A DNA stretch of 61,283 bases from Candidatus Methylobacter oryzae (GTDB lineage: Bacteria > Pseudomonadota > Gammaproteobacteria > Methylococcales > Methylomonadaceae), in NCBI GenBank assembly GCA_945861405.1, contig CAMAUL010000011.1:1-61283 (forward strand), read 5' to 3'. The notes under the pieces were generated by a model that did no database searches, was not told where the DNA came from, and saw only the letters and a program-made list of their open reading frames with translations. Positions 1 through 61,283 of this stretch are shown here, piece after piece; positions within the stretch are counted from its first letter, which is position 1; the number at the start of each line of letters is the position of its first letter. The position numbers and the translations under genes are program-made.

Positions 1-113
1 ATGACGATGTTGAGGCAGTCATGCATAAGCTCAATCATCGCCCTCGAAAAACGCTCAACTTTAAAACACCGCATGAGGTATTTTTTTCTGAAAAAGAGAG
101 GGATGCCGCATGA
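1..113 (+). CDS. IS30 family transposase, C-terminal fragment (cut by window edge)
   Basis: Reading frame 3 from base 3 encodes 36 residues ending in TGA at 111-113. The segment LNHRPRKTLNFKTPHEVFF is the characteristic C-terminal end of IS30-family DDE transposases (usual form LNxRPRKxLxFxTPxEVF), just downstream of the catalytic glutamate. These enzymes move the element by cut-and-copy at short target sites. Nothing in the visible part is broken, so the full gene may be intact upstream. It lies opposite the tail of the truncated minus-strand gene at 61-552. Confidence 0.8.
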   Translation, partial: DDVEAVMHKLNHRPRKTLNFKTPHEVFFSEKERDAA

Positions 114-148
114 TTACTAGGATTGCACTTCGGAGTTGAATCCGCCTT
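1..148 (+). mobile_element. right end of an IS30-family insertion sequence
   Basis: The window opens inside an insertion sequence. It contains the last 36 codons of an IS30-type transposase, then a short non-coding tail with the element end near 121-148. That end (ATTGCACTTCGGAGTTGAAT, then CCGCC) looks like typical IS30 family terminal repeats. The left part lies outside the window. The exact boundary with host DNA is uncertain by a few bases because only one end is visible. Confidence 0.75.
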
Positions 149-552
149 CCTTTTGAATTTTCAACTGGCGTTATTACATATAACGGCTCATCTGGAACTT
201 TGATAGCCCCTGCATTTTTTATCGGAAGATAGGCTTGATGAACCGACTCAATTTGTTTAAAAACTTCTTCAAATAAATCCATGCCTAGCATATCTATATC
301 AGTGGCATGAATAACACCAGAAAAGGAAGTTGTTTCATTTATTGGTGTATTAACAAGTTTTAATTGATAGCGTTCAGGCACAGGCTGCCATTGTGCATTT
401 AGATTGTCTGATACTGCCAATGCTTTTAACATGGCTGTTTTTTGATCATCAGTGCCGCTTAAAAAATAGCCGCGCCCAGCAATTGCATCAACAAAACCTG
501 ATTCATTGTCGAAGCAATACCACAAATTTATACAAAGTTCAGTTTGACCCAT
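61..552 (-). pseudogene. hypothetical protein truncated at its 3' end by the IS30 insertion
   Basis: Not recognised. The likely start is the ATG at 550-552, preceded by AAGGAG nine bases upstream, giving 163 residues (an ATG 24 bases earlier lacks this site). The first 130 or so residues (MGQTELCINLWYC to YVITPVEN) are soluble and unremarkable, with no signal peptide or membrane segment. From about base 150 down to the stop at 61 the frame runs through the IS30 end and antisense to the transposase, so the last 30 residues are not native. I therefore treat it as a broken gene. No partner gene is seen; the neighbour at 748-1335 is also a hypothetical on the same strand. Confidence 0.5.
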
Positions 553-747
553 ATATTCATTCTCCTTGTGTACCATGATTTATTACTAGAAAATGTGTCA
601 GAAGTGAATGTTTTAAATCATATTTTTAAGCTGCGAGTGGAAACAATACGAGGACAGACACTATTGAACTTGATGGAAGAGATGACTCGCTTTTCCTCCA
701 CTCACAAGCGAGTATAGGTCATATCAGAGGGATTCAGGTTCATAAAA

Positions 748-1335
748 CTATTCATTTTTCTGCATAAGCCAATTTGGATACCATTTAGATACTTCAATCT
801 CGAAGCTCACCCCATCCAGATTAAATTTTTCAGGATCTTGAGTGTCCTTGATCCAATCATCAATACGCGCTTGTTGCCATTCTGTAATTGAGTGATCATT
901 TTTGGTAGTGTCCATAGGCTTTTCGGTACTTCTTTTAAATAAATAAAACTCCATTTCATCGCCAGCAAACTCTTCGTAATACCTTCGTGGGTAGGGATGA
1001 AAAATATTGAAAATCTCAACTATGGCGCAAACTTCCCTATTTGCATCCTGCCCTTGAGAATAACTGACACTCCATGATCGCTCTTCTCCTTCGGGAACAG
1101 GCTCTTTACCATCCCAATTTTCTAGTTCGATACTGGTAGCCGAAAATTCATAATCCGCACTCAAGCCAAAAGTGATCTCTGGGAGCTTGCGTAGCGCAGC
1201 TTGCACTTCTTGTACTATCGCTTTTTCTTCGTTAGTGGTTTCAAGCTGGCAAGCTATCCAGTCACCCAGCTTTATTGCTGCCTCTATAACTTTTTCATCT
1301 TCCGGGAAGATGACGAATTTTTGATTCATGGTCAT
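748..1335 (-). CDS. hypothetical protein, acidic, 195 aa
   Basis: Not recognised. The frame encodes 195 residues beginning MTMNQKF, with AGG about nine bases before the ATG. It is strongly acidic, rich in Glu, Asp and Trp, with no signal peptide or membrane segment, so probably cytoplasmic. The pattern of aromatic residues in a continuous open frame supports a real protein. It sits between an IS30 insertion and another accessory gene, so it may belong to a mobile or recently acquired segment. Its upstream sequence CGTTAGGCATAAAA resembles the boundary of an integron cassette, but I could not find the matching half-site. Confidence 0.5.
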   Translation of the reverse strand: MTMNQKFVIFPEDEKVIEAAIKLGDWIACQLETTNEEKAIVQEVQAALRKLPEITFGLSADYEFSATSIELENWDGKEPVPEGEERSWSVSYSQGQDANREVCAIVEIFNIFHPYPRRYYEEFAGDEMEFYLFKRSTEKPMDTTKNDHSITEWQQARIDDWIKDTQDPEKFNLDGVSFEIEVSKWYPNWLMQKNE

Positions 1336-1811
1336 TTTTATGCCTAACGTATTTATGCAAGAAGAAAGCGTGAGAGTGGCGGAAGGTTCGTGCTGTGCCG
1401 CCTGCTACAGCAAATACTGGCTTGGTGCATACGTCCGAAATGTTCAGTAAGCAACCTTCCATATCAACAGCAAAATCGAAGATACTTTAAGATGATTTGG
1501 TTGCTTTGGGAGAAGTCCGAGACAACTCCATCTGATTCCGGTAATCAGATCTCCTTCGCGGCACTATCCTCGAATAAAACCGGAGAAGATCGCCCAAACG
1601 GGACACCGGAGCAAAGCAGTACCAAGTGTAGCACTATAACTATCATCATTGATGTTTATCGTTACGTCGTTATAATGAATGCGCGTCACTGCCCTGATGA
1701 CGGCTCATTGGGGAGCAGGACGGACAAGTTGAGATCAGCGGCTTCGGCTGAATCCATAACCCCGTTACTTCCACCCAGTGTCGCACCATCCTTATCACGA
1801 TTAAAATTAGT
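1336..1811. other. 476-bp stretch with no convincing gene
   Basis: A 173-codon open frame runs through 1390-1911 but has no family resemblance, a low-complexity Ser/Leu/Arg composition, and overlaps the better gene at 1812. I see no clear promoter, repeat or RNA gene. The stretch separates two divergently oriented hypothetical genes and could hold their promoters. Confidence 0.4.
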
Positions 1812-2828
1812 ATGGCTTTCTACTTTAAAGATCATCGGGGGCGTATTGCTGATTTTATGGCGGCGGGTAACAAAGATATTCGTGCTTATCTACGAAATTC
1901 TTCTTTTGTAAAAACCAGCAATGGCTATTGGTTGGCATGGCACAACGACACGATAGAAAAAATAGCGGTATTGCCGCCTGATCATCCCAGAGAATTTCCG
2001 TGTGAGTGGTTACATGATGCCAAATCAATTAAAAAAGCAGTGCATATTGTCGAATCGGGTCAATATGTAAAAACGACTGATTATGATGCTGTCCAGATCG
2101 TTGAAACATTGGTTATACCGGAGAGCATATCCAGAATACGAGCTTCCAACGCCAAGAAAACCGAACGGAGAATATTGGCTGAACCATATCTTACCCGTGA
2201 TCAACAAACCAGATTAATTGCTGGCAAGTCTAGCGCCATTGTGCTGACCGATAAACAAAAACATCACTTGCAATGGCGTAAAAAAGTGCGTGGTGAGCTA
2301 TCGCCGGACACCCAAGTTCCTAGTTTCTATTTGTACGCGGTTCACGAAGATGGCTGTCTGACTTATCAGTTCAAGGTAAAAACAATATCGCCACAATGGC
2401 ATGTGCATACCTATATTCATCCGACATGGCCGCATTTTCAAAAACATGTCAAAACACGCTCCAAACAAATGGTTTTGGGTTGTGTAATCAATAGATTCAA
2501 CCCACGCCGACAAGGAGGATTACTGGCGGAGATTCACTTATTAGCCGAAGGTCTTACGGAATTAACAGTTATTCATGAAGCTGTCCATGCCAGCGCTTAT
2601 CTTTCGCGGAGCATAGATAACCAAGAAGCGAAAGCCATAGCAGCACCCTATGTCCGTAATGCAGGAAACTTATTGCAATGTCGGGAAGAAATACAATGCC
2701 GTACAGTAGAGTTTATAAGCCAGCAGATCGTGATGGTTTTGCATGCTTTAAATATACCTTGTGTGCCTATGCGTATTGCGGAGATGACTAATGCTGAAAC
2801 GCTTGAAAAGCGAACTTTACCTGATTGA
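1812..2828 (+). CDS. putative zinc-binding protein with HExxH motif, 338 aa
   Basis: Function is not known. The protein has no signal peptide or membrane segment. Around residues 252-261 the sequence TVIHEAVHASAY contains HEAVH, the zincin signature in which two His bind zinc and the Glu activates water. Glutamates at 292, 293 and 300 (REEIQCRTVEF) could supply a third ligand. The N-terminal part contains the segment HLQWRKKVRGELSPDT and is otherwise uncharacterised. The start is weakly supported, with no strong ribosome site, so it may begin upstream. Metallopeptidase-like domains of this type are common in accessory regions and phage. The catalytic role is inference from the motif alone. 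Confidence 0.55.
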   Translation: MAFYFKDHRGRIADFMAAGNKDIRAYLRNSSFVKTSNGYWLAWHNDTIEKIAVLPPDHPREFPCEWLHDAKSIKKAVHIVESGQYVKTTDYDAVQIVETLVIPESISRIRASNAKKTERRILAEPYLTRDQQTRLIAGKSSAIVLTDKQKHHLQWRKKVRGELSPDTQVPSFYLYAVHEDGCLTYQFKVKTISPQWHVHTYIHPTWPHFQKHVKTRSKQMVLGCVINRFNPRRQGGLLAEIHLLAEGLTELTVIHEAVHASAYLSRSIDNQEAKAIAAPYVRNAGNLLQCREEIQCRTVEFISQQIVMVLHALNIPCVPMRIAEMTNAETLEKRTLPD

Positions 2829-3096
2829 TGACAATCAACACCACTAAAATACTGCCCCGTATGGAATTGATGAAAAGTATTAGTCAGTGCAAAACGAAAC
2901 AACCAAGACTGGGTAACACCGGCTTTTTTGTGCTGTTGTCTCAATCCATCCCATTATGTATCATGTAAGCACGTTAAAAAGGTGTACCAATGGGTGTGCA
3001 ACCAGCTAAGGCACATTAGTAAATTTATTTAAAGACAATGTGTTATATAGATAATCTAGGTTCAGATACAAACTCGAGTCGGCCTTACGGTTTATC

Positions 3097-4689
3097 TTAG
3101 CTGTTGGCCCGTTCATTTAGCACCACTAAAGACTCGTGTTTTTTGATCTTTTCCTTGCCGTATAAATCGATGACTTCAACCGTAATGTTGTCATCCGGTG
3201 CCGTGGCCAGAAAATCCTCGATTGTTTCCAGGATGTCATGGTCGATAAATTTGGCTTTGCTCGCGTCGATGGTTACGGTGCTGTTTTCTTCAATACGCAG
3301 GATGAATTTTCTCAGTGGAGCCTTATTCAGGAAAGAAACGTCTTTGTTGAATGACAACACATAATGCGATCCGTCCTGAACCAAGGAAATCGCCGCAGAA
3401 TAATTGGCTTTGATCACAAAAAACAGGCCGAAACCTAAGCCGATTGCCATGCCTTTTAACAAATCGGTCACCAGAATGGCAAGTACGGTAATCACAAACG
3501 GCAGAAATTGCCCCATGCCCTTATGGTAAAACTTTTTGAATAAGGCGGGGTTGGCCAGCTTATAACCGGTATGCAGCAAAATGGCCGATAAACAAGCCAG
3601 CGGAATATAGTTCAGGTAATAAGCCAAATACATGACGCTCAGCAACAAAAACAGGCCGTGAGTGAAGCAGGAAAGGCGGGTTTGGCCGCCCGCGTTGATG
3701 TTGGCCGCACTGCGCACGATGACGGCGGTGATGGGCAGCCCGCCGAGCAGGCCGCTGATGATATTGCCGATCCCCTGTGCTTTAAGTTCCCTGTTGGTCG
3801 GCGCGATACGTTTTAAAGGATCAAGTTTATCAGTCGCCTCAAGGCTTAACAGGGTTTCCAAACTGGCGATGATCGCAATCGTTACCGCGACCACGTAAAC
3901 CTGCGGATTGGTAAGGTAGCTAAAGTCCGGAAACATGAAATTGCTGAAAAAATCCGTGGCTTTTTCCGAGACCGGCAAGCTGACCAGATGCTCGGAACTG
4001 ACCGCCCAAGCCGGTGCCAATTGTGCGGCGGTCAGGTTATAGCCGACTCCCCACAGCACCGCGATTAACGGGCCTGGAATCAGCTTTAACAGTTTTTGTT
4101 TTTTAAACCACGGCGTTCCCCACAGGATTAACAGCAACAATGCCACCCCGCTGATAATAATCGAGCTCGGAGAAATACCGCTAAACGCATCAAACAATTC
4201 CATAAAGCTTGAATGAGCCGTTTCCTTCATATAGCTTTCATCGCCTTCGTAGCTGGTATCGTAACCGGTGGCATGAGGGATTTGCTTGATAATCAAAATC
4301 AAGCCGATGGCCGCCAGCATGCCTTCAATCACTGCGGATGGGAAAAAAGCGCCGATAATCCCCGCCCTCAGGTAGCCTAAGGCGAGTTGCAGGATACCCG
4401 CTAACACGCAGGCAACCAGAAAACCCTGAAAACTGCCGAGGGTTTCAATGGCTTTGAATACTATCACGGTAAGCCCTGCTGCAGGGCCGGAAACGCAAAG
4501 TTGCGATCCGCTCAGCCAGGAAACGATCAGCCCGCCGACCAAACCTGCAATCAGTCCCGAAAATAACGGTGCGCCAGAGGCCAAAGCAATACCTAGGCAT
4601 AACGGCAGAGCGACTAAGAACACCACGATGCCGGCCGGAATATCATCTTTTAAATGATGGAAATAGTATTGAGCGTGTTTGTGTATCAT
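3097..4689 (-). CDS. SulP/SLC26 family anion (bicarbonate or sulfate) transporter
   Basis: An inner-membrane permease of the SulP family, with about 12 hydrophobic segments. The N-terminal DIPAGIVVFLVALPLCLGIA is the family opening, and GLLGGLPITAVIVRSAANIN is the conserved segment before TM10 region. The C-terminal 90 residues form a STAS-like domain (VTIDASKAKFIDHDILETIE). Family members take up bicarbonate or sulfate, often with sodium. I chose the ATG at 4687-4689 because AAGGAT lies at a proper distance. The upstream ATG at 4710 has no ribosome site and abuts an inverted repeat. It is divergent from the two-component genes at 4984, which might regulate it, but no direct evidence shows that. 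Confidence 0.85.
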   Translation of the reverse strand: MIHKHAQYYFHHLKDDIPAGIVVFLVALPLCLGIALASGAPLFSGLIAGLVGGLIVSWLSGSQLCVSGPAAGLTVIVFKAIETLGSFQGFLVACVLAGILQLALGYLRAGIIGAFFPSAVIEGMLAAIGLILIIKQIPHATGYDTSYEGDESYMKETAHSSFMELFDAFSGISPSSIIISGVALLLLILWGTPWFKKQKLLKLIPGPLIAVLWGVGYNLTAAQLAPAWAVSSEHLVSLPVSEKATDFFSNFMFPDFSYLTNPQVYVVAVTIAIIASLETLLSLEATDKLDPLKRIAPTNRELKAQGIGNIISGLLGGLPITAVIVRSAANINAGGQTRLSCFTHGLFLLLSVMYLAYYLNYIPLACLSAILLHTGYKLANPALFKKFYHKGMGQFLPFVITVLAILVTDLLKGMAIGLGFGLFFVIKANYSAAISLVQDGSHYVLSFNKDVSFLNKAPLRKFILRIEENSTVTIDASKAKFIDHDILETIEDFLATAPDDNITVEVIDLYGKEKIKKHESLVVLNERANS

Positions 4690-4708
4690 ATTAATAATCC
4701 TTTGATCC

Positions 4709-4776
4709 ATAGGATGTGCTGAGGAACGAAGCGCATCAATTGTGAACGATGGGCTTCGTTCGTCAGCTCATCCTAT
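4709..4776. repeat. imperfect inverted repeat with ends ATAGGATG/CATCCTAT
   Basis: The arms ATAGGATGTGCTGAGGAACG and its approximate complement surround a short AT-rich centre. A related half copy lies at about 24911-24945 (GAACGATGCGCTTCACTTTG then TTTAGCACATCCTAT). So it is a dispersed repeat rather than a gene-specific operator. It lies just upstream of the preferred start of the SulP gene. Confidence 0.6.
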
Positions 4777-4983
4777 AATTCTATTTAACAGCAGTGAGTC
4801 AACCGTTTAATGCGTTCATCCTAGTCTCTTAACCTTTCAAAAACCTTTCGCAACATAGTCGGTCGGATAATATCAGGAGTGCAAGCTTTGTTTGCAGGCG
4901 AAGCCTGCACTTCATCCTTCCTTACGCCCGAAACGAAAAAAATACGGTATTATCTAAGTCCATTTTTCACTACTCTCGGATGC

Positions 4984-5658
4984 ATGAATATTTTATTGAT
5001 AGAAGACGACGCCGTTCTGGCTGACGGCTTGACTCATACCTTGAGCGATAGCGGCTATTCGGTGACTTCCGCCATGACCGGCAGTTACGCCGAGCAGCTG
5101 CTGCTGGCGCAAGATTTCGATTTGATCGTGCTGGATTTGGGGCTACCGGATATGGACGGGCTGGAATTGTTGCGCAAACTGCGCAGCCGCAAAATTCCGT
5201 TGCCGATTTTGATCTTGACCGCGCGCGATGGCGTCAATGACAGGATCACCGGCATTGAACAGGGTGCTGACGATTATATGACCAAGCCTTTTGAACTCCG
5301 GGAATTGGAGGCTCGAGTTCACGCGCTGATCCGACGATGCTACGGCGGCTTTAGCAACGATATTGTGATCGGTCATCTGGCGCTGGACACCCATAATCAT
5401 CAGGTTTTGGTAGAAGGTCAGACCATTAACCTGTCGGCGCGGGAATACGGCGTACTGGAAATCCTGCTGATTCAGGCCGGAAAAGTCGTCAGCAAGGATC
5501 GTATTGCGCAACGCCTAGCCGTGGACGGCGACGCGCTGACCGACAATGCCGTGGAAATTTACGTGCATCGGTTGCGCAAACGTATCGAACCCTATGGCGC
5601 GGTGATCAGGACGGTGCGCGGACTCGGATATTTACTGGAGCGCTCGGATGAGGAATAA
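4984..5658 (+). CDS. two-component response regulator, OmpR family (QseB/TctD-like)
   Basis: A 224-residue DNA-binding regulator. The receiver domain has the acidic pocket E7-D8-D9, the phospho-acceptor D51 (IVLDLGLPDMDG) and the conserved K101 (YMTKPFE). The C-terminal winged-helix domain has the usual LSAREYGVLEILL and TVRGLGYLLE segments. Phosphorylation by the kinase encoded next would control promoter binding. I chose the ATG at 4984 because it begins exactly at the family start MNILLIEDD. The frame is open 35 codons upstream, but that part is repeat-like sequence. Its stop codon overlaps the kinase gene by 11 bases, so the two are translationally coupled. The stimulus and target genes are unknown. 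Confidence 0.9.
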   Translation: MNILLIEDDAVLADGLTHTLSDSGYSVTSAMTGSYAEQLLLAQDFDLIVLDLGLPDMDGLELLRKLRSRKIPLPILILTARDGVNDRITGIEQGADDYMTKPFELRELEARVHALIRRCYGGFSNDIVIGHLALDTHNHQVLVEGQTINLSAREYGVLEILLIQAGKVVSKDRIAQRLAVDGDALTDNAVEIYVHRLRKRIEPYGAVIRTVRGLGYLLERSDEE

Positions 5659-7018
5659 ACAGCGGAGCCTTAAAACAGAAATTCTTCTGCGCTTGGCGAT
5701 CCCGCTGATTTTTTTTATCAGCATCGAATCCGTGCTGTCTTATTTTGTCACCTTGCATCATGTCGACGTGGCTTATGACCGCTGGTTGCTAGATTCGGCA
5801 CGGTCATTAACCCAGGAAATCAAGGCGCAGGAAGGCAAGGTGTTTGTCGAATTGCCTCCCGCCGCGCTGGAGATTTTCAAATGGGATGAGTCGGACAAAA
5901 CCTATTTCAAAATCATCTCCGAAGAACAAGGCATGCTGGCGGGCGACAAATTCGTTCCCGAACCGTTTAATCTGGAAACCGATTGGGCGCGCCCAGTTTA
6001 CTTTGACGACGAGATGTATGGCGAACCGGTCAGGGTGGTGTCGATGCAAATTGCGCCTGAGCATAGTTCGGAAAAGGTTTTTGTTCACGTCGCGGAGACC
6101 TTGAATAAGCGGCGCAACATGATGATGGATATTTTGCTGGCCGACCTAGTGCCGCAGATGGTGTTGGTGTTGGTGGCAGGTATTTATCTGGTCGTAGGCG
6201 TAAAGCGCGGTTTGCAACCCTTGCATGCACTGGCCGATGAAATTGCAAAACGCTCATCACGCGATTTGCGGCCCATTCCTGAGCAGCATGTTTTTTTGGA
6301 AGTGCGGACTCTGACCGATACTATCAACGATTTACTGGAGCGTTTGGGATCAGCTATCGCAAGCCAGCAACGCTTTATCGCCAACGCCGCGCATCAATTG
6401 CGCACCCCGCTGGCGGGTCTGAAACTGCAAGTTGAACGCGCGTTGCGTGAGCAAGATTTGCCTGCGATGAAGCCCGCGCTGATGCAGATTCAGGGATGCG
6501 CCGACCGCATGTCACACCTGACCACGCAGTTATTGATTTTAGCCCGGTCGGAACCCATTGATGGCGAATATGAATTACGGCCGGTTGATTTATGCAAACT
6601 GGCAAAAGAAACCTGCATGGATTGGGTTCCTAAAGCCTTGCAGAGGCACATGGAGCTTAGTTTTGAAGGTTCGAAGCGGGCGCTGATTGTGCGCGGCGAT
6701 GAAGTCCTGTTGCGGGAGTTGCTGGCTAACTTGTTGGATAACGCCATTTGTTACGGCCATGACCAGGGCAATATTTTAGTTAAAGTCGAGCGTTATCCAT
6801 CGCCTCGCCTGAGCGTTGAAGATGACGGTTCCGGCATACCCGAGCTTGAAGTGGACAAAGTGTTCGAGCGGTTTTATCGTATCCCCGGAAGCCCCGGCGA
6901 TGGTTGCGGATTGGGACTGGCAATTGTCAAGGAGATTGCCGATCTGCATAAAGCCCGGCTTGAGTTAAGCCGCGTCAGAGCGGCAGGCGGCACCCGGGTC
7001 GAGCTTGCCTTTAAATAA
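5648..7018 (+). CDS. two-component sensor histidine kinase (QseC/TctE-like)
   Basis: A 456-residue inner-membrane kinase paired with the regulator upstream. TM1 is at about residues 13-35 and TM2 at 166-186. Between them lies a periplasmic sensor region of about 130 residues of the kind seen in TctE/QseC kinases. A HAMP-like linker follows, then the H-box with H249 in NAAHQLRTPLAGL, the N-box NLLDNAICYG near 361-370, and the glycine boxes EDDGSGIP and GCGLGLAIV. All catalytic motifs are intact. It ends shortly before the convergent argB gene, with a fragment of repeat C in between. The ligand cannot be read from sequence; TctE relatives respond to carboxylates, QseC relatives to other signals. 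Confidence 0.9.
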   Translation: MRNKQRSLKTEILLRLAIPLIFFISIESVLSYFVTLHHVDVAYDRWLLDSARSLTQEIKAQEGKVFVELPPAALEIFKWDESDKTYFKIISEEQGMLAGDKFVPEPFNLETDWARPVYFDDEMYGEPVRVVSMQIAPEHSSEKVFVHVAETLNKRRNMMMDILLADLVPQMVLVLVAGIYLVVGVKRGLQPLHALADEIAKRSSRDLRPIPEQHVFLEVRTLTDTINDLLERLGSAIASQQRFIANAAHQLRTPLAGLKLQVERALREQDLPAMKPALMQIQGCADRMSHLTTQLLILARSEPIDGEYELRPVDLCKLAKETCMDWVPKALQRHMELSFEGSKRALIVRGDEVLLRELLANLLDNAICYGHDQGNILVKVERYPSPRLSVEDDGSGIPELEVDKVFERFYRIPGSPGDGCGLGLAIVKEIADLHKARLELSRVRAAGGTRVELAFK

Positions 7019-7052
7019 AACGCTGTAAGGGGATTCGCCGCTACGATTGCAT

Positions 7053-7114
7053 GACCTACAAGGATGTGGGGAATGCAGATTTTGCATGGAGCAAAATATC
7101 TGCCCTTGCAGTCG
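7053..7114. repeat. repeat C, partial copy (C1)
   Basis: The segment shares AAGGATGTGGGGAATGCAGA, TTTTGCA and the terminal TTGCAGTCG with the full copy at 11107-11204. It lies in the gap between the convergent kinase and argB genes. Its inner part can fold into a hairpin (GCAGATTTTGC and neighbours). Confidence 0.6.
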
Positions 7115-7132
7115 TTTGTGGTGAAAATGCCT

Positions 7133-8032
<900 letters not shown>

Positions 8033-8069
8033 TTATTTAAAAAACGTAACTATTTGGCAGTTAGAAAAA

Positions 8070-8187
8070 TAGAACGCGGATGACGCAGATTAGGCAGATA
8101 AGCGCTGATTTAAAAGCACATAACGAGCTTGATTCGGCGTTTTAAAAATCCGCGTAAATCCGTTCAATCCGCGTCATCCGCGTTCTA
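8070..8187. repeat. repeat F copy 1: inverted repeat with ends TAGAACGCGG/CCGCGTTCTA
   Basis: The segment has long complementary ends built from words such as GAACGCGGATGACGCAGATT and ATCCGCGTCATCCGCGTTCT. A related copy is at 11205-11343 and a looser one at 48045-48175. It fills the gap between argB and the pyrC homologue. Its right end supplies the last codons and stop (GAA CGC GGA TGA) of the pyrC homologue. Confidence 0.7.
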
Positions 8188-9460
8188 TTAGCCGATGAAT
8201 AATCTTACCCGCCTGCAAGGTGTGGGTGACTCGGCCTTTCAGGGTTTGTCCCCAAAACGGCGTGTTGACGCCCTGGCTTTTCCAGTTTACCGAATTGACT
8301 TGCCACTCGAGCTCGGGATCAAAAACACACACATCGGCTGCAAAACCCGGCGTCAATGCGCCGCTGTCTAAACGTAGAACCCGAGCCGGATTGGCGCTTA
8401 AACAGGCGATGCCTTGCTCCAGCGTTATCGCGTGTTGGCTGACCAGTTTGAGCATTAACGGCAATAGGGTTTCCAAGGATGACATGCCCGGTTCCGTCTC
8501 CGGGAACGCGCCGAGCTTGGCGTCCAGGTCATGCGGCTGATGGTCGGAACAGATGCTGTTAATCGTGCCACCGGCCAAGCCTTGTCTTAAATACTGTTTA
8601 TCGTCTTCGGTGCGCAATGGCGGCAAGACATGATAGGCGCTGTCAAACGGCTTCATGTCGTTTTCGGTCAAATGCAGCTGGTGAATCGCGACATCGGCGC
8701 TGACCTTCAAACCGTATTTTTTGGCCTGATGGATTTTAATCACCGAACGCTTGCAGCTTAACTGGCCGAAATGCACCCGGCAGCCGGTCAGTTCGGCCAG
8801 TTCCAGGCATTGCGCCAGCGCGATGGTTTCGGCGGCTTCGGGGATGCTCGGCAAGCCGTAACGGGTCGCGACTGCGCCTTCATGGGCGCAACCGTTATTG
8901 CCCAGATCGAAATCATTGGGGCGGAACATCAGCAACAAGTCATGGCTGGCCGCATATTCCATGGCTCGTCTTAATATCAACAGGTTTTTCACCGGTTCAT
9001 TGGCGTTGCCGACCGCAATGCAGCCTGCCTGTTTTAGCGACAACATGGAACTGAGTTCCGAGCCTTCCAGTTTCTGGGTGAGTGCGCCGACCGCATAGAT
9101 TTGCGGGTAGTCGGCTTTTTCCGCCAGCTCTTTGATCAGTTCGACCACTGCGGGCGTATCGATGACCGGCGCGGTATCCGGTTGCAGGCACAGGGTGGTG
9201 ACTCCGGCAGCGGCTGCGGCAAGCACTTCGCTTTTAAAGGTCGCTTTGCGGCTGTGTCCCATGTCCCGCAAACGGGTGCTTAAATCGATGAAGCCGGGAC
9301 AGACTATCTTATCGCTGGCGTCGATGACGGTATCCGGTTTAAAACCGGCCGGTTCGTCAGTCACCGAAACAATCTTGCCGCCTGCGATATAAACGGAGTC
9401 GACGCGGTCGATGTCGTTGGCCGGATCGACAATTCTGCCGTGGTCGATGCGTATCATCAT
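8174..9460 (-). CDS. pyrX: non-catalytic dihydroorotase homologue (PyrC'/PyrX)
   Basis: Homologous to class I dihydroorotase (428 residues), but the metal site is damaged. Where active enzymes have DLHxHLR, this protein has DLSTRLRD (residues 59-66), so both zinc-binding histidines are gone. The later SDHQPHD segment is partly kept. In Pseudomonas an inactive homologue of this kind forms a complex with aspartate carbamoyltransferase and is needed for its assembly. The gene overlaps the pyrB stop codon (ATGA arrangement), which fits such a partnership. It cannot be expected to hydrolyse dihydroorotate, so a true pyrC should exist elsewhere. The final residues and stop come from repeat F. Confidence 0.88.
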
Positions 9461-10545
9461 ACAGCCCCCTTATCGCCAGGGATGGTGTGTATGTCACAAG
9501 CCGGTAGGGAACCGGCGTGACGATCGCCAGGGATGGTGTGTATGCCACTAGTCGGTAGGGAGCCAGCGTGGCGATCGCCATGGACGGTGTGCGTGGCTGT
9601 TTGCATCGCCATTGCCATGATCGCCATGCGCACCGCAATGCCGTTGCTGACTTGTTTGAGTATCACCGACTGCGGGCCGTCTGCGACTTTGGAGTCGATT
9701 TCCACGCCCCGATTGATAGGGCCGGGATGCATGACTATCGCATCGGGTTTGGCGATTTTCAGTTTTTCTTCGGTCAGCCCGAAACACTTGAAATATTCGC
9801 TCTCGCTGGGCAGCAACGCCGAAGTCATGCGCTCTTTCTGCAAGCGTAGCATCATCACCACATCGATATCTTTAAGCCCTTCGGTCAAATTGTGCGAGAC
9901 AGTTACGCCCAAGCTTTCCACATGCGCAGGCAACAGGGTTTTGGACGCAATCACCCGGACTTCGGCTGCGCCCAAGGTATTTAAGGCCTGGATCTCCGAG
10001 CGCGCCACCCTGGAATGCAAGATGTCACCGATAATGGCGACCCTCAGGTTGGAAAAATCCGGTTTGAGCTGGCGTATCGTAAACATATCCAGCATGGCCT
10101 GGGTCGGATGGGCGTGCTGTCCGTCTCCGGCATTAATTACGCTAATATGCGGTGCAGTCTGTTGGGCGATAAAGTGCGCCGCGCCGCTGAGTGCATGACG
10201 CACGACAAACATATCGACAAACATGGACTCGAGATTGCGTATGGTGTCGAGCAGGCTTTCGCCTTTTGAAGTAGCCGAGGTCGCGATATTCATATTGATC
10301 ACGTCGGCGGACAGGCGCGTGGCGGCCAGTTCGAAGGTGGTACGGGTACGGGTGCTGTTTTCAAAAAACAGGTTGACGATGGTTTTGCCGCGAAGCAACG
10401 GGACTTTTTTGACCTGATGCTCGGACATGCCTGCGAACGACTCGGCGGTATCGAGAATTTCCGTCAACAAAGTTTTATCCAGGCCTTCAATGGTTAGGAA
10501 GTGTTTAAGCTTGCCTTCGGCATTTAATTGCAGGTTATCGGTCAT
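9457..10545 (-). CDS. pyrB: aspartate carbamoyltransferase with repeat-derived C-terminal tail
   Basis: Catalytic chain joining carbamoyl phosphate and L-aspartate in pyrimidine synthesis. The carbamoyl-phosphate site [12 protein letters not shown] (61-72) and MHPGPINRG (272-280) are intact. The conserved fold ends near residue 314 ([11 protein letters not shown]). After it come about 45 residues built from element [18 protein letters not shown] (324-340) and [17 protein letters not shown] (341-357), then the start of a third unit. The total of 362 residues is longer than the roughly 335 of the Pseudomonas class. The gene lies 3 bases after pyrR and overlaps pyrX, so it sits inside an operon. 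The tail seems tolerated because it follows the last helix. Confidence 0.93.
9472..9600 (+). repeat. element A, tandem copies A1-A3 with exact 51-bp period (in pyrB)
   Basis: Two full units (9472-9522 and 9523-9573) and the beginning of a third (from 9574) share ATCGCCAGGGATGGTGTGTA and a GGTAGGGA-centred hairpin. Starts are exactly 51 bases apart, equal to 17 codons, so the pyrB frame is kept. The gene reads the antisense strand of the element. Confidence 0.9.
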
Positions 10546-10548
10546 TGT

Positions 10549-11055
10549 TTATGCCGCCGCCTCAACGGTTTCCAGATGAACGCCCAAGGGTTCAGGGCCA
10601 GTCAGTTTGATCCGCTGGCCGGAGTTTAAGGTGGTACGGGTGCCGACGCAATCGGGCTTGAGCGGGATTTGCCTGCCGTCGCGTTCTATCAGCACCGCCA
10701 GGACGATCTGGTTCGGCCTGCCGTAATCGAAAATCTCATTCATTGCGGCGCGTGTCGTTCTGCCGGTATAAAAAACATCATCGACCAGGATAATATCGCG
10801 GCCTTCGATATGCGTCGGCAATTCGCTGGGCTTTACATTGGGATTGACGCCGATTTGCGAAAAATCGTCCCGGTAAAATGAAATATCCAGCAGCCCCAAC
10901 GGTTCGCTGATATTTAGCCGCCGGTGCATCTGTTCGGCAATCCACACTCCGCCGGTACGTATGCCGATCATCATCGGATTAACCAGCTTTCTCTCGGCAA
11001 TAATGCGCTTTAGCCCGGCTTCCAGGTTATTTAATAATTCGGAAATATCTAACAC
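10549..11055 (-). CDS. pyrR: PyrR, pyrimidine regulatory protein / uracil phosphoribosyltransferase
   Basis: A 168-residue protein of the type I phosphoribosyltransferase fold. The PRPP-binding motif IILVDDVFYTGRTTRAAMNE is intact (near residue 94-113), as is IGIRTGGVWIAEQM in the N-terminal part. In Gram-positive bacteria PyrR binds pyr mRNA and also makes UMP. In Pseudomonas-like bacteria it can act on pyr expression in another way. Here it is first of pyrR-pyrB-pyrX, with only 3 bases before pyrB, so co-regulation of the pathway is likely. Upstream of it lies a 294-base gap filled with repeats C and F, with no obvious PyrR attenuator. Confidence 0.92.
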   Translation of the reverse strand: MLDISELLNNLEAGLKRIIAERKLVNPMMIGIRTGGVWIAEQMHRRLNISEPLGLLDISFYRDDFSQIGVNPNVKPSELPTHIEGRDIILVDDVFYTGRTTRAAMNEIFDYGRPNQIVLAVLIERDGRQIPLKPDCVGTRTTLNSGQRIKLTGPEPLGVHLETVEAAA

Positions 11056-11106
11056 TTAATGATCCTGTTTGGGTAACTACTCAGCGATGCTGGCTTCATA
11101 ATGGAA

Positions 11107-11204
11107 CTCGGCAATTGCTCCTGCATTGCTCTACCTCCTGCATAACCCACAGGGATGTGGGGAATGCAGATTTTGCAGGGAGCAAAAATCTGTCCATGCA
11201 GTCG
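11107..11204. repeat. repeat C, full-length copy (C2)
   Basis: This is the longest copy of the family. It begins CTCGGCAATTGCTCCTGCAT, TGCTCTACCTCCTGCAT, continues through ACCCACAGGGATGTGGGGAA and ends CCATGCAGTCG. Short copies at 23679, 44867 and 55003 lack the middle section of about 50 bases. It lies between ruvX and pyrR. Confidence 0.75.
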
Positions 11205-11343
11205 ACGGATGACACTGATTAGGCCGATTTACACGGATTTTTTCTTTTTTGCTTATCACGAGGGAACCGGAGGAATAATTACTTGTAATATGTTTAATTT
11301 TATCAGCAATTATCCGCCAAATCCGTGTCATCCGTGTTCTATT
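11205..11343. repeat. repeat F copy 2
   Basis: Ends ACGGATGACACTGATTAGGC and AATCCGTGTCATCCGTGTTC are complementary in part and resemble the copy at 8070-8187. Together with repeat C it occupies all of the 294-base gap between ruvX and pyrR. I see no gene in this gap. Confidence 0.6.
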
Positions 11344-11349
11344 TTTTAA

Positions 11350-11886
11350 CTAAGCAGTGTGTTCATTCAGCCAGGTTTGCAATATAAGCTGGGCGGCGAG
11401 TTGATCTTGCACTTCCCAGAGTTTGCTGGCGCTGACGCTGACCTCGTCAAACAACAGTTGTTTGGCTTCGAATGTCGACAGGGTCTCGTCCTGCTGAAAA
11501 ACCGGCAGCTGATAGCGGCCTTCCAGCTGCCTGCAAAATTTTAACATGCGTGGTGTTACCGGGTTATCCGAGCCGTCGGCCTGCTTTGATATGCCGACCA
11601 CCAAACCTGCAGGGCGCCATTCCTGTATCAGTTTGCCGATGGTTTCCCAGTTGGGGTTTTGATTGATCGAGCGGATGGTTTGCAGCGGACTTGCAGTGGC
11701 TGTGGTTGTTTGACCGACGGCTGTGCCTATCTTTTTAGTGCCAAAATCAAAACCCAGAAAGGTATCGGCGTTGGTTTTGGTCAGTAAGGGGTCTTGCATA
11801 GTTTGTGTCGCCAGGGATGGTGTGTATGCCGCAAACCTGCCGGGAGCAGGTGCGGCGTCTGTTTTGTATTCAAAAGGATCAGCCAT
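11350..11886 (-). CDS. ruvX: RuvX/YqgF Holliday-junction-type nuclease with N-terminal element A insert
   Basis: An RNase H-fold nuclease (YqgF family, pre-16S rRNA processing or junction resolution). The fold begins at about residue 43 with LGFDFGTKKIG, whose Asp is a catalytic metal ligand; LVVGIS and QDETLSTFEA follow. Length is 178 residues against about 140 in the family. The extra N terminus is MADPFEYKT, then AAPAPGRFAAYTPSLA (residues 11-26) from element A, then a linker. I keep the start at 11886 because it overlaps the yqgE stop by 8 bases, a typical coupled start, so the element seems to have entered just after the ninth codon. A start at the internal ATG near 11799 would remove the insert but has no visible ribosome site. 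Confidence 0.88.
   Translation of the reverse strand: MADPFEYKTDAAPAPGRFAAYTPSLATQTMQDPLLTKTNADTFLGFDFGTKKIGTAVGQTTTATASPLQTIRSINQNPNWETIGKLIQEWRPAGLVVGISKQADGSDNPVTPRMLKFCRQLEGRYQLPVFQQDETLSTFEAKQLLFDEVSVSASKLWEVQDQLAAQLILQTWLNEHTA
11807..11857 (+). repeat. element A copy A4 (in ruvX)
   Basis: Contains GGATGGTGTGTATGCCGCAA and the hairpin arms ACCTGC/GCAGGT around CGGGA. It differs from copy A5 in tonB by one or two bases over 50. The gene reads the opposite strand. Weak TTTGT direct repeats flank it (11802-11806 and 11863-11867). Confidence 0.9.
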
Positions 11887-12442
11887 GCCCTGCCGGAGCG
11901 GTCAACAGATTAATATCGATGCCTATCTGTTCGGCTGCCGCATTCCAGCGTATGTTAACAGGGGTATCAAATAAAACCTGTTTGCCGCAAGGCGTGTTAA
12001 GCCAGGAATTATCCATAATTTCTTTTTCTAATTGTCCTGCGCCCCAACCGGCATAACCTAATGCTACCAGATACTGTTCAGGCCCCTCGCCTGCTGCAAT
12101 GGCTTCAAGCACATCACGGGACGTGGTCAGGGAAATGGTTTCTGAAACAGCCATGGTCGCATGCCAGTCGCCGCCGGAAGTATGTACCACGAAGCCGCGC
12201 TCTTGTTGTACCGGGCCACCGGCAAAAACGGGCGCTTCAGCCGCAGCGGGCGCAGTGACTTTGATGTCCATCTGCTTGAATATTTCACCCAGCTTCATGT
12301 CCGTTGACCGGTTAATGACGATACCCAGTGCGCCGTCTTCATTGTGTTGGCACAAATAGGCAACCGTATGAAAAAAGTTGGGATCCGCCAGATTGGGCAT
12401 GGCGATAATAAACTGGTTATTAAAATAAGTAGCTTGGCTCAT
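11879..12442 (-). CDS. yqgE: UPF0301/AlgH family protein YqgE
   Basis: A conserved cytoplasmic protein of unknown biochemical role that commonly sits beside ruvX in gammaproteobacteria. The family pattern is clear: YFNNQFIIAMPNLADPNFFHTV at the start (shown here in part), GALGIVINR, FAGGPVQQERGFVVH and LGYAGWGAGQLEKEI. I take the ATG at 12440-12442 (MSQATYF), giving 187 residues. An ATG 15 bases upstream is possible. The stop codon overlaps the ruvX start, indicating coupled translation in the run gshB-tonB-yqgE-ruvX-pyrRBX. Confidence 0.92.
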   Translation of the reverse strand: MSQATYFNNQFIIAMPNLADPNFFHTVAYLCQHNEDGALGIVINRSTDMKLGEIFKQMDIKVTAPAAAEAPVFAGGPVQQERGFVVHTSGGDWHATMAVSETISLTTSRDVLEAIAAGEGPEQYLVALGYAGWGAGQLEKEIMDNSWLNTPCGKQVLFDTPVNIRWNAAAEQIGIDINLLTAPAGHG

Positions 12443-12482
12443 AGGTCTTAGTATCAAAGTTTATGGCGACTTAAGCAACAGT

Positions 12483-13412
12483 TTATCGCGAGGTCATGCC
12501 TGATTCATCAGAAAATTTCCAAACCCGGGTAATCACCAGAACATCCAGTTCTTTTCGCAAATCCGTAGGTAACGGTGCAAAGGGCGCGCTCATACGGACA
12601 ATTCTTTTGGCCGCCTCGTCCAGCTCCGGATTTCCCGAAGACTGGTTGATGCGTATGCTGTAAATGCTCCCGTCTGCTTTAATGCCGACATCCATGGTTA
12701 AGGTGCCGGAAAAGTTTTTCTTGGCCGCCACTTCCGGGTAATTAAGGTTGCCGGTGCGCTCTACTTTTTCTTCCCAATCCTTCATGTATTGGGCGGCAAT
12801 GTATTTATGAGCGCTGACCGAGTCAACAAATTTTATTTTGGTTTGCTCGGCACCCTGCTGGCTGAGTCTGATTTCAGTGCCCAATTGGGCAATTTGTTGT
12901 TGCAACATCTCCGCCGACAGCTGCGGGTGCTTTATCGCCATGGATGGTGTGTATGCCGCAAACCTGCCGGGAGCAGGTGCGGCGTCAGCATGCTTTCCGT
13001 TATCGGGCTTAGTTGCGGTAACGATCTTTTTTTCCGCCTTTATCTGGGTGATGACTTTTTTCGCGGCTTTAGGTTTGCTTTGTTCGGGCTCGCTCTTTTT
13101 TACCTGCTTGGGCTGATTAGTACCCTGGCTGGGCACTTGTTGCGGGGGCGGTTCCGGCTTTGCGTTTTGTTCGCCTGCGCCAATCTGATTTTCCTGAGCC
13201 AAAAACTGCGCCTTTTCGGGCGCTTTTTGGGTCGGCATATTGACCAGGGTAATATCAATCGAGCGGCTGATTTCCTCCGGGTGCGGCGCTGTGAAATTGA
13301 CTCCCAGCCCGATCACAACATGAATGACGGCCGCTAAAAATAAGGCTATCAGTAATGAGTCATTATTGGACAGCTCCGAAGGCGGCTCAAACAGTACCTG
13401 ATGTGTTCTCAT
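12483..13412 (-). CDS. tonB: TonB-like energy transducer with element A in its linker
   Basis: A 309-residue TonB-family protein that would pass proton-motive energy from the inner membrane to outer-membrane receptors. It has one N-terminal membrane segment (about 20-40), then a Pro/Lys/Gln-rich periplasmic linker (about 60-160), then a TonB C-terminal domain (about 225-300) with GTLTMDVGIKADGSIYSIRI and RVWKFS. Element A lies in the linker as AAPAPGRFAAYTPSMA (residues 144-159), a place where extra residues should do little harm. The gene begins 5 bases after the gshB stop. Its leader sequence is also element A (copy A6), so its ribosome-binding region is repeat-derived and weak. The family is also linked to gshB in Pseudomonas. 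Confidence 0.88.
   Translation of the reverse strand: MRTHQVLFEPPSELSNNDSLLIALFLAAVIHVVIGLGVNFTAPHPEEISRSIDITLVNMPTQKAPEKAQFLAQENQIGAGEQNAKPEPPPQQVPSQGTNQPKQVKKSEPEQSKPKAAKKVITQIKAEKKIVTATKPDNGKHADAAPAPGRFAAYTPSMAIKHPQLSAEMLQQQIAQLGTEIRLSQQGAEQTKIKFVDSVSAHKYIAAQYMKDWEEKVERTGNLNYPEVAAKKNFSGTLTMDVGIKADGSIYSIRINQSSGNPELDEAAKRIVRMSAPFAPLPTDLRKELDVLVITRVWKFSDESGMTSR
12934..12984 (+). repeat. element A copy A5 (in the tonB linker)
   Basis: Contains ATCGCCATGGATGGTGTGTA and the same hairpin as copy A4. A TGCTTT hexamer lies on both sides (12928-12933 and 12991-12996). This may be a target duplication, in which case the inserted unit would be 12934-12990. Confidence 0.9.
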
Positions 13413-13413
13413 T

Positions 13414-13464
13414 ATCGCTATGGATGGCGTGTATGCCGCGAACCTGCCGGGAGCAGGTGCGGCG
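13414..13464 (+). repeat. element A copy A6 (gshB 3' end and tonB leader)
   Basis: Contains TATGGATGGCGTGTATGCCG and the ACCTGC/GCAGGT hairpin. It supplies the last residues and the TAG stop of gshB on the minus strand and extends to one base before the tonB ATG. Compared with A5, one base change (GCC to GCT) makes the in-frame TAG. Confidence 0.9.
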
Positions 13465-14407
13465 GCAAGACGGTTTCAATATGATCCATCAGTTGGCCGC
13501 AAATATTTAAGCCAAACTGACGATCCAGCTCCTGAACGCAAGTCGGACTGGTGACATTAATTTCAGTCAGCGTATCGCCGATCACATCAATGCCGACAAA
13601 AACCAAGCCTTTTTCCCGTAATGTAGGCCCTACCTGTTCTGCAATCCAGCGATCCCGCTCGGTTAATGGACGGCCTTCGGCCCGTCCGCCTGCCGCCAAA
13701 TTGCCTCGGGTTTCGCCCTGAGCGGGAATACGCGCCAGAGCGTACGGTATGACTTCGCCGTTAACCAGCAAGATACGCTTATCGCCGTCGACAATTTGCG
13801 GCAGGTATTTTTGCGCCATCACATAGCGGCTGTTGTACTGGGTCATGGTTTCCAGAATCACGCTGAGATTGGGATCGCCCTGGCGCAGATGGAAAATGGA
13901 AGTGCCGCCCATGCCGTCCAGCGGTTTTAAAATGATTTCGCCCTGCTCCAGCAAAAAACGCCTGATTCGATCAGGCTCTCTGGCAACCAGTGTTTCCGCA
14001 CAACACTGCGGAAACCATGCGGTAAAAAGCTTTTCATTGGCATCCCGCAACGACTGCGGTTTGTTGACTACATAAACGCCCATGCTTTCCGCACGCTCCA
14101 GCAAGTAAGTGGCATAGATATATTCCTGATCGAAAGGCGGATCCTTACGCATCATGATCACATCCAGCTCGTCCAGGGCAATATCCTGCTCGGCGGTAAA
14201 TTCGTGCCAGTTTTTTTCATCCCGCTGAACTTTAATCGTCCGCGTTCTGGCATACGCCCTGCCGTTTCGGAGGAACAAGTCATTGAGCTCCATATAATGC
14301 AGCTCCCAGCCTCTGGCCTGAGCTTCAAGCAGCATCGCAAAACTGGTATCTTTCTTTATGTTGATATGGCCGATGGAGTCCATGACCATGCCGAGCTTAA
14401 TGGGCAT
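13418..14407 (-). CDS. gshB: glutathione synthetase
   Basis: Joins gamma-glutamylcysteine and glycine using ATP, the final step of glutathione synthesis. It is closely similar to the E. coli enzyme: IKLGMVMDSIGHINIKKD at the start, LDVIMMRKDPPFD, VNKPQSLRDANEKLF, IILKPLDGMGGTSIF (ATP-grasp) and TEINVTSPTCVQE. I chose the ATG at 14405-14407 (MPIKLG), which has AGGA upstream; the frame is open ten codons further. The native protein should end near ETVL. The last 14 or so residues (PPHLLPAGSRHTRHP) and the stop are element A. Start of the run with tonB-yqgE-ruvX-pyr genes. Confidence 0.95.
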   Translation of the reverse strand: MPIKLGMVMDSIGHINIKKDTSFAMLLEAQARGWELHYMELNDLFLRNGRAYARTRTIKVQRDEKNWHEFTAEQDIALDELDVIMMRKDPPFDQEYIYATYLLERAESMGVYVVNKPQSLRDANEKLFTAWFPQCCAETLVAREPDRIRRFLLEQGEIILKPLDGMGGTSIFHLRQGDPNLSVILETMTQYNSRYVMAQKYLPQIVDGDKRILLVNGEVIPYALARIPAQGETRGNLAAGGRAEGRPLTERDRWIAEQVGPTLREKGLVFVGIDVIGDTLTEINVTSPTCVQELDRQFGLNICGQLMDHIETVLPPHLLPAGSRHTRHP

Positions 14408-14512
14408 TATTTTTCCTGGTGATTGTTTTAGGCGCAAGGCTAAAGGCTATAATTATTACACCTTTTGCCCTTCGTCTTGCGCCTTTTATCTTATTCATTT
14501 TATAGATTCTTA

Positions 14513-14541
14513 TTTACCTTGAAAAGAATTTTTGGTATAAA
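14513..14541 (+). promoter_or_regulatory. possible sigma-70 promoter for rpmB-rpmG
   Basis: TATAAA at 14536-14541 with a weak -35 candidate TTACCT at 14514-14519, 16 bases apart, lies 44 bases before the rpmB start in an AT-rich gap. Confidence 0.35.
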
Positions 14542-14584
14542 GCTCGGCTAACTTTTGAATTTAGGCACGCATTAGGGGTTAATC

Positions 14585-14821
14585 ATGTCCAGAGTATGTC
14601 AGGTAACAGGCAAGCGCCCAGTTACAGGTAACAACGTTTCACACGCTAACAACAGAACTAAAAGACGCTTTTGTCCAAATCTGCAACACCACAGATTCTG
14701 GGTAGAGAGCGAAAACCGCTGGGTTCGCCTCAGAATTTCCACCAAAGGCATGCGCATTATTGACAAAAACGGTATTGATGCTGTTCTTGCTGATTTGCGT
14801 AAAGCTGGCTACAACGCTTAA
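14585..14821 (+). CDS. rpmB: 50S ribosomal protein L28
   Basis: A 78-residue basic protein of the large ribosomal subunit. The start [20 protein letters not shown] and the middle [20 protein letters not shown] match the bacterial L28 family through its full length. It is followed after 12 bases by rpmG, the usual pair in gammaproteobacteria, and both are likely made from one mRNA. Confidence 0.97.
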
Positions 14822-14833
14822 GAGGATAGAAAA

Positions 14834-14989
14834 ATGCGCGATAAAATTAAATTGGTTTCGACCGAAGGCACCGGGCACTTCTACACAACTACAAAAAACA
14901 AACGAACTATGCCTGAAAAAATGGAGATCAAAAAATTCGATCCTGTTGTTCGTAAATACGTTATTTATAAAGAAGCCAAAATCAAATAA
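14834..14989 (+). CDS. rpmG: 50S ribosomal protein L33
   Basis: A 51-residue frame beginning [20 protein letters not shown], with GAGGAT ahead of the ATG. The rest ([20 protein letters not shown] and [11 protein letters not shown]) matches the L33 family at full length. It lacks the CxxC zinc pairs, so it is the zinc-independent form. It is co-transcribed with rpmB, 12 bases upstream. Confidence 0.96.
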
Positions 14990-15012
14990 TTATTTGGCTT
15001 TAAAAGCTTCTC

Positions 15013-15043
15013 TCCGGCTTGTGCTCCATGGGCACAAACCGGA
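15013..15043 (+). terminator. hairpin downstream of rpmG, possible terminator
   Basis: Arms TCCGGCTTGTGC and GCACAAACCGGA pair with one mismatch around a 7-base loop. No T-run follows directly, so termination strength is doubtful; it could equally be a dispersed repeat. It lies between the convergent rpmG and the gene ending at 15118. Confidence 0.35.
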
Positions 15044-15117
15044 CGTAGGCATAACCCGACTCGGCGACTTTGACTTCGGATTATACTTTTGTTTTTTGTC
15101 CTACGGGCGAAGTTGAT

Positions 15118-16560
15118 CTAATTTCCCCCTCCATTTAGCTTATCCAGCACTTGGGTTAGCTTCTCCATTTGCTTGTGCAATACCCGGCACTGCTTTTCAG
15201 CATGTTCCTTGTCAAATTCCAGCCTCATGCACTTTTCATTGAGTTGTTGATTGGTATTTTTGAGCGTTTCATTTTCCAATTTAAGCGCGCTTATTTGATC
15301 TGCCAATTTATCAACTGGCTGTTTTCTGTCACTTTCCCGAGGAACCCTTTCCGCAGTTGCATCGTTGGCAAGAGGCGCTTCTTGTTTCGGCACAGGCGTA
15401 ATATCCGGCTTTATCGCCAGGGATGGTGTGTACGCCGCAAGCCTGTCGGGAACAGGCTCGGAGATCGTTAGACTCGGTGCGTCTGCCGCAAGCTCACTGG
15501 CTTCAGGTGCCGCAGGCGCAAGACTAGCCATTCCGCCTTTCAAAATCACTGCCTCAATCTTATTCCTGAGCAATAAAAATGCCGCCGCTTCACTGGTCTT
15601 GCCATCATGGCAAACAACAATGACCGGCTTTTCATGGCTTAATGTTTTAAGCTGCATCCTTAAGGAAAAAAAAGGCGTGTTGATGCTGCCATCAAGGTGA
15701 TGGCTTTCATAGTCATCCTGTGAGCGAACATCTAACAAAACCGCGCCCTGCTTTACCGCATCCTGCATTCCTGCATAATCGACAAACTTTAAAGAGGGTT
15801 CTTTTATTAAGGATACAAATTGTTTTTTATCCAGGCGCAATAAAGAAATATCCGTCAGCGCGGTAATAGTTACGTTTCTTGGTGCACCGGAAAGTAATGC
15901 GTCCTCGCCAAAGGTGTCGCCCTTTGCCAGCTGGGCTAATTTAATCTCTTTGGCATTGGGCGATGGCTTGCGCGTTAACAAGCATTGCCCGTTTTTAATC
16001 AGATAATAATAATCTCCAGTGCCGCCTTGCTCGAGTATGGTTTCTCCCTTTTTGAAATGAATGGCCTCCAAACCCATTAAGATTTTTTGTAAATTAGCGG
16101 GAGGAAGGCGTTGAAAAATAGGCGCTCTTAATAACGCCGTCATCCAATCATCTGGATCGCCTTCGGTCTCATCAATAACCATGTAACTGTTGTCCTCTTT
16201 TTTGTCAGCAAAGGAAGGTAAGCTCTTAACAATATCCGTATTCAGCCGTAAAAAACGCACCTTTCCGTTCGCGACTGCATCTATTTTTCTTGGGATCTGG
16301 TGTGCCAGCGCAAACCTTGCAGAATCGCTGCTTGCAGCAATAATCTCAACGACTAGCCCATCCGCCTGAAGCGTAACTTCGCCACTGATCAGATAAACAA
16401 GTTGCAAATTTACATCGCCTTTTTTAAACAAGACTCCGTCTTGTATTTCCTCGACCGTCATTTTGGCGCATAACGCATTAAACTGAGCGCTGGGCAATGT
16501 TGCGAGCGGGATTAGCTTACGAATGATCAGTCCATCTTCAGAATTGACGTCTACAGTCAT
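15118..16560 (-). CDS. double cNMP-binding domain / rhodanese / coiled-coil protein with element A
   Basis: A 480-residue soluble protein with an unusual order of parts. A degenerate cyclic-nucleotide-binding fold (about 15-120) is followed by a better-preserved one (about 142-255, with KKGETILEQGGTGDYYYLI and FGEDALLSGAPRNVTI). A rhodanese domain comes next (about 262-350) with an active-site Cys317 in IVVCHDGKTSEAAA. A flexible Ala/Pro linker containing element A (PDRLAAYTPSLA, about 371-382) leads to a coiled coil (about 413-475). No DNA-binding domain is seen, so it is probably a redox or sulfur-responsive signalling protein; that is inference. It is convergent with rpmB-rpmG and divergent from degQ. 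Confidence 0.8.
   Translation of the reverse strand: MTVDVNSEDGLIIRKLIPLATLPSAQFNALCAKMTVEEIQDGVLFKKGDVNLQLVYLISGEVTLQADGLVVEIIAASSDSARFALAHQIPRKIDAVANGKVRFLRLNTDIVKSLPSFADKKEDNSYMVIDETEGDPDDWMTALLRAPIFQRLPPANLQKILMGLEAIHFKKGETILEQGGTGDYYYLIKNGQCLLTRKPSPNAKEIKLAQLAKGDTFGEDALLSGAPRNVTITALTDISLLRLDKKQFVSLIKEPSLKFVDYAGMQDAVKQGAVLLDVRSQDDYESHHLDGSINTPFFSLRMQLKTLSHEKPVIVVCHDGKTSEAAAFLLLRNKIEAVILKGGMASLAPAAPEASELAADAPSLTISEPVPDRLAAYTPSLAIKPDITPVPKQEAPLANDATAERVPRESDRKQPVDKLADQISALKLENETLKNTNQQLNEKCMRLEFDKEHAEKQCRVLHKQMEKLTQVLDKLNGGGN
15413..15463 (+). repeat. element A copy A7 (in the cNMP/rhodanese gene)
   Basis: Contains ATCGCCAGGGATGGTGTGTA followed by CGCCGCAAGCCTGTCGGGAA. The hairpin arms have changed together (GCCTGT/ACAGGC), so the stem is kept. 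The gene reads the opposite strand. Confidence 0.85.
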
Positions 16561-16696
16561 TTTAATATTTTAAGCAAGATAACAGCTAAATGACAGTGTT
16601 GATGGTTTAAAAATTCTACTTTAACACACCTTGCATTAAACATTTTTACACATATATTATGAGCTATTCATGTTTAATAAGCGCCGGGGAACCCTG

Positions 16697-18058
16697 ATGA
16701 ATTTTCAATCAGTAAAACAACTATTATATATAATTTTTTTACCCATTTTCTTGTTCATATCCCCCACTGCGTCGGCTGGATTGCCACCCTATCTGGATGG
16801 GCAACCCTTGCCGACTCTGGCTCCCATGCTTCAACACAGCATGCCGGCAGTGGTCAATATTTCAACCTCGACCAATATCCTGGTCAGTGATAATCCGCTG
16901 ATGCAGGATCCGGTGTTTCGCCAGTTTTTCAATGTCCCCAATCAGCTTCGGCAACAACAAAAAAACAGTTTAGGATCGGGTGTCATTATAGACAGCAACC
17001 AAGGCTTGGTTTTGACTAATAACCATGTCATCGATAAAGCGGACAAAATCATGGTGACCTTGAATGATGGCCGCCAGCTTTCCGCTAAATTGATCGGTAC
17101 CGATCCTGAAGCGGATGTTGCGATCATCCAGATTGCTGCTGATAACTTAACCATGCTGCCTGTTGCCGATTCCAGTCAGCTGAGAGTCGGCGATTTTGTG
17201 GTGGCTATCGGCAATCCGTTCGGCTTGGGACAGACCGTAACCTCCGGCATCGTCAGCGCTTTGGGCCGTTCCGGCCTAGGCATAGAAGGCTATGAAGATT
17301 TTATCCAGACCGATGCCTCGATCAACCCCGGCAATTCCGGCGGCGCGCTGGTGAATCTGCGCGGCGAACTGGTCGGCATGAATACCGCAATCCTCGCTCC
17401 CAGCGGCGGCAATGTCGGCATCGGCTTTGCGATCCCGTCCAATATGATCATGACTATCAAGGAGTCGCTGGTCAAGCACGGTGAGGTTCGGCGCGGCTTG
17501 CTCGGCGTAACCACGCAGGATCTGACCCCTGAGCTGGTCAAGGCGTTTAATATGGAAAACAAACAGGGTGCCGCGATCAGCCGGATTGAAAGCAACTCGC
17601 CCGCCGCAAAAGCCGGGCTTGAGCCGGGCGACATCATTGTTGCAGCCAATGGCCGTCCCATTAAAAGCAGCCATGACATACGCAATGTCGTCGGTCTGAT
17701 GCAAATAGGCGATAAGGTTGAGCTGGAATACTACCGCGACAACGAGAAAAAGCAGGTTATCGCAACCATCGGCAAACAGGAATTGCCGCAACTGACCGGG
17801 GATAAGTTGCATCGCACCTTGCAGGGTACGCTGTTAAGCACGCCGCTGAAAAATCAGGTTGAAGGCGTTTTAATCGAAAAAATAGACACCACGTCCAATG
17901 CTTGGCGCGTAGGCTTGCGTCCCGGTGACGTTATCGTGTCGGCAAATCGCTATCGCGTTCGCAATCTTGAGGAACTAAAACAGGTGGTCGATCCGAACGG
18001 CGCTTTGCTGATTAACATCCAGCGGGGGCAGGAAGGGTTCTTTGTTGTGTTAAAGTAG
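16697..18058 (+). CDS. degQ: periplasmic serine protease, DegQ/HtrA type
   Basis: A trypsin-like periplasmic protease-chaperone for misfolded envelope proteins. I take the ATG at 16697, which has GGGGA upstream; an ATG nine codons earlier is also possible. A signal peptide ends near SPTASA. The protease domain shows the catalytic His in TNNHVID, Asp in DPEADVAII and Ser in NPGNSGGAL, and two PDZ domains follow (SPAAKAGLEPGDIIVAANG and AWRVGLRPGDVIVSANR). All catalytic residues are present, so it should be active. The stop codon TAG belongs to the first bases of repeat D, which follows directly. DegP is an alternative name; the short loop region favours DegQ. Confidence 0.92.
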   Translation: MNFQSVKQLLYIIFLPIFLFISPTASAGLPPYLDGQPLPTLAPMLQHSMPAVVNISTSTNILVSDNPLMQDPVFRQFFNVPNQLRQQQKNSLGSGVIIDSNQGLVLTNNHVIDKADKIMVTLNDGRQLSAKLIGTDPEADVAIIQIAADNLTMLPVADSSQLRVGDFVVAIGNPFGLGQTVTSGIVSALGRSGLGIEGYEDFIQTDASINPGNSGGALVNLRGELVGMNTAILAPSGGNVGIGFAIPSNMIMTIKESLVKHGEVRRGLLGVTTQDLTPELVKAFNMENKQGAAISRIESNSPAAKAGLEPGDIIVAANGRPIKSSHDIRNVVGLMQIGDKVELEYYRDNEKKQVIATIGKQELPQLTGDKLHRTLQGTLLSTPLKNQVEGVLIEKIDTTSNAWRVGLRPGDVIVSANRYRVRNLEELKQVVDPNGALLINIQRGQEGFFVVLK

Positions 18059-18129
18059 GGGCTGGCCTTGTGCTTGCCCAGTGCAACCTCTTGGCCTAGC
18101 CTAGGGCAACCACAAGGGATTGCCCCTAC
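18055..18129. repeat. repeat D copy 1, ends GTAGGGGC/GCCCCTAC
   Basis: A 75-base inverted-end repeat with the inner words CTTGTGCTTGCC and GGGCAACCACAAGGGATTGC. The other copy is at 28141-28211. The TAG in its first bases is the stop codon of degQ. Confidence 0.8.
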
Positions 18130-18147
18130 ACCTCAAAGACATAAACA

Positions 18148-18669
18148 ATGAACACAGAAAAACAATTCATCCCCTTAAACATCGCCATACTGGTTGTTTC
18201 CGACAGCCGCACCGATGCCGATGACGTATCCGGCAAAACCCTGGCGGAACGCGCAACCGAAGCTGGGCATCGGGTTATCGAAAAGAAAATAGTGCCTGAC
18301 GACATTTATCAAATCAGGGCGGCTGTTTCAAACTGGATTGCCGCAGCTGACATCAATGTCGTGATCAGCACCGGCGGCACTGGCGTGACCGGCAGGGACG
18401 GCACGCCCGAGGCGGTTGCGCCGTTGCTGGATAAAACGCTGGACGGCTTTGGCGAGATCTTCAGGATGCTTTCCTATCAGGACATTAAAACCTCAACCAT
18501 CCAGTCCAGGGCGATAGCCGGAGTTGCCAACGCGACCTATATCTTTTGCCTGCCCGGCTCGTCGGGAGCCTGCCGCACGGCTTGGGACGATTTAATCAAA
18601 GATCAGCTCGATCACCGCACCCGGCCCTGCAATCTGGTGCAATTGATGCCTAGGCTGCTGGAAAAATGA
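18148..18669 (+). CDS. moaB: molybdenum cofactor biosynthesis protein MoaB
   Basis: A 173-residue MoaB/MogA-type protein that binds molybdopterin and is thought to help adenylylate it. The start NIAILVVSDSRTDADDVSG, the binding loop ISTGGTGVTGRDGTPEA and the end CLPGSSGACRTAWDDLIKDQ are the family signatures. The gene overlaps the next gene by four bases (ATGA), so the two are translated together, although no functional tie is known. Confidence 0.92.
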   Translation: MNTEKQFIPLNIAILVVSDSRTDADDVSGKTLAERATEAGHRVIEKKIVPDDIYQIRAAVSNWIAAADINVVISTGGTGVTGRDGTPEAVAPLLDKTLDGFGEIFRMLSYQDIKTSTIQSRAIAGVANATYIFCLPGSSGACRTAWDDLIKDQLDHRTRPCNLVQLMPRLLEK

Positions 18670-19109
18670 TTTATTTGTTACTCGGTTCGTTAAGCGCATT
18701 AATCGGTGGTCGCATCGGTTCCCTACCGATTGCGACACTTCCGCCATCCCTGGCAGTCGTAGCCATGGGCGCATTCGGCGCTCACGGTTTGAAAGCCGTC
18801 ATCAGCCCGGAGCTGTTGGCCGTTTACCAAACCGGCGTGACTTACCAAATGTACCATGCGCTCGGCTTGGTCGGCATTGCCTCGATCCACCGGCAAGCGC
18901 CAGACTCAAAATTATTGCACTGGGCCGGTTGGCTGATGTTTGCGGGCATCGTGCTGTTTTCCGGCAGCTTGTATTTACTGGCTCTCCTCAATCTTAACTG
19001 GCTAGGCATGATCACCCCTATCGGCGGCGTTTGTTTTTTAACCGCCTGGCTACTCATCACACTATTCGCAGCCCAAAACATCAGGGCTTCCGATCACCAC
19101 AACAGGTAA
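18666..19109 (+). CDS. DUF423 (YgdD-like) membrane protein with element A insert
   Basis: A small inner-membrane protein of unknown role, normally about 125-130 residues with four membrane segments. The family core is plain: MGAFGAHGLK, YQTGVTYQMYHALGLVGIA, ILFSGSLYLL (here VLFSGSLYLLAL) and MITPIGGVCFLTAWLLI. In relatives the first helix runs straight into GAFGAHGL. Here 17 residues from element A (GGRIGSLPIATLPPSLA, 14-30) interrupt it, giving 147 residues. The start overlaps the moaB stop. Whether the first helix still inserts normally is unclear. Confidence 0.88.
   Translation: MIYLLLGSLSALIGGRIGSLPIATLPPSLAVVAMGAFGAHGLKAVISPELLAVYQTGVTYQMYHALGLVGIASIHRQAPDSKLLHWAGWLMFAGIVLFSGSLYLLALLNLNWLGMITPIGGVCFLTAWLLITLFAAQNIRASDHHNR
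18707..18757 (-). repeat. element A copy A8 (in the DUF423 gene)
   Basis: On the minus strand it reads GCCAGGGATGGCGGAAGTGT then CGCAATCGGTAGGGAACCGA. The loop GGTAGGGA type is like the pyrB copies. It is the most diverged copy, with about one net base lost inside, so two different frames of the element are joined in the protein. Confidence 0.75.
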
Positions 19110-19114
19110 CAATA

Positions 19115-21841
19115 ATGCGCGACGCAACCCCCCAAACCATCTATCTAAAAGACTACACCGTCCCCGAATACCTGATTCACAGCGTTGCCTTAAATTTTAC
19201 CCTGGATGATGAAAACACCGTGGTTAGTTCACGGCTCACCCTGAGCCGCAACCCTGCCAGCCAGTCTAAAGACACAGCACTGACCTTATCGGGCGAAAAC
19301 CTGAAACTGATCCGTATTAACCTGGATGACGGCACAAATCCGTCTGGAACGGATTTGCATTTACCCGAAGGGCTCTGGGCAGGACAGCCCAGGGTGAGTG
19401 ACTTAACCAAAGATCAATACCTGCAAACCCAGGATGCGTTAATCATTAACAACGTTCCGCAGCAGCAACGTTTCGTGCTGACTATCGAAAACACAATCAA
19501 CCCGAAAGCCAACACCGCTTTGGAAGGACTGTATCTTTCCAACGGTATGTTGTGCACCCAGTGCGAAGCGGAAGGCTTTCGGAAAATCACTTATTTTCTG
19601 GATCGCCCCGACGTGATGACGCTGTTCACCACGACGCTGGTCGGCGACAAAGACCGTTATCCGGTTTTATTATCCAACGGCAACAAAATCGATCAAGGCG
19701 AACTGCCGAATAACCGGCACTGGGTGACTTGGGAAGACCCGTTCAACAAGCCGTGCTATTTGTTCGCGCTGGTTGCAGGACAACTCGAATGCATCGCAGA
19801 CTGCTTTACTACGCAATCAGGACGCGACATCGACTTGCAAATCTTCGTCGAAAAACATGACATGGATAAATGCGGCCATGCCATGCAATCCTTGAAAAAC
19901 GCGATGTTCTGGGATGAGCAGGTCTATGGCCGCGAATACGACCTGGATTTATACATGATCGTCGCGGTGGGCCACTTCAACATGGGCGCGATGGAAAATA
20001 AGGGGCTCAACGTATTCAATACCAAATTCGTGCTGGCGCGCCCCGATACCGCGACCGACTCGGATTACGAATCTATCGAGGCCGTGATCGGCCATGAATA
20101 TTTCCATAACTGGACTGGCAACCGCATCACCTGCCGGGATTGGTTTCAGCTCAGCCTCAAAGAAGGCTTTACGGTGTTCCGCGACCAGGAATTTACCGGG
20201 GACTGCACCTCCAAGGCCGTCAAGCGTATCGAAGACGTCAACGCGCTACGCACCCGTCAATTTCCCGAAGATGCAGGCCCGTTGGCGCATCCGATACGCC
20301 CTGACGCTTACATAGAAATCAACAATTTCTACACCTTGACCGTGTACGAAAAAGGCGCAGAAGTGGTGCGGATGATCCACACGCTGGTCGGCGCGGACGG
20401 TTTCCGCAAGGGCAGCGATTTATACTTTGAGCGTCACGACGGTCAGGCGGTGACTTGCGATGATTTCGTCAGCGCGATGGAGGCTGCCAATGACATTGAT
20501 CTAAGCCAATTCCGCCGCTGGTATGCACAAGCCGGAACACCGGTATTAACCGTGCAGCAGCACTATGACCGATCCGCACAAACCCTGACTTTAACCCTAA
20601 GCCAAAGCTGCCCGCCGACTCCTGGACAAGCGGTTAAAGAACCGCTGCATATTCCGGTGACAGTAGGCTTGCTTAATAAAGACGGTTCCGTCGTGTCTTG
20701 CAAACTGCAAGGCGGCAATCAGGCCTGCACTGAAGTCATCTTGCAACTCACCGAGTCCGAACAGACCTTTACCTTCGAAGGCTTAGCCGAACAGCCGATT
20801 GTGTCGATCCTAAGAGGCTTTTCAGCGCCGGTTAAACTGGTCATGGAGCGCAGCCTGGATGAGCTGGCGTTTTTGTTAAGCTACGACAGCGACGCTTTTA
20901 ATCGCTGGGAAGCTGGTCAGCAACTGACCGGACAGGTTATTGCGGGATTGATCGCCGATCTGCAAAACGGCAGGGACATGCAGGTCAATCCGATCATGGT
21001 TAATGCGTTTAAACAGGTGTTGGAACAATCGTGGGATGACTTGTCGTATTTTTCTTTATTAGTAAGCTTGCCTTCGGAAACCTATCTGGGCGAACAAATG
21101 CAGGTGGTCGATGTGGAAGGCATCCATACCGCCCGCGAATTTGTGATGCTGACCTTGGCCGAACAGCTACAGTTCCAGTTTGAAGCTTTATATCAAAACA
21201 ATCATCGGGATGAATCCGGTAAGTTCGATTCCGGCGCAATAGGCCGCAGACGCATTAAAAACACCTGTTTAAGTTACCTAAGCAAGCTGGAAAGCAGTGC
21301 TATCCATCAACTGTCGCAACAGCAGTTTAACGCCGCCAAAAATATGACCGACCAAATGGCGGCGCTAGCAGTTATCGTCAATAACCCGCATCCCGGCAAG
21401 CAGCAGTGCCTGGATAGCTTCTACCACCAATGGCGGGATGAAGCCTTGGTTATCGACAAATGGTTTGCGCTGCAAGCCTCCGGCAGCATACCCGACACCT
21501 TTACGACAGTACAGGCGCTAATGCAGCATCCGGCGTTCGATTTAAAAAACCCGAACCGGGTTCGGTCATTGATAGGCGCATTCAGCCAGTCCAACCCGCT
21601 GCATTTCCATGCTGCCAACGGGCAAGGTTACCGATTTCTCGCCGACCAGATTATCGCATTGAACACCTTGAACCCGCAGATTGCCTCGCGGATGGTCGGC
21701 GCGTTAACGTCGTGGCGTAGATTCGATCAAGGCAGGCAAGCGCTGATCAAGGCGCAATTGGAACGGATCATGACCACCGAAGCGATTTCCAAAGATGTGT
21801 ACGAAGTGGCAAGTAAAAGCCTAGCTCAGCAAGCGCAATGA
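19115..21841 (+). CDS. pepN: aminopeptidase N with element B insert
   Basis: A cytoplasmic M1 zinc aminopeptidase of 908 residues that removes N-terminal residues from peptides. The GAMEN substrate motif (near 290) and the zinc site HEYFHNW (HExxH near 326-330) with a downstream Glu are intact. The N-terminal domain follows the E. coli protein, except that after LKLIRINLDD a segment of about 23 residues (GTNPSGTDLHLPEG then LWAGQPRV, about 73-95) replaces a short loop. This segment is element B read in frame. I chose the ATG at 19115 because it has AGG upstream and starts at the family N terminus; the frame is open 28 codons earlier, within the previous gene. Confidence 0.94.
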   Translation: MRDATPQTIYLKDYTVPEYLIHSVALNFTLDDENTVVSSRLTLSRNPASQSKDTALTLSGENLKLIRINLDDGTNPSGTDLHLPEGLWAGQPRVSDLTKDQYLQTQDALIINNVPQQQRFVLTIENTINPKANTALEGLYLSNGMLCTQCEAEGFRKITYFLDRPDVMTLFTTTLVGDKDRYPVLLSNGNKIDQGELPNNRHWVTWEDPFNKPCYLFALVAGQLECIADCFTTQSGRDIDLQIFVEKHDMDKCGHAMQSLKNAMFWDEQVYGREYDLDLYMIVAVGHFNMGAMENKGLNVFNTKFVLARPDTATDSDYESIEAVIGHEYFHNWTGNRITCRDWFQLSLKEGFTVFRDQEFTGDCTSKAVKRIEDVNALRTRQFPEDAGPLAHPIRPDAYIEINNFYTLTVYEKGAEVVRMIHTLVGADGFRKGSDLYFERHDGQAVTCDDFVSAMEAANDIDLSQFRRWYAQAGTPVLTVQQHYDRSAQTLTLTLSQSCPPTPGQAVKEPLHIPVTVGLLNKDGSVVSCKLQGGNQACTEVILQLTESEQTFTFEGLAEQPIVSILRGFSAPVKLVMERSLDELAFLLSYDSDAFNRWEAGQQLTGQVIAGLIADLQNGRDMQVNPIMVNAFKQVLEQSWDDLSYFSLLVSLPSETYLGEQMQVVDVEGIHTAREFVMLTLAEQLQFQFEALYQNNHRDESGKFDSGAIGRRRIKNTCLSYLSKLESSAIHQLSQQQFNAAKNMTDQMAALAVIVNNPHPGKQQCLDSFYHQWRDEALVIDKWFALQASGSIPDTFTTVQALMQHPAFDLKNPNRVRSLIGAFSQSNPLHFHAANGQGYRFLADQIIALNTLNPQIASRMVGALTSWRRFDQGRQALIKAQLERIMTTEAISKDVYEVASKSLAQQAQ
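19331..19400 (+). repeat. element B copy 1 (in pepN)
   Basis: Two hairpins: CAAATCCGTCTGGAACGGAT, TTG and, after the conserved CATTTACCCGAAGGG, CTGGGCAGGACAGCCCAG. The same structure occurs at 30013-30082 with compensating changes in both stems. Confidence 0.85.
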
Positions 21842-22055
21842 AACTCGGCGTCAAAAATACATTGATGACAAGCGGGGCGGGGTTTGCAACCCCGCTCCTA
21901 ACGTTTGCGCGTCTCCTTACGTTTCTGAGTCCCCAAGCAAAGTGGTTGCGCTTAACCAACGCAAAACGTTTCGGACGGGACAGCATGCCCCGTCCGGCGT
22001 GGGTGTTGTTTTTCGTGCATTTCGTGTCTTTCGTGGACAAATCGTGGTTTTTGGC
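21842..22055. repeat. repeat-rich gap between pepN and the pteridine reductase gene
   Basis: Contains two GC-rich hairpins (GCGGGGCGGGGTTTGCAACC with CCGCTC, and GGACGGGACAGCATGCCCCG) and a copy of repeat G (TTTCGTGCATTTCGTGTCTT, TCGTGGACAA). An open frame crosses it, but its translation has no family match and reads repeat words. I see no gene here. Confidence 0.6.
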
Positions 22056-22796
22056 ATGACAGGGCATACCAAAAACGTATTGATTACCGGTGCTGCCAAA
22101 CGCATCGGTGCGGCTTGTGCGCGATTGCTTCATTCTGAGGGCTGCAATGTTTTTTTACATTACCGGTCTTCGGCGGCAGAAGCCAAGCAGCTTTGCGATG
22201 AACTGAACCAACTACGTCCCAATTCGGCAAAAATCATGCAGGCCGATTTGATGAACATGGCCGAGCTGAAAGCAGTTGCCAGAGAGGCCGAAATGGCCTG
22301 GGGCGGCATCAATGCGCTGGTCAATAACGCCTCGTCCTTTTATCCGACGGCAGTGTCCGACGTGACCGAGCGGCAATGGGACGAGTTAATGGGCAGCAAC
22401 TTGAAAGCACCGTTTTTTCTGGCTAAAGCTTTGGCGAAAACCTTAGCCGACAATAACGGCTGTATCGTCAATATAGTCGACATCCATGCCGAACGGGGCT
22501 TAAGCGGTTATCCCGTGTACAGCATTGCAAAAGCCGGGCTGGTCGCCATGACCAAGGTCTTGGCCAAGGAACTGGGGCCGGAAGTCCGGGTCAACGGCGT
22601 GGCGCCGGGCGCGATACTTTGGCCCGAGAACGACTTATCCGAACAGGCCAAGCAGGAGATACTGCAACGGGTGGTTCTAAAGCGTAGCGGCGAGCCGGTC
22701 GATATTGCCAAAGCCGTTCTTTTTTTGATCAAGGATGCCGACTACATCACCGGCCAGATACTGACCGTCGATGGCGGGCGCACACTATTTTGCTGA
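22056..22796 (+). CDS. pteridine reductase-like short-chain dehydrogenase (FolM type)
   Basis: A 246-residue NADPH-dependent reductase of the short-chain dehydrogenase class. The motif TGAAKRIG at the nucleotide site is typical of pteridine reductases, as opposed to the TGxxxGIG of most relatives. NNASSF, the catalytic YSIAKAG (Tyr and Lys) and GAILWPEN follow. The likely role is reduction of dihydropteridines to tetrahydro forms. It faces folK and folB, which work in the same pteridine pathway, and its last 12 bases overlap the folK end. I chose the ATG at 22056; upstream codons are repeat sequence. Confidence 0.85.
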   Translation: MTGHTKNVLITGAAKRIGAACARLLHSEGCNVFLHYRSSAAEAKQLCDELNQLRPNSAKIMQADLMNMAELKAVAREAEMAWGGINALVNNASSFYPTAVSDVTERQWDELMGSNLKAPFFLAKALAKTLADNNGCIVNIVDIHAERGLSGYPVYSIAKAGLVAMTKVLAKELGPEVRVNGVAPGAILWPENDLSEQAKQEILQRVVLKRSGEPVDIAKAVLFLIKDADYITGQILTVDGGRTLFC

Positions 22797-23285
22797 TTCC
22801 CAGCTTGGCGTGACACGCTTTTGCTTAAGCTCGGTCTTGTCGAACTTGTCCCACAGCCCGGCATAGCTTAACCCGCTGATCGGATGTTTCAGGGTTGGGG
22901 CGATTTCCGCCAAAGGCTCAAGTACAAAAGCGTAATGCCCGATTTCATCCCGTGGTATCTGCAAGCGGCCATCGTTGATGATCAGATCGCCGTATAAAAT
23001 CAAATCCAGATCCAGGGTGCGCGCAGCATATTTTCGGCTGTCGCGGGTGCGGCCATTATCCAATTCGATTTGCCTGAGTTGCTTGGCGACCGCTTTCACC
23101 TCCAAGTCGGAATCGAAACCCACCACAAGATTGTAGAAAACATCCCCGGTAAAGCCGACGGCTTCCGATTCGTAAATACTTGAAACGATCAGTTCGCCAA
23201 AAGTCTGCTCAAGCGCCCGCAGGCTGGCAGGGATGTGTTCATCCTTGTTTATGTTGCTGCCGATGCTGATGTAGCCTCTGCTCAC
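22785..23285 (-). CDS. folK: 2-amino-4-hydroxy-6-hydroxymethyldihydropteridine pyrophosphokinase
   Basis: Transfers pyrophosphate from ATP to hydroxymethyl-dihydropterin in folate synthesis. The 166-residue protein shows GYISIGSNINKDEHIPASLR, FYNLVVGFDS, the signature RKYAARTLDLDLILYGD and IPRDEIGHYAFVLEPLAEIAP (shown here in 21 residues or fewer by parts). It starts within the folB stop (ATGA), so the two are coupled. Its 3' end overlaps the pteridine reductase gene on the other strand. Confidence 0.93.
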   Translation of the reverse strand: MSRGYISIGSNINKDEHIPASLRALEQTFGELIVSSIYESEAVGFTGDVFYNLVVGFDSDLEVKAVAKQLRQIELDNGRTRDSRKYAARTLDLDLILYGDLIINDGRLQIPRDEIGHYAFVLEPLAEIAPTLKHPISGLSYAGLWDKFDKTELKQKRVTPSWESAK

Positions 23286-23641
23286 GACGTTCTTTCCCCG
23301 CGTTCAATGATAATGCCGACATCGCTGGCACCGCGAATCGCGCCTTTTTTATTCAGGGTGATTTTCACCCAAGGCACGCTAAATTCATTGCGGATAATAT
23401 CGGCTATTTCCGAAATTAATTTTTCAACCAGGAAAAATTGGCTGGCCTCGACAAAAGAAACAATGCGGTGAGAAACTGTTTTGTAATCAAGCGTGTATTG
23501 AATGTCGTCGGTTTCGGCGGCTTTTTGAATGTCGAACGCCATTTCGATGTCGAGGATGACGGTTTGCTTGGTTACCCTTTCCCAGTCGTAAATGCCGATG
23601 ATAGTTTCAATTTCCAGGCCGCCTAAAAATATGATGTCCAT
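23282..23641 (-). CDS. folB: dihydroneopterin aldolase
   Basis: A 119-residue cytoplasmic enzyme that converts dihydroneopterin to hydroxymethyl-dihydropterin, the substrate of FolK next door. The start MDIIFLGGLEIETIIGIYDW carries the family's conserved Glu and Tyr region, and the C terminus VKITLNKKGAIRGASDVGI is typical. Full family length. It is transcribed with folK and lies divergent from plsY, with a repeat C copy in the shared upstream gap. Confidence 0.93.
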   Translation of the reverse strand: MDIIFLGGLEIETIIGIYDWERVTKQTVILDIEMAFDIQKAAETDDIQYTLDYKTVSHRIVSFVEASQFFLVEKLISEIADIIRNEFSVPWVKITLNKKGAIRGASDVGIIIERGERTS

Positions 23642-23678
23642 AGTGATTTCCGGTTATGATGCGGTTTTTTAAAGTCGT

Positions 23679-23726
23679 TCGGCAAGTTGCTCCTGCATTG
23701 CTCTACCTCCTGCATCCATGCAGTCG
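23679..23726. repeat. repeat C, short copy (C3)
   Basis: Reads TGCTCCTGCATTGCTCTACC then TCCTGCATCCATGCAGTCG, the ends of the full copy C2 joined without its middle. It lies in the folB-plsY gap, and its translation creates a false N-terminal extension of plsY. Confidence 0.8.
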
Positions 23727-23784
23727 TAAGTATCAGGGAAACGTCCCTTGCTTACAAGTCCAAAATAATGAAAAGGTTCACGTA

Positions 23785-24354
23785 ATGGTTGAATGGTTGT
23801 TTGTTCCGGCCGCCTATTTGATAGGCTCAATTTCCAGTGCAATTATTATTTGCCGCCTGATGGGCTTGCCCGATCCCCGAGAACAAGGCTCGGGCAACCC
23901 CGGCGCAACCAATGTGATGCGCATCGGCGGAAAAAAAGCGGCGGCGATTACCCTGCTCGGCGATTCGCTGAAAGGATTTATTCCTGTTTATGCCGCGAAT
24001 GTGTTGGGCTTGCCCTACGAGTTAGTTGCAGCGACCGGCTTGGCGGCGTTTTTAGGTCACCTTTATCCGGTGTTTTTCAGCTTTAAGGGCGGCAAGGGCG
24101 TTGCGACATCGGTCGGCGTGTTGCTCGGTTTTTCCTGGCTGCTCGGTTTTGCGTTCATGGCAACCTGGTTTTTGGTTTACAAGCTGGGCAAAATCTCATC
24201 CTTGTCCGCGTTAGTCGCCTCGACCCTGTCGCCGGTTTTTGCCTGGTTTATAGTTGGCGACAAGGCCATCGTTGCCGCTTCCGTGGTGATGATGGTTTTC
24301 TTGTTCTGGAGGCATAAGGGTAATATTCAGCGGTTGTTGGCTGGGGAAGAATAA
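23785..24354 (+). CDS. plsY: glycerol-3-phosphate acyltransferase PlsY
   Basis: An inner-membrane enzyme that transfers acyl groups from acyl-phosphate to glycerol-3-phosphate to start phospholipid synthesis. The 189 residues hold five or so membrane segments and the three family motifs: GSISSAII near the start, GSGNPGATNVMR, and FKGGKGVATSVG. I chose the ATG at 23785; the frame continues 43 codons upstream, but that part is repeat C. It is divergent from folB-folK, a neighbourhood seen in many gammaproteobacteria. Confidence 0.94.
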   Translation: MVEWLFVPAAYLIGSISSAIIICRLMGLPDPREQGSGNPGATNVMRIGGKKAAAITLLGDSLKGFIPVYAANVLGLPYELVAATGLAAFLGHLYPVFFSFKGGKGVATSVGVLLGFSWLLGFAFMATWFLVYKLGKISSLSALVASTLSPVFAWFIVGDKAIVAASVVMMVFLFWRHKGNIQRLLAGEE

Positions 24355-24384
24355 TGACTATTCATCTATTCGGGTTATAGATGT

Positions 24385-24657
24385 ATGAAATTTGAGTGGG
24401 ACACTAAAAAATCTGTTACAAATGAACGCAAGCATCGTATTTCCTTTAACGAAGCTGCGACAGTGTTTGGCGACCCATTGGCTATTACTTTTCCTGATCC
24501 CGATAACTCCAAAGAGGAGAATCGCTTCCTTGTTTTTGGCGTATCAGGGTCTAACAATTTATTGGTCGTATCATATACAGTGCGAAATGGCACCTTGAGA
24601 ATTATTAGTGCTCGCTCAGCGACGCGCTACGAACGGAGGATATACGAAGATGGTTAA
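24385..24657 (+). CDS. brnT: BrnT family toxin
   Basis: A 90-residue RelE-like ribonuclease toxin. The opening MKFEWDTKKSVTNERKHRIS, with the motif FEWDxxKxxxNxxKHxxSF, and the ending RIISARSATRYERRIYED are the BrnT signatures, including the conserved Arg and the ISAR-A-ERR-Y tail. It would inhibit translation by cleaving RNA when free. The antitoxin gene overlaps its 3' end by eight bases. The pair lies between plsY and a stretch rich in repeats, so it is an accessory insertion. Expression is probably repressed by the toxin-antitoxin complex at the promoter upstream, as in the Brucella pair. Confidence 0.85.
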   Translation: MKFEWDTKKSVTNERKHRISFNEAATVFGDPLAITFPDPDNSKEENRFLVFGVSGSNNLLVVSYTVRNGTLRIISARSATRYERRIYEDG

Positions 24658-24877
24658 GCGCGATGAATTACGTCCCGAATATAAGCGGGAAGACCTTGGC
24701 GCAGGCGTTCGAGGTAGGTATTTTGAAGAATACAGTAAAGGTACGAATCTGGTGTTGCTTTCCCCCGATGTGGCAAAAGCATTTCCTACCGAAGAGGCAG
24801 TAAATCAAGCTTTGCGCTCTTTAATTGAAATTGCGCAACGGTCAGCGGGCAAGTCAAAGACTACAGCGGCAGGTTAA
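24650..24877 (+). CDS. BrnA-like antitoxin
   Basis: A 75-residue protein paired with the BrnT toxin. The start at 24650 overlaps the toxin stop by eight bases and has AGGA upstream. The N-terminal part (MVKRDELRPEYKREDLGAGV) resembles the flexible toxin-binding half of BrnA-type antitoxins. The second half (FPTEEAVNQALRSLIEIAQ) fits a ribbon-helix-helix DNA-binding end. The order toxin then antitoxin is usual for brnTA. Similarity is recognised from pattern only, so the family name is less certain than for the toxin. Confidence 0.7.
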   Translation: MVKRDELRPEYKREDLGAGVRGRYFEEYSKGTNLVLLSPDVAKAFPTEEAVNQALRSLIEIAQRSAGKSKTTAAG

Positions 24878-25479
24878 TGGTTGCCCCCTGCTTTCTTGCG
24901 CATCACTCGCGAACGATGCGCTTCACTTTGTTTAGCACATCCTATGGGCCCTGGCTGCACTGGCATTAAGTCAAGGATTTGGCGTTGTGTGGGCGCGAAT
25001 TTATTCGCGCATTTATCACCCACTGCGCGAATAAATTCGCGCCCACAACGTTTAATCATAACTATTTTTCAGCTTAACTTAATGGCAGTGGCCCTGGCCC
25101 TCAGGGCAATCGCATTAAAATTTAGGTGAAAACAACAATTTATGTGGCATTTCGCCTCAAAAATGCCTATTAATTGACTTGACAAAGAAAATTTCATCAG
25201 TACTGGTAAAAAAATAATGAGGGACGTTCCGATAATTGTGGAAAATCCTTTGTAAAAACCTAGATTTTCATAACTTCATGCCCAACGTATCGCAATACCT
25301 ACATAAATGATTGTTTTTATAATTACTTTTAATGCGTTTGCCCTGCCCTGGCCCTGGCTGGGGAAGAGTCGAGCAAGGCTAAAGGCTAAAAATCATGCCG
25401 ACAACCAACGTTTAGCCAATATTCCACCTCGTAGATAGGTAATGGCTGTCAAAATCATAAAAATATAGGGCTTACTAGA
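24878..25479. other. 602-bp non-coding stretch with repeats
   Basis: Its left part holds a half copy of the ATAGGATG repeat (about 24911-24945) and the near-perfect inverted repeat at 24983-25050. The rest is AT-rich, with GGCCCTGGC words repeated at about 25090 and 25350 and a repeat word AAGGCTAAAGGCTAAA near 25375. I see no open frame with protein-like content. It may mark the edge of an acquired segment that contains the next gene. Confidence 0.5.
24983..25050. repeat. inverted repeat E (GTGGGCGCGAATTTATTCGC)
   Basis: Arms CGTTGTGTGGGCGCGAATTT, ATTCGCGCA and their complement TGCGCGAATAAATTCGCGCC, CACAACG surround a loop of about 12 bases. The long near-perfect stem suggests a REP/BIME-like or MITE-like repeat. 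No poly-T follows, so a terminator is less likely. Confidence 0.7.
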
Positions 25480-26115
25480 ATGGATTGGTTAACTTTTTTT
25501 GCAGACATCACAAAAACGCTAACGTGGCCAATATTTGGTGGGTGCGTAGCTCTATTATTCCATAAACCAATTTCAGGCTTTATTAACCGAACCATAAAAA
25601 TCGATAAAGACGGAGTGACTGCGATTTCAGCTCCTGAAGCTCAGCGTGAAAAGCAAAAACCTGAGGCAGTACAGCAACTTCTTGACGCTATAGGTAAATC
25701 AATAGTAATCACAGCGATTGAAGATAGTATTAAGGATGAATTAAAAACAAAAGGATTAAGTACGGATGGAGACAGCATAGATATTCTCATCAGACATTTA
25801 GCTGGCACCCAACTGCTTTTATCTTTTGAACAAATACACAATCTAATTTTTGGTAGCCAAATTTTTCTACTTAAAAAACTTAATGAAGTTGCTGGACAAG
25901 GCAGGGCTTCATCTTTTGTTGATGACCATTTTGATCACATTAAATCGCTATATCCAGATACGTTTGATGATTGGTCAGTTAATCAATACCTCAATTTTAT
26001 GTTTGGACATTCACTCATCACTCTTCAAAGCAACCAAATTCATATTACAAACAAAGGTGTAGAATATCTAACATGGATAGCACGGAATGGAATTCCTGAA
26101 AACAAGCCGCTATAG
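25480..26115 (+). CDS. hypothetical protein with one N-terminal membrane segment, 211 aa
   Basis: Not recognised. The N terminus MDWLTFFADITKTLTWPIFG continues into one hydrophobic stretch (about 9-30), and the remaining 180 residues are soluble and probably cytoplasmic. The gene is markedly AT-rich compared with its neighbours, with many AAA and ATT codons. It is flanked by non-coding DNA on one side and a MITE on the other, which suggests horizontal gain. No clear ribosome site is seen. It may belong to a defence or membrane-associated accessory system, but there is no specific evidence. Confidence 0.55.
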   Translation: MDWLTFFADITKTLTWPIFGGCVALLFHKPISGFINRTIKIDKDGVTAISAPEAQREKQKPEAVQQLLDAIGKSIVITAIEDSIKDELKTKGLSTDGDSIDILIRHLAGTQLLLSFEQIHNLIFGSQIFLLKKLNEVAGQGRASSFVDDHFDHIKSLYPDTFDDWSVNQYLNFMFGHSLITLQSNQIHITNKGVEYLTWIARNGIPENKPL

Positions 26116-26173
26116 GCGAGTAGGTCGAGCAACATCTTTTCATTGCCCGACATTTCGACTACTTGCTTTGTAA

Positions 26174-26318
26174 CTGAAGTTTCCCAGTTTTTGAGTCCGC
26201 AGCCTATAAAGGAAAACGTATTAAATTGGGGTTTGCCATAAACGGAGCAAACCCTGCGTTAAATACCTACCCCGCATAGGTAGCGGGATTAGGAGTTTTA
26301 AAAACTGGGAAACTTCAG
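26174..26318. mobile_element. MITE, 145 bp, with perfect 19-bp ends and 8-bp target duplication
   Basis: The terminal inverted repeats CTGAAGTTTCCCAGTTTTT (26174-26192) and AAAAACTGGGAAACTTCAG (26300-26318) are perfect complements. The host bases CTTTGTAA occur on both sides (26166-26173 and 26319-26326), a clean 8-bp duplication. The inside has no open frame, so the element must be moved by a transposase encoded elsewhere. It inserted 12 bases beyond the tsaD stop codon. The perfect ends indicate recent movement. Confidence 0.93.
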
Positions 26319-26337
26319 CTTTGTAACTTTCGCCGAT

Positions 26338-27342
26338 TTAATTCAATTCACTAATCGGCCAGCGAGGCCGCGCATAAATCTCCAGCCCTTGCTGCTGGCC
26401 CGCTATTAAGCGCTGGCAACCGGCATAGGCGATCATCGCGCCATTATCGGTGCAAAATTCGAGGCGTGGAAAATAAAGCTGGGCATTTTCCTTGGCAACC
26501 ATTTGGGTCAGGCTTGCGCGAATTTGCTTGTTGGCGCTGACGCCCCCGGCAATAACCAGTCTTTTCAAACCGGTTTGTTGCAAAGCCCGCTTGCATTTGA
26601 TGCTCAGCGTCTCGGCAACCGCCTGCTGGAATGCGGCGGCGACATCGGCTTTATCCTGATCCGTCTTTCCAGAGGTATTGACGGTATTCATCGTGAATGT
26701 TTTTAAGCCGCTGAAACTAAAATCCAAGCCGGGGCGGTCGGTCATCGGGCGGGGGAATTTGATCTGCGGCGTACCCTGTTCTGCCAAGGCGGACAGTTTC
26801 GGCCCGCCGGGATAACCCAAGCCCAGCATTTTCGCGGTTTTGTCAAAAGCTTCACCGGCCGCATCGTCAAGGGATTCGCCTAACAGTTGATAGCGGCCGA
26901 TACCCTCGACCTGCACCAGCAGGGTATGCCCCCCGGAAATCAGCAACGCGACAAAAGGAAATTCCGGCGGGTTTTCTTCCAGCATCGGCGCCAGCAGATG
27001 CCCTTCCATGTGATGAACGGCTATCGCCGGAATTTGCCATGCCCAAGCCAGGCTTCTGGCTGTTGCAGCGCCGACCAATAAGGCTCCCATCAGCCCTGGC
27101 CCTGCGGTGTAGGCAATGCCGTTAATGCCGCTGCCGGTCAATCCGCTTTCCTTTAGGCATTGCTTGATCAGCGGCACTAATTTTCGAATGTGGTCGCGCG
27201 ATGCCAACTCGGGAACGACGCCGCCGTATTCGCTATGCATGTCAACTTGGCTGTACAAAAGATGGCTGCACAAGCCGTGTTCGGAGTGATAAATGGCGAC
27301 GCCGGTTTCGTCACAAGAGGTTTCTATGCCTAAAACGTACAT
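26338..27342 (-). CDS. tsaD: tRNA N6-adenosine threonylcarbamoyltransferase
   Basis: Catalytic subunit for t6A synthesis at position 37 of ANN-decoding tRNAs, working with TsaB, TsaE and TsaC. The 334-residue protein carries [14 protein letters not shown], the metal-binding [17 protein letters not shown] and the C-terminal [15 protein letters not shown] with [13 protein letters not shown]. All typical motifs are intact and length is normal. The gene is divergent from rpsU, the common arrangement in gammaproteobacteria. Confidence 0.96.
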
Positions 27343-27349
27343 TGAGTTT

Positions 27350-27377
27350 TTGAAATTTATAAAAGTAAAGGTATAAT
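27350..27377 (+). promoter_or_regulatory. sigma-70 type promoter for rpsU-yqeY-dnaG-rpoD
   Basis: TTGAAA at 27350-27355 and TATAAT at 27372-27377, 16 bases apart, lie 70 bases before rpsU. The position and consensus match support the main promoter of the macromolecular-synthesis operon. Confidence 0.6.
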
Positions 27378-27446
27378 TAAGGGTTCTGTTTGTTCAGTGG
27401 ATTAAAAATCCTAACTTTTTAAATATTAACATATTCGGGAATAATA

Positions 27447-27680
27447 ATGCCGTCAGTAAAAATCAAAGAAAACGAACCATTTGATATTGCGATTCGCCGT
27501 TTTAAACGCGCTTGTGAAAAAGCGGGTGTATTGGCAGAAGTGCGTCGCCGCGAGTTTTACGAAAAACCAACCGCAGAGCGTAAACGTAAAGGCGCAGCTG
27601 CTGTTAAGCGCCACTTGAAGAAATTGGCGCGTGAACGTTATGCGTTGAAAAACCTGCGTCGTGGACGTCCTGCACTGTAA
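27447..27680 (+). CDS. rpsU: 30S ribosomal protein S21
   Basis: A basic 77-residue small-subunit protein that helps mRNA start-site recognition. It matches E. coli S21 along [40 protein letters not shown] and [12 protein letters not shown], with a C terminus about six residues longer (LRRGRPAL). It is first in the classical operon followed here by yqeY, dnaG and rpoD. Confidence 0.97.
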
Positions 27681-27697
27681 ATTGTAAGGTTAATGCG

Positions 27698-28144
27698 ATG
27701 GATTTGTTAACAGATCGTATCAAGGAAGATATGAAGGCCTCCATGAAAGGGGGCAATAAAGCAAGGCTCGGTGTGATTCGTTTGATTTTGGCGGCTATTA
27801 AGCAGGTTGAAGTCGATGAACGCATCGTTCTGGATAACGAACGCGTTATCCAGGTGCTTGATAAGATGCTTAAGCAGCGGCGCGAATCTATCCGCCAATT
27901 TGCCGATGCCGGTAGGACTGACCTAGTCGCCATTGAAGAGGCTGAAATCCCGGTGATTCAGGATTTTATGCCGCAAGCGCTGACCGAAACTGAAATTGAT
28001 GCGATGGTTAAGGATGCGGTTGCAGAATCCGGTGCCGAATCGGTTAAGGATATGGGCAAGGTCATGGCTTTGCTTAAGGCAAAAATGCAGGGGCGCGCCG
28101 ATATGTCGGCTGTGAGTCTAAAAATCAAGGCTGCACTGGCGTAG
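27698..28144 (+). CDS. yqeY: GatB/YqeY domain protein
   Basis: A 148-residue cytoplasmic protein with the helical domain also found at the C terminus of GatB, thought to contact tRNA. The pattern LLTDRIKEDMKASMKGGNKA, RLGVIRLILAAIKQ and PVIQDFMPQALTETEI is typical of the family. It lies between rpsU and dnaG, as in many proteobacteria. Its last codon GCG is followed by TAG, which is part of repeat D copy 2. Confidence 0.92.
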   Translation: MDLLTDRIKEDMKASMKGGNKARLGVIRLILAAIKQVEVDERIVLDNERVIQVLDKMLKQRRESIRQFADAGRTDLVAIEEAEIPVIQDFMPQALTETEIDAMVKDAVAESGAESVKDMGKVMALLKAKMQGRADMSAVSLKIKAALA

Positions 28145-28211
28145 GGGCAGGTCTTGTGCCTGCACTTTCTGCCCTAGCCCTATTTGGGCAACCACAAGGG
28201 ATTGCCCCTAC
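28141..28211. repeat. repeat D copy 2
   Basis: Begins GTAGGGGCAGGTCTTGTGCC and ends GGGATTGCCCCTAC, matching copy 1 at 18055 in both ends and in GCAACCACAAGGGATTGCCC. Its first TAG is the stop codon of yqeY. Confidence 0.85.
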
Positions 28212-28252
28212 ATTGCTTACCTCCCGCTTTCGTGTAGCTGTCGGAGCATTGC

Positions 28253-30010
28253 ATGTCCGGTAGAATCCCCCGCGAATTTATCGATGACCTGCTAGTGCGG
28301 GTCGATATTGTCGATTTAATCGATTCGCACGTCCCTCTGAAAAAAACGGGTAACAATTTTGTCGCCCGCTGCCCTTTTCACGCCGAAAAAACCCCTAGCT
28401 TTTCCGTAAACCGGAAAAAACAATTCTTCCATTGCTTCGGCTGCGGTGCTAGCGGTAACGCGATTAGTTTTCTGATGGATTTTAGCCATCTTGATTTTGT
28501 TGAAGCGGTTGAAGACTTGGCGGGATTTGTTGGCATCGATGTGCCCAGAGAATCCATCGAATACCAAGCAGCAGGGTCAAAGAAAGAAGATTTAAACAGC
28601 CTGTATAGGCTGATGGAGCAGGTAGCCGCCTTTTATGTGGAGCAGTTGCGCACCAGCGATGAAGGGAAAATAGCCGTTGAGTATTTAAAAAACCGAGGCG
28701 TCAGCGGCGATTGCGCCGGTGATTTCATGCTCGGCTACGCGCCTGACGAATGGAAAGCCCTGGCGTCCCGATTTAACCCCAAGTTATTGCTCGAAGCCGG
28801 ATTGTTGGTCGAAAAAGAGGGGGGGCAGCCCTATGACCGTTTTCGCGGTCGACTGATGTTTCCTATCCGGGATAAGCGCGCCCGGATCATCGGCTTTGGC
28901 GGGCGAGTGCTCGACGATTCTTTGCCCAAATACTTGAATTCCCCGGAAACACCCCTATTTCATAAAGGCAAAGAAGTTTACGGCTTGTACGAGCTGCTGG
29001 AAAAGAATAGTAAGCCCCAGAGGATTTTGATCGTCGAGGGCTATATGGATGTTATCGCCTTGGCTCAGTTCGGTATTCATTATGCCGTTGCGGCCTTGGG
29101 GACGGCAGCATCGCAAGCGCATCTGGATTTATTATTCCGGTTTTCCTCGGAACTGGTGTTTTGTTTCGATGGCGACAAAGCGGGGCGGGAAGCTGCATGG
29201 CGGGCGATGGAAGCGGCTTTCTCCAGTTTAAAAGACGGGCGACAGATACGCATCATGCTGTTGCCGCAACATCACGATCCCGATTCGCTGGTGCGCGAGG
29301 AAGGGGTTGATGGCTTTATTGGTCGCGTACAGGCTGCTGAGACTTTGTCGGAGTATTTCTTCGGTCATATCTCAAGTGAGCTGAGTTTGTCCGAAATGGA
29401 AGGGCGGGCGCAATTAGTCAACAAAGCTAAGCCATATCTGGAAAAACTGCCGGACAGCGTTTTTAAAGAGATGATGTATGCCCGGTTAAAAGAACTATCT
29501 GGCTGGGGCGGTCTGGATGTTTTGGAGAATGCAACTACACTTGATTCCAGGCAGGCATATAGGCATAACCCGAGACAAGATTCAAAAATAGGCAGAAAAC
29601 AATTCCAAGGCAACAAGTCGGCACGCACTGCAATTGCTTTGCTAATCCAAAATCCCAGGTTGGCTGAGCTGGTTGAGCAGCGGGATATTGATTGGAGTGG
29701 GCTGGAGTTTCCAGGTGTGGATCTACTTAAAAATATTTTGCAAATGATTGCTGACAAGAATCCGGCAAATCAAGCTGTTTTGCTGGAGTGTTATCGGGAT
29801 GCCTCCGATGAAAAAACCATAAAAGCCCTAGCTTTATGGGATTTGTTGATTCCAGATGATGGAGTCGATGCTGAGTTCTGCGGTGCACTGGATACATTGC
29901 TGACTCAAGCCAGAAACACTATTTGGGAAAGATTGCTGGATAAAAGCAAGATCAAAGAATTGGATGCGCAGGAAAAAGAGCTGTTTCGTAAAATGCAGGC
30001 AGCAAAATAG
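28253..30010 (+). CDS. dnaG: DNA primase
   Basis: Makes RNA primers for the replication fork. The 585-residue protein has the N-terminal zinc site CPFHAEKTPSF with HCFGCGASG (about 41-64), the RNA polymerase domain, and the TOPRIM motifs LIVEGYMDVIALAQ (about 260) and CFDGDKAGREAAW. A C-terminal helicase-binding domain of about 140 residues follows. Length is normal. The operon position before rpoD is conserved. An element B copy begins two bases after its stop codon. Confidence 0.96.
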   Translation: MSGRIPREFIDDLLVRVDIVDLIDSHVPLKKTGNNFVARCPFHAEKTPSFSVNRKKQFFHCFGCGASGNAISFLMDFSHLDFVEAVEDLAGFVGIDVPRESIEYQAAGSKKEDLNSLYRLMEQVAAFYVEQLRTSDEGKIAVEYLKNRGVSGDCAGDFMLGYAPDEWKALASRFNPKLLLEAGLLVEKEGGQPYDRFRGRLMFPIRDKRARIIGFGGRVLDDSLPKYLNSPETPLFHKGKEVYGLYELLEKNSKPQRILIVEGYMDVIALAQFGIHYAVAALGTAASQAHLDLLFRFSSELVFCFDGDKAGREAAWRAMEAAFSSLKDGRQIRIMLLPQHHDPDSLVREEGVDGFIGRVQAAETLSEYFFGHISSELSLSEMEGRAQLVNKAKPYLEKLPDSVFKEMMYARLKELSGWGGLDVLENATTLDSRQAYRHNPRQDSKIGRKQFQGNKSARTAIALLIQNPRLAELVEQRDIDWSGLEFPGVDLLKNILQMIADKNPANQAVLLECYRDASDEKTIKALALWDLLIPDDGVDAEFCGALDTLLTQARNTIWERLLDKSKIKELDAQEKELFRKMQAAK

Positions 30011-30012
30011 TT

Positions 30013-30082
30013 TCATGTCGGGCTTTCCTGCCCGACACCCTTCGGGTAAATGCAAATCTGTTCCAGACAGATTTGTGGTGCA
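30013..30082 (-). repeat. element B copy 2 (between dnaG and rpoD)
   Basis: On the minus strand it reads CACAAATCTGTCTGGAACAG, ATTTGCATTTACCCGAAGGG, then GTCGGGCAGGAAAGCCCGAC. Compared with pepN, the first stem changes C-G to T-A and the second stem changes several pairs together. On the plus strand the hairpin lies at the very end of dnaG and might also affect read-through into rpoD. Confidence 0.85.
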
Positions 30083-30101
30083 AAATAATAGAAATTTATA
30101 G

Positions 30102-30107
30102 TATAAT
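30102..30107 (+). promoter_or_regulatory. possible -10 box of an rpoD-proximal promoter
   Basis: TATAAT lies 50 bases before rpoD; the best -35 candidate (TGCAAA at 30079-30084, 17 bases away) is weak. Confidence 0.4.
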
Positions 30108-30156
30108 TTTCGGTTCGGCAAAGTCATGTCGAGCAGAGTCACTCCGTGAGTAAATA

Positions 30157-31965
30157 ATGAATCAAGAACAGCAGCAGTCCCAGCTTAAACAATTGATAGC
30201 CAAAGGCAAAATGCAGGGTTACCTGACTTATGCCGAGGTTAACGATCACTTGCCCAGTGATATTGTTGATCCTGAACAAATTGAAGATATTATTGGCATG
30301 ATCAATGATATGGGGATTCAGGTTTATGAAGTTGCCCCGGATGAAGACTCCCTGATTACCGATTCAGCGGCTGTTACTACCGACGATGAAGATGCCGAAG
30401 AAGTCGCCGCTTTAGCCTCTGTAGATAGCGAGTTCGGCAGAACCACGGATCCGGTGCGCATGTACATGCGGGAAATGGGCTCGGTGGAGTTGCTGACTCG
30501 CGCAGACGAATTGAAGATTGCCAAGCGCATCGAAGAAGGCCAGCAACAGCTGGTTAAAGCCATTGCCCGCTCCTGCATCGTTGTTGAAGATTTTTTGCAA
30601 TCATTTGATGGCATTTCCGGCGAGGAAGGCAGCATTCGCCTGACAGATTTAATTACCGGTTTTGTGGATTTAAGCGAACCTGAGGATTTTGTCGCCGCCT
30701 TGCCCGTCAGCGACGATGTTGAAGAGACTGCCGCCGAAGAAGAGCCGAAGGGACTCAATTACGAAGAAGTCAAAGAGAAAGTCGGGGCGCTCAGAAAGCA
30801 GTTGAAAACAGCTGCCGCCGCCATCAAAAAACATGGCTATTCAAGCGACAAAACGGAAAAAGAGTTTGAAGCTTTGGCTGATTTGTTCATGGAATTTAAA
30901 TGGACGCCGCAATATCTAAAGAAATTGACCGCGATTATCCCTAATGGCGTTGCCACTGTGCGTGAGCAGGAAAAGCAGATTATGGACGTCTGCATCAATC
31001 ATGCAAAGATGCCGCGTAAGGAATTTATCGCCTCTTTCCCTGAGCATGAATCCAGTTCGGAATGGTTCGATCGGTATTTGAACGCAGGAAGCAAGTATTC
31101 GGCAGCATTGAAAGAGCGCGAAAAAGAAGTGCGCAAAGCCCAAAAGATATTGGCCGATATAGAGTCGGAATATGGCCTGACCATTAGCGGACTAAAAGAC
31201 ATTAACCGGCGCATGTCTATCGGCGAAGCCAAGGCACGGCGCGCTAAAAAAGAAATGATTGAAGCCAATTTAAGGCTGGTTATTTCAATCGCTAAAAAAT
31301 ATACCAACCGTGGATTGCAATTTCTGGATTTGATTCAGGAAGGCAATATCGGTTTAATGAAAGCCGTCGATAAATTTGAGTACCGTCGCGGGTATAAGTT
31401 TTCTACCTATGCAACTTGGTGGATCAGACAGGCTATTACCCGATCCATTGCGGATCAAGCCAGAACTATCCGTATTCCGGTGCATATGATCGAAACGATC
31501 AATAAATTGAATCGGATTTCCAGGCAGATACTTCAGGAATTGGGTCGGGAAGCCACGCCGGAAGAGCTGGCAGAACGCATGGAAATGCCGGAAGATAAGG
31601 TTCGCAAGGTATTAAAAATCGCCAAAGAGCCTATTTCAATGGAAACGCCTATCGGGGACGATGAAGATTCTCATTTGGGAGATTTCATTGAAGATGCTAA
31701 AGTATTGTCCCCGGTTGAGGCGGCAACGATAGCCGGATTGCGTGAATCGACACAAAATGTGTTGGCGGGATTGACGGCAAGAGAGGCAAAAGTTCTGCGC
31801 ATGCGTTTTGGTATTAATATGAATACCGACCATACGCTGGAAGAAGTGGGCAAGCAGTTTGATGTGACGCGCGAGCGGATTCGTCAAATTGAAGCCAAGG
31901 CATTGAGAAAACTCAGACATCCTTCAAGATCAGAGCAATTAAGGTGCTTTCTGGATGGCGAGTAA
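30157..31965 (+). CDS. rpoD: RNA polymerase sigma-70 factor
   Basis: The primary sigma factor. In order the 602 residues contain region 1.1 (about 1-80), region 1.2 ([18 protein letters not shown]), a long non-conserved acidic insert, region 2 ([40 protein letters not shown] and [20 protein letters not shown]), region 3, and region 4 with the helix-turn-helix ([20 protein letters not shown]). The -10 and -35 reading regions are intact. The C-terminal end [13 protein letters not shown] is typical. A tRNA gene follows after 12 bases. Confidence 0.98.
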
Positions 31966-31977
31966 ATAATTCATTAA

Positions 31978-32054
31978 GGGCCCTTAGCTCAGTTGGTTAG
32001 AGCGTCCGACTCATAATCGGCAGGTCGTAGGTTCAAGTCCTACAGGGCCCACCA
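31978..32054 (+). tRNA. ileX: tRNA-Ile2 (anticodon CAT, to be lysidine-modified)
   Basis: A 77-base cloverleaf with acceptor stem GGGCCCT/AGGGCCC, D-arm TTAGCTCAGTTGGTTAGAGC, anticodon loop CTCATAA, T-arm GTAGGTTCAAGTCCTAC and encoded CCA. The CAT anticodon could be methionine, but the acceptor stem and T-arm closely resemble E. coli tRNA-Ile2, which reads AUA after TilS modification. The base 27-43 pair is weak. It follows rpoD, as in several gammaproteobacteria where it is often labelled tRNA-Met. Confidence 0.9.
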
Positions 32055-32062
32055 TACACACG

Positions 32063-32086
32063 AAGGCTGCATAGGCGGCCTTTTGT
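32063..32086 (+). terminator. intrinsic terminator after rpoD and tRNA
   Basis: Perfect 8-bp stem AAGGCTGC/GCGGCCTT (one G-U) with loop ATAG, followed by TTGT. It lies between the tRNA and metK. Confidence 0.6.
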
Positions 32087-32120
32087 ACATTAGGGTTTTA
32101 TATTTTAACAAGGTGGTATC

Positions 32121-33284
32121 GTGAGCAATAATTATACTTTCACATCAGAATCAGTTTCAGAAGGGCATCCCGACAAGGTTGCCGATCAAATTTCAGATGC
32201 GGTACTTGATGCCTTATTGGCACAAGATCCTCGTTCTCGCGTTGCTTGCGAAACACTGGTAAAGACCGGCATGGTCATTTTGGCGGGTGAAGTCACCACT
32301 AATGCCTGGGTTGACCTTGAAGCCCTGGTGCGAAAAGTCGTTTGTGACATCGGCTATGATCACGGCGATATCGGTTTCGACGGACAAAGCTGCGCTGTTT
32401 TAAATGCCATTGGCAAGCAGTCGGCCGATATTGCGATGGGCGTCGACGAAGCTGATGACCACGAACAAGGCGCAGGCGACCAGGGCTTGATGTTCGGTTA
32501 TGCCAGCAATGAAACCGATGTGCTGATGCCAGCCCCGATTACTTATTCCCATTTGCTGGTCAAACGCCAATCTGAAGTCCGTAAAAATAAAACCCTACCT
32601 TGGTTACGTCCTGATGCCAAAAGCCAGATTACTTTCCGTTATGAAAATAACAAACCGGTAGCAATTGACGCCGTGGTTTTATCTACTCAGCATTCACCCG
32701 AAATTGCCACAAAAGCATTGCATGAAGCGGTGATGGATGAAATTATCCTGCCGGTTCTACCTAAAGAATGGCTGCATAAAGACACCAAATATTTCATTAA
32801 CCCAACCGGCCAGTTCATTATCGGCGGCCCTGTCGGCGATTGCGGCCTGACCGGTCGTAAAATTATCGTTGATTCTTACGGCGGCATGGCAAGACATGGC
32901 GGCGGCGCATTTTCAGGCAAGGATCCATCAAAAGTCGACCGTTCCGCAGCCTACATGGCGCGTTATGTAGCAAAAAACATTGTTGCCGCCGGATTGGCCG
33001 AGCGCTGTGAAATCCAGGTTTCTTACGCGATTGGCGTTGCAGAACCTACGTCTATCACGGTTGAAACCTTCGGTACCGGTAAAATCAGTGAAGACAGACT
33101 GGTACAAATTATCAGAGACATTTTTGATTTAAGACCCAAAGGCTTGATTGCAATGCTGGGCTTATTAAAACCCATCTACCAAACAACAGCGGCGTACGGT
33201 CATTTCGGTCGCACCGAAGACTCCTTTAGCTGGGAAAAAACCGACAAAGTTGACGCATTAAAAGATGCGGCTGGTCTTAACTAA
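32121..33284 (+). CDS. metK: S-adenosylmethionine synthetase
   Basis: Makes S-adenosylmethionine from methionine and ATP. The 387 residues start at a GTG codon preceded by AAGGTGG. Family motifs are present: [19 protein letters not shown], the loop [12 protein letters not shown], the C-terminal [19 protein letters not shown] and GHFGR. Length matches. The following gene ahcY begins 22 bases later and metF is third, so the three form a methyl-cycle gene set. No SAM or SAH riboswitch is seen; the 66-base leader is too short and holds only a terminator-like hairpin. Confidence 0.97.
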
Positions 33285-33305
33285 ATACCAAATAAAGGAA
33301 AAATA

Positions 33306-34598
33306 ATGAGCCAACCAGATTATAAAATTGCCGATATTGCTTTGGCAGCATGGGGCCGCAAGGAAATAAATATTGCCGAAACTGAAATGCCGGGCTTAAT
33401 GGCGCTACGTGAAGAATTCGGCGCTGTACAGCCGTTAAAAGGCGCACGTATCGCCGGTTGTTTGCACATGACTATCCAGACAGCGGTATTGATTGAAACC
33501 CTGACGGCATTAGGCGCAACCGTGCGTTGGTCTTCCTGCAACATTTTTTCTACGCAGGATCATGCGGCGGCGGCAATGGCAGCAGCTGGAATTCCCGTTT
33601 TTGCCTGGAAAGGCGAAACCGAAGAAGAAGCGGAATGGTGTATTGCTCAGACTATTGATGGTCTTGATGGCTGGCGTCCGAACATGATTCTGGATGATGG
33701 CGGCGACTTGACCGTCATGATGCACGAAAAATATCCCGAATTAATGGCTGACATTAAGGGGCTGTCCGAAGAAACCACCACCGGCGTATTGCGTCTGTAT
33801 GAAATGGTCGCCAAAGGCACGTTAAAAGTGCCTGCTTTTAATGTTAACGATTCGGTTACAAAATCTAAATTCGACAACCTGTACGGTTGCCGCGAATCGC
33901 TGGTTGACGGCATCAAGCGCGCTACCGACGTGATGATCGCCGGTAAAATCGCCGTCGTTTGCGGTTACGGCGATGTCGGTAAAGGTTGCGCACAATCGTT
34001 ACGCGGCCTGGGCGCTACGGTATTAATTACTGAAATCGACCCGATTTGCGCACTGCAGGCGGCAATGGAAGGTTATCGCGTAGTCACGATGGAAGATGCA
34101 GCTCCGCTTGCTAATATTTTTGTTACCGCAACCGGCAACTTTAATATCATTACCCATCAGCACATGGTTGCGATGAGAGATCAGGCGATTGTTTGCAATA
34201 TCGGCCATTTCGATGCGGAAATTGAAATTTCCTCATTGCGTCAATACACCTGGGAAAACATCAAACCCCAAGTCGATCATGTGATTTTCCCTGACGGCAA
34301 ACGTCTGATCATTCTGGCAGAAGGCCGTCTGGTAAACTTAGGTTGCGGTACAGGGCATCCAAGCTTTGTAATGTCTAACTCATTCTGTAATCAGGTTCTG
34401 GCGCAAATGGAACTTTGGAGCAATGCGGCGCAGTATGAAAACAAGGTTTACATCCTGCCTAAGAAGCTGGACGAAAAAGTAGCAAGATCGCATCTTAAAC
34501 AACTGGGCGTCAATTTGACCGTATTGACTGAGGCGCAAGCCAAATACATCAATGTTCCGGTTGAAGGGCCGTTTAAAGCTGATCATTATCGTTATTGA
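33306..34598 (+). CDS. ahcY: adenosylhomocysteinase
   Basis: Splits S-adenosylhomocysteine into adenosine and homocysteine with a bound NAD, removing the product that inhibits methyltransferases. The 430-residue protein has the family opening [20 protein letters not shown], the substrate motifs [13 protein letters not shown] and FAWKGET, and the NAD fold [12 protein letters not shown]. The C-terminal [12 protein letters not shown] and PFKADHYRY are complete. It is coupled in one run with metK. Such clusters are common in methylotrophs and other gammaproteobacteria. Confidence 0.97.
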
Positions 34599-34633
34599 TT
34601 AATCATCTCTCTCACGGTTCCCGTGGGAATGCA

Positions 34634-34659
34634 GTCCGTGCCGCTGCTGCGGCACGGAC
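34634..34659 (+). terminator. perfect 11-bp hairpin after ahcY
   Basis: GTCCGTGCCGC and GCGGCACGGAC enclose TGCT. The following bases lack a T-run, so this could be a dispersed repeat rather than a terminator. A smaller hairpin (TCACGGTTCCCGTGGGA) precedes it, and a fragment of repeat C (TCAGCAACTATCTGCCCATA then CAGTCG, about 34699-34724) follows. Confidence 0.45.
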
Positions 34660-34744
34660 GCAATGAGTCTACACCGGTGCCGACAGAAATTTCAGCAACT
34701 ATCTGCCCATACAGTCGTTAGATTCCCGTCAGTGAGACCATAAA

Positions 34745-35590
34745 ATGCAATCACAAAAAAATCATCCCCAACTATTTAGTTTCGAATTTTACCCGCCAAA
34801 AACCGAAGAAGGCGCGGCAAGCTTGCAGGTTGTTTATAGCAAACTGGCCAAACTCAATCCCGATTTTTTTTCGGTCACCTTTGGGGCTGGCGGTTCGACC
34901 CGCGATAAAACCTTTACGACGGTTGTCGACATTCAAGCCAAAGGCATCGCCGCAGCGCCGCATTTATCCTGTGTTGCATCGACCAAAGCCAACATTCGCG
35001 CAATTCTGAAAGACTATCAGGATCACGGCATCACCAAAATTGTCGCCTTAAGAGGCGATTTGCCTTCCGGCATGATGTCAGCGGGAGAATTTCGCTATGC
35101 TAATGAGCTGGTCGAATTTATCCGCCAGGAAACCGGCGATCATTTCCAGATTCATGTTGCCGCCTACCCCGAAGTACATCCGCAAGCGACCAGCGGCGTG
35201 GAAGATTTTAAAAACTTCAAACGGAAAGTGGCAGCGGGGGCCAATGCGGTCATTACCCAGTATTTCTACAATGCCGAAGCGTATTTTCATTTTGTAGATG
35301 CCTGTGAAAAAAGCGGCATAACGATTCCTATCGTGCCCGGCATTATGCCGATCACCCAATATTCACAACTATTCCGCTTTTCAGAAATGTGCGGCGCGGA
35401 TATTCCTCGCTGGCTACGAAAACGCTTGGAAAATTTCGGCGATGACAGGGAATCGATACAAGCATTCGGTCTGGACGTGGTCAGCGACCTTTGCCAACGT
35501 TTACTGGATGGCGGCGCACCGGGACTGCATTTTTATACGATGAATCAAGCCGCGCCTACCTTGGCGATTCTGGAAAATTTAAAGCGTTAA
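34745..35590 (+). CDS. metF: 5,10-methylenetetrahydrofolate reductase
   Basis: Flavin enzyme that reduces methylene-tetrahydrofolate to methyl-tetrahydrofolate, the methyl donor for methionine. The 281-residue protein shows FSFEFYPPKTEEGAASL, VTFGAGGSTRDKT, VALRGDLP, VAAYPEVHPQ and the C-terminal GAPGLHFYTMNQA. It closes the cycle with metK and ahcY. A 146-base gap with hairpins separates it from ahcY, so it may have its own promoter. Confidence 0.96.
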   Translation: MQSQKNHPQLFSFEFYPPKTEEGAASLQVVYSKLAKLNPDFFSVTFGAGGSTRDKTFTTVVDIQAKGIAAAPHLSCVASTKANIRAILKDYQDHGITKIVALRGDLPSGMMSAGEFRYANELVEFIRQETGDHFQIHVAAYPEVHPQATSGVEDFKNFKRKVAAGANAVITQYFYNAEAYFHFVDACEKSGITIPIVPGIMPITQYSQLFRFSEMCGADIPRWLRKRLENFGDDRESIQAFGLDVVSDLCQRLLDGGAPGLHFYTMNQAAPTLAILENLKR

Positions 35591-35708
35591 CCGCATGTAT
35601 TTGCTATGCTTGCGTACATGACTTACTTTCAGCCTATAAGATCATTTCGTCCACGAAAAATTGCGGTTTTTAGATTTGATTTGGTAACTATTCATTGGGG
35701 TAAAAATC

Positions 35709-36302
35709 ATGGCGCTGGAATTAAAACAACAAGCCGAGTGGATTAGCGAGGAAGCGTATTTACAAAGCGAACTGCTTAGCGAAACAAAGCACGAGTATAT
35801 TGACGGCGCTGTTTACGCAATGGCGGGCGCGAGTAAAAACCACCAGCGTATTACAGGTAATGTCAGCAGGGAATTTGGCAATCAATTAAAAAACACGCCC
35901 TGCGAACCTTTTTCATCGGATATTAAAGTAAAAGTAGGCAGCAAATTTTTTTATCCCGATGTCATGGTGGTTTGTAAGGATGACAGCGATAACGATTATT
36001 ACACCGAAACCCCCGTTATTATTGTCGAGGTCTTATCGAAATCCACCCGCAGAATGGATGAAACCGCTAAAAAATTCGCCTATCAAACCCTGCCTGCGCT
36101 AAAAGAATATGTGTTAATCGAGCAGGATTTTGTCGATGTCGAAGTCTGCCGCCGTAGCGAAGGCTGGATATCCCGTCATTATTTTATGGGCGATACAGTG
36201 ACTTTTGAATCAGTGGACTTAACGTTATCGGTGGCCGATATTTATCAGCGCGTCGAAAATGATGACGTAAGCTCCTTTGTTGCTTCGCTTAATCAGCCAT
36301 AG
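35709..36302 (+). CDS. Uma2 family (DUF820) endonuclease-like protein
   Basis: A 197-residue protein of the DUF820 family, a PD-(D/E)XK nuclease fold often found in multiple copies in cyanobacteria and methanotrophs. Visible core elements are YLQSELLSETKHEYIDGAVY, SDIKVKV with the catalytic-type Asp in YPDVMVVC, PVIIVEVLSKSTRRMD and YVLIEQDFVDVEVCRR. The E/D..EVxSxST motif is intact. Its cellular role is not established. Upstream is a repeat G fragment. It has no clear functional tie to metF or bioA and may be accessory. Confidence 0.85.
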   Translation: MALELKQQAEWISEEAYLQSELLSETKHEYIDGAVYAMAGASKNHQRITGNVSREFGNQLKNTPCEPFSSDIKVKVGSKFFYPDVMVVCKDDSDNDYYTETPVIIVEVLSKSTRRMDETAKKFAYQTLPALKEYVLIEQDFVDVEVCRRSEGWISRHYFMGDTVTFESVDLTLSVADIYQRVENDDVSSFVASLNQP

Positions 36303-36352
36303 CGACTAACGGCGCGAGGTTCCTTTAGCCTTTCACCTTTTGTCTTTTACCC

Positions 36353-37702
36353 GTGTCCAACCAATCCCTTTCCAATCGCGACCTTTCCGTTTTGTGGCAT
36401 CCCTGCACCCAAATGAAAGATCACGAGACTTTCCCGATTATTCCGATCAAAAAAGGCCAGGGAATCTGGCTGGAAGATTTCGACGGCAATCGCTATCTCG
36501 ATGCAATCAGCTCATGGTGGGTGAATCTATTCGGACATGCCAATCCGGTCATCAATGCGGCATTAAAAGACCAACTCGATACGCTGGAGCATGTGATCTT
36601 TGCCGGATTCACCCATGAGTCCGCCGTCAAGCTGGCGGAAAAACTGGTTGAAATAACGCCGCCAGGACTAAGCCGCTGCTTTTATGCCGACAATGGCTCT
36701 TCTGCGGTGGAAGTCGCGCTCAAGATGAGTTTTCACTATTGGAGCAACCACGGACAAACCCAAAAAACCAAATTCATCACCCTGGAAAACAGTTATCACG
36801 GCGAAACCTTGGGTGCGCTAGCCGTCGGCAATGTGCCGCTCTATAAAGAAACTTACGCGCCGTTATTGATGGACGTCATCACCGTACCCGGCCCGGACTG
36901 TTATTACCGCGAGCCCGGCGAATCATGGGCGGATTATTCCACCCGCCGTTTCACGCTGATGGATCAGGCGCTGCAACAGCACGGTGATACGGTTTGCGCG
37001 GTCATCATCGAACCGTTGGTGCAATGCGCCGGCAATATGCGCATGTACGACCCGGTCTACTTGCAATTGTTGCGCGCCGCCTGCGACAAATACAACGTGC
37101 ATTTAATCGCCGATGAAATCGCAGTCGGTTTCGGGCGCACCGGAACATTATTCGCCTGTGAGCAAGCGGCGATCAGCCCTGATTTTATGTGCCTGTCCAA
37201 AGGCTTGACGGGCGGCTATTTGCCGTTGTCGGCGGTGTTGACCACCAACCAAGTGTACCAAGCCTTCTATGCCGATTATCAAGCAATGAACGCATTCCTG
37301 CATTCGCATAGCTATACCGGCAATGCGCTGGCTTGCCGGGCGGCACTTGCAACCATCGATATTTTCCAACAACATAACATCATCGAAAAAAACAAATCCT
37401 TGGCCGATAGCATGGCGAAAACAGCGGTGCGTTTTCATGATCATCCAAATGTCTCCGAAGTCCGGCAAACCGGCATGATTCTGGCGATTGAATTGGTCAA
37501 AAACAAGCATACCCGCGAGCCTTATCCCTGGCAGGAACGTCGCGGACTTAAAGTCTATCAATACGCGCTATCTAAAGGTGTATTATTACGGCCCTTGGGC
37601 AATGTCATTTATTTCATGCCGCCTTATATTGTCACCGAGGAAGAGCTCTTGTTAATCGCCGAGGTCGCATGGCAAGGCATACAACACGCAGTTAAGGACT
37701 GA
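36353..37702 (+). CDS. bioA: adenosylmethionine-8-amino-7-oxononanoate aminotransferase
   Basis: A PLP enzyme that makes 7,8-diaminopelargonate in biotin synthesis, using S-adenosylmethionine as amino donor. The 449-residue protein has [67 protein letters not shown] and the PLP lysine in [18 protein letters not shown]. The start is a GTG without a clear ribosome site, preceded by a repeat-like stretch (CCTTTAGCCTTTCACCTTTT). No other bio genes are nearby. rsmE follows after two bases. Confidence 0.95.
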
Positions 37703-37704
37703 TT

Positions 37705-38472
37705 ATGCGGATATCCAGATTATATACGCCAACGCCGCTGGCAACAGGCAAACTGATCGAGCTGGATGATGACAACGGCCATTATGTAAGAACCGTGTTG
37801 CGGCTGAAAAAAGACGCAGCCATCATTCTATTTAACGGTCACGGTGGCGAATTTTTATGCACGGTCGCCGAAGTCAGCCGGAAAGCCGTGCTGATTAATA
37901 TCGAACAATGGACTGACCGTAGCGTGGAATCGCCATTGCAGGTGACGCTGGGCCTAGGCATCTCGCGGGGCGACCGAATGGATTTGACGGTGCAAAAAGC
38001 CGTTGAACTCGGCGTTAACCGCATCACCCCGTTATTGACCGAGCGTTGCGTGGTGCAGTTCAAAGGCGAGAAAAAGCCGCAACGCTTGTTGCATTGGCAG
38101 AAAATAGTGCAACATGCCGCAGAGCAAAGCGGCAGAACCACCTTGCCCGCATTGCAGGAAGTCGAAACGCTGCAAAACTGGGTAGGGCAGCAACAAGGGC
38201 TGAAAGTGTTTCTCGACCCTTATGCAGAAACGACATTAACGGAATTAACACCTGAAACGTTGAAAGCCTGTCCTGAGCCTAGTCGAAAGGTAACCTTACT
38301 TACCGGCCCCGAAGGCGGCTTTTCCGACCAGGAACGAGACATGGCGAAAGCTTCCGGCTTTATACCCGTCCGCTTAGGCGCTCGCATATTAAGAACCGAA
38401 ACCGCATCGATTGCCGCCTTAGCCGCCGTACAGCTGTTATGGGGCGATTTTGGCAGAGGAAACAACGAATGA
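37705..38472 (+). CDS. rsmE: 16S rRNA m3U1498 methyltransferase with small repeat insert
   Basis: Methylates U1498 of 16S rRNA with a knotted SPOUT fold. The 255 residues show RISRLYTP, GHYVRTVLRLK, the family segment TPLLTERCVVQFKGEK and the knot motifs LLTGPEGGFSDQE and LGARILRTETASIAAL. Just before the first knot motif, nine residues KACPEPSRK (about 187-195) are encoded by a copy of a widespread dispersed repeat (CTGTCCTGAGCCTAGTCGAA). Relatives go almost directly from the Leu-Pro-rich linker into this motif. The gene overlaps the next by four bases (ATGA). Confidence 0.93.
   Translation: MRISRLYTPTPLATGKLIELDDDNGHYVRTVLRLKKDAAIILFNGHGGEFLCTVAEVSRKAVLINIEQWTDRSVESPLQVTLGLGISRGDRMDLTVQKAVELGVNRITPLLTERCVVQFKGEKKPQRLLHWQKIVQHAAEQSGRTTLPALQEVETLQNWVGQQQGLKVFLDPYAETTLTELTPETLKACPEPSRKVTLLTGPEGGFSDQERDMAKASGFIPVRLGARILRTETASIAALAAVQLLWGDFGRGNNE
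38263..38290 (+). repeat. TGTCCTGAGC..GTCGAAGG type dispersed repeat, in frame in rsmE
   Basis: AAAGCCTGTCCTGAGCCTAG then TCGAAAGG. This resembles a short repeat that recurs in many proteobacterial genomes and translates as CPEPSRR-type peptides. A partial match (AAAGCCTGTCCTGAG, later AAAGTCGAAGA) occurs in the TolC-like gene near 57476-57512. Confidence 0.6.
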
Positions 38473-39344
38473 TCAGAAAAATGTTTTACTCACTAGTGCC
38501 ACTTTTGGCACTGCTGACAGCCGGATCGTTAGCTTGCATAGCGGGCTATTTTATTTTTCAAGGTATAGACGGCCAGCTTCCTTTATCAAAAATAATCACC
38601 AAAGCTACGCAGTTATTTTTAGTGCTGAGCATTTTCCCGGCTATGGCCTATCTGAAATTTAACAAGTACGATTTAGGGGTTGCAGAGCAAGCCGTTTTTT
38701 TAAAGCAAATATTGTCAGGCTTTGGCTTGGGATTTATCACCCTGATGCCGGTATTTATTACCCTGTATATTCTCGGCATCGATATTGTTGATCAATCGGA
38801 GCCGTGGACAGCCGGTTTCATTGTTAAAAAAACAACCCTGTCTTTGTTGCTGGCGCTATTAATTGCAGTATTTGAGGAATCGGTTTTTCGAGGGGTGCTA
38901 TTAGCCGGTTTAAAAAAGAACATGCCGGTCATCGCGGCCGTTTTGATCAGCTCAACTTATTATGCGGCGTTACATTTTCTGGACAGCCAAACCGAGATAC
39001 CTTTCCAGCAAGCTCACCTGTTAAGTGGTTTTACCTTGCTCGGCGAAGCATTGGCTAATGTGCTGAATCTGAAAAACGCATTGGCATTCCTCTCATTACT
39101 GGTCGTCGGCATTTTTCTCGCGGTAATCAGAACGCAGGTAAGAGAAAGCTTGGGGCTGTGTATCGGCTGTCATGCCGGGTGGGTGTGGCAAATAAAAATG
39201 AATGCCAGCCTGTTCAATACGGATTTTAACTCGGAATATCTATATCTGGTCAGCAGTTATAACTATGTCGTCGGGCCTTTGGTTACCGGCTGGCTCAGCC
39301 TCGCCATCATCGGCTATTTTGTTTATAAAAAGGTTCAGGGATAA
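38469..39344 (+). CDS. CPBP/ABI family intramembrane metalloprotease
   Basis: A 291-residue membrane protein with about seven to eight hydrophobic segments. The active-site elements of the CPBP (Rce1-like) family are visible: EESVFRG (136-142, the EExxxR glutamates), H169 in YYAALHFL, and H235 in CHAGWVW. It would cut substrates inside the inner membrane; its target is unknown. The start at 38469 overlaps the rsmE stop, so expression is coupled to rsmE. It converges with yajQ, with one base between stop codons. Confidence 0.85.
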   Translation: MIRKMFYSLVPLLALLTAGSLACIAGYFIFQGIDGQLPLSKIITKATQLFLVLSIFPAMAYLKFNKYDLGVAEQAVFLKQILSGFGLGFITLMPVFITLYILGIDIVDQSEPWTAGFIVKKTTLSLLLALLIAVFEESVFRGVLLAGLKKNMPVIAAVLISSTYYAALHFLDSQTEIPFQQAHLLSGFTLLGEALANVLNLKNALAFLSLLVVGIFLAVIRTQVRESLGLCIGCHAGWVWQIKMNASLFNTDFNSEYLYLVSSYNYVVGPLVTGWLSLAIIGYFVYKKVQG

Positions 39345-39345
39345 C

Positions 39346-39828
39346 TTAATCCCTGAAATTTTCAAACTGCAACGGCATTTCCAGCTTTTCTTCCCTGAGC
39401 ATTTTAATCACATCCTGTAGATCATCCCGGTTTTTGCCGGTGACCCTGACTTGATCGCCCTGAATGGCCGCCTGGACTTTCAGTTTTTTATCCTTAATCA
39501 ACTTGACGATTTTTTTTGCCAGCGCCGAGTCCAGGCCCTGCTTCATGATGATTTCCTGGCGCACCGACTTACCGCCGGGCTTGGGGTCGCCAACCTCCAT
39601 GCAGGCTATATCCACGCCGCGCCGACTGAGCTTGGTACAGACCACACTGAACATTTGTTGCAACTGAAACGTCGATTCGGAGGTCATAACCAGTTTATCG
39701 TCAGTCAATTCAAAGCTTGAGTCGGTGCCCTTAAAATCAAAGCGCGTGGTCACTTCTTTATTGGCTTGATCGACGGCATTTTTAATCTCGTGCTTGTCGA
39801 ATTCGGAAATGATGTCGAAGGAAGGCAT
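39346..39828 (-). CDS. yajQ: YajQ family nucleotide-binding protein
   Basis: A 160-residue cytoplasmic protein of UPF0234. The start MPSFDIISEFDKHEIKNAVD and VTTRFDFKGTDSSFEL, together with AAIQGDQVRVTGKNRDDLQ near the end, are the family hallmarks. Some homologues bind cyclic di-GMP. The frame is open 20 codons upstream, but the family start is at 39828. It is followed at once by the convergent protease gene and preceded by cca on the same strand. Confidence 0.94.
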   Translation of the reverse strand: MPSFDIISEFDKHEIKNAVDQANKEVTTRFDFKGTDSSFELTDDKLVMTSESTFQLQQMFSVVCTKLSRRGVDIACMEVGDPKPGGKSVRQEIIMKQGLDSALAKKIVKLIKDKKLKVQAAIQGDQVRVTGKNRDDLQDVIKMLREEKLEMPLQFENFRD

Positions 39829-39894
39829 GGTTATGATGTCAGGGTGATGAAAGGAGCACACTATAATGATCTTTACCGCATTATTCAACAGACT

Positions 39895-41127
39895 TCAGTC
39901 CATTGACTCCGACTTAAGAAACTCGCTGACCGCCTTAATGCGCAAGCGGCGTATTGCTGCGCCGATCTGCACGCCTTTAAGTTCGCTGTTCAGAATAGCC
40001 GAAGTATCAACAGCTACCGCCGCCTTGGCCGCGCCGCTCAGCAGTTCGGCTTGGGGATAGGGGGAATTTTCAAAGCCGGTTCGGCCTTTGGCATCCGCCT
40101 CACAAGCCAGCAGAAACTCGGGCAGCTTGTTGGCTGGCTTGTATGCTCCCAAAGCGGCCAACATATCGGCTATTGTCGAAGCGCGTAATTCAAAAATCCG
40201 GTGGCAGTGGGTATGGTATTGCATGACTTGCATAGCCAGCACTTTAAACGAATTAGGCACGCGCAAGCGCTCGCACATTTGCTCCAGAATGGGCAGCCCC
40301 TGGGTTTCATGTCCGTGATGATGCGGCCAATTTGCCTTGGGCGACACGCCCTTGCCCAGATCGTGGACTAATGCTGCAAATCTGACTTCGGGGCTGGACG
40401 ACAAAAACACTGCCTGCTCCAAACAGAGCATGACATGAATGCCGGTATCGATTTCCGGGTGATATTTTTCCGGCTGCGGCACACCAAATAAACAATTTAT
40501 TTCCGGGAAGATTTTATCCAGCGCCGCGCAATCTTTTAAGATATAGAAAAAAGCGCTGGGCGATTTCTCGTTAAGCGCCTTAAACAGTTCCGCCCAGACC
40601 CGCTCAGGAACCAGATGATCCACTTCCCCTGCCGTCACCATGGACAGCATCAAACCCTTAGTTTCTTCGTCCAGCGTAAAACCCAGGTGACCGTAGCGGG
40701 CGGCAAAACGGGCGACACGCAATATCCGCACCGGGTCTTCGGCAAATGCCGGTGAAATATGCCGGAAAATGCGTTGTTCAAGATCACGTTGTCCGCCGTA
40801 AGGATCGATAAGCTGTCCTTGTGGCGTCATTGCCATCGCATTGATGGTCAGGTCTCGGCGGATCAAATCCTGTTCCAGGCTAACATCCGGCGCTGCGTGT
40901 ACCGTGAAGCCTTTATAGCCGGGTGCGGTTTTTCGTTCGGTTCTGGCCAGCGCATATTCTTCATGGCTTTGCGGATGCAAGAATACTGGAAAATCCTTGC
41001 CGACCGGCCGAAAGCCCTGTTGCACCATGGATTCCGGGGTCTCGCCGATCACCACCCAGTCCCGCTCCTTGACCGGAAGCCCGAGTAATTTATCGCGCAC
41101 CGCGCCGCCAACAAGGTATATTTCCAC
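39895..41127 (-). CDS. cca: multifunctional CCA tRNA nucleotidyltransferase
   Basis: Adds or repairs the CCA end of tRNAs. The 410-residue protein is close to the E. coli enzyme: MEIYLVGGAVRDKLLGLPV, the catalytic RDWVVIG, EDPVRILRVARFAARYGHLG and the HD domain ALVHDLGKG with HHHGHE. Because the HD domain is present, phosphatase and phosphodiesterase activity are expected too. Length is typical. Its promoter region is shared with the divergent TauE/SafE gene. Confidence 0.96.
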   Translation of the reverse strand: MEIYLVGGAVRDKLLGLPVKERDWVVIGETPESMVQQGFRPVGKDFPVFLHPQSHEEYALARTERKTAPGYKGFTVHAAPDVSLEQDLIRRDLTINAMAMTPQGQLIDPYGGQRDLEQRIFRHISPAFAEDPVRILRVARFAARYGHLGFTLDEETKGLMLSMVTAGEVDHLVPERVWAELFKALNEKSPSAFFYILKDCAALDKIFPEINCLFGVPQPEKYHPEIDTGIHVMLCLEQAVFLSSSPEVRFAALVHDLGKGVSPKANWPHHHGHETQGLPILEQMCERLRVPNSFKVLAMQVMQYHTHCHRIFELRASTIADMLAALGAYKPANKLPEFLLACEADAKGRTGFENSPYPQAELLSGAAKAAVAVDTSAILNSELKGVQIGAAIRRLRIKAVSEFLKSESMD

Positions 41128-41231
41128 AAAGTTAACTCAAGCCGTTTTAAAATGCGCCTAGAATAGCACAGCCGTATTCAAAGAGGCATAATGGCTGAAC
41201 GTTCGATCAACCGGTAATCAGGGGAATTAAA

Positions 41232-42023
41232 GTGATAGCAATTTTTTTAGCCAGTATTTTATTGGGCGCAGTCGCAGGATTGATGGCGGGGCTATTCGGG
41301 ATTGGCGGCGGCCTGATTATAGTGCCGGTTTTAGCGATGTTGTTTGCGGCGCAAGGATTCCCCGCCGAACTGGTCATGATCATGTCGGTGGCAACCTCGC
41401 TGGCGACCATTGTTTTTACCTCGATCTTTTCGGTACTGGCGCACCATCGTTTGGGTTCGGTATTGTGGCCTAAAGTGCTGGCTTTGGGGCCGGGGATTAT
41501 GGTCGGTGCCGCACTCGGATCGGTGGTCGCCGATCATATAGCCGGTGGTGTATTGCGCTTTCTGTTTACCATCTATTTGTTAGGCGTGGGCGTACAAATG
41601 GCCTTGCAGTTAAAGCCTAAACCCGGACAGCAGCAACCTTCCAAAAAGTTGGATTTGGGCGTATCAGGCCTGATCGGGCTGGTGGCGTCACTGTTGGGCA
41701 TAGGCGGAGGTACGCTGATTGTGCCTTTTTTAGTGTATTTTCAAACGCCGATGCGCAATGCTGTTGCCATAGCCAGCGCCTGCGGCTTGCCGATAGCCGT
41801 CGTCGGAACGATAGGCTATGCGCTATTGGGCAAGGATATGGTACAGCTGCCCGACTGGAGTTTGGGTTATATTTATATCCCCTCTTTCTTGGGCATCGTA
41901 CTGACCAGCACCTACACCGCCCCGATAGGCGCAAAGCTGGCGCACAAACTGCCAGCTGAGGAATTGAAACGTTATTTTTCGTTGCTGCTGTTTGTGATGG
42001 CGGGCAAATTGATCTGGTTTTAG
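41232..42023 (+). CDS. TauE/SafE family anion permease
   Basis: A 263-residue inner-membrane protein with seven or eight hydrophobic segments in two similar halves. Each half carries the repeated motif GxFGIGGGxIIVP: GLFGIGGGLIIVPVLAMLF near residue 21 and SLLGIGGGTLIVPFLVYFQ near 155. The family exports or imports sulfite, sulfoacetate or related anions; the substrate here is unknown. The start is a GTG at 41232, just after GGGGAA. It is divergent from cca. Confidence 0.88.
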   Translation: MIAIFLASILLGAVAGLMAGLFGIGGGLIIVPVLAMLFAAQGFPAELVMIMSVATSLATIVFTSIFSVLAHHRLGSVLWPKVLALGPGIMVGAALGSVVADHIAGGVLRFLFTIYLLGVGVQMALQLKPKPGQQQPSKKLDLGVSGLIGLVASLLGIGGGTLIVPFLVYFQTPMRNAVAIASACGLPIAVVGTIGYALLGKDMVQLPDWSLGYIYIPSFLGIVLTSTYTAPIGAKLAHKLPAEELKRYFSLLLFVMAGKLIWF

Positions 42024-42162
42024 TTCAGGTAAAATTGATGATAAGTTGAACGAAATTATCGCCATTCTCTAACTACCAATGTCCATTTTTCATTTGTTAA
42101 GGGCTATTGCAATCATCATATAAATTGAGATACTTGTAGCGTCTGTTTTAGGAGATCGAACC

Positions 42163-44850
42163 TTGACTAAACGACCAAAGATACAAAAAACCCACCATTC
42201 CTCACCTCCATGGCATCTTCTGGAGCCCTGGCAGACCGCTGCGTGGCTTAAGGTCGATCCCGAAAAAGGCCTCAATCATCAGGAGGCGAAAGAACGTCTC
42301 GAAACTTACGGCCCTAACGCCATCCAGGAGCAAAGCCGCCGGGGGCCGATTCGGATGTTTTTTGGGCAATTCGGCGATTTTATGATCATCGTGCTGATTT
42401 TGGCCTGCATCGTTTCGGGTTTGGTCGGCGATTTGACGGATACAGTCGTCATCCTCGTGATCATCATATTGAACGCGATCATCGGCTTCATCCAGGAGTA
42501 CCGCGCGGAAAAAGCCGTAGCCGCGCTAAAACGGATGTCCAGCCCCACCGCGCGGGTGCTGCGCGAGGGAGAAATCCAATCCATAGCAGGACATGAGCTG
42601 GTTCCCGGTGATCTGGTCATGCTTGAGGCAGGCAATATCGTCCCGGCCGATCTCAAACTATTGGATGTGGCGCGGCTCAAGGTGGAGGAGGCCGCGCTAA
42701 CCGGCGAATCGCTGCCGGTCGAAAAATCAGGGGCGTTGATACGTGAGCTGGATTCGCCGCTCGGCGACCGTCTCAATATGGCTTACAAGGGGACTATTGC
42801 GACCTATGGCCGTGGCGTCGGAATTGTCATAGCCACCGGGATGGACACCGAACTCGGCAAAATCGCCGAGCTCTTGCGCCAGGGAAAAGAGACTAAAACC
42901 CCGCTGCAACAACGCCTTGCCAGCTTCGGCATGCGCCTCGCCCTTTTGGTTTTGGCGGTCTGCGCGATCATTTTCGTGGTGGGTTTGTTGCGCGGTGAAC
43001 CGCCCGTGCTGATGTTTCTGACCGCCATCAGCTTAGCGGTGGCAGCCATCCCGGAGGCTCTGCCTGCCGTGGCCACGGTGACCTTAGCGATAGGCGCGCG
43101 CAAGCTGGTCACCAAAAACGCGCTGATCCGTCGCCTGCCCGCCGTGGAAACTTTGGGTTCGGTGACCTTCATCTGCTCGGACAAGACCGGCACGCTGACG
43201 CAAAACAGGATGCATGCCGAAGCGTTCTACGTCGAAGAGCGCTTGCGGGAAGGCATAGCTGGCGATTTTCCGGCCCCGCTGTTACGGGCGCTGGCCCTGA
43301 ATAACGACGCCCGCCGCGACCACGACGGGCAACTGTTGGGCGACCCGACCGAAATCGCCTTGTACGAAGCGGCCGAAAGCGTGGGCTATATTGGCGCCGA
43401 TCTGTCCAAGGACGCGCCGCGACTGGATGAGATCCCTTTCGATTCCGAACGCAAACTGATGACCACGCTGCATCAGGAACATGGCGAACTGGTCGCTTAC
43501 ACCAAAGGCGCGCCGGAGAATGTGCTGCCTCGTTGCGTTAGCCTATGGGGCGGCGACGGCCCGCAGCCTCTGCCGAAGGAAACGATACTGGCCGCCGCCG
43601 AGCAAATGGCTAAGGAAGGCCTGCGGGTGCTGGCTCTGGCGTACCGGCAGTTCCCTGAACAGCCGCAAACGCTAGATGCCGATTCAATCGAAACCGGCCT
43701 GTGCTTCCTGGGCTTGGCGGGACTGATGGATCCTCCACGACCCGAAGCCAAAGAAGCGGTCGCGCTGTGCAAGACCGCCGGGATCACGCCGGTCATGATC
43801 ACCGGCGATCACCCGGCCACAGCCCGCGCCATCGCAATCAGGCTAGGCATTGTCGATGACGGCTGCAAGGTGCTGACCGGGACTGAGCTGGCGCGGATGA
43901 GTCTTGAGGAATTCGAGAAGCAAGTCGAAGACGTGCGTATTTATGCCCGCGTTGCGCCGGAGCAGAAGATTAAAATCGTCAAGGCGCTACAGGACAGGGG
44001 GGAATTCGTAGCGATGACCGGGGACGGCGTCAACGATGCCCCGGCTTTGAGAGCCGCCAATATCGGCATCGCGATGGGCAAGATCGGCACGGATGTGGCG
44101 CGGGAGGCATCGCACATGGTGCTTCTGGATGATAATTTCGCCACCATCGTCACCGCTGTGCGCGAGGGGCGGCGGATTTTCGACAACATCCGCAAGTTCA
44201 TCAAATACACGATGACCAGCAACTCGGCAGAGATATGGACGCTGTTTCTGGCGCCTTTTCTGGGCTTGCCGCTCCCTTTACTGCCCATCCATATCCTCTG
44301 GATCAATCTGGTCACCGATGGCCTGCCGGGGCTTGCCCTGGCCGTCGAACCGGAAGAGCTCGGCATCATGCAACGCCCGCCGCGCCCGCCGCAGGAAAAC
44401 ATTTTTGCGCAAGGCATGTGGCAGCACATCCTGTGGATCGGCCTGTTGATGGGCGGCGTTTCCTTATTCGCCCAAGGCTGGGCATATTTTACCGGTTCCG
44501 CCCACTGGCAGAGCATGGTGTTCACCGTGCTGACCCTGTCGCAGATGGGGCATGTGCTGGCGATCAGGTCGGAACGGGAATCGTTCTTCAGTCAGGGACT
44601 GTTTTCCAACAAGCCGCTGTTGGGCGCGGTGCTGTTGACCTTCGGCCTGCAAATGGCAGTGTTGTATGTGCCGGTCTTGCAGCCTATCTTCAAGACCGAG
44701 GCCTTGAGCTGCGATGAGCTATTGATCTGTCTGGCGCTTTCTTCGGCCGTATTCTTTGTGGTGGAAATCGAAAAATGGATGCGCCGCCGGGGCTGGATTT
44801 ACCGAAACGGGCCGCAAAATTCAAAGCAAGCTTTGCCTACATGGATGTAG
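42163..44850 (+). CDS. P2-type cation ATPase, SERCA-like (P-type ATPase 1)
   Basis: An 895-residue ion pump with the full set of domains: TGES (actuator, about 180), the phosphorylation site CSDKTGTLT (Asp near 339), [15 protein letters not shown] and [14 protein letters not shown]4 reads AAIPEALPA, and TM5-TM6 read [10 protein letters not shown] and [13 protein letters not shown]. These keep the Glu, Asn and Asp ligands of calcium pumps, so Ca2+ is the likely substrate. The start is a TTG at 42163, with AGGAGA upstream. The C-terminal end lies in repeat sequence, which provides the last codons and TAG. First of three different P2 ATPases in 13 kb. Confidence 0.88.
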
Positions 44851-45248
44851 GTAAGGGGCGTGAGCACGACTGCATGGATGCAGGAGGTAGAGCAATGCAG
44901 GAGCAATTGCCGAGGAGCGGAAGCTTTGAACTCCGGCATCTAATTTTTCCGGAGTCCAAAGCTTGCTTTGGCTGCTTCAAAGTCGGCATAAGGATTTAAA
45001 CCTAAAAACCGCAGTTGAATATTCCAAAATCCCGTTCCCCCTGAGCGAAATAAGCCCCGTGTACGTGGTAAGGATCAGTACAAACCGCTTACACAGACTT
45101 CAACTGCGCTTAGGATAATACCTAAATCATTACGAACCTATTATTGGGTGTTAGAATACGATCATAATCGTGCGTTTGCCCAATAGCTGACATCTGAAAA
45201 ATGCACAAAACGAATCCGTCAAAAACATTTTCTATTTAAGAGGACACT
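44851..45248. other. 398-bp gap holding repeat C copy C4 and other repeats
   Basis: The segment 44867-44914 is a reverse short copy of repeat C (CGACTGCATGGATGCAGGAG to GGAGCAATTGCCGAG). After it comes an inverted pair AAGCTTTGAACTCCGG and CCGGAGTCCAAAGCTT (about 44930-44966). The remainder up to the UPF0182 start is AT-rich, with possible promoter bases but no open frame that looks like a protein. GAGGAC just before 45249 is the UPF0182 ribosome site. Confidence 0.6.
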
Positions 45249-47906
45249 ATGCGGAACCTGAAGTTTTTACCCGCGCTGATTGGAGCGACTCTTGTCATCG
45301 CTATCATTTTATATGTCGCTTTCTATTTCATATTCCTTGATCTGTTTGTTGACTTATGGTGGTACGAATCATTAAAACTTGAAGCCTACTTCTGGCTTAG
45401 GCTGCTCTACAAGTTCTTCCTTTCCGGCGGAGTCACGCTGGCGTTCTTTGCCATTTTCTTTTTTCATTTCTGGATCGCTTCACGCTATCTGGGCATCAAT
45501 CCGGCTGACGAGCTTCTAAGTAACCTGGATAAGCGCCGACGCTTCCAGCGTTTTGCCGACACCTTTATGAATGGTTCGGCAATGGTATATACGCCAATTT
45601 CCTTGATTCTGGCCATATTTATCGCCATCCCTTTCTATGATCAATGGGAATCGACACTGCTGTACTTTTTCGGCAGTGATTCGGGCGTAACCGAAACGGT
45701 TTACGGCAAGGATGTCAGCTTTTATATGCTGTCCTATCCTACCTACATGCTGATTCAGCAAGAACTGCTGACAACCGCCTCGCTAATCTTCTGCATGGTC
45801 GGTATTTTATATTGGCTGGAACATGTTTTTATACCTGATGAAAACTCTGAGTTCCCCTTAGGCGCCAAGATTCATCTAACTACCCTAATTGGCTTTGTGG
45901 TTGCCTTTGTGGTCTGGGGATTCATGCTGGATCGCTTTACGCTGCTTTATACCGATACGCACGAACCGATATTTTATGGCCCGGGTTTTATAGAAATACG
46001 CTATCAATTGCCGCTGATCTGGTTGGGAATTGTTACCTTCCTGGCGACAGCGATAACGGCAGGCCTGTTTATTTTTTCAGAAAAACACCGTGTAAAAGCG
46101 CCCTTTTTAATATCACTTACGGCTTTTTTATGCGTTTTAGGGTTGCCTAAAGTCCAATTTATCCCCGATTTAATCCAAAAATATATAGTCAACCCGAATC
46201 CGGTCAAAACCGGCAAGTCGTTTATGCAGCACAATATTGATGCGACGCTGGATGCTTACGATTTGAAGAATATCAAGATTGTTGATCTACCCATCAAACT
46301 CGATGCCGTTGACGACATTGAAGCATGGAGCACACAAAAACATTTTGAAAACATACCGGTTTGGGACAGGGAAATCCTGATTGACACTTATATTCAGTTG
46401 CAGTCGATAAGACCGTATTACACATTCCTGTCTGTCGATGAAGACCGCTATTTTCTTCTTGACCACACCCGGCAGGTCAATCTTGCGGCCAGAGAAGTCA
46501 ATCTATCGAAGTTGCCGCCTGAAGCCCAGAACTGGGAAAACACCCATATGCGTTATACTCACGGTTATGGCGCCGTGGTCACTCCAGCCGCACAAGATGC
46601 GGGCCAACCTCTGCTCTGGTATTTGCGCGATTTAAACCTGAGCTCGAACGTCGGTTTAACCGTTAAATACCCGGATATTTATTATGGCCAGGAACAATAC
46701 ACTTACGCCATAGTGCCCAATAAGCTGGATGTCATGGGAATATCCGGCACGCTATCCGACCCCAGTGTGGAAAGTGTTTATAAAGGCAAAGGCGGCGTAC
46801 CGATTCCCTCCCTGTTCAGAAAGGCGTTATTCGCCTTTTATTTCAAGGACGAAAAAATATTCTTTTCCACCAATATATCGAAAGAAAGCCAGGTATTAAT
46901 GCGCCGGAATATCACAACGCGCATCAATACGCTGACGCCATTTCTGCATCTGGATAATGACCCCTATCTGGTAATAACCAAAGACCGATATTACTGGATA
47001 CAGGATGCGTATACGCTTTCTAACCGGTATCCCGTTTCCAAACCTGCAGGCGACGACTTCCTGGACGGCAAACATAAATTTAACTATATCCGTAATTCCG
47101 TCAAGGTGGTGGTAGACGCTTTTGACGGCGGCGTCCAGTATTATATTTCCGATCCATCAGATGCCATTATTCAAGCGTACAACGTCGCTTATCCCAGCCT
47201 GTTTAAAAATCTGGAGGAAATGCCCGCCGACCTAAAGTCGCATTTGCGTTATCCCAGAGATCTGTATTATCTGCAGATGAAAGTGTATGCCAAATATAAT
47301 CAACAGAAACCCGAATTATTTTACCAACAGGCGGAAACATGGCAATTCGCGAAGGTTCGGGGTCAGCCGGTAAAACCTTATTATCAAACCATCGATTTTG
47401 GCAACTGTAATGGCAAAGAGGAATTTGTCATGCTGAATCCGATGACGCCGGTCAACAGCAATAATCTCAGCATGATAGGGGTAGCAGGCATAATGGATAC
47501 CAAGACCTGTAGCTCGGAATATAAACCCAGCATCACCCTTTATAAGTTTCCTAAGGATGTCCAGGTCAACGGGCCTGCACAGGTTGAGTCCCTGATTGAA
47601 CAAAATCCGGAAATTTCCGCCCAGTTTACCCTCTGGGATCAGGGCGGTTCAAATATCCGGTTGGGCCGCATGATCATCATGCCGATGGGCAACAGCGTAC
47701 TTTACGTACAGCCGGTTTACATAGTCTCAATCACAAACGGCATCCCCGAGCTCATCAGGGTTATTGTTTCGATCGGCAATCAGGTGGTCATGGACACCAA
47801 CTTCTGGTCGGCGTTTAACCGTTTGAAACAAATTTATATCAAAAACGCCGCCGACAGTGATGGAACAGGGACTTCTAAAGCCGTTATAGAGCCAAAAAAG
47901 AACTAA
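45249..47906 (+). CDS. UPF0182 (COG1615) family large membrane protein
   Basis: An 885-residue protein of unknown role. Residues 1-310 contain about seven membrane segments, with the conserved opening FLDLFVDLWWYESLKLEAYF. The rest, about 570 residues, is a large soluble part, probably outside the cytoplasm, with family segments such as FMQHNIDATLDAYDL, THGYGAVVTPA, YYGQEQYTYAIVP and LRYPRDLYYLQMKVYAKY. Members occur in actinobacteria, cyanobacteria and scattered proteobacteria. A hydrophobic segment near the C terminus is weak. It sits between two P-type ATPases, which may hint at an ion- or envelope-related job, but that is inference. Confidence 0.85.
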   Translation: MRNLKFLPALIGATLVIAIILYVAFYFIFLDLFVDLWWYESLKLEAYFWLRLLYKFFLSGGVTLAFFAIFFFHFWIASRYLGINPADELLSNLDKRRRFQRFADTFMNGSAMVYTPISLILAIFIAIPFYDQWESTLLYFFGSDSGVTETVYGKDVSFYMLSYPTYMLIQQELLTTASLIFCMVGILYWLEHVFIPDENSEFPLGAKIHLTTLIGFVVAFVVWGFMLDRFTLLYTDTHEPIFYGPGFIEIRYQLPLIWLGIVTFLATAITAGLFIFSEKHRVKAPFLISLTAFLCVLGLPKVQFIPDLIQKYIVNPNPVKTGKSFMQHNIDATLDAYDLKNIKIVDLPIKLDAVDDIEAWSTQKHFENIPVWDREILIDTYIQLQSIRPYYTFLSVDEDRYFLLDHTRQVNLAAREVNLSKLPPEAQNWENTHMRYTHGYGAVVTPAAQDAGQPLLWYLRDLNLSSNVGLTVKYPDIYYGQEQYTYAIVPNKLDVMGISGTLSDPSVESVYKGKGGVPIPSLFRKALFAFYFKDEKIFFSTNISKESQVLMRRNITTRINTLTPFLHLDNDPYLVITKDRYYWIQDAYTLSNRYPVSKPAGDDFLDGKHKFNYIRNSVKVVVDAFDGGVQYYISDPSDAIIQAYNVAYPSLFKNLEEMPADLKSHLRYPRDLYYLQMKVYAKYNQQKPELFYQQAETWQFAKVRGQPVKPYYQTIDFGNCNGKEEFVMLNPMTPVNSNNLSMIGVAGIMDTKTCSSEYKPSITLYKFPKDVQVNGPAQVESLIEQNPEISAQFTLWDQGGSNIRLGRMIIMPMGNSVLYVQPVYIVSITNGIPELIRVIVSIGNQVVMDTNFWSAFNRLKQIYIKNAADSDGTGTSKAVIEPKKN

Positions 47907-48361
47907 GGGGGCATATTACATATCAGATCAGCGAAGTTTATGCCCCGCTGATCTGGTCTTTCACACGTCTTAAAACATTACGTTATGCAGCATCAGCGCA
48001 CAAAACCGGACGAGCCGAAACCAAAAGCCTCATCACCAAGAAAAATGGCACACAGATAACACAGATTTGACGGATAAACACTGATAAAACTTTGCGTTAC
48101 TTTGCGTACAGCTCTGCGTTACTCTGCGGTTAATAATGTTTTTTTTAACCGCAGAGTCTCGCAAAGGGAGCTTATTTCCGACTTAAAGATTTACCAAATA
48201 AGCGCGCATCACATAATAATATGTTTATAAACAAAAATATCATAAGTCTTGTCAAAAAATGTAAAGACTTGACTGGTAAGAGACTAAGGCCGATAAATCC
48301 TGTTTCAGGTCATCAAGAATAGTTGTTGTAGCACCATGCTCATATTTATCATAAGCGCACA
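47907..48361. other. 455-bp gap with a repeat of the CAGATAACACAGATT type
   Basis: Just after the UPF0182 stop a short inverted pair GATCAGCG...CGCTGATC (about 47926-47955) may act as a weak terminator. From about 48045 to 48175 are words of repeat F type (AACACAGATTTGACGGATAA, ACACTGATAAAAC) and the complementary pair CTCTGCGGTTAA and TTAACCGCAGAG. I see no gene. The right end is AT-rich and may hold the promoter of the next ATPase. Confidence 0.5.
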
Positions 48362-51139
48362 ATGAGATCATTAATGATGAAAAAAAAGAACCCATCAGAC
48401 AGTCGTCCATGGCATGCTCTTTCCCCTGATGCAATTTGTGATGCTTTTTCCAGCACTGACCAAGGCTTAAGCCGGCAAGAGGCTGAGCGCCGACTGACAA
48501 AAGTCGGCTTCAATAAACTGACGCCAACGGCCAGTCGCGGCCCCCTCAAACGCTTTTTCAGCCAATTTCATAATGTGCTCATTTATGTATTGCTTGCCGC
48601 AGCCGGTGTAACGGCGGCTATTGATCACTGGGTGGACAGCGGCGTTATCGTCGGCGTGGTAGTGATCAATGCGCTGATCGGTTTCATTCAGGAAGGCAAA
48701 GCGGAAAAGGCTCTGGATGCGATACGCAATATGCTCACGCACCAGGCCATGGTGCGGCGTGATGGCAAGAATGTTCTGATGCCTGCCGGGCAACTGGTTC
48801 CGGGCGATATTGTAGCCCTGGAAAGCGGTGACAAAGTGCCTGCTGATTTGCGTCTGTTACAGGTCAAAAATTTGCGTGCCGATGAATCCATGCTCACAGG
48901 AGAATCCTTACCCGTCGAAAAAAATACGGCGGTTGTCGGTGTCAATGCGCCATTAGGGGATCGATTCTGTCTGGCTTATTCGGGCACCTTAATTACCTAT
49001 GGGACTGCGCTCGGTATGGTAGTCGCTACCGGTGACAAAACCGAAATCGGCCGTATCAGTTCCATGCTGCGCACGGTTCCGCAACTGACCACGCCGCTGC
49101 TACGGCAGATTGCCGGTTTCAGCAAATGGTTGACCTTTGCTATTTTAACGCTGGCCTCAGCTACGTTCGCCTATGGCTGGATCATTCAGCATTCTTCTTT
49201 GACAGAGCTGTTTATGTCTGCGGTGAGCCTTGCCGTGGCCGCCATTCCCGAAGGTTTGCCGGCCATTATGACCATTACCCTGGCTATCGGTGTGCAGCGC
49301 ATGGCCAAACGCAATGCCATTATCCGGCGCTTACCGGCCGTCGAGACTTTAGGCTCGGTGACCGTCATCTGTTCCGATAAAACCGGCACCCTGACCTGTA
49401 ACGAAATGACCGCTAAATCGGTGTTCGTTAATAACAAACTATTTACTGTGGAAGGCGTCGGTTATAACCCCCGCGGAGGTTTTAAACTGGCCGACGAAAC
49501 AACGATTGTAGAAGATCACCCGCATTTGCATGAGTTGCTTCGTGCCGCCGCGCTGTGCAATAACGCAAGATTAGAGCAAAAATCCGTCAATGGGATTGCT
49601 CACGGCGACAACCGCGTACACGGCGACAACTGGATTATACACGGTGACCCTACGGAGGGCGCCTTGATCACCCTGGCGCACAAAGCCGGAATGGATGCCG
49701 ATTTTCTCAATCGGGACATGCCGCGTACCGACATCATCCCGTTCGAATCGGAACATCGCTATATGGCGACACTGCATCACGACCATAGCGGCCATGCCTT
49801 TGTGTTTATCAAAGGCGCTCCCGAACGGGTGCTAAGCATGTGCAGTCTTCAGCGCCTTGATGGCGAAGATGTACCCCTTCATGTTGCCCATAGTCATCAA
49901 ATGATGGAAGAAATCGCAGGCCGTGGTCAGCGCGTGCTGGCGATTGCGTTCAAGACGGTAGCTGCCACGCAAAAGCAGATCGGCTTTGCCGATGTTGAAA
50001 CCGGACTGACTTTGTTAGGTCTGGTCGGCATGATCGACCCGCCGCGCCCCGAAGCCGTTAAAGCGGTGCTCAAGTGCCAGAACGCCGGTATCCGCGTCAA
50101 AATGATTACCGGCGATCATGCGGCGACGGCCGTAGCCATTGCCGCACAGATCAATATCGGCAACGGCTTGGTACTGAGCGGAGCAGACCTGGATCGAATG
50201 ACCGATAGTGAATTGAAAGCCGCCATCCGCAACGTCGATGTTTTTGCCCGTACCAGCCCGGAAAACAAGTTACGCCTGGTAACCGCGCTGCAGGCAGACG
50301 GGCATGTGGTGGCCATGACCGGCGACGGCGTTAATGATGCACCGGCATTAAAACGCGCCGATGTAGGCGTGGCGATGGGTAAAAAAGGTACCGAGGTCGC
50401 CAAGGAAACCAGCGAAATGGTGTTGGCCGATGACAATTTTGCTTCCATAGCCCATGCCGTTGAAGAAGGCCGTGGTATTTACGACAACCTAAAAAAGTCG
50501 ATTATTTTTATCTTGCCTACCGGTGTCGGTGAAGCGTTGACTATCGTCGCGGCCATCGTCATAGGCGAAGCATTGCCTATTACCCCGGTACAAATATTAT
50601 GGGTGAATATGATTACTGCGGTGATGTTGTCGCTAACGCTTGCCTTTGAGCCGCCGGAGCGAAACATTATGAGCCGGAAGCCCCGGAAGCCGGATGAGCC
50701 GTTACTCTCGGCGTTTTTGATTTGGCGCATTCTGTTTGTGTCGCTGATTATGATAACCGGCTCTTTCGGCCTGTTTCTCTGGGAGCGATCATTGGGAACC
50801 CCGATTGAACAAGCGCGGACGGTTACTGTGAATACGCTGGTGATGTTTGAAATATTTTATCTCCTCAATAGCCGTTACTTGTACCATTCCGTGCTCAATC
50901 TGCATGGCCTGTTCGGTAACCGGCTGGTGTGGCTGGCAATCGTATTGCTAATAGCATTCCAAATGGCTTTTACCTATTGGCAGCCCATGCAAGTGTTGTT
51001 TGGCACGGTTGAACTAGACGCGCATACCTGGCGAATGATAGTCGCCGTCGCCTCAAGCGTGTTCATCCTGGTTGAAATCGAAAAGTTTTTCATCCGCTTA
51101 TTTCTGCCCAAAGCAGCTGTCGGGAATAACAAGAAATGA
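48362..51139 (+). CDS. P2-type cation ATPase of uncertain ion (P-type ATPase 2)
   Basis: A 925-residue pump with [13 protein letters not shown] (Asp near 339), [15 protein letters not shown] and [12 protein letters not shown], so it should be active. TM4 is [11 protein letters not shown]5 is [14 protein letters not shown] and TM6 is [18 protein letters not shown], where the usual NxxTDG calcium motif is NxxTAV. The site therefore lacks the TM6 Asp, and a monovalent or other ion is possible. Between residues about 410 and 430 there is a small internal repetition [19 protein letters not shown]. The start is uncertain; the ATG at 48374 (MMKKKN) is an alternative. It is followed by repeats and then a convergent DUF502 gene. 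Confidence 0.85.
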
Positions 51140-51212
51140 ATAATCCTAGAAAAATCAGTTCGTCCACGAAAAACACGAAAAGCACGAAAACATTCAAAGA
51201 TATACCAAGTCC

Positions 51213-51299
51213 GCGTAGGGCGGAATAGCGTAGCGTATTCCGCCGAATGAGTGTCCCGATCCATACGGCGCATTACGCTAACGCTAATGCGCCCTACGC
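51213..51299. repeat. composite inverted repeat H with ends GCGTAGGGCG/CGCCCTACGC
   Basis: Inside the ends lie two hairpins, GGCGGAATAGCGTAGCGTAT-TCCGCC (51219-51243) and GGCGCATTACGCTAACGCTA-ATGCGCC (51267-51293). Just upstream (about 51158-51198) is repeat G (GTCCACGAAAAACACGAAAA). The segment separates the convergent ATPase 2 and DUF502 genes. Confidence 0.65.
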
Positions 51300-51348
51300 C
51301 CCTAAGCAGCTATCGCGAAAATAGCGACACTATCATGATTTTATCTTC

Positions 51349-51939
51349 TTACTTTGTATGACCGACGACTCCGGCTGTTGTCACAAAGCGCAGAGCATCC
51401 TCCACAGACATATCCAACGGTACTACAGAGGTACGCCGCATAATGACGGTGAAACCACCGATCTGATAGCTGAATGGCAGATAAACAGCCACCTGGCCAT
51501 CCGCATTAAGCGGATCGGAAAATCCCGAGAAATCGGAACGGGTAATAAAGCCGATCTGTTTGCCGCCGTTTGCCGACACATCAACCAGGACGACCTGCCT
51601 AAGCTCTTTCCCGGGTTCACTGGAGAATATCGAAATCAGGTCACGGATGGCTGTATAAATGGATTTTACAACGGGAATCTGGATGACATACTCTTCAGCT
51701 TTCCGGAACAGTCTGTGAATGGTTTCGGATTCCAGAAATCCGCCGACAAAAAACACCACCGCGAGACCGGAAACAAACCCCAAGCCTTCTATATACCAAT
51801 TGTTAGGCAAAAAAACCTTGAATATATTACCCAGCACCAATTCTGCAGTCACCGCCAGCCAATACAGCAAATAAAGGGTGATCGTGATCGGTACAATAGC
51901 GATTAAGCCTTTTAAAAATGTCTTGCTGATTTGTTTCAT
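51349..51939 (-). CDS. DUF502 family membrane protein
   Basis: A 196-residue inner-membrane protein with two hydrophobic segments near the N terminus (about 8-32 and 50-68). The family's core is plain: LKGLIAIVPITITLYLLYW, IPVVKSIYTAIRDLI, GFITRSDF and VAVYLPFSYQIGG. Function is unknown. It lies between two P-type ATPases, convergent with one and on the same strand as the other. Confidence 0.85.
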   Translation of the reverse strand: MKQISKTFLKGLIAIVPITITLYLLYWLAVTAELVLGNIFKVFLPNNWYIEGLGFVSGLAVVFFVGGFLESETIHRLFRKAEEYVIQIPVVKSIYTAIRDLISIFSSEPGKELRQVVLVDVSANGGKQIGFITRSDFSGFSDPLNADGQVAVYLPFSYQIGGFTVIMRRTSVVPLDMSVEDALRFVTTAGVVGHTK

Positions 51940-52002
51940 TTTAGTCTACTGGTTTTTGATAGGGTGTGCTTAGAAAATCGGACGGTTAATATTTTGGGTC
52001 GA

Positions 52003-54858
52003 CTATTTTTTAAAACTCCAACACAATATCAGCCACAAAAATTTGCGCAATTCCTCAAGGATCAGTACAAACGCGGCAACACCGGTCGCAATCAGCCAAT
52101 CCATCTGCGTCAATGTTGTGGTATGGAATATGACTTGCGCAGGCGGCCAGTGAATGACCAGTACCTGCAATGAAATCACCCCGAAAATAGCCAGCCAGAG
52201 CATTCTATTGGAACAGAAATGCCGGTTAAATGCTGTGCCTTTTTCAGCGCGGGCATTAAAAACGTTGAATACCTGAAACAGCACGAAGGTAGTGAACGCC
52301 AGCGTTGTGGCGTGCGCCGCATTCCCCCCGCCCGGCAGGCTTGCGGCATACACACCATCCGTCTGTAAGTCGTAATATAATACCCCCAAGGTACCGATAG
52401 CCATGGTCAATCCGTAGCTGAAAAGATTGCCGAAGCGTCGCAATGACAGTATCCGCGCGTCAGGGTCACGCGGCGCTTCGTCCATGCTGCCGGTGCGAAC
52501 GGGATCAACGCCTAGCGCCATGGCCGGTGGGCCGTCCATGATGATGTTAATCCACAGCAATTGTACCGCAGTAAAAGGCACAGGCATGCCCAGCAGCGGT
52601 GCGCAAGCCACCGTCAGGATAGCGCCGATATTGGTGGAAAGCTGAAAGCGGATAAATTTGACCATGTTGTCGTAAATCCCCCGCCCTTCCTTGACCGCCT
52701 TGACGATGGTGGCGAAATTGTCATCGGTCAGTATCATCGTCGCCGCTTCCTGAGCGACATCGGTGCCGGTGATGCCCATGGCGATGCCGATATCGGCGCT
52801 CTTCAGGGCAGGGGCATCGTTGACGCCGTCGCCGGTCATCGCAACTATGTGACCGTCTGCTTTTAAGGCGTTGACAATCCTGACCTTCTGTTCAGGCGCA
52901 GTGCGGGCGAAGACGGCGATGGCGTTGATGCGTGCGGCCAGAGCACGATCATCCAGAACAGCCAATTCCTTGCCTTCAATGACTTCACCCGCCAAGCCCA
53001 GTTCCTTGGCAATCGCCTTAGCGGTCACCTTTTGGTCGCCGGTGATCATCTTGACTGCGATACCGGCCTGCTGGCAGAGTTTGATGGCGTCGCGGGCTTC
53101 GGCTCTTGGCGGATCCATCAGACCGACCAGCGCGACAAAGGTAAGATCCTCGATGTATTGAAACAGATCGCCATCAAGCTGCATGGTGTCGGCGGGCAGC
53201 GTTCGCACTGCCACTCCCAATACCCGCAAACCAGTGCTGGCCATTGTTTCGTTTTGTGCCAAAAGTTTGTCTCGTTTAACAGGCAACGAGTTTCCATTGC
53301 CATCAACTACCGAATGACACATTTTGAGCAGCACTTCCGGTGCGCCTTTAATGAACACCTTGATCTGATCGCCATGACGATGAAATGTCGCCATGAATTT
53401 ATGCTCGGCATCAAAAGGGATTTCGGCAATTCGGGGTAGTTGGCTGTTTGCCTGTTCCTTGTCGATACCGCCTTTAATGGCAAGCACCAGTAATGCGCCT
53501 TCCATCGGGTCGCCCACCACCTGCTTCCCTTGCAAATGGCTGTTATTGCACAAAGCCAGCGGCAGCAGCAAATCCGTCATATCGGCGACAGGCAAAATCT
53601 CGCCGGTAACTTCATAACCTTCGCCGCTAACGCTATAGCTTTGACCTTTATAAAAGATTGACCGCGCAGTCATCTGGTTGACCGTCAAGGTACCGGTCTT
53701 GTCGGTACAAATAACCGTGGTACAGCCTAGCGTTTCCACGGCGGCCAGACGTTTGACGATGGCCTGCTGACGCGCCATGCGGTGCATCCCCAGCGCAAGG
53801 GTTACCGTAACGACCGCCGGTAGGCCTTCGGGGATGGCTGCCACGGCCAGTGCGATGGCGGTATAAGCCGTCTGAATCAGCGGCTCCCCTCGCCACAGGG
53901 CGCTGACAAACAAAACGACAATGACCGCCAGCGCAATCAGCGCCATACGTTTACCCAGACTGTCGAGCTGTATTTGCAGCGGCGTGGCCCCGTCTTCTGT
54001 TTGCGTTAACAGGTTCGCCAGTTTGCCGATTTCGGTTTCCATGCCGGTGGCAGTCACCACCATTTCAGCACGGCCACGGGTGACGGCATTATTCATATAA
54101 AGCATGTTGCTGCGTTCGGCGAGAGGCAGTGATGCCATCGTAAGTGCCTGTTTCTGCTTGGTAACTGGCATCGACTCGCCGGTCAACGAGGATTCATCGA
54201 CTTCCAGTGTGTGTGCAGTGATAATGCGGCCATCAGCGGGTATTTTTCCGCCAGCTTCGAGAATGACAATATCCCCCGGCACCAGCTGGTCGGCAGGCAG
54301 TTCAATATTACGACCGTCGCGGCGTACCTCGGCTAGCAACGCAAGCATCTTTTTAAGCGCAGCCAGCGATTTTTCGGCCTGAAATTCCTGATAAAATCCC
54401 AATAGGCCGTTAATGACGACCACCACCAGAATCACTACGCCGTCTTTTAAATCACCGATAGCGGCAGCCAGGATGGCCGCTGCAATTAGCACCAGAATAA
54501 GGAAGCTTTTGAACTGGGATAGCAGCAAATGCCAGGCGGGGCGCGGCGGCTTCTCGGTCAGCCGGTTGGGGCCGTAACGATTCAGCCGATCTGCGGCAGC
54601 TATTTGGCTCAAGCCGGTGGCTAGCTCCGAAACCTGTTCATGGAGCGCTTCTTCCGCTGACAGGGTATGCCAGGCAGGTCTGGTTACTGCGTCTGGAGAG
54701 GATGCGGTATTGGCCTGTTCAGAGCGACGTTTATAAAAACAACGCCTTGCGGCTAACCAAATCAATGCGCCTGAAATTGCGACTACTATGGCGATTGCCG
54801 GTAAGGCAGCTATGTCTATAAGATAATCATTATTGAATAAATCTTTAACCAGTGGCAT
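52003..54858 (-). CDS. P2-type cation ATPase, PMR1/SPCA-like, with element A in a loop (P-type ATPase 3)
   Basis: A 951-residue pump with an extra N-terminal membrane segment (about 15-37) before the usual cation-ATPase N domain. It has TGES, CTDKTGTLT (Asp near 386), KGAPE, MITGDQKVTA and [14 protein letters not shown]4 is AAIPEGLPA and TM6 is WINIIMDGPPAMALGVDP. The IMDGPPA form marks secretory-pathway-type Ca2+/Mn2+ pumps. Between TM7 and TM8 residues about 832-848 (TDGVYAASLPGGGNAA) are element A; relatives have a short loop before HATTLAFTTFVLFQ. The loop faces outside the cytoplasm, where extra residues are easily accepted. Confidence 0.88.
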   Translation of the reverse strand: MPLVKDLFNNDYLIDIAALPAIAIVVAISGALIWLAARRCFYKRRSEQANTASSPDAVTRPAWHTLSAEEALHEQVSELATGLSQIAAADRLNRYGPNRLTEKPPRPAWHLLLSQFKSFLILVLIAAAILAAAIGDLKDGVVILVVVVINGLLGFYQEFQAEKSLAALKKMLALLAEVRRDGRNIELPADQLVPGDIVILEAGGKIPADGRIITAHTLEVDESSLTGESMPVTKQKQALTMASLPLAERSNMLYMNNAVTRGRAEMVVTATGMETEIGKLANLLTQTEDGATPLQIQLDSLGKRMALIALAVIVVLFVSALWRGEPLIQTAYTAIALAVAAIPEGLPAVVTVTLALGMHRMARQQAIVKRLAAVETLGCTTVICTDKTGTLTVNQMTARSIFYKGQSYSVSGEGYEVTGEILPVADMTDLLLPLALCNNSHLQGKQVVGDPMEGALLVLAIKGGIDKEQANSQLPRIAEIPFDAEHKFMATFHRHGDQIKVFIKGAPEVLLKMCHSVVDGNGNSLPVKRDKLLAQNETMASTGLRVLGVAVRTLPADTMQLDGDLFQYIEDLTFVALVGLMDPPRAEARDAIKLCQQAGIAVKMITGDQKVTAKAIAKELGLAGEVIEGKELAVLDDRALAARINAIAVFARTAPEQKVRIVNALKADGHIVAMTGDGVNDAPALKSADIGIAMGITGTDVAQEAATMILTDDNFATIVKAVKEGRGIYDNMVKFIRFQLSTNIGAILTVACAPLLGMPVPFTAVQLLWINIIMDGPPAMALGVDPVRTGSMDEAPRDPDARILSLRRFGNLFSYGLTMAIGTLGVLYYDLQTDGVYAASLPGGGNAAHATTLAFTTFVLFQVFNVFNARAEKGTAFNRHFCSNRMLWLAIFGVISLQVLVIHWPPAQVIFHTTTLTQMDWLIATGVAAFVLILEELRKFLWLILCWSFKK
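52317..52363 (-). repeat. element A copy A9 (in P-type ATPase 3)
   Basis: Read on the minus strand: GGATGGTGTGTATGCCGCAA, GCCTGCCGGGCGGG. Unlike the other copies, this one is read in its sense direction. Its left end (ATCGCCAG) is altered and its right hairpin arm is changed. Confidence 0.85.
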
Positions 54859-55076
54859 TGCAGTGTGTCTCCATTGTTACGTGCAAGGTATCAGCCGAAA
54901 AGGTACGCACAGCGTACCCTACGAACTCCGTGGTTGGGTTAAGCGCGTCTTTTTGCGCCGTAACCCAACACATTCGTGTCGCAAATGTCGGGTTACGCTA
55001 CGCTCGGCAATTGCTCCTGCATTGCTCTACCTCCTGCATCCATGCAGTCGTAACCCAACGTGGCTACAGGGTAAAA
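54859..55076. repeat. repeat-filled gap with short repeat C copy (C5)
   Basis: It holds a GTACGCACAGCGTACCCTAC palindrome, an inverted pair GTTGGGTTAAGCGC/GCGCCGTAACCCAAC and, at 55003-55050, the short form of repeat C (CTCGGCAATTGCTCCTGCAT to CCATGCAGTCG). No gene is seen. Possible promoter bases for ATPase 3 would be at its left edge. Confidence 0.7.
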
Positions 55077-55745
55077 TCACTCGGGTGGCTTGTCCCGCAG
55101 CATCGTTCCAAATGACTGGGCCTGCATCATCAGGTTATCCCCGGTGATTGCAAGGAATGGCCTGACCGGACAACCGGCAGTATATAACACTCTTGCTGTC
55201 CAGACATTGCAGGTTCTGAACAAGTGGTACGTTTCCTGAGACCGGTAAAACTGACTGACGCCATAGAGGCCCACACCTAAAGGTACCAGGTTGCCAGCCA
55301 GATCTCTGTCATAACTTGCCGCAATATAACGGATCAAGCGTTGAAATCCGGCATCTGACAGCCGGATCATAATGATCTCGCTATGAGGAAAATAGGATGC
55401 TACGGAATCATTGAAAGCAACAATGTGCAAGACGCTTGGATTAGGCAACAATAGCGCCTTAAGTGCCAGTCCCAAGTGAAAACTCGGCGTTTGGTAGAAA
55501 TCCCTGTCGCCCCACCCGATTTCAAGATAGTCGGTGCTGGAAAAGCCCTTATGAACCAGCCGGACATCATCGGGTATATCAACCCTTTTAACAACGACAC
55601 CGACGTGCCAGCCGTGACTTACCAGATAGATCGTAAGCGCCGGCTCCCTTGCGTCTACGGGACACTCCCCATTGATTGAAGTCGCACACCCGCTGCAAAG
55701 GACTGTTACAGTCAGTGTGCAAAGGAGAAGAATTCGGTTAATCAT
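55077..55745 (-). CDS. DUF2459 family lipoprotein
   Basis: A 222-residue protein with a lipoprotein signal peptide: MINRILLLCTLTVTVLCSGC, with the lipid-bearing Cys near residue 20. The mature part has ALTIYLVSHGWHVGVVVKR, LEIGWGDRDFYQT and RTCNVWTARVLYTAGCPV, which mark the DUF2459 family (first noted near urease genes). Conserved His, Asp and Cys residues suggest a hydrolase-like site, but no activity is known. The frame is open 49 codons upstream, but that part is repeat sequence. I chose the ATG at 55745, though those at 55754 and 55757 are possible. It follows the type I secretion operon on the same strand. Confidence 0.8.
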   Translation of the reverse strand: MINRILLLCTLTVTVLCSGCATSINGECPVDAREPALTIYLVSHGWHVGVVVKRVDIPDDVRLVHKGFSSTDYLEIGWGDRDFYQTPSFHLGLALKALLLPNPSVLHIVAFNDSVASYFPHSEIIMIRLSDAGFQRLIRYIAASYDRDLAGNLVPLGVGLYGVSQFYRSQETYHLFRTCNVWTARVLYTAGCPVRPFLAITGDNLMMQAQSFGTMLRDKPPE

Positions 55746-55795
55746 ATCGCTCATCATGAAAAATATAGTATGAATAGACCTAAAAAACAAAATCC

Positions 55796-55930
55796 TGACA
55801 AATCCTCCGGGAGAGGATTTGGACACACAACGTGTGCCCGCAGGGTGACAAATCGGCAGGAGAGCCGATTTGCACGGCTCTGCCGCCCGCAAGGGCGAGC
55901 CACAGGGATGTGGTGAGTGAAAACAGGGAT
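55796..55930. repeat. tandem element-B-like hairpins plus repeat C core
   Basis: Two successive units have the form CAAATC-stem-GATTTG followed by CCCGCAGGG or CCCGCAAGGG: CAAATCCTCCGGGAGAGGAT (from 55799) and CAAATCGGCAGGAGAGCCGA (from 55850). The end CCACAGGGATGTGG matches the middle of repeat C. It lies between the TolC-like and lipoprotein genes. Confidence 0.65.
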
Positions 55931-55953
55931 GTTTTTCATCAAACTTCCGGTTC

Positions 55954-57759
55954 TTAGCTTCCGCCCACTGCTGCGCCCAAATCCACGCGACTATGGCCGA
56001 GCAAGGTGCCGGTGGCGAAAGCGAGGTCGATCATGGACACCTGATAGTCGCCGATGGCGCGCACTTCGCGCAGTTGCGCCTCGCCGAGACGGGTGAGGGT
56101 TTCCAGCACCTCGGTCATAGTCCTAAGTCCCTCGCGAAATTGTTTCAGCTCGGCATCGTAGTTTAGTCCGGCAAGCAAAACATTCTGCCGCGCGGCGAGA
56201 ATGCGTTGCCAGTTCTGCTCCAGCTGATCCAGCGCGTCGTAAATTTCCCGACGCACGCTGAGTTCCCTCAGCTGCTGGGTGGTGAGGCGCTGCATGCGAT
56301 CCTGTACCGCCCGATCCAACTGCGCTTTACGCAATTCGTTGGTGAGCGGAATTTCCATGCGCATACCCACCGACCAGTCGGAGAAACTGCCACTGACCGT
56401 CTGGTCTAAAGCGCCGCCATAGGATGATGGATCCCGTCCCGGCGACGCATAGCTATAGTCGAGCATGAACATCGGCAGGGTTTGGTTGCTTAAATAATCG
56501 ATCTTGGTCAGGTCGGCGGCAAGCTTCAGTTCCAGCTCCAGCAGATCCAGCCGTCCCTCCAGTGCATGTTGCACCAGTTGTTTGCGGTCGAATTTGAATT
56601 CGACCAGGGTTGGCGTAGTCTCCGGGATCAAGACCGTGGGGGAGTCCAAATCCAGGCCGGGATCATTCAGCAATAACTTGAGCTGACGCTGCCTGATCTT
56701 AAGCGTGGTTTCCGCAATAATCAGCGCTTCCAGCCGCTCAGCCACGCCAATCTCGGCACGGTTGATCTCCACAGCTGCGGTCAGTCCTTCCGCCACGCGC
56801 TTGTTCACCATCGCCAGGTTGTCCGCCGCGTTCTCGTATTGCTGACGGCGCACATCCAGCTCGCCCCAGACGATATAAAGCCCCCAATAGCTGCGTTCGA
56901 CGGTGGCCAGTACACGAATCGTCTGCAACCGGGTTCTCACATCCACGGCCTGCTGTTCGTAACGGGCGATGCGGATACCGGCGACGTTGGTGTCGATCCC
57001 CCCATCACGCAGCAGGGGCTGACTGATAGAAAAGCGTAGCGCGGCGCCATATTGTTCCGCCTGGAGACCTTTTTTGCTTACGGCCTTTTCATCGAGCGGG
57101 GCTATCAGCGTAATCTTCCCGCCGGTGCGTAGCGGAATGGAGATACCTGTATCGAACTCCAGAAATTCTTTTTTCTGCTCCGAATCAACGCGCAAAGCCT
57201 CTTGTCCGGCAAGAGGCGAGTTGGGATCCGCCGCAACAAATTTGTCTATCTCGGTAATATCGGGCGGCAACTGTTTGGAGGAATATTTTGCGCGGGCGAA
57301 GATCAGGTCGTCGAACTTGGCTTGTTCCTGGCTGACCGCAGTGGCCGCGATTTTCGGGTCGATCAGGGCGATCTTCAAGTCCAGATTATTCTCCAGCGCC
57401 AGAGCACGGGCTTCGGCGATGGATAGCTGTTTGCCTGCTTCGGGCTGCGCTTTTGGCGTCGGCGGACTATCCGGTTCTTCGACTTTGGCTTTACTCAGGA
57501 CAGGCTTTGCTGGCGGCAAAGTGCGACCGGTCTGAGGGCGTCCTTCCCTGAACTTGGGCAGGGTCTGCTCGACGCTTAATTGCGGAGGTTTCGAGAGCCG
57601 CTCCACCGGCAGGCCTTCCTCGCTTTGAATGCGTTCCTCAACCCGGCGAGCAAGCTGTCGATCGGGCGCAGTGTCAAAGTAATAGCTGCAACCCGTTAAC
57701 AATGCCGCCAAAAGCCATGTGACCCGGCCTAGGCGGTAAAGCGGAAATCGTTTCATCAT
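55954..57759 (-). CDS. TolC-like outer membrane efflux/secretion lipoprotein
   Basis: The outer-membrane channel of a type I secretion system. The 601 residues start with a lipoprotein signal peptide (LLAALLTGCSYY, lipid Cys near 24). A Pro-rich periplasmic region of about 90 residues precedes the TolC fold, which shows two OEP repeats with long helices (LSIAEARALALENNLDLKIA and later LDQLEQNWQRILAARQNVLL). The Pro-rich part includes VLSKAKVEEPDSPP, possibly derived from a small dispersed repeat. It begins three bases after the HlyD-type gene. Longer than classical TolC because of the N-terminal part. Confidence 0.87.
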   Translation of the reverse strand: MMKRFPLYRLGRVTWLLAALLTGCSYYFDTAPDRQLARRVEERIQSEEGLPVERLSKPPQLSVEQTLPKFREGRPQTGRTLPPAKPVLSKAKVEEPDSPPTPKAQPEAGKQLSIAEARALALENNLDLKIALIDPKIAATAVSQEQAKFDDLIFARAKYSSKQLPPDITEIDKFVAADPNSPLAGQEALRVDSEQKKEFLEFDTGISIPLRTGGKITLIAPLDEKAVSKKGLQAEQYGAALRFSISQPLLRDGGIDTNVAGIRIARYEQQAVDVRTRLQTIRVLATVERSYWGLYIVWGELDVRRQQYENAADNLAMVNKRVAEGLTAAVEINRAEIGVAERLEALIIAETTLKIRQRQLKLLLNDPGLDLDSPTVLIPETTPTLVEFKFDRKQLVQHALEGRLDLLELELKLAADLTKIDYLSNQTLPMFMLDYSYASPGRDPSSYGGALDQTVSGSFSDWSVGMRMEIPLTNELRKAQLDRAVQDRMQRLTTQQLRELSVRREIYDALDQLEQNWQRILAARQNVLLAGLNYDAELKQFREGLRTMTEVLETLTRLGEAQLREVRAIGDYQVSMIDLAFATGTLLGHSRVDLGAAVGGS

Positions 57760-57762
57760 TGA

Positions 57763-59082
57763 TTATTTCAACTTTTGGCGTATCAAATCAGTAGCCGGGG
57801 TTTCCGGCGTCAATTGCGGTGGGAAAGCGTTTAATTGACGCCAGAGTTCATAAGCCATCGTGACCCGATTCAGCATTACCCAACCATTAACGCGCACACC
57901 CTGACGCAGGAAGCGCTCTGACGGCCAAGGCCGGTCGGATGGGTCTGGAATGATAAGCACACGGAACTTGCCTTTGCCGTCGTCGGTGGAATCCACGAAA
58001 GCAACGGTGCCGCCGAAAGTACCCACCGCCAATTCCGTCCAGCCGGCAAACTGAATGGCCGGCCAGCCCTCGAATTGAAGGCGGGCATAGCGGCCAGGCA
58101 TGATGAGTACCGCATCGTTGCCATCCACCCACAGCTCTACAGCCTTAACGTCCGAATCGGGCACTAACACCAGCAAAGGATCGCCCTGTTTGACGATGTC
58201 GCTCTGCGGATTGGCCACAAGGCGCAAAATGCTGCCGTCTCGTGGCGCCTTCACCACTTGGGATTGTTGACGCGACAGGTCAATCTCACTCTTGAGCAGG
58301 CTGCTCCGGCTGTCTTCCAGTTCGCTCCGGGTCTTGTTGGCTGAAGCGCTGGCGGAGTCGATGCGTGCTTGGGCATCGGCGCGGATGCGCCCGATCTCCG
58401 CCTCAGCGGCGCTCTGTTCGGCCAGCGCTGCGTTCAGCGCTGCCTGGGCGCTGTTCAGGCTGCGCCGGGCGACGATGCCGTCACGCTCAGCGACCTCGAA
58501 ATCACGCCTCGACACCAGGCCGTCACCCAGCAAACGTTGCAAGCGCCCGGTCTGAATGGCTGCCGCATCCAGAGTCGCCCGCGCTGAAGCTATCGCCTCG
58601 CTGGCTGAAAGCGCCCGCTGGCGAGCGACATCCAGCCGGTACTGGGCGGTGGCGGCCTGCAAATCCCGGGTGGTGGTCAGATTGTCGATCTGCAGCCGCC
58701 AGGCGCGCAATTCTTCTTCCTTGGCCGCCAGTTTAGCGGCGGCGGCGTCAGTCTGCCGACTCAGGCGTTCGAGCTGTTCGGGATCGACATCGGCTATTTC
58801 CATCAGCACGTCGCCGGCCTTGACCCTGGCGCCCTCACGCGCCTGCCATTGCACAATGCGCCCGGAAACCGGCGCTTCCACGGTCTGCTGGCGTTCGAGG
58901 GGAGCAAAGGCCGTGACCCGTCCTGTGCCGGTGATGTTTTGTTGCCAGGGTGTCAACAGCAAAGTCGGCGGCGTCAACAGGAACAGCCACACGCAGGCTC
59001 TCGCCAGTGTGCTGACCAGGCGCGGTGTGCGTGCGGTGGAGAGGGCGGAAAGGCGGGAATGCAGTTCAGGCATGGCCGTCAA
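57763..59082 (-). CDS. HlyD family membrane fusion (adaptor) protein
   Basis: The periplasmic adaptor linking the ABC protein to the TolC-like channel. The 439 residues have one N-terminal membrane segment (about 25-45), a lipoyl-like half (VEAPVSGRIVQWQAREGARV), a long coiled-coil hairpin (about 105-280, rich in Ala, Arg and Gln), the second lipoyl half (VVKAPRDGSILRLVANPQSD) and a beta-barrel end. An in-frame ATG at 59073 (MPELHS) is an alternative start. It overlaps the ABC gene end by 17 bases, so the three genes are one coupled operon. Confidence 0.9.
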   Translation of the reverse strand: MTAMPELHSRLSALSTARTPRLVSTLARACVWLFLLTPPTLLLTPWQQNITGTGRVTAFAPLERQQTVEAPVSGRIVQWQAREGARVKAGDVLMEIADVDPEQLERLSRQTDAAAAKLAAKEEELRAWRLQIDNLTTTRDLQAATAQYRLDVARQRALSASEAIASARATLDAAAIQTGRLQRLLGDGLVSRRDFEVAERDGIVARRSLNSAQAALNAALAEQSAAEAEIGRIRADAQARIDSASASANKTRSELEDSRSSLLKSEIDLSRQQSQVVKAPRDGSILRLVANPQSDIVKQGDPLLVLVPDSDVKAVELWVDGNDAVLIMPGRYARLQFEGWPAIQFAGWTELAVGTFGGTVAFVDSTDDGKGKFRVLIIPDPSDRPWPSERFLRQGVRVNGWVMLNRVTMAYELWRQLNAFPPQLTPETPATDLIRQKLK

Positions 59083-61204
59083 CTCCTTGCAGCTCCACCA
59101 CCCGCCCGCACAGAGCGGCGACGTTCGGCGAGCCGGTCAGCACCAGCAGAGTCCAGGGTGCATCGCTAGCGAACAGCGCCGGAGCGACGCGCTCGCGCGC
59201 TGCTTCGTCCATTTCGTCGAGAATACCGTCCAGAATCAGTAAGGCGGGACGTCCGGCAATGGCCCGTGCGAGCAGCAACAGGCGTCCCTGAGCGGCGGAC
59301 AAAGGTGCGCCGCTGGGGCTGAGGTCGGTATCCAGCCCATCCTCAGAGAGACCGGCAATATCGTCCAGCAGGCCAACCGCATCAAGAACCTGCTCCACCT
59401 CGTCCTGCCCAAGTTCCGATCGGCCGAGGCGCACGTTTTCGAAGAGACTGTCCCTGAAGAACTCCGCACGACCGACCACGGCAATCCGGTTGCGCAATGC
59501 CTCCAGGCGCAAGTTGCCCAGATCGACATCGTTTATTTCGATATGACCCTTTCCCGGTTGGCGCAGGCCGCATAAAAGAGCCGCCAGCGTACTTTTGCCG
59601 CTGCCGTGGCCGCCGGACACGGCGACCCTCTCGCCAGGCTGGACCAGCATTGTGAGGTTGGAAAATATCGGCTGTTTCGCGCCGAAGCCGAAAGACAAGC
59701 CACGTACCGCAAGCGAGACCGGCCCGTCCATGTCCGGCGCAACACCATGCTCACGCTCCAGCGGCAAATCCAGCAGATGGCCGATCTTGTCGGCGCCGGC
59801 CATCAGGTCATAGTAACCTTCCAGATGCTTGCCGAACTTGACCAGCGAGATCAGTGCCGACGATACGATCAATTCGGCGGCCACCAATTGTCCGAGGGTC
59901 AGATGACCGTCGATGACCAGATAGCCGCCGATGGCGAGCAAGGCAGTGCTGGCTATCGCATACAAGGTCACCGAACCGATGATCTGGCGTAGCAATACCT
60001 GATAATGGTTGCGCTTCGCGGCCAGATAGTCGAGCGCGAGCGCGTCGGTTCGCTGGGCGGCGAGTTCCGGCCCGCCGCTGAATTTAAAGGTCTGCATGTT
60101 GCCGGCGACGATTTCCAGCCAAGCGACCAAGGCGTACTTGGCTAACGATTCCTGAATGGCGGTGGCGACGCCGCCGCGTCCCAGCACGAATATGATGAAG
60201 AAGATCGACAGCACCAACACTATATCGAAAGCCAGCAAGAAAGGATGGTAAAAAGCCAGCATGATCAGGCCGACTAAAGTCTGTACTGCCGTGCTCAAGC
60301 CGTCCAGCAGCAGGGATGAACCCGCCTTCTGCACCGTCAGTACGTCGAAGAAGCGGTTGACCAGTTCCGGGCCATGGTGATGCTCGTAAGCATCGCTACG
60401 CACCTTGGGCAGGCGGTAAGCCAGATCCGTCGCCAGGCGCACGAAGATCCTCCGCTGCACGATTTCCACCAGGTATGACTGAAGCACATGCACCGCACCG
60501 GCAAACGTTAAGAAGAAGAACAGGATAGTTGACAGCACCAGCAAAGGTTGCCCCATGCCGCTCATTGCCACCGTGTTCACCAAGGCCTGCACCGCGACCG
60601 GCGAGGCTAAAGCCAGCAAACCCGAGCCCAGCGCCAGCCCCAGCACCACCCACAGATCGGCATGGTCGGCGCGCATCAGCTCGATGAGCCGGCGTAACGG
60701 CGGCAAATGCGCATGATGATCGTGACTGACGGCACTGCTAAGCGGCGCCTTTGCATGCACCAGCAACCAGTCTCCCAACCGCCCCTCGGGCAACCCCAGC
60801 AGTTTCCTTAGGGCAGCGGGTTTGATTCGACGTTCCTCAATCACCTCGCCCTGCACCAGAGCCACACACACCCGGCCGGCACGAAATCCGTAGACAACCA
60901 GCCAGCCGCGCCCGTCTCCAAGACGCGTCACCATCGGCGTCTGTGCAGCCGATGCCTCCGCCGCAGCGCTGGGAGTCAAAGCCACGCGATCCATGCGCAA
61001 GCCGATGTTTTCGCCGACATCGGACAGACTATCCAGCTCATCACCGGGTAAATCTGCCGAAATGAAGGAATCCAGTCGCGTAAGGCGATCCAATGACTTG
61101 GCGGATTCGGTCTCCAATTCCAACAACCCTAGCAAAAAACCGAGCAGTGTCTGCATGGCTTGTTTGCACTGAGGTTTACGTTTATTTTCGGTGGCAACAG
61201 TCAT
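59066..61204 (-). CDS. type I secretion-like ABC transporter with degenerate ATPase domain
   Basis: A 712-residue fused membrane and ATPase protein. An N-terminal soluble part (1-170) is followed by the six-helix ABC transmembrane domain (about 180-460) and an ATPase domain (about 495-705). The Walker A loop GGHGSGKST (531-539) and the Walker B Asp659 (LLILD) are kept. Other catalytic parts are altered: the signature is LSAAQ (635-639) instead of LSGGQ, the catalytic Glu after Walker B is Gly660, the Q-loop Gln appears replaced (VVGRAE, 576-581) and the switch His is missing (LVLTGSP). No C39 peptidase domain is evident. It is first of ABC-HlyD-TolC and no substrate gene is visible. Confidence 0.85.
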   Translation of the reverse strand: MTVATENKRKPQCKQAMQTLLGFLLGLLELETESAKSLDRLTRLDSFISADLPGDELDSLSDVGENIGLRMDRVALTPSAAAEASAAQTPMVTRLGDGRGWLVVYGFRAGRVCVALVQGEVIEERRIKPAALRKLLGLPEGRLGDWLLVHAKAPLSSAVSHDHHAHLPPLRRLIELMRADHADLWVVLGLALGSGLLALASPVAVQALVNTVAMSGMGQPLLVLSTILFFFLTFAGAVHVLQSYLVEIVQRRIFVRLATDLAYRLPKVRSDAYEHHHGPELVNRFFDVLTVQKAGSSLLLDGLSTAVQTLVGLIMLAFYHPFLLAFDIVLVLSIFFIIFVLGRGGVATAIQESLAKYALVAWLEIVAGNMQTFKFSGGPELAAQRTDALALDYLAAKRNHYQVLLRQIIGSVTLYAIASTALLAIGGYLVIDGHLTLGQLVAAELIVSSALISLVKFGKHLEGYYDLMAGADKIGHLLDLPLEREHGVAPDMDGPVSLAVRGLSFGFGAKQPIFSNLTMLVQPGERVAVSGGHGSGKSTLAALLCGLRQPGKGHIEINDVDLGNLRLEALRNRIAVVGRAEFFRDSLFENVRLGRSELGQDEVEQVLDAVGLLDDIAGLSEDGLDTDLSPSGAPLSAAQGRLLLLARAIAGRPALLILDGILDEMDEAARERVAPALFASDAPWTLLVLTGSPNVAALCGRVVELQGVDGHA

Positions 61205-61283
61205 GTGAATGATAGTCCGGGCATTAGGTGAAAAGATAAAGGGTCGCGCTCAGCGAACAGATGATAAGCGCAAACCGGATCCA

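Follow-up and report, generated by a model that had tools for sequence, protein, structure and literature searches.

Element A, a 51-nt palindromic repeat residing in genes of Methylobacter, is very probably a coding-tolerant mobile element

Element A is a 51-nt palindromic repeat of Methylobacter, a group of methane-eating bacteria. It is very probably a new palindromic mobile element that is tolerated in coding sequence, mobilised in trans and filtered by selection. The window, which means the whole stretch of 61,283 nucleotides analysed here, is contig C11 of a genome of 3.58 Mb in 154 contigs (the own genome). Comparison of the copies and their sites shows the hairpin conservation, the target, the precise insertion, the differences between species and the frame bias described below, and we infer from them mobility in trans and purifying selection. 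Element A would be a short non-autonomous palindromic element moved in trans by some enzyme, and insertions that break the frame or encode a bad peptide would be purged by purifying selection. The survivors would sit in three frames, whose short peptides are polar or rich in Ala/Gly/Pro and fall at tolerant sites; with a length of 51, a multiple of three, and tolerable peptides, insertions in these frames would persist.

The unit of element A is 51 nt, namely 17 codons. It consists of AT, hairpin 1 (CGCCAGGGATGGTG), a short linker, hairpin 2 (GCCGCAAGCCTGTCGGGAACAGGCGCGGC) and a final G, and the consensus accordingly starts with AT, contains two stem-loops and has the 3' end GCGGCG. Hairpin 1 pairs as CGCCA-GGGA-TGGTG, and hairpin 2 pairs as GCCGC-AA-GCCTGT-CGGGA-ACAGGC-GCGGC. 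Among 57 distinct copies, 96.5% of the 912 helix cells are paired, compared with 87.7% after shuffling, and when the hairpin structures are slid, the pairing drops to 24–51%. Changes on both sides were observed in 12 of the 16 base pairs of the helices. Cells with such changes number 87, compared with 24 in shuffled copies, and the covariation seen in the copies was not attained in any of 500 shuffles. These results strongly suggest that both hairpins are maintained through compensatory changes. Since the hairpins covary although the protein frame differs from copy to copy, they are conserved as nucleic acid.

The original prediction emphasized that the copy at 11807–11857 contains no stop codon in any of the six reading frames. 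Translation bears this out, and the family consensus and its dimer are likewise stop-free. Six open frames over 51 bp are uncommon as had been stated, but they are not striking, because 9–13% of comparable 51-mers have them: 9.3% of mononucleotide shuffles of this copy (1861/20000), 11.9% of dinucleotide shuffles (2377/20000), 12.2% of shuffles keeping both hairpins (2441/20000) and 12.7% of GC-matched 51-mers from the window (293/2300). Stops in other copies had been named as evidence to the contrary; 39 of the 59 own copies are open in six frames, and 20 have a stop in at least one frame. When columns are shuffled among the copies, 35.9 and 36.7 of 57 copies are expected to be six-frame open, compared with 39 observed. 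Selection for six-frame openness in all copies was considered and dropped, as the effect vanished on this shuffling. The openness of the unused frames is not specially maintained. Six-frame openness is thus not the key property it was taken for: the column shuffles account for the number of open copies, and mainly three frames are inhabited. That it is a coincidence of a GC-rich palindrome, with no role, has somewhat less than an even chance in our estimate and is compatible with the preferred explanation. The shuffled 51-mers and columns speak for such a coincidence, whereas a cruder random-substitution null expects only 17.6 of 57 six-open copies against the 39 observed, and nearly every copy is stop-free in the three used frames, in a unit whose length is a multiple of three. 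It is the latter two features that allow element A to live in genes.

At least 59 distinct copies were found in the own genome by nhmmer with a profile of the own copies, and counts based on these 59 leave out six further copies from longer stretches. A covariance model was built from 57 copies, excluding two partial ones, and up to 150 candidates were scored per genome. At E ≤ 0.001, this model gave 86 matches in the own genome and 2–97 in each of 23 genomes of the genus, with 39 in G019 and 40 in G018. The latter two are not labelled as metagenome-assembled genomes, and element A is therefore no artefact of metagenome binning. BLAST against 301 genomes of the order matched 59 of them: 20 belong to the same genus, 37 are others of the family, and two lie outside the family with weak matches. 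The more distant named operon loci (L066–L129) gave no match. The exact 24-base core was unmatched in viral contigs, and a 77-base query was unmatched in plasmids and phages. Rfam, searched with window positions 9000–16000, gave three sub-threshold matches, none of them at element A. Two of the three element A peptides, searched against PDB sequences, matched no natural chain and gave only weak matches to designed proteins. According to this distribution, element A appears to be a Methylobacter element that is also found in some related methanotroph genera.

The copies within the window and their host genes are listed in Table 1. The gshB frame is stopped by a TAG within its copy, and at the gshB end of the named operon loci, relatives have 51 nt, 50 nt or nothing. 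Among 26 readable named loci, the tonB site is also filled in L056 only. The pyrB end carries zero to three units across the named operon loci, and the closest PyrB relatives, with 95–98% identity, are from Methylobacter, a few being labelled Methylococcaceae. Other repeats were also observed in the window. A second family with the core ATGCAGGAGGTAGAGCAATGCAGGAGCAATTGCCGAG is located at 7048–7096, 11107–11187, 23687–23729, 44866–44914 and 55003–55053. It is apparently intergenic, and the copy at 23687 lies in a 5' ORF extension ahead of the glycerol-3-phosphate acyltransferase domain. A 258-nt inverted similarity between 43945–44202 and 52651–52908 is possibly paralogous ATPase coding sequence.

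Table 1. Positions of element A copies and of their host or neighbouring genes in the window.
Feature	Position	Strand	Remarks
Element A, copy of the original prediction	11807..11857	+	51 nt; very probably in the non-coding algH-ruvX gap
Element A, unit 1 of head-to-tail dimer	9472..9522	+	near the PyrB C-terminus; antisense frame of the ...IHTIPGD type
Element A, unit 2 of the same PyrB dimer	9523..9573	+	
Element A in TonB	12934..12984	+	in frame, AAPAPGRFAAYTPSMAIK; net insertion 51 nt
Element A at the GshB C-terminal end	13414..13464	+	
Element A in cNMP-binding/rhodanese protein	15413..15463	+	between Pfam domains
Partial element A in P-type ATPase	52331..52362	-	model positions 5-36; sense frame DGVYAASLPG
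ruvX, from the start codon of relatives (MQDPLL...)	11350..11799	-	element A excluded; Pfam RuvX
pyrB	9457..10545	-	hosts the dimer 9472-9573; Pfam
tonB	12483..13412	-	hosts the 12934 copy; Pfam
gshB	13418..14437	-	hosts the 13414 copy; Pfam
cNMP-binding/rhodanese gene	15118..16560	-	hosts the 15413 copy; Pfam
P-type cation ATPase gene	52003..54858	-	hosts the partial copy; Pfam

In the own genome, 56 of the 59 copies lie within ORFs of at least 100 aa, and 52 within ORFs of at least 200 aa. A GTAG-type REP of this genome served as a control: of 30 exact copies, out of 46 found, 12 and 9 lie within such ORFs, respectively. Outside the own genome, 48 of 51 loci lie in ORFs of at least 100 aa, compared with 90 of 100 positions shifted by 700 bases. 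Element A is located in genes about as often as chance placement would give, where ORF overlap overstates coding at gene ends, as in the case of RuvX. According to Pfam matches of the host ORFs, 16 insertion loci lie inside a single domain envelope. The hosts are PurH, SufB, M3 oligopeptidase, AroA, HolC, FAD_binding_2, SpoU, class I/II aminotransferase, the ValS anticodon domain, Pyr_redox_2, Glyco_transf_9, Polysacc_synt_2, class II tRNA synthetase, HDOD, DUF7939 and P-type ATPase (partial copy). In DnaN, RapA, MinC and others, the copies lie between domain matches or at their edges.

Empty sites were surveyed in four relatives using a composite query made of the flanks of 36 own sites, and the following counts hold among the matches listed. 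Of 144 site-by-genome pairs, 108 were readable. The net insertion length is 0 in 52 pairs, 51 in 13 and 102 in 4, and the remaining 39 show small offsets or other lengths; six of the seven −1 offsets come from the insert boundary chosen at two sites. At 32 of the 36 sites, one or more relatives come to within 9 nt of the empty length, and the remaining four sites are pilin, unk, hdod (no reading) and gnat2. The expectation that insertion lengths fall on multiples of three is supported, with 69 of 108 pairs at 0, 51 or 102 and 88 at some multiple of three. At the protein level, DnaN has 34 extra residues in the own genome, 17 in G006 and G021, and none in G008 and G018, and this site falls between residues 97 and 102 of 7rzm. 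ValS has 34 residues in the own genome and G018, 17 in G008 and G021, and none in G006. In PurH, 17 residues are present in the own genome, G006 and G008, and none in G018 and G021. SufB has 17 in the own genome, 34 at a neighbouring loop position in G008, and none in G018 and G021. RecO has 17 in the own genome, 34 in G021 and none in G018; AroA has 17 in the own genome and none in G021; OpdA has 17 in the own genome and G008 and none in G018. The reading frames at these seven aligned sites are stop-free, and the stops seen in ValS are upstream of its start.

The same comparison bears on whether the blocks are ancestral and were precisely lost wherever a relative has an 'empty' site. More than one species carries the insert at several sites, such as PurH in the own genome, G006 and G008, and ValS in four of five genomes, as ancestry would predict. 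However, 52 of the 108 comparisons are exactly empty among the matches listed, the family recurs at unrelated sites, the SufB blocks of two species lie at slightly different places in the same loop, and the distant operon loci L066–L129 are devoid of matches. Ancestral presence with precise loss is therefore very improbable. Insertion of a mobile element explains that relatives keep empty sites, and the original description of a 51-nt unit that is stop-free in the used frames and inserts cleanly in frame agrees with these results. The prediction of gene-tolerant insertion seems largely correct. The phrase 'safe to insert anywhere' is too strong, because WT^NNNG sets the site and the peptide matters.

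The copy with which the original prediction began was assigned to RuvX, and this assignment very probably does not hold. A RuvX motif pattern was matched in the window and in 16 of 27 relatives scanned (11 without a match). In these 16 relatives, the sole in-frame ATG is located 13–15 residues ahead of the motif; a stop immediately precedes this ATG in 12 of the 16. The ruvX of the window has the equivalent ATG at 11797–11799, and a chance upstream ATG reads through element A. The copy at the AlgH-RuvX position overlaps no 100-aa ORF in seven relatives (L050, L051, L053, L054, L056, L058 and L061), and the lengths of the AlgH-RuvX gap vary freely among relatives, without steps of three. According to the ruvX starts of the relatives, the ORF-free copies and the free gap lengths, the copy at 11807–11857 is very probably intergenic, that is, non-coding. 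In the available text of PMC3733652, it is noted that N-terminal REPs may look coding and yet be non-coding, and the cases given there parallel that of element A beside RuvX.

The frame in which the element is read was determined at the 42 own loci that overlap an ORF, counting also RuvX and the copies at gene ends. The sense offset 0 frame is used at 18 loci, the antisense offset 0 frame at 11, and the antisense offset 1 frame (AAPAPGRLAAYTPSLA type) at 9. The antisense IHTIPGD-type frame in PyrB and the sense DGVYAASLPG frame in the ATPase were correctly predicted. As to the use of four frames, also predicted, the three main frames hold 38 of 42 loci and the other three hold 4. For WTNNNG sites in the window genes, 56.5% would be expected in the main frames (p=1.8e-6), and a chi-square test over the six frame classes gives p=4.5e-4. 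Among loci at a distance of 40 aa or more from either ORF end, 27 of 28 are in the main frames (p=2.6e-6), and at 60 aa or more all 26 of 26 are. The single gene-internal exception at 40 aa belongs to class s1, to which the copy in the class II tRNA synthetase also belongs. In other genomes, the three main frames account for 45 of 48 loci lying in ORFs. The rare frames encode peptides with Cys, Trp, Met or His. No stop interrupts the used frame in 55 of 56 copies, which follows in part from the assignment of each copy to its longest overlapping ORF, and unused frames are open in 259 of 286. The profile of the survivors is a length of 51 with one of three tolerable peptides, rather than six open frames per se.

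Two other explanations of copies in genes were weighed against the frame data. The inserted RNA may be bypassed or removed and so remain untranslated, as with the palindromic inserts in Magnusiomyces mitochondria. In favour of this, the hairpins of element A lie in essential genes, and translational bypassing of palindromic inserts exists, as described in the accessible part of PMC6649704. Bypassing would not require net lengths that are mostly multiples of 51, as found among the matches listed, and would not need three favoured peptide frames; moreover, 55 of 56 copies have no stop in the used frame, although the way in which ORFs were assigned contributes to this. We consider untranslated inserts extremely improbable. 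The peptides may instead be useful, as domesticated linkers or surface loops kept by positive selection, and the three preferred frames and the sites filled in several species are in line with this. However, the host proteins are unrelated, so are the three peptides, and the ORF share equals that of the shifted controls (48/51 and 90/100), as near-neutral insertion predicts. Positive selection is quite improbable as the cause.

The target of element A was deduced from the flanks of 43 own insertion loci, where arrays were merged, outer ends were used, and the partial ATPase copy was omitted. Position −1 is T in 43 of 43 loci, position −2 is W (A or T) in 40 of 43, and position +4 behind the element is G in 35 of 42. 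Among 51 loci outside the own genome, taken with distinct flanks from the best-scoring matches and in part orthologous to each other, the corresponding numbers are 50, 49 and 43. The G at +4 is found in 15 of 17, 9 of 11 and 9 of 9 loci of the three main frame classes, and thus is not a codon effect. These results show a (T/A)T^NNNG target, with the element seated between T and NNNG. No target duplication was detected in the flanks or in the inspected empty sites (for example, TT^TCAG in tonB).

Element A occurs in both orientations, single or head to tail: the own-genome loci comprise 30 single, 12 double and one triple. With the sequence WT^ATCG, the left end of a unit already in place is a target site itself. 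Head-to-tail arrays would grow via insertion at this left end, for which the evidence is mixed. The shared right unit in valS and recO agrees with left growth, whereas the shared left unit in dnaN disagrees, and the other array sites compared gave no clear outcome. Exchange within arrays is likely to be involved also, because some arrays share one first-hairpin variant. Slippage was rejected as the only origin of arrays, since neighbouring units often differ by at least 9 bases (valS, dnaN). In the arrays of L039:2753-2903 and L252, all units have the changed first hairpin CTCCA..TGGAG and the second hairpins differ, which suggests exchange or copying between neighbouring units. The valyl-tRNA synthetase gene L046:728-3709 has two insertion sites, one with two full units and the other with one full and one partial unit.

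The enzyme that would move element A was sought among Y1 HUH transposases. In the 3.2–3.3 kb loci around four own Y1 genes, no element A match was found, so that none of these transposase genes is linked to it; by eye, they sit among other palindromes. Across the 23 genomes of the genus, compared by presence of Y1 matches irrespective of orthology, Y1 presence does not separate high-copy from low-copy genomes. With GC skew as a weak proxy, no strand bias was seen: 26 of 46 own loci lie on one side, or 25 of 43 once three duplicate entries are dropped, and in G019 8 of 18 do so. We also considered that element A is an ordinary REP moved by a resident RAYT (a Y1 HUH transposase), its coding location being incidental. 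The short palindrome with two hairpins, the fixed left-flank bases and the lack of a visible target duplication resemble such a system, and Y1 matches are present in 23 of 23 genus genomes. On the other hand, the four own Y1 genes have other palindromes at their sides (by eye) and no element A nearby, element A has no GTAG/GGAG tag, and the REP of the same genome is much rarer in ORFs (12/30 against 56/59). Furthermore, G010 with 97 model matches and G005 with 42 have one Y1 match each, with very different scores. An ordinary REP moved in this manner is unlikely.

REPs with their own putative transposases were also observed. The GTAG-type REP GGGCAACCACAAGGGATTGCCCCTAC is located at 18104–18129 and 28186–28211 of the window and has 46 genome copies at up to three mismatches. 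The Y1 transposase match G000:C63:13843 adjoins copies of GGGCAACCACAAGGGATTGCCCCTAC, and the two are likely to form a REP-RAYT pair. At L033 and L032, two more Y1 genes are flanked, by eye, by their own palindromes GTAGGGTGGGCAACGC... and GGAGTGCAAGC..., so that several REP-RAYT systems may coexist.

Host proteins such as the sliding clamp and valyl-tRNA synthetase are usually essential. In Methylobacter, tens of copies, mostly in genes, differ between close relatives in such proteins, and large-scale in-frame coding palindromes would thereby extend beyond genome-reduced intracellular bacteria. It becomes testable in a free-living organism how, and by what enzyme, mobile DNA lengthens proteins without destroying them. 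For annotation, a mobile insert can be the cause when Methylobacter orthologues differ by 17 or 34 residues, and element A can lead to misplaced start codons, as in RuvX. More tentatively, element A may form a class of its own among mobile elements, ultra-short and adapted to coding DNA, with a quantum of 17 codons, a two-sided WT^NNNG target recreated by its left end, and an enzyme unrelated to known RAYTs. Such a class would be a continuing source of 17-residue insertions in methanotroph core proteins; we regard this as possible rather than probable.

In the titles and abstract openings of the open literature, subscription papers being outside this scope, no publication on element A in Methylobacter was found. 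The new features are the WT^NNNG target without visible duplication, the head-to-tail arrays, the filtering by frame and the absence of a linked transposase among the own Y1 genes. IS200/IS605-type and RAYT HUH systems have hairpins, no target duplication and fixed left-flank bases, and IS200/IS605-type insertion prefers the lagging-strand template. Element A is similar in that no target duplication was seen and the left flank is nearly fixed (T 43/43 at −1, W 40/43 at −2). It differs in that it also prefers a right-flank base, has no linked transposase found and has shown no strand bias by GC skew, a weak proxy. MITEs of DDE transposons have terminal inverted repeats with target-site duplication, a combination not found with element A, whose flanks and inspected empty sites show no duplication.

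According to the available text of PMC3733652, GTAG/CGTC REPs have an unpaired tag at one end of a single stem-loop, are mostly intergenic and form mainly head-to-head dimers, head-to-tail ones being negligible (for CGTC). Element A has no GTAG/CGTC tag, has two stem-loops, and is mostly located in ORFs and head to tail; in REP-RAYT pairs the copies flank the RAYT gene, which is not the case at the four own-genome Y1 loci. Intragenic REPs are described for Opitutus, Rickettsia, Thauera, Xanthomonas and others in the same text, where the letters 'methylo' are absent at any word start (PMC3733652). Like element A, these are short palindromes located in ORFs, DNA-repair and tRNA-synthetase genes among them, and many occur in free-living hosts (PMC3733652). 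Wolbachia palindromic elements and Coxiella QMITEs are small repeats that in some cases lie in genes, for QMITEs occasionally in frame, as given in the accessible parts of PMC3767692 and PMC5896051; the in-frame cases there concern hypothetical proteins or a gene 3' end (PMC5896051/PMC3767692). They belong to other lineages than element A and are set apart by description, not by sequence. PARCELs are palindromic DNA with a 25-residue motif in tandem arrays in ORFs without assigned function, according to the available part of PMC2996958. Unlike this tandem motif in unassigned ORFs, element A is inserted in housekeeping enzymes.

The closest known counterparts, together with the intragenic REPs, are the RPEs of Rickettsia, work on which is reportedly due to Ogata and co-workers. 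RPEs are palindromic and peptide-coding and lie in frame in many unrelated Rickettsia genes, as described in the accessible parts of PMC10969869, PMC3767692 and PMC6649704. Their length is given as about 150 bp, with 44 insertions in R. conorii, nearly half of them in ORFs (PMC10969869, available text), or as 100–150 bp (PMC3767692, available text). Compared by description, not by sequence, element A too is a palindrome in frame inside unrelated protein genes, with empty sites in relatives. It differs in its 51-nt length, which is below that of RPEs, its free-living methanotroph hosts, its WT^NNNG target and its head-to-tail arrays. Element A may be described as an RPE-like coding palindromic repeat with neither the RPE length nor the REP tag, and it looks like an unusually gene-tolerant free-living counterpart of the Rickettsia coding palindromes.
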